Part shown: positions 1 to 28,680 of the stretch, one piece after another
Position numbering within the stretch: the stretch's first letter is position 1
Layout of the letters: the number at the start of each line of letters is the position of its first letter
DNA from: a virus
DNA: 28,680 nucleotides
Direction: 5' to 3' (one strand)
IMG/VR virus record: IMGVR_UViG_3300046167_000183
Span: 1 to 28,680 of that record
Notes under the pieces: generated by a model
What the model was told of the DNA's origin: nothing
Seen by the model: the letters and a program-made list of their open reading frames with translations, nothing else
Databases searched by the model: none
Translations under genes and position numbers: made by a program

Positions 1-281
1 ATATAGAGGTATAAGGGCGCGCGGTTTTGCGGGGGGTGGGGGGGTCGGTTTGCGCAAAACGCATGGCTTAACCGTAGCGTCATAATAACTATTATGTTAA
101 ATAGAACGTAAGGCATTGTTGTCGCTGTAGATTTTATCCGCGACTGCCATGCAGCAAACGCAAACCACAAGATGTTGTGCCTACCCTGCCTCGCTGACCT
201 GGCGCCGAGGTGTCTCAGCATGCCGGCCTCACGCGCGTAGCTGTCAACGACAGGATGTGTTGTATACACAAGATCCGACAT
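1..281 (-). CDS. Hypothetical ORF running off the left edge
   Basis: An open frame starts at ATG 281-279, sharing one base with the TGA that ends the terminase small-subunit remnant (TGATG overlap). It stays open for 93 codons to the window edge. The product begins MSDLVYTTHPVVDSYAREAG and I do not recognise it. By position it could be the next gene of the packaging module, but no Walker A or other terminase large-subunit motif is seen. The last third (bases 1-100) reads through a G-rich run and two palindromes, which looks less like coding sequence, so the true gene may end or shift frame earlier. In another frame a short stretch reads MAVADKIYSDNNALRSI then stop (near 150-100). Only the first ~50 codons look protein-like. 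Confidence 0.3.
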   Translation of the reverse strand, partial: MSDLVYTTHPVVDSYAREAGMLRHLGARSARQGRHNILWFAFAAWQSRIKSTATTMPYVLFNIIVIMTLRLSHAFCANRPPHPPQNRAPLYLY

Positions 282-503
282 CAATGCTTTGTTACTCTCT
301 CTTCCTTTTGGTCAGGCACAACCTCAGTGGTATTGACCTCGACATCCCCACCAGCCCAACTGATTGTAAACGTCTGGGCTTGTGGTTGATCCTCTTTCTT
401 GTCCTCGTACACCCCACGGCATGTTGCGTGCTAGCGTCCACTTCAAGCTGTCGATCTCAAGCCTACGCCGCTGCACCTCTGCATTGGCTAGCCTATTGTC
501 CTT
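281..503 (-). pseudogene. Terminase small subunit, C-terminal remnant
   Basis: Directly after the TGA that closes the N-terminal ORF (504-506), the same frame continues with NRLANAEVQRRRLEIDSLKW and TLARNMP. This matches the helix that follows in Sf6-like small terminases (Sf6: ...KARLRVDTRKWALARMNP). At the GGGG run at 412-415 (CCCC on +) the frame must move by one base. The new frame then reads VYEDKKEDQPQAQTFTISWA and on to ...PDQKEERVTKH, stopping at 281-283. The gene therefore carries two lesions, an in-frame TGA and a one-base shift. Removing one G from the run restores PWVYEDKKE. I call it a broken continuation of the 504-749 gene, not a separate gene. Confidence 0.6.
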
Positions 504-749
504 TCAACGTGAAGGTAACGGCTCTTGTGCGAGCTTGATGATCTGGTCTGTGAGGTACTCGCTCTGCATCACTCTGCCTCTGCGGTAGACCTCATACAGA
601 TCATCGTCACGCAGCACGGCTTGCATGACGCCTTGATAGGTTGGCATGCCTGCTGTCTTGAGTATGTCTTTGAGTGTTTCGCCTACTGCCAAGCGGTCAG
701 CGATCTTGTGCATCAGCTCGGCGTTAATTTTTACTGGTTTCTTAGCCAT
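504..749 (-). CDS. Terminase small subunit, N-terminal part
   Basis: The 81-aa product resembles the DNA-recognition half of Sf6/P22-type small terminases, which bind the packaging site and recruit the large subunit. Visible features are a helical start (ELMHKIADRLAVGETLKDI), a turn (AGMPTYQGVMQAVLRDDDL) and a following helix (YEVYRRGRVMQSEYLTDQII). The order matches Sf6 TerS (GESLLKVCKRPGMPDKSTVFRWL...). ATG at 747-749 has GAGG about 6 nt upstream. The usual length is about 130-160 aa, so this ORF is cut short at TGA 504-506, and the rest of the protein is readable downstream in two frames (281-503). It lies below the terminator at 783-812, so it probably needs read-through or its own promoter. 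Confidence 0.65.
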   Translation of the reverse strand: MAKKPVKINAELMHKIADRLAVGETLKDILKTAGMPTYQGVMQAVLRDDDLYEVYRRGRVMQSEYLTDQIIKLAQEPLPSR

Positions 750-782
750 GTGTGCCTCATCTGTTTTTTGGGATCATAGCAC

Positions 783-812
783 AAAAAAGGCCCAGCGCAA
801 TAATGCTGGGCC
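783..812 (-). terminator. Rho-independent terminator
   Basis: A perfect 8-bp stem (GGCCCAGC, 789-796; GCTGGGCC, 805-812) encloses an 8-nt loop. On the minus strand it is followed by a T6 tract (783-788). It lies 62 nt past the stop of the 874-1461 gene and ends the leftward replication operon before terS. Confidence 0.85.
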
Positions 813-873
813 AGTTGTTGAGTGTTGAGCTGTGGAAACAAGTGGAAGCAGCTCAACGGGCAATTACTTTTTA

Positions 874-1461
874 TCAGAATGGGATGTCATCATCAAACAC
901 TTTTGGCTTTGCTCGGATGTCGATCACCTCTGCTGCTGGGAAGGATTCTTTGACTGCCTTCTCGAACTCTCCTGCGTTGTGGTCTCGGAAGTTTCGGTAT
1001 GCGAGTGCCACCTCTCTGAGCGTCAGCAGCTCTAGGTCTGGCCGTTGTTCTTTGATCTTCTGCCACGACCTTCCGTCTTTCATAATGCCAAAGGTCTCGC
1101 CATCCAGTTCCATCTCCCAGATGTCTGTTGAGGCTCTCTGTGCTCCAAGGCGCTCTGCTTCTGCATCCATTGCTTTGAGGCCTCTTACGACGACCTCTGC
1201 TCTGACCTTACATTCTTCTGGATTGTTTTCTTCGATAGCCTTGTTCATCTTTGCCATTGCTGATCCATACTTCTGCGCTGTCTCAACGCTTACCAATTCT
1301 GGCAGCATGTCGATGCCCCACTTTGTGTCCATTTGTATTGCCAGCCGATCCATTGGTGCGATTGCATAGTCACACATGATTTGATCCTTATGTGCTTGCG
1401 GGTTGAATATTCTGTCTGCCTTCTTTTGGCGCCTTGGCCTCTTGGGCTTCTGCGTGTTCAT
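874..1461 (-). CDS. Unknown protein ending in an SSB-type tail (FDDDIPF)
   Basis: A 195-aa acidic/helical protein of unknown family. It has a basic N-terminus (QKPKRPRRQKKADR), a middle rich in Glu/Lys/Arg helices and no OB-fold pattern that I can recognise. Its last seven residues, FDDDIPF, are identical to the C-terminal tip of E. coli SSB. That peptide is the docking site for many replication and repair proteins (PriA, RecO, ExoI, clamp-loader chi). Three ATGs in a row (1467, 1464, 1461) follow GGAG; the third, at 1461, has 6-nt spacing and is chosen, although GTG 1473 is in frame. It is the last gene before the terminator at 783-812 and lies just below the iteron cluster and primase-helicase. 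A role in replication or in recruiting host SSB partners is inferred from the tail and position. Confidence 0.7.
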   Translation of the reverse strand: MNTQKPKRPRRQKKADRIFNPQAHKDQIMCDYAIAPMDRLAIQMDTKWGIDMLPELVSVETAQKYGSAMAKMNKAIEENNPEECKVRAEVVVRGLKAMDAEAERLGAQRASTDIWEMELDGETFGIMKDGRSWQKIKEQRPDLELLTLREVALAYRNFRDHNAGEFEKAVKESFPAAEVIDIRAKPKVFDDDIPF

Positions 1462-1469
1462 CATCATCT

Positions 1470-1614
1470 CCACAGTTCATCCACCACAGTTTCATATAAT
1501 CCACATTCCACCACAGTAGTATGTCTAATACATACAACTACTGTGGTGGAACTATTTGTGGCCTTTTCTTCCACAGTTCCACAGTTCATCCACAGTTCAG
1601 AAAAACAACTGTGG
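1470..1614. repeat. Iteron-like CCACAGT cluster, candidate replication origin
   Basis: Eight copies of CCACAGT or its complement fall in 145 bases: + orientation at 1470, 1484, 1511, 1571, 1579 and 1590; opposite orientation at 1540 and 1607. Several extend to TCATCCACAG, one mismatch from a DnaA box (TTATCCACA). The cluster fills the gap between the primase-helicase stop (1631) and the next start (1461). Non-coding position, density and the neighbouring initiator-like gene suggest an origin or an operator for this operon. This is inference; no AT-rich unwinding element is obvious. Confidence 0.5.
1506..1551. repeat. 15-bp inverted repeat inside the iteron cluster
   Basis: The arms TTCCACCACAGTAGT (1506-1520) and ACTACTGTGGTGGAA (1537-1551) are perfectly complementary around a 16-nt centre that can add a few more pairs (ATGT/ACAT). 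Each arm holds one iteron. It could be a dimer-binding site, a nicking hairpin or a transcript stem-loop; there is no T-tract, so it is not an intrinsic terminator. Confidence 0.75.
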
Positions 1615-1630
1615 AAGTGTGGAAAGCGCA

Positions 1631-2305
1631 TCAAACTTCCTCCCAATTGATCCATTCGCCGACCACTACGCATGGCACATCTCTTCCGCTTCGGCTGTCT
1701 CTTATCTCTGCGACTTTGAGGTTGCCTGTGCTGATCCACTTCTTGACGATTGCCTTTGCCTTTGCTTTGTCCCCTGGCTTTTCTGTGTCGAGGTCGAGCT
1801 GTTCTGCGACTGCATTGCCGATCCAGTTCTTTGCCCTGATGTCTGATCGGTATGCCTTGTCGTTCTCCTCTGCCTTGCCAACTGTTCTCTGGACATCGTA
1901 GAGGTCTTTGGCTGTCACGCCGTCGAACAGGTCAGGCAGTTTGAATTCTGTGGCTACGCCTATGTGCTCTCCGTTTGCTATTTCGACTGAGATCATACGG
2001 CGGTATGTTGCTTTGTCTGATGGCGGTGCGAGGTTTGCTTTGCCATCGTCCTGGCGGAATATGCCGAGTGCTTCTTGTTCGTCCACCCCGAGTGCCATTG
2101 CGTCTTCTGGAGTGATCCTGTTTATCACTCTTGCTGCTCTTGCTGCACCGATCAGGCTGCCTGCACCGCGCACTGAATCCACTGTTGCGTCTTCTCCGTT
2201 GCCTTTGCGGATGTGATGCACAAGCTGGACTGAGCTGTTGGTATCTCTTGCCAGCTTCCTGAGCATTGATACGACTGCCTGGATGCTGCCATTATTGTTT
2301 CTCAT
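1631..2305 (-). CDS. Primase-helicase, C-terminal part of RepA-like ATPase (fragment)
   Basis: This ORF continues the RecA/AAA_25-type ATPase begun in the 2392-3822 ORF. It opens with NNNGSIQAVVSMLRKLARDT and the sensor-like strand VQLVHHIRKG, then GAGSLIGAARAARVINRI, typical of RepA-like hexameric helicases. The C-terminal ~100 residues look like a winged-helix or linker segment (KAKAIVKKWISTGNLKVAEI). The listed ATG is probably not a real start: removing one A from the AAA run at 2298-2300 joins it to the preceding frame as FISAHLVNENNNGSIQ. The real gene would be a single protein of roughly 730 residues spanning 1631-3822. The stop at 1631 lies next to the iteron cluster. Confidence 0.7.
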   Translation of the reverse strand: MRNNNGSIQAVVSMLRKLARDTNSSVQLVHHIRKGNGEDATVDSVRGAGSLIGAARAARVINRITPEDAMALGVDEQEALGIFRQDDGKANLAPPSDKATYRRMISVEIANGEHIGVATEFKLPDLFDGVTAKDLYDVQRTVGKAEENDKAYRSDIRAKNWIGNAVAEQLDLDTEKPGDKAKAKAIVKKWISTGNLKVAEIRDSRSGRDVPCVVVGEWINWEEV

Positions 2306-2501
2306 TGACCAGGTGGGCTGATATGAAAGGATCTAATATTACGACACCTATGTTGTTCTCTTTGATCTTGCGGATCATAAATGCCAGCAGCTCATCGTTC
2401 TGGATCAGGCCGTCCCTGCCTTCTGCCTGCCAGCGTGATCTGCATGGTGTCCTCGCCATCCATGAACAGCTTGCCTTTGATGTCATCTGGCTTGAGGCCA
2501 T
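2292..2501 (-). pseudogene. Primase-helicase, middle segment in a third frame
   Basis: The second half of this ORF reads AEGRDGLIQNDELLAF, then IKENNIGVVILDPFISAHLV. This contains the Walker B strand (VVILDP) expected between the Walker A of the upstream ORF and the sensor strand of the downstream ORF. Its first ~22 codons are a shadow of the upstream frame. It joins upstream near 2426-2431 and downstream at 2298-2300, each by dropping one base. Confidence 0.65.
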
Positions 2502-3822
2502 AGTGCTGCATTGCTGCTATGGTTCTCATTTGAAGTTCTGAGATAGGATCTTCCAAATTTATGACCCAGGTGTTGCACTGCTCCTTGACCCTTACGCCAA
2601 GCAGGTCTTTGCCTGTCGATATTGCCAGTGCTTCCACAATGATTGCGGATGTCTTGCCTATGCCGCCGGCAGATGCTGTTACGCTGATGTACTTCTTGAT
2701 GTAGTCGTATCCATAAACCCACTCTCTGCGGGGCAGTGTGAGCGCATCAAACATTTCGTAGGGCGTGGGCCACTCATTGCCTGTATCGGCCTCTGTGTGG
2801 CTCTGTGTTGGCTCTGTGGCTATTTGCAGTGTCTGGTTCTGCTGCTCCATGCGCTCGGCTGCTGGGTCTGGCGGTGGCGTCCAGCCTTTTGCTCTGGCTC
2901 CGTCGATTGCTTTTTGTACTTCTGCCCTTGTTTCGTCCACTGTGTAGCCGCCCAAGGTGAAGCCATCTGTGATCGCGTGGATCTCTTCGTCGGCTAGGCC
3001 TTTGTTGACGTATGATCCAACCAGGCGCACCATATTGTGATGCCAATCCTCGCCTGCTAGCACGTTCTGGACTGCCAGTTGCCTGTCCATTGCTTGCTGG
3101 CCGAGGTCTATGCTCATTGTGCTAGCAGCCTGTGGCTCTGCCTTTGGGAATGCGCGCATCATGCGTTCAAATTCGACAGGCTCTCTGTCTGTTGAGAACT
3201 CTGTCCGCATTGTGACCAGCTCTGGGACGTATCCTTTGTCTTGTTTCTTTTGGTTGGGCCATGAGACTGTGCCTGCCACGCGCATGATGCGTGATGGGTT
3301 AACGACTGCTGCATCTGTTTGGAGCGAGGCGGCGATTGCTTTTTGTACGTCACGCCATGCTTGCATGTTTTGCACTGGCTCTTCTAGCTGCCAGTATGCG
3401 TGGCCTCTTGCGAATGGCGTTGTGCCTGTCTTGATCGACATGGTGAACTTTGGGCCGGCGAAAGACAGGATGTTTTCCATTGCGCCTGCTGTGTCTGCGT
3501 CCGCAAAGCAATAGAATGCGGCGAGGATGTCTGTGTCTTTGGCGGCTTGGCCTGCCGGTATGTCTATGATTGGGTCAATTGGATTGATGCACATGTATAT
3601 GTTTTGCTTGGCAGCGTTCATTGCCTCGGCATGTTGGGCTGCATCTTCTATGTTTTTTAGTGCAAATCTTGCGGCGTTTGCTGATCCAGATTGCGATATA
3701 GAACGTATCTCTATGAGCGGTTGGCCTACAGTGTTCCAATTTTCTGTGATCTGTGCTATGAACTGCTTAATGATTTCGGTTTTGGGAGCCATTTCCATTT
3801 GTTCTTCCACTTCCATTTTCAT
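2392..3822 (-). CDS. Primase-helicase, N-terminal primase and Walker A part
   Basis: Residues ~20-230 look like a RepB-type (archaeo-eukaryotic) primase: FADADTAGA with acidic residues near 108-110, GHAYWQLEEP (140-149) and PSRIMRVAGTVSWPNQKK (176-193). Residues ~245-320 resemble a primase C-terminal helical domain. After a linker comes the RepA-like ATPase with Walker A GGIGKTS (386-392). The frame is lost after residue ~466 (MQITLAG) and the product ends early at 2392, while Walker B and the rest continue in other frames. ATG 3822 has a strong GGAGG 6 nt upstream. The expected role is opening and priming replication at a nearby origin. The stem-loop at 3841-3864 sits just before its start. 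Confidence 0.75.
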   Translation of the reverse strand: MKMEVEEQMEMAPKTEIIKQFIAQITENWNTVGQPLIEIRSISQSGSANAARFALKNIEDAAQHAEAMNAAKQNIYMCINPIDPIIDIPAGQAAKDTDILAAFYCFADADTAGAMENILSFAGPKFTMSIKTGTTPFARGHAYWQLEEPVQNMQAWRDVQKAIAASLQTDAAVVNPSRIMRVAGTVSWPNQKKQDKGYVPELVTMRTEFSTDREPVEFERMMRAFPKAEPQAASTMSIDLGQQAMDRQLAVQNVLAGEDWHHNMVRLVGSYVNKGLADEEIHAITDGFTLGGYTVDETRAEVQKAIDGARAKGWTPPPDPAAERMEQQNQTLQIATEPTQSHTEADTGNEWPTPYEMFDALTLPRREWVYGYDYIKKYISVTASAGGIGKTSAIIVEALAISTGKDLLGVRVKEQCNTWVINLEDPISELQMRTIAAMQHYGLKPDDIKGKLFMDGEDTMQITLAGRRQGRPDPER

Positions 3823-3840
3823 TGATTCCTCCCCTGAACT

Positions 3841-3870
3841 GCCCAGCGGCTATGACCGCTGGGCTTTTTT
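3841..3870 (+). terminator. Terminator facing rightwards inside a leftward operon
   Basis: A perfect 9-bp stem (GCCCAGCGG 3841-3849, CCGCTGGGC 3856-3864) with a 6-nt loop is followed on the + strand by T6 (3865-3870). It lies between two minus-strand genes, so as an intrinsic terminator it would stop antisense transcription. On the minus strand the stem is followed by the GGAGG of the primase gene, so it may instead shape that mRNA. Confidence 0.75.
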
Positions 3871-3873
3871 CAT

Positions 3874-4497
3874 TTAAAACTCTGCGTCAACCGGGGCTGG
3901 TGCAGGAGCTGGGTCAGGCTTGGTCTCGGGCGCGGGTGCAGCTTCTTCGACTGCTATTCCTGCGGCGACACCTTCTTTCAGACAGTCTGGCTTGTCTACC
4001 CACTTTACGATCTCAAAGATCGGGTAGCATGTGGAGCCTTTGGTAAACTTGATCTCCTTGGCCTCAACCATTTTAATGAGTGGCATTTGGCCGTTTGTGC
4101 CTTGGCTCAGTTTTGGAGCGAGGTCTGTCAGAGCGGCCCACACGCCGGCGCCTGCCTGCTCCCACATGGCGACCTTGCCGCCGCCGATAGCACACTTGAC
4201 CGAAAAGCCTTTCTTGTAATCATCACCAGGCTTGCCCATCATTTGATTGACTGTCGGGTTCCACTTCCATTCTGGAGCTACGCCGACCATGCCGTCTGAC
4301 TTCTGCCAACCTGTTTTGAGGCTGTCCAAGTCAATGACAAAGCCGTTTGTTTGCGCAGCCTCAAATTCATCCTTTGCCGCACCGTCACGAGTGTAGAACT
4401 GCTTGGCGCGGACGGAGCCGTCCTGTGTGCCACGAGCTGACCATTGCAGGAAGGTGTTAATATCGGAGCCTGATGCCCCTAGATCTATTTCAAACAT
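3874..4497 (-). CDS. Possible phage ssDNA-binding protein
   Basis: A 207-aa product starting MFEIDLGASGSDINTFLQWS. The frame extends to 4563, but ATG 4497 has AAAGGA at good spacing and gives a sensible N-terminus. The middle is rich in aromatic and Gly/Lys strand-like segments (VAPEWKWNPTVNQ, GDDYKKGFSVKCAIGGGKVA, YPIFEIVKWVDKP). The last ~35 residues are a Pro/Ala/Glu-rich tail (APAPETKPDPAPAPAPVDAEF) ending acidic-Phe, as in many phage SSBs. No named family is recognised with confidence. Position between the methyltransferase/nuclease genes and the primase-helicase fits a replication role. Confidence 0.5.
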   Translation of the reverse strand: MFEIDLGASGSDINTFLQWSARGTQDGSVRAKQFYTRDGAAKDEFEAAQTNGFVIDLDSLKTGWQKSDGMVGVAPEWKWNPTVNQMMGKPGDDYKKGFSVKCAIGGGKVAMWEQAGAGVWAALTDLAPKLSQGTNGQMPLIKMVEAKEIKFTKGSTCYPIFEIVKWVDKPDCLKEGVAAGIAVEEAAPAPETKPDPAPAPAPVDAEF

Positions 4498-4507
4498 TTT
4501 GTATCCT

Positions 4508-5539
4508 TTACGTTGTTTGATTGTTGGAGTTGTTGTGCGCGTAACCCTGCGCGGGGATGTCATGCACCGCTTTAATCGTCTTGCCTATTTGCATTGCGAT
4601 CTGCGGCACGATAGCATTTCCTAATCCTCTAAGTCTGTCCACCCTTCTGGGTATCCCATTAGCCACTCGACCCACTGCGGGTTCAGGGAGCCAGTTTTGC
4701 CCATCTGGGCGTTCACTGCGTCTGGCAAACTGTTTGTCTTGTTGCGCCCTGCTTTGGCTAGTGTCTCTGGCGTTCTGCCGCCCTTGTAGTCCCGCGCTGT
4801 TGCTGTAGGCCACATTGTCCGAGCTACTACCTCCTCCAGATTTCCGTATTCGTCTGCTCTTTCCGCTAACTTTGGCGTTAGATTTGCTGCCATTGCTGAA
4901 GATGCACGAGGTGTCGGCCACATTGCCACCTGATCTTTCAGCCGCGTCTGCTTCTTCTCGCCCTTGTCGTTGATCCAATACAGCCCTGTCCATGTCCAAC
5001 CCTCTGTCTTCTTCGGTGGCTCGCCGTTGCTGGCTGTTGGTGTTGCCCACATTTCTGGCGACGATCCAAACTCTGTCTCGTCTGTGAGGCGCGTCAGCGG
5101 CACAAGCTGGAACAATGAACGGCCTTGCGGCGTAGCCTTCCCTTTCCAAGTCAGATAACACCTCGTCGAGGCCCATAGAGACATGCCCATAAACATTCTC
5201 GAAAACGCACCAAGAGGGTCGTTTGGCTTTAACAATGGAAAGAATGTACGGCCAGATATGTCTGTCATCTTCTGTGCCTCTGCGCTCCCCGGCAAGTGAA
5301 AAGGGCTGGCAGGGGTATCCGGCTGTGAGGATGTCGCAGTCTGGAACAAGTCCATCTGGGTCATTGGCTAACTCCTTAACGTCTTCTGAAATCGGCACAT
5401 GAGGCCAATGCTTTGCTAATATTTTACGGCTCCACGGCTCAATGTCGCAAAACAATACAGGGATACTTAGCTCTGCCCGCTCAAAGCCAAGGGCAAACCC
5501 ACCAATACCGCTGCAAAGATCAACGTGTCTAAATGCCAT
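4508..5539 (-). CDS. DNA cytosine-C5 methyltransferase
   Basis: 343 aa with the ordered motifs of the C5-MTase family: motif I DLCSGIGGFALGFE (7-20) for SAM binding, DIEPWSRKI (32-40), motif IV AGYPCQPFSLAGERRG with catalytic Cys77, motif VI FENV (113-116), motif VIII HRRDRVWIVA (152-161) and motif X RGLGNAIVPQIA (304-315). The stretch 162-285 between VIII and X is the variable/target-recognition region; it is Ser/Asn/Arg-rich and holds three VGNTNS/VADTS/VAYSNS repeats. It would methylate cytosine in a sequence not predictable here, probably to protect phage DNA from restriction. No cognate endonuclease is seen. Its start overlaps the nuclease stop by 11 nt. Another long ORF lies inside it in a different frame (4621-5364). 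Confidence 0.9.
   Translation of the reverse strand: MAFRHVDLCSGIGGFALGFERAELSIPVLFCDIEPWSRKILAKHWPHVPISEDVKELANDPDGLVPDCDILTAGYPCQPFSLAGERRGTEDDRHIWPYILSIVKAKRPSWCVFENVYGHVSMGLDEVLSDLEREGYAARPFIVPACAADAPHRRDRVWIVARNVGNTNSQQRRATEEDRGLDMDRAVLDQRQGREEADAAERSGGNVADTSCIFSNGSKSNAKVSGKSRRIRKSGGGSSSDNVAYSNSAGLQGRQNARDTSQSRAQQDKQFARRSERPDGQNWLPEPAVGRVANGIPRRVDRLRGLGNAIVPQIAMQIGKTIKAVHDIPAQGYAHNNSNNQTT
4621..5364 (-). CDS. Overprinted ORF nested inside the methyltransferase gene
   Basis: A 247-aa ORF lies entirely within the C5-methyltransferase gene, shifted by one base. Its ATG (5362-5364) is preceded by AAGGAG at 7 nt. It carries DTPASPFHLPGSAEAQKM (16-33), SLWASTRCYLTWKGKATPQG (62-81), three repeats MWATPTAS (105-112), MWPTPRAS (148-155) and MWPTATAR (184-191), and the C-terminal motif WVEWLMGYPEGWTD (231-244). 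From memory, proteins with these PTPTA and WVEWLMGFP-type motifs are common in phage and bacterial genomes as unnamed proteins near C5 methyltransferases. The three Trp-Pro/Ala-Thr motifs lie opposite the three VADT/N-type motifs of the methyltransferase, and WVEWLMGYP lies opposite GRVANGIP. It may be expressed as a second protein of unknown function. It could also be an open shadow of a constrained gene; the ribosome-binding site argues against that. Confidence 0.6.
   Translation of the reverse strand: MTQMDLFQTATSSQPDTPASPFHLPGSAEAQKMTDISGRTFFPLLKPNDPLGAFSRMFMGMSLWASTRCYLTWKGKATPQGRSLFQLVPLTRLTDETEFGSSPEMWATPTASNGEPPKKTEGWTWTGLYWINDKGEKKQTRLKDQVAMWPTPRASSAMAANLTPKLAERADEYGNLEEVVARTMWPTATARDYKGGRTPETLAKAGRNKTNSLPDAVNAQMGKTGSLNPQWVEWLMGYPEGWTDLED
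5372..5377 (-). promoter_or_regulatory. Ribosome-binding site of the nested ORF
   Basis: AAGGAG stands 7 nt before the ATG at 5364, inside the methyltransferase reading frame (codons for VKELAN). A near-consensus site at ideal spacing within another coding sequence is the main non-protein evidence that the nested ORF is translated. Confidence 0.6.
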
Positions 5540-5873
5540 ACATTTCTTCCCGCAGATCTTCTGCCCCGTTCCAATAGAACGTGTTAGGGTTGACGGGTAT
5601 GACCTCTCTAATATCTTCTGCGCTGCCGGAGCGCAGGAATTTTTCTAGCCGAGCGATCTGCTTCTTGGCCTTGCCAAGGATCTCTGTTGGATCGCCGTCT
5701 TCAAGCATGTTGGTTTTCTTTGATGACACATAAAGAAACTTGACCACTTGGTTGCCTCGGGCCTTCTGGTAGATCGCGCGTTGCAGTTGATGCTCTGGGG
5801 ACATCTTGCTTGGGATGCGTCCCGTTGTTTTTAGATCAATCACTACGCCGTGATCGGGGAAACACAAAGTCAA
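5529..5873 (-). CDS. PD-(D/E)XK nuclease, catalytic C-terminal part (fragment)
   Basis: Reads DHGVVIDLKTTGRIPSKM followed by HQLQRAIYQKA, i.e. the D-x-K active-site strand and the Q-x3-4-Y helix of RecB/Cas4-like exonucleases. The first catalytic Asp (GYLDF) lies in the 5836-6051 ORF. The rest (VVKFLYVSSKKTNML, then a helical tail) fits the family. The listed start lies inside the overlap; joining it upstream needs removal of one base from CCCC or TTT (5856-5862), giving YLDFVFPDHGVVIDLKTT. The intact protein would be about 250 aa, encoded by 5529-6280. It lies between the RuvC-like resolvase and the methyltransferase, suggesting recombination or end-processing during replication. Confidence 0.75.
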   Translation of the reverse strand: MTLCFPDHGVVIDLKTTGRIPSKMSPEHQLQRAIYQKARGNQVVKFLYVSSKKTNMLEDGDPTEILGKAKKQIARLEKFLRSGSAEDIREVIPVNPNTFYWNGAEDLREEMYGI

Positions 5874-6051
5874 GGTAGCCGATCACAGGGATCTCAAAGT
5901 CATCTGTCTTGGCTGTGATGCTGATCTTGATCTGCCCGTCTTCAGGAAACTCAGGCTTGCCGTAATGCTCAAGCTCTTGGAGTGTTAGCTCCATACACGG
6001 CTCAATCATGGCGCGCTCTTTGGTAATCTTTTCGTCAGCCATGAAGAACAT
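5836..6051 (-). CDS. PD-(D/E)XK nuclease, middle part (fragment)
   Basis: Carries MIEPCMELTLQELEHYG and FEIPVIGYLDFVFP, the latter with the first active-site Asp of the fold. The last residues (RSRRSD) are read in the wrong frame after the shift at 5856-5862. The Met at 6051 is internal to the original protein: dropping one base at 6058-6064 joins it to the 6056-6280 ORF as ALEKFDSMFFMADEK. Confidence 0.7.
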   Translation of the reverse strand: MFFMADEKITKERAMIEPCMELTLQELEHYGKPEFPEDGQIKISITAKTDDFEIPVIGYLDFVFPRSRRSD

Positions 6052-6055
6052 GCTG

Positions 6056-6280
6056 TCAAACTTTCTCCAATGCCTGATCCAGCGCGCCGGCTTTGTGCAG
6101 CTTGCCGGTCAGTGTGTTGGCAACAGCATCCTCTGTGCAGATGCCACGCATTGCAGCGGCGCCCATAGGTGTGCGCTTCTTGAATAGATATGAGGCAACC
6201 CAAACGTCTGGCGCGTTAGTCCAGAGGTTGATTGATGATGCTGACAGGTGCTTGATGCCGTGCTTTTCAAAACCGTTCAT
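6056..6280 (-). CDS. PD-(D/E)XK nuclease, N-terminal part (fragment)
   Basis: Starts MNGFEKHGIKHLSASSINLW. The LSASSINLWTNAPDVWVASY segment is the usual N-terminal helix motif of RecB-family nucleases (S-x-S-x3-x-W). It continues AAAMRGICTEDAVANTL, the GxxxH/E-like helix, and stops at GAG AAA GTT TGA (6056). The start overlaps the resolvase stop by 4 nt (ATGA), so it was the third gene of the leftward operon. Confidence 0.7.
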   Translation of the reverse strand: MNGFEKHGIKHLSASSINLWTNAPDVWVASYLFKKRTPMGAAAMRGICTEDAVANTLTGKLHKAGALDQALEKV

Positions 6281-6747
6281 GCTGTTAGCTTTCCGTATAG
6301 GGCCAAAAGACAGGCCTCACTTCTGCCATCGTCCTTGACACGTTTAAACAGGTCAGCCTGTGCAGGCCATCTCTGGCTTGCGAGTGATCGGCTGAGTCCT
6401 TTGTCTTTGTTCAGTCCAAGGTGCGACTTCCACTTAGCCGGCGTGACCATTGTCATGGGCAGCTTGTGCGCTGCGATAGCCATCTGCGTGGCGCCGTAGG
6501 CTTGGCCGAAACGGAACATGCTGCTGACACCGTTGCCTCTGACGGCACTGACCTGCTCCAAGATAACATGGTGCGGCTCATCACCTTCTGGCTTTAAGAT
6601 TTCGTGCAGCTCATACAGGTTCAGCTCTGTCTTTCCTTTGATGTTTTTGTAAACCGGCATGTCATGCACCTCGACGCTGTTTCTGTCGGGCCAGTAGAAT
6701 GCAATCGCACCAGTGAAGCCTGGGTCTATGCCGACAAAGACTGTCAT
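6277..6747 (-). CDS. RuvC-like Holliday junction resolvase
   Basis: 156 aa with an RNase H-fold resolvase pattern: GIDPGFTGAIAF (6-17, first Asp at 8), VILEQVSA (61-68, Glu64), MTMVTPAKWKSHLGL (98-112), and DDGRSEACLLALYG (139-152) with Asp139/140 and Glu144. These acidic residues match the metal-binding set of RuvC and phage relatives. It would cut branched recombination or replication intermediates before packaging. It overlaps both neighbours by 4 nt (6744-6747 upstream, 6277-6280 downstream), so it is translationally coupled. Confidence 0.85.
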   Translation of the reverse strand: MTVFVGIDPGFTGAIAFYWPDRNSVEVHDMPVYKNIKGKTELNLYELHEILKPEGDEPHHVILEQVSAVRGNGVSSMFRFGQAYGATQMAIAAHKLPMTMVTPAKWKSHLGLNKDKGLSRSLASQRWPAQADLFKRVKDDGRSEACLLALYGKLTA

Positions 6748-6926
6748 GCTTGATCTCGGATCTTGATGCCGTTGAAGTTAAGAAAGAAGAAGATTGCTTC
6801 TTCAGTTAGATCGCGCAGGGTTGGGTCTTGCCCATCCATCTTTGCTCGGTTCTCTTGCAGAACGCGCATGCCGTCAGCAAGCTCACACTTGATGCGGTGG
6901 TTCCACTGCTCTTTCTTCTGTTTCAT
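6744..6926 (-). CDS. Small hypothetical protein, first gene of leftward operon
   Basis: A 60-aa charged protein (MKQKKEQWNHRIKCELADGM...), probably helical, of no recognised family. The start follows GGGGGAACT, and the end overlaps the resolvase start (ATGA). It is the first gene after the operator array, so it is probably expressed early. Confidence 0.65.
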   Translation of the reverse strand: MKQKKEQWNHRIKCELADGMRVLQENRAKMDGQDPTLRDLTEEAIFFFLNFNGIKIRDQA

Positions 6927-6939
6927 AGTTCCCCCAGGG

Positions 6940-7028
6940 TTGCTAGTCGTTCACAATACATAGTGCTAGCAATTATTTTTATCAAGTGTAATTTTTTGCT
7001 AGCAAAGGTATTGCAAAGTTGCTAGCAA
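6940..7028. promoter_or_regulatory. Divergent control region with four TTGCTAGCAA-type operators
   Basis: Sites: 6940-6949 (TTGCTAGTCG, half site intact), 6963-6972 (GTGCTAGCAA, one mismatch), 6996-7005 (TTGCTAGCAA, extending to the 12-bp palindrome TTTGCTAGCAAA at 6995-7006) and 7019-7028 (TTGCTAGCAA). The centres are 23, 33 and 23 bp apart, a mirror-symmetric layout between the leftward (6926) and rightward (7065) genes. Weak promoter-like pairs overlap them: leftward TTGATA (6980-6985) - 17 bp - TATGTA (6957-6962), and rightward TTGCAA (7011-7016) - 17 bp - TAATGT. A dimeric repressor or activator binding here would switch both operons. No repressor gene is certain in the window. Confidence 0.7.
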
Positions 7029-7064
7029 GCATTTAATGTAATCTTACAGCAAGAGGAGAGCCAC

Positions 7065-7283
7065 ATGACAATCGACGAAATCAAATCCGCAATTGCCAAA
7101 GAGACCAGTTTCATTGACAATAAATTAAAGGTCATTGACGAACTGAAAAAATACTATGGAGAAGGTGTCCGATCATCATCGGCCAGCGCCGACATAGGAA
7201 TGGAAGCAGCCATGTTGCAAACCGCAATTGCAACTCGCAAAAACTTTGAGCAGTTACTGAAGGAGATGACAGATGAAAGCTGA
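7065..7283 (+). CDS. Small hypothetical protein, first gene of rightward operon
   Basis: 72 aa, helical, beginning MTIDEIKSAIAKETSFIDNK. Charged heptad-like segments (9-30 and 50-68) suggest a small coiled-coil or adaptor. A strong AGAGGAG precedes the ATG. It is the first gene after the operator array and therefore likely early. Function unknown. Confidence 0.75.
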   Translation: MTIDEIKSAIAKETSFIDNKLKVIDELKKYYGEGVRSSSASADIGMEAAMLQTAIATRKNFEQLLKEMTDES

Positions 7284-7365
7284 TTGGGAAGACTATGTAA
7301 TTATCATCAGCGCGTTTGTCGCTGCAAACGCATGGATCGCAGGCATTGTGTGGGGGTGGTGGTGA
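7273..7365 (+). CDS. 30-aa membrane peptide
   Basis: ATG 7273 overlaps the end of the previous gene. The product MKADWEDYVIIISAFVAANA and then WIAGIVWGWW is one hydrophobic helix with a short acidic N-terminus. Its TGA overlaps the GTG start of the next gene (GTGA, 7362-7365), and AGGAGATGAC upstream can serve as a ribosome-binding site. Tight coupling on both sides supports it. Function unknown; it may sit in the inner membrane. Confidence 0.6.
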   Translation: MKADWEDYVIIISAFVAANAWIAGIVWGWW

Positions 7366-7544
7366 GCGAACTAACTCCTGCCGATCAGGCCATACTGCGA
7401 TACCTGCGCACTCAAGTGGATCGCCTGCAAGACGAGCGGTATCGTCAGGACGCGAGGCCGAGCATTGTTAATGAACTTCAAATTGCCCAGCGTGATCTGA
7501 AGAAATACACATCTGACCTCAGAAAAAAAGGATACAATATATAA
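7362..7544 (+). CDS. Small charged helical protein
   Basis: 60 aa from GTG 7362: VSELTPADQAILRYLRTQVD, then a charged helical tail (QIAQRDLKKYTSDLRKKGYN). The frame is open to 7284, but the extra N-terminus would be Cys/Arg-rich nonsense overlapping the membrane peptide. The GTGA overlap and the G-rich upstream sequence favour 7362. The stop TAA shares one base with the next ATG (TAATG). No family recognised. Confidence 0.65.
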   Translation: MSELTPADQAILRYLRTQVDRLQDERYRQDARPSIVNELQIAQRDLKKYTSDLRKKGYNI

Positions 7545-7936
7545 TGGTCAAAGTAGTAGACGTTGAAATAAACGTCATGTCATTTAAACGCGCATTTAAT
7601 CGGGAACCCACTGAGGCAGAGATGGGCGCCTTGATGAGGCTGAACGCCAAAAGAAACGAAAAGCAATGCGGCGGCAAGAATACAATCAAAAAGATTGACA
7701 GGCGCCTTGCGTCTGCATCCAAGGCTCGGGATTACATTAAGAGCCAGCCGCTCAAGCGCAACATTGTAGTTACCCGCACCGCGTGGTCTGTTAATTACCT
7801 ACTCAAGTTAGACTTGAACAAATCACAAATCATGGACGTTCTGCACATAAGTGAGATCGCTTATGATCGGGCCGTCAAGCAATACAATCTGCCGCGTGAC
7901 GGGATTGAAAGAAGGTTTAAAAATGACAAGAAATGA
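7544..7936 (+). CDS. Possible helix-turn-helix DNA-binding protein
   Basis: 130 aa, basic. Residues ~80-118 (WSVNYLLKLDLNKSQIMDVL, then HISEIAYDRAVKQYNLP) look like two helices around a turn, as in HTH regulators (K-S-Q-I-M-D-V-L ... I-A-Y-D-R-A-V). The N-terminal part has SFKRAFNREPTEAEMGAL. It is the best candidate in the window to act on the TTGCTAGCAA operators, but that is inference. TAATG coupling links it to the gene before, and it overlaps the next start at 7923. Confidence 0.6.
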   Translation: MVKVVDVEINVMSFKRAFNREPTEAEMGALMRLNAKRNEKQCGGKNTIKKIDRRLASASKARDYIKSQPLKRNIVVTRTAWSVNYLLKLDLNKSQIMDVLHISEIAYDRAVKQYNLPRDGIERRFKNDKK

Positions 7937-8192
7937 AATACTGAAAGAAGCCGCGCGCATAATCAGCACCGAAAGAGCGGACGATTATGGGCCGGCAGAT
8001 GAATCGTTCAAGCGCATTGCTCAACTTTGGACATCTTATCTTGATGTGGCTGTCAGCCCTATGGACGTTGCCAATATGTATATACTGAGCAAGGTGCAGC
8101 GTACATTAACGTCACCAAGCAAAGATGATACATGGACAGATATTTGCGGTTATGCTGCATTGGCAGGGGAGATGATGACAAATGAAAAGTAA
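7923..8192 (+). CDS. DUF6378-like protein
   Basis: 89 aa from ATG 7923; the frame is open to 7851, but the upstream part is a shadow of the previous gene. ARIISTERADDYGPADESFK, RIAQLWTSYL, VSPMDVANMYILSKVQRTL and DTWTDICGYAALAGE follow the pattern of a common small phage protein (DUF6378). I recall these as having a MazG-like helical fold, so a nucleotide-pyrophosphatase role is possible but unproven. The end overlaps the start of the next short gene. Confidence 0.8.
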   Translation: MTRNEILKEAARIISTERADDYGPADESFKRIAQLWTSYLDVAVSPMDVANMYILSKVQRTLTSPSKDDTWTDICGYAALAGEMMTNEK

Positions 8193-8292
8193 ATTCACAG
8201 AACATGAGATCCACATAGCTGGCCTGGTCGGCGCCCTTGTAGGATTTGTTTCTGGAGCCGGCCTGATGGCGCTAGTCGCTATAATATTTTGA
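8182..8292 (+). CDS. 36-aa membrane peptide
   Basis: ATG 8182 lies inside the end of the DUF6378-like gene. The product MKSKFTEHEIHIAGLVGALV, then GFVSGAGLMALVAIIF, is a short polar start plus one glycine-rich hydrophobic helix with GxxxG-like spacing. Last gene of the plus-strand operon. GGGGAGATGATGACAA upstream supplies a ribosome-binding site. Function unknown. Confidence 0.6.
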   Translation: MKSKFTEHEIHIAGLVGALVGFVSGAGLMALVAIIF

Positions 8293-8298
8293 AGTCGT

Positions 8299-8410
8299 GT
8301 GAGTGGCCGTTGATATAAAAAAGATTGGCGCTTTTTGGTAGCAACGTCATCCGAGTAAACAACCGCCCAATTGGGACAAAGCGATTTGTATTGTGATGAT
8401 AGCCACTCAC
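8299..8410 (+). ncRNA. Candidate structured RNA closed by a 9-bp helix
   Basis: GTGAGTGGC (8299-8307) is fully complementary to GCCACTCAC (8402-8410), 112 nt overall. The interior contains the palindrome CCCAATTGGG. The region has no convincing ORF and is followed 13 nt later by a strong intrinsic terminator. It could be a 3' UTR-derived small RNA or a structured mRNA end. It lacks the T-loop and acceptor pattern of a tRNA. Evidence is structure only. Confidence 0.35.
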
Positions 8411-8423
8411 CAGAGATTTATAG

Positions 8424-8470
8424 CAGCGCATAAAATTGCTTCAAGCTTTTTATGCGCTGTTTTTCTTTTT
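8424..8470 (+). terminator. Rho-independent terminator of the rightward operon
   Basis: A 12-bp perfect stem (CAGCGCATAAAA 8424-8435; TTTTATGCGCTG 8448-8459) with a 12-nt loop is followed by TTTTTCTTTTT (8460-8470). It ends the plus-strand operon where it meets the late minus-strand operon, whose last gene stops at 8450 inside the same hairpin. Confidence 0.9.
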
Positions 8471-8662
8471 ATTCATCATGGAAATTCGCTTGCCTTTTGC
8501 AACGGCTTCGCCCTTCGATGATGCGCCCCAGGCTTTCAAAGATTTAAGGAGCGGTGTGTCTGTACCGTCCTTCTTCTTTGTCGGCCCAGGCATGTTCCCC
8601 ATGCGTTGCAGGAACGCTGCACGCCGGCCACTGTTGCCGGTTCTTTCTGGTGGCCTGCTCAT
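8450..8662 (-). CDS. Small basic hypothetical protein
   Basis: 70 aa, very Lys/Arg-rich: MSRPPERTGNSGRRAAFLQR ... GNMPGPTKKKDGTDTPLLKS ... GKRISMMNKKKNSA. No fold recognised; likely disordered and nucleic-acid or virion associated. It starts directly after the 8664-8834 gene with AAGG upstream and is the last gene of the late operon. Confidence 0.55.
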   Translation of the reverse strand: MSRPPERTGNSGRRAAFLQRMGNMPGPTKKKDGTDTPLLKSLKAWGASSKGEAVAKGKRISMMNKKKNSA

Positions 8663-8663
8663 G

Positions 8664-8834
8664 TTAAGCCTTACTGGTCATTATGGTTTTTTTCTTCGCG
8701 GTCTTCTCGCTGTCCTTGAAGGCCTGGGCAGTTGGTGCGCCTGGTGAACCGGGCTTGCGCATCTTCTCTCCAGATCCAGCGGCGATCCGCTTTTTCTTTT
8801 TGTGAATGTTTGCATATAATCCTTGCTTAGGCAT
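8664..8834 (-). CDS. Small basic phage protein (MPKQGLYANIHKKKKRIA type)
   Basis: 56 aa: MPKQGLYANIHKKKKRIAAG, then SGEKMRKPGSPGAPTAQAF and a Lys-rich end. I recognise this as a widespread small phage family that begins M-P-K-x-G-L-Y-A-N-I and contains RIAAGSGEKMRKPG. It has no known function. The start overlaps the endolysin stop by 8 nt (ATGCCTAA). Confidence 0.75.
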   Translation of the reverse strand: MPKQGLYANIHKKKKRIAAGSGEKMRKPGSPGAPTAQAFKDSEKTAKKKTIMTSKA

Positions 8835-9342
8835 CTGCCATCTCCAATGCTGTTTCTAGCGTTTCCTTGTTGCGGCGCGTCCAGCCTTTGCCGAAAGTCT
8901 CAAAAGTTTTTAACCGCTCATAAAACCTTTGCCGCGTATGATACACAGATTCTATGATTTCTCTAGGGTCTTTGTCAGCCACTGCCTGCAGAGTCATAGG
9001 CCCGATACGCCCGTCTTGCTTCGCCCCAACGGCACGTTGAATAGCCTTGGCTGGCCTGCCGTTGCCGGAATTAACAGCCCAATCAAACGCGCACCAATCC
9101 AAACCGCTGCCTAAATCATCACCACGAATTTTATCCCAATAGTTTTTCTTGTAGATCGGGGCCACATCGTCCGGCGTTAGGTCGCGCATTTCCTGCTCAG
9201 TGCTTTCCCGTTTAATCCACTTGTCATAAACAGCCTTGGTCACACCCAAATTTGTCATCCCCCCCGGATCTTTCGGGTGATTTACAAAACCGCCTTCGTG
9301 CTTGAGAAGCATTCTTAAACAGTATCCAAAGTTCTCTTTCAT
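8827..9342 (-). CDS. Endolysin, glycoside hydrolase 108-type muramidase
   Basis: 171 aa. HEGGFVNHPKDPGGMTNLGV (15-34) is the signature of the GH108/ZliS muramidases, with catalytic Glu16. WAVNSGNGRPAKAIQRAVG (88-106) and QDGRIGPMTLQAV (109-121) form the usual C-terminal peptidoglycan-binding part. There is no signal peptide, so it probably needs the neighbouring holin to reach the wall. Its start overlaps the holin stop by 4 nt. It would cut the glycan strand at the end of infection. Confidence 0.9.
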   Translation of the reverse strand: MKENFGYCLRMLLKHEGGFVNHPKDPGGMTNLGVTKAVYDKWIKRESTEQEMRDLTPDDVAPIYKKNYWDKIRGDDLGSGLDWCAFDWAVNSGNGRPAKAIQRAVGAKQDGRIGPMTLQAVADKDPREIIESVYHTRQRFYERLKTFETFGKGWTRRNKETLETALEMADA

Positions 9343-9734
9343 TTCTTACCTCCGAAAAATTGCTTGCCACCTCTAATGCCAACCGCAGCGGTGCATACAG
9401 TGAAGACTAGCCATGTGTACCACTCAGGAAGCTCAGAAAGACGGTCAAAGCCGTTCTTAACTGTCTCTTCCATTCCCGGTATAAAGCACAGAATGACGGG
9501 TATAAGGACAGCAAAAGTTACCACCTCGTCCTTGATAGATGACTGCGTACCTTCAGCCATAATCCGCTCCCAATCGGCAGTGGATGTCTCTTTGGATAAT
9601 AGGATTTTTGCTTTGCTTTCGGCCTCAACCAGCTTCAGTTGCGCAGTTGCCGCGTTTCTGTCTGCCTTGCCTTGGAGCCAAGAGCCAGCAAGATTGGCTA
9701 CAGGGCCAAGTGCCGTAGTCAGTAGGTTCATCAT
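9339..9734 (-). CDS. Putative holin
   Basis: 131 aa with an amphipathic N-terminus (MMNLLTTALGPVANLAGSWL), a charged middle and two hydrophobic segments, VVTFAVLIPVILCFIP (71-86) and WYTWLVFTVCTAAVGI (104-119), ending GGKQFFGGKK. Size, topology and position just upstream of the endolysin (4-nt overlap) fit a holin. The family is not identified with certainty; gene-transfer-agent-type holins look similar. Confidence 0.65.
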   Translation of the reverse strand: MMNLLTTALGPVANLAGSWLQGKADRNAATAQLKLVEAESKAKILLSKETSTADWERIMAEGTQSSIKDEVVTFAVLIPVILCFIPGMEETVKNGFDRLSELPEWYTWLVFTVCTAAVGIRGGKQFFGGKK

Positions 9735-10030
9735 TTCTTAGCCCCCATCGCACTGAACCCAAAGAAGGCAGCAACCAACCCGCTAATCGCTATGAAATAT
9801 GTGGGAGCGATGTCAGCAAGGAGCTGGCCTGTTGTGTCGTATCCGTACATATCTGCCGCAACAATGCCGACCGGATAAATCAGCAACCCAAACAAAGCAA
9901 ACCAAGTCATCCGCAGCTGCGCATCGCGCTTGTGATCGGCGTCTTCCATGCGCAAACGACGATCCTCAAGCATAAGTTCACGCTCGTCTGCGTCAATCTT
10001 TCCGTTTTTATTCAGATCATATTCAGTCAT
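9731..10030 (-). CDS. Membrane protein with an EF-hand calcium loop
   Basis: 99 aa. Residues 5-16, DLNKNGKIDADE, match the canonical 12-residue EF-hand loop (D-x-N-x-N-G-x-I-D-x-x-E). A charged helix follows (RELMLEDRRLRMEDADHKRD), then two transmembrane segments, MTWFALFGLLIYPVGIVAA (41-59) and YFIAISGLVAAFFGFSAMG (78-96). It lies between small membrane proteins and the putative holin with a 4-nt overlap. It could be an accessory or anti-holin responding to calcium, which is high in seawater; the function is inferred. Confidence 0.7.
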   Translation of the reverse strand: MTEYDLNKNGKIDADERELMLEDRRLRMEDADHKRDAQLRMTWFALFGLLIYPVGIVAADMYGYDTTGQLLADIAPTYFIAISGLVAAFFGFSAMGAKK

Positions 10031-10145
10031 CGTTTAAACTCCTAGCGTAGTTAATAGCGTAGTGCTTATGGTGAGTTATAATCACGACCCGTCCGTTCCT
10101 GTCATACACAACATAATCACCCTTCTTATTCTGGTATAACCTCAA
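10023..10145 (-). CDS. 40-aa hypothetical protein
   Basis: Frame with protein-like content: YQNKKGDYVVYDRNGRVVII, then THHKHYAINYARSLNDD. Its stop overlaps the start of the EF-hand gene (ATGACTGA). TTG 10145 is the only upstream start before a stop; a GTG at codon 12 preceded by AAGAAGG is an alternative, so the N-terminus is uncertain. Alternating hydrophobic residues suggest a small beta sheet. No family recognised. Confidence 0.45.
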   Translation of the reverse strand: MRLYQNKKGDYVVYDRNGRVVIITHHKHYAINYARSLNDD

Positions 10146-10290
10146 AACAATACACCGTAGTCTGGCTTGTAGTTATCAAGACCCTTGCATCCTCAAGAGC
10201 TTCTCTACACTCATTCTCAGTAGTGAACTGATTGAGTTGATAATGCTCAATGTTGTTATTCATAACTTGAAACCAAACTAAAAACCACAT
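10126..10290 (-). CDS. 54-aa small protein with hydrophobic N-terminus
   Basis: MWFLVWFQVMNNNIEHYQLN, then a body with two cysteines (28, 48) ending YCFEVIPE. The hydrophobic start may be a short export or anchor signal, and the two Cys could form a periplasmic disulfide. ATG 10290 shares one base with the stop of the upstream gene (TGATG). Being embedded in the lysis region, a spanin-like or accessory lysis role is possible but unproven. Confidence 0.6.
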   Translation of the reverse strand: MWFLVWFQVMNNNIEHYQLNQFTTENECREALEDARVLITTSQTTVYCFEVIPE

Positions 10291-10763
10291 CACCACTTAC
10301 CCTGATAGCGCCCAAGATAATAAAAGCCTGTCACAATCCCCGCCCCCGCAATGGCAAATATAATTGCACCAAGGGTATAGTTGATAGCGTTGTCTATCAT
10401 CTCTTGTTTTTTGTAAGCCTCTTCCCTGCGTATCTTGCGCATCTCACCCTCTATAGCAAGAACCTCCTCCCACGCGGAGGGGCCATACGTCCATGAGATA
10501 TGATCCTTAATCTCTTTACGCATAGCCTCCATCTTTTTTTTATGAGCAAAGATCTCAATAGCATTAGAGCTGTTGTCAGACATCATCTTATAAAAAGGAG
10601 GGTTTTTTGTTTTGTCTTCAGCGTACTGAAAATCAGAAAAAGCGGAGCCCCATTTAGCTAGGGTTCCGCTCATTTCTTGTATGTCTTTGCCAGCACTTAT
10701 ACCCTGCTTGAGAATATTAAACGCACTGGTGGCTAGACCGACCGCTGTTACAGGGTCAATCAT
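10290..10763 (-). CDS. Conserved-looking membrane protein, late operon
   Basis: 157 aa: MIDPVTAVGLATSAFNILKQ, then a mostly helical charged body with GPSAWEEVLAIE, and one C-terminal transmembrane segment (YTLGAIIFAIAGAGIVTGFY, 129-148). I have seen similar MIDPVTA... proteins among marine phage lysis/virion genes, but no function is known. It may be a lysis accessory. Confidence 0.65.
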   Translation of the reverse strand: MIDPVTAVGLATSAFNILKQGISAGKDIQEMSGTLAKWGSAFSDFQYAEDKTKNPPFYKMMSDNSSNAIEIFAHKKKMEAMRKEIKDHISWTYGPSAWEEVLAIEGEMRKIRREEAYKKQEMIDNAINYTLGAIIFAIAGAGIVTGFYYLGRYQGKW

Positions 10764-10767
10764 TTTG

Positions 10768-10962
10768 TCAGCCCATCTTTGTCAGCACTGCTACTAAGAG
10801 TGCAATGATAAAGCCTGTTGTCCCAATCATGATTGCTTCCATGCGTTTAACACGGCCAAACAGATCTTTGAATTGAATTCGCATTTCTGTTTGCATGGCA
10901 ATCACCTCTTTCTCTAAGCCATCAATCCGCTCGTGAGCAGATGCTACTGTACGTTTGTCCAT
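10768..10962 (-). CDS. XhlA-like coiled-coil membrane protein
   Basis: 64 aa: a coiled coil (ERIDGLEKEVIAMQTEMRIQ and on, 11-42) followed by a single transmembrane helix (IGTTGFIIALLVAVLTKM, 46-63). This is the layout of haemolysin XhlA/holin-associated proteins. It begins the lysis part of the late operon, immediately after the tail adhesin gene. Confidence 0.65.
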   Translation of the reverse strand: MDKRTVASAHERIDGLEKEVIAMQTEMRIQFKDLFGRVKRMEAIMIGTTGFIIALLVAVLTKMG

Positions 10963-10964
10963 AG

Positions 10965-13223
10965 TTAAACAACCCTTACCTTCAAATTCTGTGCTGCATT
11001 AGATGTAACCCTAACCGTTGTGCTGTCAGGGAAATCATAATCATAGTCAGTACCTAACACCGCACCTTGATTGAGTGACGCTGCATCGTAGTTGATTGTC
11101 ACACCGTCAGCCGTTGGTGTTGAAGCTGATGCAGTATCCATGCGCAGAGCAATAGCCAGATCAAGCGTATCACCTAGCGTGTAGTGATTAGGGTCAGTCA
11201 CTGCGTCTAGCTGCGTCTTGTCCATGCGGTTAAATGCGTTGTAACCTAAAGCCTGTTGGAGTGCATAGAACTCATCGTTTGTTGTGGAGTTAGCCCATGT
11301 GGTTGATGTGCCGTAGCCTATACTTCCTATGTCATACTCAACAACCAAATCATTCGAACTGCCACACATGAACATTTTTGTTCCGTCTGGTTTGAAAGTA
11401 ATACCCTCAGATTCAGAAACAGAGAAACTTACATTACTATAAGAGATAGATGACAAGTCCCAAGCAGTAGAAAGATTGTATTCATAAACAGCTCCACTGC
11501 CAGCCAGATACAACTTTGTACCTGCCGAGTTAAATGTTAGATTGTGGGCAGCGGCAACTTGCGAGTTAAAGTAATAACTAACATTGTTATATGACGCAGT
11601 AGAAATATCCCAAGAAGTAGATAGATTGTATTCATAGATAGTGTCTTGAGCAGAGCCTATGACATACATTTTTGCACCATCTGCTTTAAACTTAACTGCA
11701 AAAGGTGTTGTTGTTTGGCTGGTAGTAGAGAAGTTTACGCTATTATATGAAGCTGTTGAAATATCCCAAGCAGTAGATAAATCATAAGCATAAACGGCAT
11801 CTGTTATAGAACCTACAACGTATACTTGAGTACCATCAGACTTAAAGTCCATGCCTTGAACGGCTGCTTCACTGGAAAGTAAACGGTACGCTTGGGTAAA
11901 AGTAGCTGTTGATATATCCCATGCAGTAGAAAGACCATATTCAAGGACATCATCCGCCGCTGCAAAACCATCATCAAGAACAAACATTTTTGTCCCGTCA
12001 GGTTTAAATATAATACCGTAAGGGTCTGACGTATCACTAGCAACGCTTTTAGACTTATTGAATACAGCGGTGCTTAAATCGTATGCACCTGTCAAACTAC
12101 CTGCATCACTATTATACTGCCATGTACCACTGTTATCCCGCACGATAGGACGCACACCAGAGCCTTCCTTGATGACTGACCATGTGGTTCGATCATCTGT
12201 AGAAACTGCGTAGTGTACTGTGCCATCACCCGCAGCTTGGTCTGCTACCATAGTGTTTAGGTCGAGCCAGTTAGACGTATCAATCTGACCACCTGAGTTT
12301 GTAACGGCAACGTGGTATTGTGAAGTGGGCGTAAAGATTTCTCCGACACTATACTCAATTATGTTGTCAGATTCCCTACTAGCCACAAATAATTTTGTAC
12401 CATCTGCGCTAAAATCTAAAGCCATATTGCCACCGTTAATAGATATGGTACTACTATATGACATGGTAGATACACGGTAAGCTGTTGAAAGAGTGTATAT
12501 ATCAATCTTATTGTTAGTAGCTATGATATACATTTTAGTTCCATCGGAGTTAAATGACATACCTTGTGGTGTAGCTATACTGTTTGTAGGCAAAGAATAT
12601 TCATAAGTAGAGTCAGAAGAAACTCCGCTTAGTTGGTACTCGTTAGGACACGCAAATTGACCTATTACATCCGTGTTGTAATCCAATGTGTAAATAAAAG
12701 ACCCATCATTATTAAATAATATGTCAGCAAAACCTGCGTTTACTTTACCAGACGACGGTGCCCAAGAGGTGCTGTAAGATGCTGTACTAATGTCATACGC
12801 AGTTGATAAACTATATTGATAGACTCTATCGTTATTTCGTCCCGCTATAAACATGCTTGTACCAGCTGGATTAAACCTAGCTGCGGCGGGTTGACCATCC
12901 TGTTGGTATGAATAAAATGTTTTAGAACTATAAGATGCAGTTGTAAGATCAAAAGCGGTAGTACACCCATACTGCATCATATACCCATTTGTATAATCTA
13001 TTACATAAAACTTTGTACCGTCTGGGGAGAAAGTCATATGCAAAAGAGATGCTGATTGGGTTGCAACACTAAAAGTATTTCCAGTAGCGGTTGCATTAGA
13101 AACGTCATATACATTAGAGGCGGAAGGCATCCCAATCCCATCAGCATCACCCGCTGACTTCAATCCACGCATAGACCAAGAGCCTGACGCAATAGTGCTA
13201 GCTATCAGTAAAGGCTGAACCAC
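10965..13223 (-). CDS. Tail adhesin with beta-propeller-like repeats (downstream part)
   Basis: 752 aa dominated by ~45-50-residue repeats of the form F-x-P/A-D-G-T-K-M-Y-V ... Y-x-L-S-T-A-W-D-I-S-T-A-S-Y (e.g. FSPDGTKFYVIDY, FNSAGTKLYLAGS, YNLSTAWDLSSISY). About ten repeats fall in two arrays separated by a different domain (residues ~300-380, HYAVSTDDRTTWSVIKEG). The C-terminal ~120 residues (ALGYNAFNRMDKTQLDAVTD...) are a separate domain. The GTG start at 13223 has no clear ribosome-binding site, and the first residues join naturally to the upstream ORF after a frame correction, so this is probably the C-terminal two-thirds of one ~1200-aa receptor-binding or tail protein. Confidence 0.7.
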   Translation of the reverse strand: MVQPLLIASTIASGSWSMRGLKSAGDADGIGMPSASNVYDVSNATATGNTFSVATQSASLLHMTFSPDGTKFYVIDYTNGYMMQYGCTTAFDLTTASYSSKTFYSYQQDGQPAAARFNPAGTSMFIAGRNNDRVYQYSLSTAYDISTASYSTSWAPSSGKVNAGFADILFNNDGSFIYTLDYNTDVIGQFACPNEYQLSGVSSDSTYEYSLPTNSIATPQGMSFNSDGTKMYIIATNNKIDIYTLSTAYRVSTMSYSSTISINGGNMALDFSADGTKLFVASRESDNIIEYSVGEIFTPTSQYHVAVTNSGGQIDTSNWLDLNTMVADQAAGDGTVHYAVSTDDRTTWSVIKEGSGVRPIVRDNSGTWQYNSDAGSLTGAYDLSTAVFNKSKSVASDTSDPYGIIFKPDGTKMFVLDDGFAAADDVLEYGLSTAWDISTATFTQAYRLLSSEAAVQGMDFKSDGTQVYVVGSITDAVYAYDLSTAWDISTASYNSVNFSTTSQTTTPFAVKFKADGAKMYVIGSAQDTIYEYNLSTSWDISTASYNNVSYYFNSQVAAAHNLTFNSAGTKLYLAGSGAVYEYNLSTAWDLSSISYSNVSFSVSESEGITFKPDGTKMFMCGSSNDLVVEYDIGSIGYGTSTTWANSTTNDEFYALQQALGYNAFNRMDKTQLDAVTDPNHYTLGDTLDLAIALRMDTASASTPTADGVTINYDAASLNQGAVLGTDYDYDFPDSTTVRVTSNAAQNLKVRVV

Positions 13224-14542
13224 CTGTAGGTGTCATACGCACCAGCGGTACTTGTTAGTGTTACATCACCGCCGTTGCCGACTATGCGCTTGCCTACGTC
13301 TGTAGATGCGAAGGAGCCTGTGCCAAGGACAAGGGCAGGGGCAGAGGTGTCGTACTGAAAAACACTTGAACCACCTTTACTTGTTATATATAAAATATTC
13401 CCATCGTTTCCGAAGGTTACGTCTTTAAGCGTACTTTGAGTATCCTGACCAGATACGTCTAAAAATACGGGGCCAGCCCCACTTGCAGTAGTTACGTCCC
13501 AAGCAGTAGAAAGTAAGTATTGGAAGACCTTTGTATTAGTCCCGCCAGCAATATACATTTTAGTTCCGTCAGAACTAAACGCAACACCTTGAGGGCTGTT
13601 ATCCAAGACTCCTACACTCTTGCTTCCTGAAGCAGTAGCAGTAGTGTGGTCCCAAGCGGTAGACAGATTAAACCCCTGAACTCTGTAAGAGTTTTGACCG
13701 ATCATATACATTTTAGTACCATCGGGTTTAAACCACAAGCCTTGGATGCTAGTATCGTATGAATTGACATTGAAGTTTGAGTTTTGATCTGTAGCTGTAG
13801 ACACATCCCAAGCAGTAGAAAGATTTACCCGCCTAATTTCATCTCCAAGAGGACACGCAAGGAAGAGTACAGTACCGTCAGTCTTAAAGTGTAGCCCCCC
13901 AATATTGCTTGTAACACCCGTACCGTCCCAAGAGGTGCTGTAAGATGCTGTAGAAGCATCCCAAGCTGTACTTAAAGTATACTGGTATACAAAACCAGAC
14001 TCTCCACAGACATACATTTTTGTACCGTCAGTGCTAAATGCTGTACCTAAAGGCCCAGTTATTTGAGATGCTACTGAAAAACTTTTACTTGCGTATGTGG
14101 CACTTCCTAAATCTAAATACCCAACACCACCCGGCGTCAACGTAGTAGCATACGCAGTGTTATGCAGATCATAGTTAGACGCAGAAGCATTTACATCCCA
14201 AGCACCCTTAGAAACAACACCCACTTGCGGTACTTCTTTAGTGGCAGACACTACAGGCGCTGGGCTGATAGCTTGAGCCAGAGTAATGCTTGCAGTCTCA
14301 CCAGAAGCGAATGACTTGGTAAGGCTACCAGATGTGACGCTGATGTTGTCTAGCTGTGTTTGTAGTGCGCTAGTCGTGCCAACAACATTATTTAGTTCTG
14401 CTGTGGAGGCCACAAGACCATCCAGCTTGTTGATTTCAGCCGCTGATGCAGTGAGGTCACTAATCTCTGCTACACTAATTGCCCCATCTGCCAGTGGATT
14501 ACCCGCTGCGATTAGGTCTGCTAAGTCTCTTGCTTTAGTCAT
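13205..14542 (-). CDS. Tail adhesin with beta-propeller-like repeats (upstream part)
   Basis: 445 aa starting MTKARDLADLIAAGNPLADG, a start typical of marine phage tail proteins, then a coiled segment (EINKLDGLVASTAELNNVVG) like a fibre neck. Repeats follow (FSTDGTKMYVCG ... YTLSTAWDASTASY; FKPDGTKMYMIG ... FNLSTAWDHTTATA), about five in all. The ORF stops at 13205 within GGDVTLTSTAGAYDTY, and the next ORF overlaps it by 19 nt in another frame. In the third frame the junction reads TGGSAFTDS, which bridges to STIASGSW of the next ORF, so small indels probably split one gene. Confidence 0.75.
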   Translation of the reverse strand: MTKARDLADLIAAGNPLADGAISVAEISDLTASAAEINKLDGLVASTAELNNVVGTTSALQTQLDNISVTSGSLTKSFASGETASITLAQAISPAPVVSATKEVPQVGVVSKGAWDVNASASNYDLHNTAYATTLTPGGVGYLDLGSATYASKSFSVASQITGPLGTAFSTDGTKMYVCGESGFVYQYTLSTAWDASTASYSTSWDGTGVTSNIGGLHFKTDGTVLFLACPLGDEIRRVNLSTAWDVSTATDQNSNFNVNSYDTSIQGLWFKPDGTKMYMIGQNSYRVQGFNLSTAWDHTTATASGSKSVGVLDNSPQGVAFSSDGTKMYIAGGTNTKVFQYLLSTAWDVTTASGAGPVFLDVSGQDTQSTLKDVTFGNDGNILYITSKGGSSVFQYDTSAPALVLGTGSFASTDVGKRIVGNGGDVTLTSTAGAYDTYRWFSLY

Positions 14543-14545
14543 AAC

Positions 14546-15643
14546 TTAACTCCGCTCGATATATTCAATGATAACGACTCCGTGTCCACCCCGTCCCGAA
14601 CGTCTTGAAAGTCCAGTTGTGTCTGCCGCAAGGGATGAATAGCCACCTCCGCCGCCGCCCACTGTAGCATCCCCTGCTGAACCAAACTGATACCTCATAA
14701 GACACCCGCCGCCGCCACCGAAAATACCCGCAGGTTGAACCTTCGATATTCCATAAACCTGACTGTCGCCATATGCCATACCACCAGAGCCAGCGCCCAT
14801 TCCTACAGGGTTATTAGGACTTATAGTCTTAAAGTTAGAAGTACCACTTACTAGCACACCTAATCCTCCTATACCGTCAAGGAGAGGGCCATTAAATCTA
14901 AACAAACGAGCGCCTCCACTGCCGGGTGCGCTGTCTCTTTTAAAGCCTGAGTTCGTACCAACAACATTTGTGGCAGGGCTTGCGCTACCTCCCCCCGCTG
15001 TATGAGCTTGAGTAGAACTATCAACGTCAATATCACCGCCTTGTCCTCCGACACCGCCGCCGCCAGTGCCACAGTAAGCAGAGCCGCTTGATGTTGAAAG
15101 AAGAGACCCGCCATTTGTATTTAAATTAAATAAGTTTAACGCTCCACCACCAGTACCAATGGCTGCATCGTTATATTGGTATCCCCGTGCGCCACTATCA
15201 CCTCCAGTATAGTTTAGAGTTCCACCCGAAGCCGTACCTCCCGCACCTACGGAAGTAGAAGTTCCATAGGAAATACCACCCCCACCTCCATTTGCGGTTA
15301 AGGTATCTGAGCCTAAGACAAAAGTTGTATTTCCACCAGATATACCATCACCAATAGATACTTGTGTGGCGGGATAAAGACCTCCAGTTCCTGTTGTAAC
15401 GGTTGCAGTGGTAGAAGAAGTTACACTAAATTCTTTTTGAGAGTACCCACCAGCACCGCCACCTGTAGCGCCAAATCCGCTGGTTTGAACCGCACCAGAA
15501 CCACCCGCACCAATGACATGAACAATTACCGTACCGTCATAGGGAAACGTGTAAGTATAGCTAGACTTTTGAAACAACCACTCAGGTTGAGGAAGAGGGC
15601 TACCGCCACCACCGCCGCCAAAGAAAGAACTTGTTGTACCCAT
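14546..15643 (-). CDS. Glycine-rich tail tip/adhesin protein
   Basis: 365 aa, Gly-rich throughout: a GGGGGG stretch near the N-terminus, GAGGSGAVQTSGFGATGGGA and many GGGG/GGAG runs. The C-terminus is a regular ending, SGRGGHGVVIIEYIERS. Residues ~20-60 (PYDGTVIVHVIGAGGSG) match the start of the phage Gly-rich domain seen in tail adhesins, which likely forms a polyglycine-helix bundle. It lies between the tail fibre and the repeat adhesin, suggesting host recognition at the tail tip. Confidence 0.75.
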   Translation of the reverse strand: MGTTSSFFGGGGGGSPLPQPEWLFQKSSYTYTFPYDGTVIVHVIGAGGSGAVQTSGFGATGGGAGGYSQKEFSVTSSTTATVTTGTGGLYPATQVSIGDGISGGNTTFVLGSDTLTANGGGGGISYGTSTSVGAGGTASGGTLNYTGGDSGARGYQYNDAAIGTGGGALNLFNLNTNGGSLLSTSSGSAYCGTGGGGVGGQGGDIDVDSSTQAHTAGGGSASPATNVVGTNSGFKRDSAPGSGGARLFRFNGPLLDGIGGLGVLVSGTSNFKTISPNNPVGMGAGSGGMAYGDSQVYGISKVQPAGIFGGGGGCLMRYQFGSAGDATVGGGGGGYSSLAADTTGLSRRSGRGGHGVVIIEYIERS

Positions 15644-15660
15644 TTTATATCACCTTTTCT

Positions 15661-17982
15661 TTATGAGAACGCCCAGCCGATAGTCGCATCGACGTATCTC
15701 AGGGACAGGACGAGGTAGGCTGAATCTATTGTTAAGTCTGAGGCATCACTCATGATGTTGCTACCATTGCGCCCGACAATACAGTCTGTGTTGCCAGCTA
15801 CTTCACTCAGTCGAACTTCATCGCCTACGGTTGGCGAGGCTGGAAGTGTGAGTGTAAGTGTTGCACCGTTGAGGTAGTAGTGGTTGTCTTTGGTTGCTGT
15901 TGTGCTTGCGGTCACTACGTTTGTTGTAAAGCCTACGCCTGTTAGACCAGAGCCATCACCAGTAAATGCTGTAGCGTTGACCGTGCCACTTACATCAAGC
16001 GGTTTGTTCATCGTCCACTTGTCGCCAGTTGCCTGATACAGAATGGTTGCCGCAGCCCCATCCACTGTAAGACCAGCACCATTTGCAGCAGCCGCGTCAG
16101 CCGCTCCGTTAGCCACTGTAATGTTTAAGTCAGCCACATCTAATGTGGTACTATTTACTGTGGTAGTAGTACCAGAAACTGTAAGGTTCCCACCTACAAT
16201 TAGCTCTCCGCTTAGATTTAGAGTTGTTCCCAGCAAAGCGCCAGTAAGCGTACCTCCGCCAAGTTGAAGATAACGAGCATCGGAAACTGTTTTGGTATAT
16301 ACGTCTGCAAGGTTAAATGTTCCGTAGGCAACGTAGTCCAGGGTATCGTTGAGAGCAGCGCCAGTAGTAAGAACAAAGTTAACGCCATCTGTAGCGGTAA
16401 AGTCAGTGCCTTCGATTAGCTTCACGCCGTTCAAATACACATCAATGTAACCGCTGTCGTATCCTGTAGTTGCAAACGAAGTCTGGCCTGCCGTTGCTGT
16501 GAAGGAACCGCGTGAGCTTGTACCGTTTACAGAACTACCAGCATTTTGGAACGAGTTGCCGTTGTAGACCTTCATCGTGTCTGTCGAAGTATCAAACCAT
16601 AGCAAGCCCTCATTAGGAGAAGAGGGTTCAGAGGCTGAGATAGTGTACTGAGAAGAGAAACTATTAACTGAGCTTATGTTGTTGCTTACGTTTGTGACTG
16701 AAGAAACATTGGTTGCCACCGTGTTTACGTTAGCAATGTTAGTCCCTACCGTTGCAATGCTTGCTGAGTTATTAATTACCGCAGTTAAGTCTGTGTTGGC
16801 GACCGTACTAATGTCGGCACTAATCGCAGCTACAGTTGTTACATCAGAGCTAATACCAGCTACAGTTGTTACATTGCCGGAGATACCTCCAACAGCGTTT
16901 ACGTTCACAATGTTTGTCGCCACGACACCAATGTCGCTTGCATCTGCCGCCACGGCTGTAACGTCTGCGGATATTCCCGCCACTGTGGTCACGTTGCCGC
17001 TGATTGTCCCGACTGTATTTACGTTAGCAATGTTATTCGCAACAACCTCAATCTCGCTTGTCGCCTCGTTAAGATCGTTAGCAACAGTTTCAATCTCCGA
17101 CACAACCTCTAACAAATCGTTAGCCACTGTGTTGATATTGGTAATGTTGGAAGCAACAGTGTTTACTGCGTTAATGTTTGTTGCAACGGTTGTCACATTA
17201 GTGTTGTTTGACGCCACTGCTGTAATGTCGGTTGCGATTGGGCCAAGAGTTGCCACTTCGCTTGATACACCAGCTACCGTTGTGACATTCGCTGAGACAC
17301 CCGCCACCGTAGTTACATTGGCAGACACACCAGCAACAGTTGTTACATTAGCAGATATGCCCGAAACTGTAGTTACATCAGTGCGGATAGAGCTTAGATT
17401 AGTTAAGGTGTTTGTTGCTACAGTCCCGTCTTGGATGTCAGCAAGCAACGCAATGTCGGCTGAAACATTTGCAATGGACTGCGCGTCTGCAATCGTTGGC
17501 CCCGCCTCTGGGTCGCCGGTTGTCTCGTTAAATGCTAAAACCTTGCCAACACGCTGCTCTTTAAAAGGCAGTGTCGCGTCAGTGACAAAGTCACCAACAC
17601 TGAAAGTCAGCGCGCGATCTATAGACTCACTTAATCTTTGGTCAACAAATGTAAGCTTGTCCAAGCTCTCTTCTAGGCTTTGCGCAGGGAACGGATCATT
17701 GGGAACCAAGTCAAGCCCTTGGGTGAGGGGCTGCTCTCGAATAATAACAACAGTTACGCCGGACGCCGGTGCAGTTCCAAACACTACGTTGCCGCCGCTT
17801 GCCGAACCCACGCCCGTCACAGTGTAATGCGTTGTAATCGTCTGCACGGTCTCTGTGCCATTGGCGGCGCGAAGGATAACCGTCAGATCGCTCTGGTCGA
17901 AAACCTTGAAGCCATACGCAAAGGTCGCAAGCGATCCATTGCCGCTATAACTTGCTCGGTTTGTGCTGCTCGATACTGTCAT
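15661..17982 (-). CDS. Tail fibre with T7 gp17-like N-terminus
   Basis: 773 aa. Residues 1-~150 (NRASYSGNGSLATFAYGFKV, VVIIREQPLTQGLDLVPNDP, FPAQSLEESLDKLTFVDQRL) match the T7-tail-fibre N-terminal domain that attaches the fibre to the tail. Residues ~190-450 are a long run of ~10-residue repeats (NVTTVAGVSA, NVNTVGTISG, NINTVANDL), which would build a fibrous trimeric stalk. The C-terminal part has WFDTSTDTMKVYNG, a YIDVYLNGVKLIEGTDF domain and a ...LSLRYVDATIGWAFS end. Its ATG shares one base with the upstream stop (TAATG). Confidence 0.85.
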   Translation of the reverse strand: MTVSSSTNRASYSGNGSLATFAYGFKVFDQSDLTVILRAANGTETVQTITTHYTVTGVGSASGGNVVFGTAPASGVTVVIIREQPLTQGLDLVPNDPFPAQSLEESLDKLTFVDQRLSESIDRALTFSVGDFVTDATLPFKEQRVGKVLAFNETTGDPEAGPTIADAQSIANVSADIALLADIQDGTVATNTLTNLSSIRTDVTTVSGISANVTTVAGVSANVTTVAGVSANVTTVAGVSSEVATLGPIATDITAVASNNTNVTTVATNINAVNTVASNITNINTVANDLLEVVSEIETVANDLNEATSEIEVVANNIANVNTVGTISGNVTTVAGISADVTAVAADASDIGVVATNIVNVNAVGGISGNVTTVAGISSDVTTVAAISADISTVANTDLTAVINNSASIATVGTNIANVNTVATNVSSVTNVSNNISSVNSFSSQYTISASEPSSPNEGLLWFDTSTDTMKVYNGNSFQNAGSSVNGTSSRGSFTATAGQTSFATTGYDSGYIDVYLNGVKLIEGTDFTATDGVNFVLTTGAALNDTLDYVAYGTFNLADVYTKTVSDARYLQLGGGTLTGALLGTTLNLSGELIVGGNLTVSGTTTTVNSTTLDVADLNITVANGAADAAAANGAGLTVDGAAATILYQATGDKWTMNKPLDVSGTVNATAFTGDGSGLTGVGFTTNVVTASTTATKDNHYYLNGATLTLTLPASPTVGDEVRLSEVAGNTDCIVGRNGSNIMSDASDLTIDSAYLVLSLRYVDATIGWAFS
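16664..17385 (-). repeat. Degenerate ~30-bp tandem repeats coding the fibre stalk
   Basis: The stalk-coding DNA is a tandem series of roughly 30-bp units (one decapeptide NVTTVAGISA-like each), best preserved at about 17270-17360. The same bias leaves the opposite strand free of stops (16676-17827), which explains a long antisense ORF there. Confidence 0.7.
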
Positions 17983-20900
17983 TATCTACGACCCTCGTTT
18001 TTTAACTGCTCGACCTGCTCATATGCTTGCCGCATATTTGCATATTCTGGGTTTTCAAGCAACGCTAAGAACCCTGCTTCTATAAATTTTTGGTTTATTG
18101 AACGAAGCATCGTTACTTTGGCTTTATCTGGGATGCCTTTATATTGGCTAGATCCAGTTACGGCCATGATTGTTTGCCTGAAATCTAATACTCCGAAACC
18201 AGGTGTGTTGATGCGAATTTCATTTTTTGCCAGATTTACCAAGTCAGACTGCATGCCGTAGCTGAGTTTGATTTGGCCCATTTTTTGTGGGTTAGTCAAA
18301 GGCCATTTGTTTGTTATGCGCTGCAATCGGATTAGCTCTTTTTCATAATCTTCCAGCTCCTCACCGCGCTTCAAGCGAAGTCCTGACAAGTTGCTAAACA
18401 ACGCGGCGCCTGGGTTGGCGGCAAAGCTAAATTCGTCCGATCCTTTTGCGTTGCCTAGCGTATCATAGACAACAGCGTTTAAGTCGCGCTCATCCCGAAT
18501 GAAGCTGTCCTTGGATTGTAGCGCGCTGATCTCTGTGACATATTCTTGAAACTTCGTCCCCAGGTCGCCCTTCGGCGTCCCGACAATAGCATAGTTTGGC
18601 GTCCCGTCTGCAAGTGAGTATGCAAAAGACTCGTTTCCATCTTCGTCAATGACAATCTTTTTTACATCTTCGATTGTGTAATACTCAATATCCTCTCTAG
18701 GCTTGACCCTCGTTGGATCAGCAAGCCGCGCAAACATGCGCTGCAATGAGCTTAGTGGGTTTGGAACACCAATTGGGCTGGCGCTTTCTGCGTAGCTGCG
18801 TGAAATCTTGGCCGCATCGTAACCATCCATAAAGGCAGTCACATCAGCAACCCCCTGCAACATGGGCAGCTCTTTGTAATAATCTATTGTTGATAAAACC
18901 GCTGCCTGCAAATAGTTTTGTTGCAACTCAGGATCGTTTGTCATGTTTGCTCTTTGAACAGCGTCAGCCGTAATCGCAAGCAAACCGCCAACAGGCTCGA
19001 ACCCTTGAAAGCTTACATACATTAACGGGCCGTTTGGCGCTCCAAAAGGATCGTAAAGCGGCATATCCTCTGGGAAACCTTTTCCTTTTAAAACGAAACT
19101 ATAAGGCTGCCACCCAGGCGGCAGGGCGTCCCGAGACTTTTGATCGCTTGGCATGCCGCCGGTGATACGACCATCCATTGCGTATTGAGATGTCTGAAAC
19201 ATAACCGCGCTTCCAACAGTGTATCTGCCGGCAGCAAGTTGCTGTGCGCGTGGCCCGTTTTTGCCGAGCAAGTCTGTCAGGGATTTGGTTGGCATGCCTG
19301 GGACATATTCCATTGTACGCAGCAACGCATTCGTTGGAGCCGTTACAAATGGCATAATAAATCTGCCTAGTAAGGTGCGTTGCAACTTTCCAGCAACTTC
19401 ACCAAAAGTCCCCAGATCAGATTGCAAAGTGTCAAACTTTGCCTTGTAATTTAAATCGTCTGCAACTGAGCCAGGGTCAAGCAGCATCATGCCGGCCTCA
19501 TCCAAAGCCTCTTGCTCACTCATCCCCCTGCGAAGTGCATGCTGATAACGCTTATTGATAGATGTGTAAAACTCGCCGCGTTGAGAAATTGTTTTGGTGA
19601 ACTCATCAGCCGAAAGCAACAAGCGAAATGGTATCCGCATCCGTTTGCCCAGCTCATCAAGAGATCTGCCAAAAAAACTGCTGTCAGACCCAGAAGTAGC
19701 TGCGTAATTTTCAATATCTAACTTGCTTGCTCCAGACGGCATTTCAGTCCGCCAAGCAATTGACGCCGCCTTCATTGCGTCACCCCAAGAATCCGACCAT
19801 CCTTTCAGGCGAAGAAGAGCGTCTTCCATGTAAACTTGATCTTCACTAATGGGCATGTACGCCTCGCCAAAAGGCTTGCGCGCTGCTCGGACAACACTGC
19901 CGTACATTCCAGCCATAACCTCAGTTGGTAGCTGGAACAACATGAAAGAAGTAGTGCCAATCACGTTTTTCATTTGCGTGGCTGGTGATGACAGCAAGCC
20001 GGCCAAGTAAGCCTCATGCACCATCTGTTTTGTTTTTGCGTACTTACCAACATTGGCAACCTGGTTGACGCCCTGCAAACCATTTTCTTTTGCAGATTTT
20101 AATAAAGCAGAAGCCAATGCGTCTGTAGCCCCAGCGGCTCCGCTTTCAGAAAGCAGCCTTGTGGCCTCTTCTCCGAATCGAGTTGCGTCCAACTCCCCAT
20201 CAACTCGGATTTGAAATGACTGTAATGCCCGAGCTGCTTCTGTCTGAGCGCCCTTGAGCTGCAACTGAATACCGCTGTGAATGGCAAGCTGCCTGCGGAA
20301 GCGAAGCCTGTCTGCGTCTGTGCCTTGGCCTGTTTTGATTAGCGTTGCCAGCTCTTCAAGCTTCGTCGCACTTCTTACAAGAAGCTCCCGAGATGCAACA
20401 AACATCTCTGCCGTCATGCCGCCTTCGCCTATTCTGCGAGTAAGAAGGCTGCGCGTCAGGCCAATCTCATCAGCAACCAGCCCCGCAGCGGCTCTGGCTG
20501 TTTCCTTATTAGAGACATTGCCTCGGGTTATAGTGGCTGTCTCGCCCTTAAAGTTATCACCAATTGCTGTAATTACAGCCAAGACATCATCAGAAGTGTC
20601 AATGTAATCAAAATTGAAATCACCGCCGTCTTGCAGGGATTTAATGTTATTTGCTTTTACATCAAGGCGACTTAGAACTGCTTGGGCGACCTCATCAGAA
20701 GCAGTGCCTGTTTCAGCATTAAATCCTCTAACTTCTGCGTTAAGAGCTTTTTTTGCATCCTCGGCAATATTAGTTGCTGCTAGCTCTGCCTCGGCAGCGT
20801 CATTAGCCAAAGCAGCTTGCGCGTCTTGCAGCACATCTGTTGGAGCTTGTTCGTTAATTCCAGGCGCCTTGAGGCCTCGCTCTTCAAACTTTGCCACGCC

Positions 20901-21272
20901 TTGTGGGCTAAGAACCTGGCCGGCAAGAGCGCGCTTAGTTGCGCTTTCTGAAAAGGCGCCTTGATCTGGAACCAAGCCTGCCTCTTGCGGAGTCGGCATG
21001 CGAGGGGCAACAGTCGGATCAAATGCAGGCGTAGCCGCAATTTCGTCAGGCGTCATCACGCGCGCAGCTTCAGGGCCGACAGGATTGGGCTTAGGAGGCG
21101 CAGGCCGCACACTTGGTTCAAGCTTGTTCAGAAGCTCAAACAGTTTGCCAACGCCGGCAACCTGCACACCTTCTTGCTCTGGGCCTTGGGCAAACTCAGT
21201 TGGCTGACCAACCGCAGTGATGCGCTGCTTGGCTTCTTGCTCTTGTGCTACCTGGTTTGGATCAAATGCCAT
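17982..21272 (-). CDS. Giant virion/internal protein
   Basis: 1096 aa. The N-terminus is disordered and Pro-rich (SVRPAPPKPNPVGPEAARVM, 54-73). Long helical regions follow (155-400), then a segment AYLAGLLSSPATQMKNVIGT (421-440) with FQLPTEVMAGMYGSVV, and further helical domains with GRFIMPFVTAPTNALLRTME and PPGWQPYSFVLKGKG. Size, order and position between the fibre and the other internal proteins fit the large ejected protein of T7-like podoviruses (gp16 position). Parts resemble polyvalent phage proteins injected with the DNA. No lytic transglycosylase motif was seen. The stop overlaps the fibre start (TAATG). Confidence 0.75.
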   Translation of the reverse strand: MAFDPNQVAQEQEAKQRITAVGQPTEFAQGPEQEGVQVAGVGKLFELLNKLEPSVRPAPPKPNPVGPEAARVMTPDEIAATPAFDPTVAPRMPTPQEAGLVPDQGAFSESATKRALAGQVLSPQGVAKFEERGLKAPGINEQAPTDVLQDAQAALANDAAEAELAATNIAEDAKKALNAEVRGFNAETGTASDEVAQAVLSRLDVKANNIKSLQDGGDFNFDYIDTSDDVLAVITAIGDNFKGETATITRGNVSNKETARAAAGLVADEIGLTRSLLTRRIGEGGMTAEMFVASRELLVRSATKLEELATLIKTGQGTDADRLRFRRQLAIHSGIQLQLKGAQTEAARALQSFQIRVDGELDATRFGEEATRLLSESGAAGATDALASALLKSAKENGLQGVNQVANVGKYAKTKQMVHEAYLAGLLSSPATQMKNVIGTTSFMLFQLPTEVMAGMYGSVVRAARKPFGEAYMPISEDQVYMEDALLRLKGWSDSWGDAMKAASIAWRTEMPSGASKLDIENYAATSGSDSSFFGRSLDELGKRMRIPFRLLLSADEFTKTISQRGEFYTSINKRYQHALRRGMSEQEALDEAGMMLLDPGSVADDLNYKAKFDTLQSDLGTFGEVAGKLQRTLLGRFIMPFVTAPTNALLRTMEYVPGMPTKSLTDLLGKNGPRAQQLAAGRYTVGSAVMFQTSQYAMDGRITGGMPSDQKSRDALPPGWQPYSFVLKGKGFPEDMPLYDPFGAPNGPLMYVSFQGFEPVGGLLAITADAVQRANMTNDPELQQNYLQAAVLSTIDYYKELPMLQGVADVTAFMDGYDAAKISRSYAESASPIGVPNPLSSLQRMFARLADPTRVKPREDIEYYTIEDVKKIVIDEDGNESFAYSLADGTPNYAIVGTPKGDLGTKFQEYVTEISALQSKDSFIRDERDLNAVVYDTLGNAKGSDEFSFAANPGAALFSNLSGLRLKRGEELEDYEKELIRLQRITNKWPLTNPQKMGQIKLSYGMQSDLVNLAKNEIRINTPGFGVLDFRQTIMAVTGSSQYKGIPDKAKVTMLRSINQKFIEAGFLALLENPEYANMRQAYEQVEQLKNEGRR

Positions 21273-21277
21273 TTACT

Positions 21278-21460
21278 TCACTTCTCTTGAAACTGCTCAG
21301 GGATTCCGACTTCTTCTTCTGCGCCCAATTCTACTGTTTCGCCCATAAAAGCCAATTCAAGGTATTGGTCTCGCGTCATAGGCAAGCCAAACTTTTTCAT
21401 CAGCGCGACAACACTGTCGTCATTCCCAAGTTGGGGGGTTAACTCCGCCTGCTCGTTCAT
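21278..21460 (-). CDS. 60-aa hypothetical late protein
   Basis: MNEQAELTPQLGNDDSVVAL, then MKKFGLPMTRDQYLELAFMG and an acidic end. It starts inside the end of the upstream 785-aa gene (41-nt overlap) with GGAGG 8 nt before the ATG. It ends 5 nt before the giant virion gene. Acidic, perhaps a chaperone-like or minor virion partner; function unknown. Confidence 0.7.
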   Translation of the reverse strand: MNEQAELTPQLGNDDSVVALMKKFGLPMTRDQYLELAFMGETVELGAEEEVGIPEQFQEK

Positions 21461-23777
21461 CTACCAACCTCCTCGTTTCGTTCAAATCAATTTCGCCGTC
21501 TTTGTATCTTTGCCAGATTGCATTAACATCAGAGACATTTTTTGCGCTTTGCTTGAATTTATCTGTGAATAATCCGCGTACCGCTTCCCAAGTTATTGAT
21601 TGCATCTGCCGTGGCAGGATACCACGTTCAGCCGCTGCCCGTCTATACGCTTCCGCATATAGTCCGTAGTTTCCAGAAACGCCTGTTTTGCTAGACCCTT
21701 TTGTTGTCCCTCTTCCTTTAACGCTCATGTTTTTAAAGTTGTGGTCAACTTCAAGAGAGTTTCCTGACAATGGGCGCAAAAGGCCAGCAGCCACAGCATG
21801 AGTGTCAATTGTTACATCACCAAACGGAGAGTTGGGATCATATATATTGTTGTAAAAGTTTCTTACCTTATGCCGCTCACCCATTAACCTAGAGATCGTG
21901 CTTACATCCCCGTTAACGTCAATCGAAGCAACAGCTTTGCCAATCTCGTTTAGCGACCCCCAAGCTGCTTTGCTAGGACGGCCATCAGCATTAGTGGCCG
22001 TTTGCAAGAACTCGCCTTCAGGGCCAACAATTTTGTAGTCTGGTGAATTGTAGGTTTGATCGTAAAGCCTAACAAATAAAGCGCGTAATCCTGATTGGAC
22101 TGCGGGATCTTCGTCAACAATTTCTGCGTAAGATTTGCCTTTTATAGCTTCCAACATAGGCTCATATTTTGGTTTATTTAAAGATGGCAACGATCTGAAT
22201 GTTTGCTCCATGTCATCAGCAAATTTAAAGTCTCTCTGTTTTACGGAAACATCAAGAACTCGCTGCGCCAAGCTGACGTTTTGATACCAATCTTTTTGAG
22301 GCGACAAGGCTGCAAGCGCGCCAGCAATAGATGTGTCAGGCACGTTGTACTCGCTTGACCAGCGATCAGTAATCGCTCTAGCCCCATCGTACCACTTCTG
22401 ACTCCTCACCCTAGTCGCTTCAGGGACTTGATCGTGAAGGTGAAGCAAGTTGTCTGTTACATGAGCTATGAAGCGTTCAGATGTTTCGTCAACTCCTTCA
22501 CCCTCAACGACTTTCATGTTGGGATAATCTTTAGTGATGTTAACATTAAACTCATATAGTTTTGGATCAGCCTTCATTTCTTCTAGGCCAACAATCAGAT
22601 CCCCTGCCATTGGGTCTTCTGTTGACGCTTTCGCCGTAGGAAGTCTGGTTGAAATTCGCCCAGGCAATCCATCAGTCACATCTGGAGCAGCCAATCTACC
22701 AGCCGCAGCAAGGCCGCGATCTACTATAGGCCCGACAGGGTTGCTAAACATTGTCGAGCCTTCTTGCGCTATGCGCTGCTCGGCCTGTGCGCCTGCGCGC
22801 ATTAGTGGGCCTTCTAACTTTTTAACTCCTGCCTTTACAAGCTTGCCAAGAGGAATGCCAACGCCGGTCATTTCGGCCAAACCTGCTAGCATGACAGCCA
22901 TGCCCATCGCACGCCCTGCTAAAGAACCTTCTGGGCCAAAGTTCTGCTGGTACATTTGATAACCTTCTTGGATGTCCATTATGCCCAAGGTAGTAAAATC
23001 CGCAACGCCGACTTCTAGCGGGTTGCCTGTGCCGAACAAGGCGCTTGAAAGAACACCTGCTTCGCTTTGCAGTCTAGGCATTGCTGCCTTTATTTCTTCT
23101 TCAATAGTGCGAGGATCAGCTCCTGTCGCCTCTAGCTCGCTGCGCAAACTTTCAACTGCAAGCCCAACTGCAAAATCTGAAACAGCCGCGCTGCCGCTTT
23201 CTCTTATCGTTGGGTCATATTCGCCTATAAGGGAGCCACCTTCTGACACAATCTTTGTCACTTCTTCTTCTGACAAGGGTTCTGTGCGCCCACTCGGCTC
23301 TGCTTGCGGCCCCATAAGACCGGCGGCTTCTACAACGTCAGGTGTGTAGCCGGCAGCGTCAAAGTCTTCCATAGTTGGCATGGAGCCGGTGGCTGCTTTG
23401 CGCTCATTGGCAAAAGAAACAGCGCCCTCTATTGGAGCAGATTCCGTTGTCGGAGCCACAAGAGAAGCAGGAGCTGTCTCCATAACCTCTGGCTGCGGCG
23501 CTGGGTAGTAGCTCTGAAACTCAGGTGTTTCAGGGCCAAACTCCATGCCTTCGATCAATATAGATCTTGGAGGGTCTACCGTTTCGCCCTCTTCACCAAT
23601 CTTTATGTAGCCGCCTTGAGACATAGGCAGAAGGATGTCGTGGGTATTGGTCTCGGTGTTAAAGACGCTCTTCTTGTTCTTTTCAATAGCAGGGTTGATG
23701 CCAGCCTCGGAAATAAGGTTAGCCTCAAGGTATTTGTCCATTTCGTAGTCGGTGTCGTTTCCTAATAGATCTGCCAT
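21420..23777 (-). CDS. Large virion protein with a C-terminal HhH-glycosylase-like domain
   Basis: 785 aa. Residues 1-~180 are acidic and disordered. A hydrophobic/amphipathic stretch GRAMGMAVMLAGLAEMTGVG lies at 288-307. Residues ~455-745 form a distinct domain: ALAALSPQKDWYQNVSLAQRVL (split here as 487-496 and 497-508), HKVRNFYNNIYDP (636-648), VTIDTHAVA (655-663) and SITWEAVRGLF (727-737). LS-x-Q...N at its start and I-D-T-H-A resemble endonuclease III-type glycosylases (LSAQ..., VDTH with the catalytic Asp). By position it belongs with ejected/internal virion proteins. The start shares one base with the previous stop (TAATG). The enzyme assignment is a hypothesis. Confidence 0.7.
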   Translation of the reverse strand: MADLLGNDTDYEMDKYLEANLISEAGINPAIEKNKKSVFNTETNTHDILLPMSQGGYIKIGEEGETVDPPRSILIEGMEFGPETPEFQSYYPAPQPEVMETAPASLVAPTTESAPIEGAVSFANERKAATGSMPTMEDFDAAGYTPDVVEAAGLMGPQAEPSGRTEPLSEEEVTKIVSEGGSLIGEYDPTIRESGSAAVSDFAVGLAVESLRSELEATGADPRTIEEEIKAAMPRLQSEAGVLSSALFGTGNPLEVGVADFTTLGIMDIQEGYQMYQQNFGPEGSLAGRAMGMAVMLAGLAEMTGVGIPLGKLVKAGVKKLEGPLMRAGAQAEQRIAQEGSTMFSNPVGPIVDRGLAAAGRLAAPDVTDGLPGRISTRLPTAKASTEDPMAGDLIVGLEEMKADPKLYEFNVNITKDYPNMKVVEGEGVDETSERFIAHVTDNLLHLHDQVPEATRVRSQKWYDGARAITDRWSSEYNVPDTSIAGALAALSPQKDWYQNVSLAQRVLDVSVKQRDFKFADDMEQTFRSLPSLNKPKYEPMLEAIKGKSYAEIVDEDPAVQSGLRALFVRLYDQTYNSPDYKIVGPEGEFLQTATNADGRPSKAAWGSLNEIGKAVASIDVNGDVSTISRLMGERHKVRNFYNNIYDPNSPFGDVTIDTHAVAAGLLRPLSGNSLEVDHNFKNMSVKGRGTTKGSSKTGVSGNYGLYAEAYRRAAAERGILPRQMQSITWEAVRGLFTDKFKQSAKNVSDVNAIWQRYKDGEIDLNETRRLVDERAGGVNPPTWE

Positions 23778-25546
23778 TAGAACAATCCCTGATTTGCGTA
23801 TCTAGCTCTTAAGACTGATTTGAAGACAGAATAGGAGTTTCTACTTCTAGCCTGTTCTTCTGCGTTTAAATCGTTGTACCAAGCATCTAATGAGCCAAGA
23901 GGGTCAGAGATGTCCGCAGTAAATCCTATCAAATCTCTTGATCTGTCTTCAACGAAGGCTACATACTCGGCTCTCAACTCTTCCCTGTAGATAGCGTCAA
24001 AATCATCTATTTTTTTCTTAGCAAAGTCGCGAATCTCAGCAAGAGTCATCGGATTGCCCTCGGACTCTCTGCGGCTATGTTCGTCCAGAAGGGCAAAGTC
24101 AGCCTGCTCAAAAGCTGTCTTAGATGCCTGGGCAAGCCTGTCATCTTTCCCGATTGCCATTTGTGCATTGTATCTAAAATGTCTGGAAATAAGCTTAGAG
24201 CCAACGGCCAAGCTTTCGTCAGCCTCGTTAAATATTTTTGTCTTTAATGATAAAAATTCCGATTGTGACAAGAAGCCTTTTTTAGAATTAAGTTCTTGAA
24301 TTGTTAACATGCCTTCTTCAGCCATCCCATGAAGCACATGATTCACTTCAGCATCACCCTTGCCGGCAGGCCTAAACACAGGGGCTGCTTCAGAAACTGA
24401 CATGGCTTCTTCCATCGCTTCTTGCTGCGCAGGGCTGGCCCACATCTGGCGCTTTAGCCCTTCATATAAAATAGTTTGAGCAGCCGTTCCAGATATGCTC
24501 CCAAAGTCTGCGCCCATAGAATCGTAAAGCTTTTTCATATCAATGGGGTCTAGTACCTGCCGCAGCGTAGCCTCAGACACAGTGTCTGTGCTGTCTAAAG
24601 AAACAACAAGATTGAAAGCCTTTGTGTTTGATTTCCCCACTTCTTCTTCCCGCTCATCGTCTATTTTTTCTTGAGCGGTAAAGAACGTAGAGGCCATCTG
24701 TATTGTGTCCTGCACAACTGCATTGGCCTCTTCCGCCGGCACAGCCATAAGCATATTCAGAACATGAGGCGGCAAGGTGGAAATCCCGACCATGTCTCCC
24801 GCGCTCATTTTACCACTGCGCACCATTTCAATTTGGCTCAAAACTGATGAAAGACCTATTGCCTTGTTTAAGTCAGTGCCTGCGTATGCTGGAACAAGGT
24901 TTTTAAAAGCCTTTGACAAAACCTTTTTGGTGACATTGCCCATAATTTCTGGGTTCACACCGCCGTTTCTAACAGCTTGCTCAACCATAGACTGTAATTG
25001 AGACTGCTCCATAGCAAGCTCATCAGATGTAATGTCCAAGTAAGGATTGGAGTAAATAGAAACCTGCTGGTCTTCCCGAGCCTTCAGTGCAGCCTGCCTG
25101 CGCTTTTCAATCTTTAGGTCAATAACCTCTTGCAGCCTAAACTTGATAGGTATTTCCATTTGGCGGAAGCTGTTGTCAAAGTCTTGCAGCGCGTATTTGT
25201 TTTTGCCAACAGTAGATCGCATCGTATCATAAACGCTTTTGACGCCCTGCGCATATTTAAGCTCACCGTCAAAAATGTTCCCAACATCCCTGTCTTTTTC
25301 CAACTGGCTAGACAAAGCCATCAAGCCTTCTTTGGCTGAAAAGATCGCCTCGTTCTTTTGTGTCTCGGTAATCATCTTATAGCGCATGTTGGCATACTCA
25401 CCAACTTGGTTCGCAACCTCTGTTGCAATAGCGCCCTTCTGCAATTCAGCCTGGACAAAAGGCTGGGCATTCATCCTAGCTGTGATACGGGCGCCAGGGG
25501 CTTCAGAAGTTGGACGGCCCTGTGATCTATAAACTGGTATTCTCAT
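23777..25546 (-). CDS. Internal virion protein (T7 gp15-position)
   Basis: 589 aa, almost all helical and charged, with no transmembrane segments (MRIPVYRSQGRPTSEAPGAR at the start; long Gln/Glu/Lys-rich helices after). The second position after the gp14-like gene, the length and the composition match gp15-type internal/ejection proteins, which help form the channel for DNA entry. Sequence alone is too general for a firm family call. Both ends are TAATG-coupled. Confidence 0.7.
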   Translation of the reverse strand: MRIPVYRSQGRPTSEAPGARITARMNAQPFVQAELQKGAIATEVANQVGEYANMRYKMITETQKNEAIFSAKEGLMALSSQLEKDRDVGNIFDGELKYAQGVKSVYDTMRSTVGKNKYALQDFDNSFRQMEIPIKFRLQEVIDLKIEKRRQAALKAREDQQVSIYSNPYLDITSDELAMEQSQLQSMVEQAVRNGGVNPEIMGNVTKKVLSKAFKNLVPAYAGTDLNKAIGLSSVLSQIEMVRSGKMSAGDMVGISTLPPHVLNMLMAVPAEEANAVVQDTIQMASTFFTAQEKIDDEREEEVGKSNTKAFNLVVSLDSTDTVSEATLRQVLDPIDMKKLYDSMGADFGSISGTAAQTILYEGLKRQMWASPAQQEAMEEAMSVSEAAPVFRPAGKGDAEVNHVLHGMAEEGMLTIQELNSKKGFLSQSEFLSLKTKIFNEADESLAVGSKLISRHFRYNAQMAIGKDDRLAQASKTAFEQADFALLDEHSRRESEGNPMTLAEIRDFAKKKIDDFDAIYREELRAEYVAFVEDRSRDLIGFTADISDPLGSLDAWYNDLNAEEQARSRNSYSVFKSVLRARYANQGLF

Positions 25547-26067
25547 TATGCGAACATTCCACTAGAGGAAGCAAACCGGCCTGCCGTTCCAAAACTCTGG
25601 ATCAAGCTAGTTGTGCCTTGCGCTCTTAGACCAGCAGCCTGCGCCCCGCCTTCCATGCGTGACAGTTCAGCACTTAGCCTAGAACTTTCTTGCTGATCGT
25701 TGATCTGCATGTTTGTGACCGTGTTATTAAAGTCATTGATAGCCTGGTCATATTCAAACTCTCGCGCAGCCTGACGCATAACTCGCATCGGAGTGCCGTG
25801 AGATATGTCTATGCCAGCTCCGCTATACTGAGCGACAACAGAACCCTGAGCTTCTCTAAAACGAAACCGATCAACGCGCTCCTGCAAAACTGCATTGCGG
25901 TTAATGATCTCACGTTGCTTTTCAAGTAATTCAATGTCGCGTTCAATCAAGCCGGCGTTAAACTCGCCAACTCTTGCAGCGGCAGCAGCAGCTTTGTTTG
26001 CAGAGCTTTTTGCGCTCATGCCACCAAGGATTGTTGCCCCTAGCGTTAAGATCTCAAACATACTCAA
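25546..26067 (-). CDS. Internal virion protein (T7 gp14-like)
   Basis: 173 aa with MSMFEILTLGATILGGMSAK, an Ala-rich hydrophobic start (SANKAAAAAARVGEFNAGLI), then long helices and AQYSGAGIDISHGTPMRVMR, which resembles the conserved centre (SG.....GSP) of gp14-type proteins. These are ejected first and sit in the outer membrane of the cell. Its stop overlaps the next start (TAATG at 25546). Confidence 0.75.
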   Translation of the reverse strand: MSMFEILTLGATILGGMSAKSSANKAAAAAARVGEFNAGLIERDIELLEKQREIINRNAVLQERVDRFRFREAQGSVVAQYSGAGIDISHGTPMRVMRQAAREFEYDQAINDFNNTVTNMQINDQQESSRLSAELSRMEGGAQAAGLRAQGTTSLIQSFGTAGRFASSSGMFA

Positions 26068-26072
26068 TCACC

Positions 26073-28082
26073 TCACAAATCAAATGTGTTCATGCGCGGA
26101 TATAGCGCCAGAACAGTCATTGGCAGGGGCTGTGATTGCCGCACATAAATGCGATCACCGTCAACGAAACCGCCGTCAAACTCGATTTCCTTGTCTCCCG
26201 TGAATAATGGCACAGCTTCGTCCATATTCATAGAGCTGTCGCGGAAAAATATTCTATCCGCACTTTCTGAGTCGCTACCCACTTCAGCGCCAACCGTTTC
26301 ATGGAATCGAACAGTGATGTCGTGTATGCGCTTTGGCTTGCCTTGGGAAGTGCCATCCTGAGATCCAGACTCTAAGCGCAGTGTTTGCATTTCACTGGTG
26401 TAGCCAAACCCAACGGCGCCCGTTGTAGCGGAAAAATCTAACGTCACGCCGCCGCCTGAAACTGTCTTGTTAGCATGTGTGGCGCCGTTAGCTAGTATCG
26501 AAAGCTCTTCGCCCTCTAAGTGATACAAGCCAGAAAGAGTTGTGGTTGCAGATCCTGAGTAGACCAAACCGCTGTCCACAAAGAAAGCAGCAGTCGTGTC
26601 GCTGCCAAAGTCAAATGCCTTCATCACTTCGACATACTGCTTGGTCACGCCGTTGATTGTGCGCTTAACAATCATGTAAAGCTCATCTTCACCGCTGTCT
26701 GTCGGCAAGGTGATGATGCTTTCAACTTTAGCCTGACCGCTCTCAAACTCCCCGCCGATAATGTGCTTGTGCCAAGCAACAATCTCTTCCTCACGCCGGT
26801 AGGTCAATCCAAGCAAAGTGCCATCAGTGCGGCGCGCCCAGATTATGCTTTCAGGCTCTTGTTGGTACGCAAATTCTTTTATGCCGCCCTCAGTCAAATG
26901 CTCGGATAGGATTGTAATGTCTGGGGCTGCATAGCCTGCAACATCCACTTCACCAATATAACGAAACTCTCTAACCTTGCGCGCACCGCGCTGGGCAAAC
27001 AATGTAACGTCAGCAACCTGGACAACTTCGCTGTCAATGCAACCGTAGTTAGAATACTTGCGGATCACTGTCTGCGTAGGCGTCACAGGCCCACCATTAG
27101 TTGTTGTCAGCACATACTCACCACCAGACGTACCAATGTTAAGTATTCGAGTGGCTGACAGGTAACGGATTGCGTTTACTTTGTTGGACGCAATGGTGTA
27201 GATCAGAGCGTCATTATCAGCAGTGCCAGTGTGAAAATTTAAATAATCAGCACTTTTAGAAAACCACAACGTCTGAGGATTGTTGTTAGTTGCCGCAAAA
27301 ACCAACCGCTGTTCAAAAAACGTGACAACACTAGGGTAATTGTCGGCGCTAGTGAGAACTGGCGTGTTGTTCTCGTTAATACTAGGAGTGTCAAACGTCC
27401 AAGCATTATGATCGGTGCGAGACAATGTGCGGACAGCGTGGCTTGGATGCACCAAATACATAACATCCGCAGACTGTGCGAAACGCACATCACTTACCTG
27501 CGCGGATGTGTAGGGTGTTGCAACCTCAAACAATTTGTCAACACTGACGCCAGAGCCAGTGTAGGTTGTAAAACCTGTGGTATCAATTGCATTGCCAAAC
27601 AAGTCAGTCAGCGTAAACGTGTTAGCTGTAGAGTTAGCAATAAGATAATTTCGAGCAACTAGCTCGGTCATATCGCCACCTTCGTTGTAAAGGTAAACTT
27701 CATCTCCATCGCTAAGGCCGTGGCTAGAGCTGGTAAAAACGCCAGGGCTTGCCTGCGTAATAGAAGAAACACTTTTTTCGCTATCAACCAAAACTTGCAA
27801 ACCATTGCGGAAAACCCGCATGTACTGATCGCCAAACTCTAGCGCGTATGTGTCGGCTGTTTTAAATTCAAAAGGTATCAAGCGGGTAATGCTTGAGCTA
27901 TCCTTTACTTCGCCCAAGTATTCTGTGCCTGGGCGGCGCGTAACGCCCCCATGAGGCTGCACTATCATGTTTGTAAGCTCGGACAAGCCTTCGCGGTACT
28001 TCTCAATCGTAACGCGCCCCTCAAGACGCGGAGAAATCTCACCGGCTGTGAATGTGCTAATCGCTGGAGCTGATCGCGCCAT
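26073..28082 (-). CDS. Tail tubular protein B-like (tail nozzle)
   Basis: 669 aa starting MARSAPAISTFTAGEISPRL. Near the N-terminus are KYREGLSELTNMIVQPHGG and VTRRPGTEYLGEVKD, the well-known opening of the gp12/nozzle family of podoviruses (F-x-G-E-x-S-P ... GG-x-x-R-R-P-G-T). VVTFFEQRLVFAATNNNPQT and NLGTSGGEYV-like strands follow (FEQRL...A near residue ~250), typical of the beta-propeller part. It forms the tail tube/nozzle below the gatekeeper protein. TAATG coupling to the tail tubular A gene. Confidence 0.9.
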   Translation of the reverse strand: MARSAPAISTFTAGEISPRLEGRVTIEKYREGLSELTNMIVQPHGGVTRRPGTEYLGEVKDSSSITRLIPFEFKTADTYALEFGDQYMRVFRNGLQVLVDSEKSVSSITQASPGVFTSSSHGLSDGDEVYLYNEGGDMTELVARNYLIANSTANTFTLTDLFGNAIDTTGFTTYTGSGVSVDKLFEVATPYTSAQVSDVRFAQSADVMYLVHPSHAVRTLSRTDHNAWTFDTPSINENNTPVLTSADNYPSVVTFFEQRLVFAATNNNPQTLWFSKSADYLNFHTGTADNDALIYTIASNKVNAIRYLSATRILNIGTSGGEYVLTTTNGGPVTPTQTVIRKYSNYGCIDSEVVQVADVTLFAQRGARKVREFRYIGEVDVAGYAAPDITILSEHLTEGGIKEFAYQQEPESIIWARRTDGTLLGLTYRREEEIVAWHKHIIGGEFESGQAKVESIITLPTDSGEDELYMIVKRTINGVTKQYVEVMKAFDFGSDTTAAFFVDSGLVYSGSATTTLSGLYHLEGEELSILANGATHANKTVSGGGVTLDFSATTGAVGFGYTSEMQTLRLESGSQDGTSQGKPKRIHDITVRFHETVGAEVGSDSESADRIFFRDSSMNMDEAVPLFTGDKEIEFDGGFVDGDRIYVRQSQPLPMTVLALYPRMNTFDL

Positions 28083-28680
28083 TAGAACCTCGACTCAATA
28101 AATTCGCTTGCTTCTAGGCGCTGCGGCGCGCCTTCAGTGCCGTCAACAAATGCAGCCTGTTTTAATTTGTCAGAGTATTCTGCCGCCATCATTTGCTTGA
28201 CAGTGTTGGAGCCAGTAATAGCGTAACTGACCTCAAACGCTATAGCCGCTGCCAAAGTGTCAATTAGATTGGCGTCATACTCTTGAGGGTCTGTGACCCG
28301 AGCAACATATTTTATTTTGGCAACGCCTTCGTCAGAAAGCAGCTTTCGCCCCTCAATAACGAACACAGGGCCACCTGTGTTGCTAAACATGTTGTCCTGC
28401 GGGTATGACAAATTTCCGTTGCTAAACTCTAGAACTCTAAGGCAGTATGGATTTGTCGGCAAAGCAAACTGATTTGCATATCCGAAAGGAGGGGAATCGC
28501 TTTCCTTTGCCAGCTCTGCGCGGCGCAAAAGACAGTTCCAAGGATGCGCACGAAACACGCTGTCGCGGACACTATCAAACCTCTGGTTGATTAAGCGCGC
28601 TGGCTTGCTGTTTTCCTCGAAGCTTGAAATGTTGTTCGCACCCAAGCTGTTCAGCGCGTAGTTTGCAATATCAACCGTAC
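28082..28680 (-). CDS. Tail tubular protein A-like (gatekeeper), 5' end missing
   Basis: The frame is open to the right edge. Within it ANYALNSLGANNISSFEENS, KPARLINQRFDSVRDSVFRA and HPWNCLLRRAEL follow the standard opening of the gp11/adaptor family (YAL..LG...I.S......A......Y...RD..L..HPWNFA..RA.LA). The TTG at 28645 is internal, and the true start lies just beyond the window (family N-termini are ~10 residues longer). It connects portal and nozzle in short-tailed phages. The stop shares one base with the next start. Confidence 0.88.
   Translation of the reverse strand, partial: TVDIANYALNSLGANNISSFEENSKPARLINQRFDSVRDSVFRAHPWNCLLRRAELAKESDSPPFGYANQFALPTNPYCLRVLEFSNGNLSYPQDNMFSNTGGPVFVIEGRKLLSDEGVAKIKYVARVTDPQEYDANLIDTLAAAIAFEVSYAITGSNTVKQMMAAEYSDKLKQAAFVDGTEGAPQRLEASEFIESRF

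Follow-up and report, generated by a model that had tools for sequence, protein, structure and literature searches.

A conserved array of CTAG-centred sites between divergent operons of an uncultured marine virus, and a candidate 60-residue autorepressor

Which protein acts at the short gap where two divergent operons of an uncultured marine virus meet, and what would it control there? The stretch of DNA analysed here, which we call the window, is an IMG/VR virus record of 28,680 bases. Nearly all of its genes are oriented leftward, and a scan of the window for non-coding RNAs and tRNAs found none. Its main gene blocks are the following.

About 28 kb down to 8.5 kb, minus strand: structural genes.
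7,065-8,192, plus strand: short rightward operon.
From 6,926 downward, minus strand: DNA-metabolism genes.

A gap of 138 bp separates the rightward operon from the leftward DNA-metabolism operon, and contains all four CTAG-centred sites.

6940-6949, no strand assigned: O1, TTGCTAGTCG, a half-palindrome at about +1 to +10 of the predicted leftward promoter, P-left.
6963-6972, no strand assigned: O2, GTGCTAGCAA, a 9/10 match, in the 17-bp spacer of P-left and abutting its -10 hexamer.
6996-7005, no strand assigned: O3, TTGCTAGCAA, a perfect site immediately upstream of the -35 hexamer of the predicted rightward promoter, P-right, with its centre near -45.
7019-7028, no strand assigned: O4, TTGCTAGCAA, a perfect site within the 17-bp spacer of P-right.

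Direct reading confirmed the positions of the four palindromes listed in a preliminary description, with centres at 6944/45, 6967/68, 7000/01 and 7023/24 and spacings of 23, 33 and 23 bp, as well as the perfection of the two right-hand copies, which begin at 6996 and 7019. The leftmost site is a half-palindrome only. The mirror symmetry claimed for the locus belongs to the spacings alone, since each site is itself palindromic, and the predicted promoters are not mirror images of each other.

Counting loose matches does not separate this array from chance. Allowing up to two mismatches, the window holds 27 motif matches against 22.4 expected, which is no enrichment, and this test over the window is uninformative. 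The window's only two perfect copies and one of its two one-mismatch copies fall inside 66 bp, and CTAG is depleted in the window, with 66 occurrences against 111 expected from base composition. The preliminary description had also proposed a scan for further sites; in 13 related contigs of near-genome length (31-35 kb), perfect copies were found nowhere but in the array, with one-mismatch matches scattered elsewhere. No phage paper was found in the literature on this motif.

The comparison of relatives was more informative. With RuvC as the query, 80 relatives were retrieved from viral contigs, and every close RuvC relative has the four-site array in the same place. To the right of O4 the sequence is entirely different from one to another, while the sites stay. 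A second search, with the 60-aa protein described below as the query, extended the set to 40 distinct array sequences. The 23-33-23 layout characterizes the window's own clade, the other relatives having mostly 23-34-23, and one or other of these layouts is kept in about 40 distinct relatives. Across the distinct arrays, little or no variation is seen in O1 TTGCTAG, O2 GCTAGCA, O3 and O4; for O1 this concerns the left half (7 of 10 positions), kept in 40 of 40 arrays, the right half being degenerate. Four loci (L032, L033, L041 and L042) have an alternative layout, 12-44/46-12, and two groups with the 23-bp layout (the L040/L149 type and L140) have an extra CTAG midway between neighbouring sites, so that the sites appear, in these few cases, to sit on a lattice of about 11.5 bp. 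Judged from these alignments, it is conservation, rather than the loose motif count, that marks the array as more than a chance arrangement.

Sigma-70 hexamers with a 17-bp spacer were scanned at each of 61 offsets in 41 distinct arrays, and two promoters are predicted.

6957-6985, minus strand: predicted P-left, with -35 TTGATA (6985-6980), a 17-bp spacer and -10 TATGTA (6962-6957).
7011-7039, plus strand: predicted P-right, with -35 TTGCAA, a 17-bp spacer and -10 TAATGT.

Both offsets are the best of the 61, with means of 7.63 of 12 consensus matches for P-left, against 3.57 elsewhere, and 7.90 of 12 for P-right, against 3.55. The -35 of P-right is TTGACA in several relatives; its consensus is degenerate in L034, L040 and L137, though O4 stays conserved there. 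Transcription is expected to start near 6950 from P-left and near 7046 from P-right, and leaders of about 20 nt with Shine-Dalgarno-like sequences would follow from these predicted promoters. O2 and O4 lie within the spacers of P-left and P-right, at positions fixed in the 41 distinct arrays, the promoters being consensus predictions. The idea of an operator array between divergent operons is thereby strengthened, in that the sites overlap both predicted promoters.

The start of the leftward operon supplies a candidate for the protein that would bind these sites.

6744-6926, minus strand: 60-aa candidate repressor, first gene of the leftward operon, unannotated and always beside the array.
6277-6747, minus strand: RuvC-like Holliday junction resolvase, second gene of the leftward operon and the basis of our reference tree.

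With the 60-aa gene as the regulator, the palindromic sites lie inside the predicted core promoter of the regulator's own operon, as is characteristic of autorepressors. The gene is present in 13 of the 13 genomes examined whole and at all array loci, and where a RuvC relative has no such gene the array is missing too. Among 59 loci found by the 60-aa protein itself, the exceptions to the array are three, L143, L145 and L157, to which we return below. Residues K5, QWNHRI (7-12), E15, A17, M20, Q24, R38, TEE (41-43) and G53, in window numbering, are invariant.

The layout of the operators also varies with this gene. L032 and L041 have the 12-44/46-12 layout in common, with regulators 87% and RuvC proteins 75% identical, whereas the layouts of L041 and L038 are different even though their RuvC proteins are 97% identical, their regulators being only 54% identical. 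On the RuvC tree, the 12-bp layout occurs twice, in separate parts of the array-bearing group. The layout thus follows the 60-aa regulator and not the adjacent RuvC, suggesting that regulator and operators are exchanged as one module and vary jointly; this co-variation is confounded by adjacency, as linkage of neighbouring genes and sites could by itself yield part of the co-inheritance.

The three exceptions show a further kind of change. In them the regulator domain forms the C-terminus of a larger protein, of 196-197 aa in L143 and L157, which has gained an N-terminal segment, weakly matching a PHROG 'transcriptional repressor' family (E 0.02-0.04), and a T5orf172 domain.

L143, 2578-3171, and L157, 2581-3171: fusion genes, with an apparent DNA-binding N-terminus, T5orf172 and the 60-aa regulator.

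In the control region of L143, L145 and L157, a single GCTAGC in the P-right spacer is all that survives of the array, and two blocks of TTGCACAT[CT]TTGCACA have appeared. On the RuvC tree, the fusions arise in two distinct positions within the array-bearing relatives.

Relatives outside the array-bearing group offer a separate observation. Upstream of RuvC in L043, L046, L047, L049 and L052, a different protein of about 52 aa stands in the regulator's position and there is no array; one such protein, when tested, gave a NikA-like match just below the Pfam cut-off. NikA has a ribbon-helix-helix fold. No clear alternative repeats or palindromes were seen in the non-array relatives L043-L053.

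The 60-aa protein itself gave no usable match in Pfam, PHROG, PDB-sequence or PDB-fold searches: Foldseek returned nothing, no helix-turn-helix (HTH) family matched, and neither a ribbon-helix-helix profile of Pfam or PHROG nor a PDB sequence or fold matched significantly. It also has no relative in the phage and bacterial genome collections searched. AlphaFold2 models of the monomer without a partner, from 12- and 20-sequence alignments, have helices at 2-29 and 33-47 and no strand, at moderate confidence (pLDDT 77-80, pTM about 0.4). The order of the invariant QWNHRI and then two helices is reminiscent of P22 Arc; QWNHRI aligns with QFNLRW of Arc, weakly (single-pair hhalign, E 0.02, probability 2%), and no in-register alignment with Mnt was obtained. 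Arc reads its DNA through Gln9, Asn11 and Arg13. The protein is probably of the Arc-like ribbon-helix-helix type; given the strandless models and the lack of a family profile match, we compare its proposed action with that of an Arc-type repressor, without assigning it to the ribbon-helix-helix proteins.

Arc and Mnt of P22 immI offer a close parallel in organization. There a small phage repressor of its own operon (53 aa for Arc) is encoded at a divergent promoter pair (arc-ant and mnt), as the candidate repressor is here, and the annotated Arc operator lies within the arc/ant promoter, like the placement of O2 and O4. The strand QFNLRW of Arc is the segment that aligns, weakly, with the invariant QWNHRI. 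Unlike in P22, four near-identical CTAG palindromes would serve both promoters here, no second repressor or antirepressor was identified, there is no homology by family profiles, and the phage is non-temperate as far as tested.

Two other small-regulator systems bear comparison. Aca autorepressors are small phage regulators that limit early accessory gene expression through inverted repeats in the core promoter, and the known families are described as HTH proteins encoded after an anti-CRISPR gene in one operon (PMC9410906). The present locus resembles them in its small phage-encoded candidate regulator, in repeats in a predicted core promoter and in its proposed logic; it differs in that the regulator gene points away from the accessory gene and its product has no HTH match, and in that the accessory genes are not known anti-CRISPRs, so that the 60-aa gene is not an Aca gene in the sense of an HTH protein co-operonic with an anti-CRISPR gene. 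RelB is a ribbon-helix-helix repressor that binds abutting 12-bp palindromic half-sites as cooperative dimers (PMC2812701). The relO half-sites match the 12-bp layout of L032, L033, L041 and L042. Unlike in RelB/relO, no toxin partner is seen here, and the commoner layout, 23 bp, amounts to two lattice steps whose middle position is usually degenerate.

Taken together, these features make it likely, in our judgement, that the array serves two divergent early promoters as a common operator, to which the 6744-6926 product, a probable Arc-like autorepressor, would bind. The array, its conservation, its overlap with consensus promoters, the gene linkage and the hypervariable slot described below were computed here, and from them we infer binding, fold, stoichiometry and repression.

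The main competing explanation is that the array is the operator of some other protein, either a host regulator or the phage's own 7544-7936 product, the 60-aa gene being merely adjacent. The preliminary description had named this product as the candidate regulator, overlooking the adjacent 60-aa gene, which is the better candidate.

7544-7936, plus strand: 130-aa protein with a weak HTH_23 match, inconsistently present with the array.

The HTH_23 match speaks for the 130-aa product, just as the lack of a recognised DNA-binding family in the 60-aa protein speaks for another binder in general, and adjacency alone would explain the co-inheritance of the 60-aa gene with the array. However, a relative of the 130-aa protein exists in only 7 of the 13 near-complete genomes, a distant one (30-50% identity) in three of these seven, and it is missing from array-bearing genomes, G005, G009, G011 and G012 among others; on this distribution the candidate was rejected. 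Nor would a host regulator predict that the layout follows the 60-aa gene with RuvC uncoupled, or that the operators change exactly in the lineages where that gene acquires an N-terminal domain. We give binding by another protein a small but appreciable probability, and regard the 60-aa gene as the best regulator candidate for the array.

Distinctly less probable still is a bistable switch between lysis and lysogeny as in lambda or P22, in which repressors would compete for the array; we consider it unlikely. Lambdoid operators do resemble the array in their 23-bp centre spacing and divergent promoters, which counts for such a switch, as does the presence of both Arc and Mnt at the divergent promoters of P22 immI. 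Yet the 13 near-complete genomes, near-complete by length only, contain no serine recombinase, no tyrosine integrase above the cut-off or other maintenance function identified by these searches, and no CI/Cro-type protein of the HTH_3 family, the sole HTH family tested. The sole integrase trace is sub-threshold with an internal stop and lies in G010, the contig of L157, at 2458-2724; G010 has no array, and the trace may be left over from a temperate past. The scanned bacterial and archaeal genome contigs contain no relative of the regulator, and the first rightward gene belongs to one of about 20 families rather than being a conserved Cro- or CI-like gene. With no integrase or CI-like gene found, feedback on early genes is likelier than a lysogeny switch. 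Of the cooperative dimers forming a genetic switch in the preliminary description, the first half is retained, since the spacing suggests cooperative neighbours and the factor bound to the array is probably dimeric; the lysogeny-type switch is not.

Least probable of all is a replication origin or a partition or recombination site, with iterons and an initiator, as the repeats do flank an A+T-rich centre beside the replication operon but interleave on both sides with promoter hexamers at a fixed 17-bp spacing, switch layout between 23-33-23 and 12-45-12, and are replaced along with a change in the small regulator and not in a replication gene.

Under the autorepressor reading, one dimer would bind each CTAG-centred palindrome, and neighbouring dimers within each half would cooperate on the lattice of about 11.5 bp (positions 0, 11-12 and 23). 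Filling O2 and O4 would occupy the spacers of P-left and P-right, with O1 covering the P-left start and O3 abutting the P-right -35. As the sites lie on both promoters, a filled array would exclude RNA polymerase from both sides. Right after infection, with no repressor present, both operons would fire, the leftward one producing replication and recombination genes and the rightward one a strain-specific small accessory gene. The 60-aa product would build up from P-left, fill the lattice in cooperative pairs and shut both promoters, so that the outcome would be a pulse of early expression.

Some genes of the leftward operon deserve mention in their own right. A gene that by eye resembles a PD-(D/E)XK-type nuclease gene follows RuvC (5529-6280, minus strand) and is broken over several frames in the window; in L006, L008, L019 and L029 the same gene is a single open frame of about 249-260 aa, and sequencing or assembly frameshifts are the likely cause of the split. 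The primase/helicase-like AAA gene (1631-3822, minus strand) is likewise in two pieces, of 476 and 224 aa, whereas most relatives checked have it as a single frame of 729-730 aa, pointing to a frameshift within this contig. Between the PD-(D/E)XK-like nuclease and the next gene lies a DNA cytosine methyltransferase gene (4508-5539, minus strand); the matching interval is about 1 kb shorter in seven relatives checked, so that this gene looks like an insertion in this virus.

On the other side of the array, the gene that P-right would express changes from virus to virus.

7065-7283, plus strand: first rightward gene, 72 aa, the hypervariable accessory slot.

The first rightward gene belongs to 23 sequence families, a few of them possibly mis-called, across 67 array records that include some contigs twice. 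Ten of these first rightward proteins, compared with Pfam, gave no confident match. The regulator and the array are thus the constant part and the cargo of P-right the variable one; a role for this cargo in host takeover or anti-defence is a guess.

The HTVC010P-type pelagiphages are similar in genome size (34-36 kb) and have a tail tubular protein B of about 45-57% identity; the 60-aa gene is absent from HTVC010P and HTVC203P, so that the control module here differs from theirs. Tentatively, an undescribed family of phage repressors of about 60 aa may run a swappable cassette of regulator, operator lattice and one-gene slot in a widespread group of marine podoviruses. Such a cassette would recombine as a unit, its operator code could be changed by gaining a DNA-binding domain, and its slot would act as a trap for fast-evolving host-takeover or anti-defence genes. 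The natural swaps of layouts and regulators offer material for asking how the sites and a small DNA-binding protein evolve jointly. Pairs of TTGCTAGCAA 23 or 12 bp apart provide a signature by which the early promoters, the accessory slot and the control protein would be recognisable across many metagenomic genomes together. Should the repressor be confirmed, the genes behind P-right would become a list of candidate host-takeover and anti-defence genes, found by their regulation rather than by homology.
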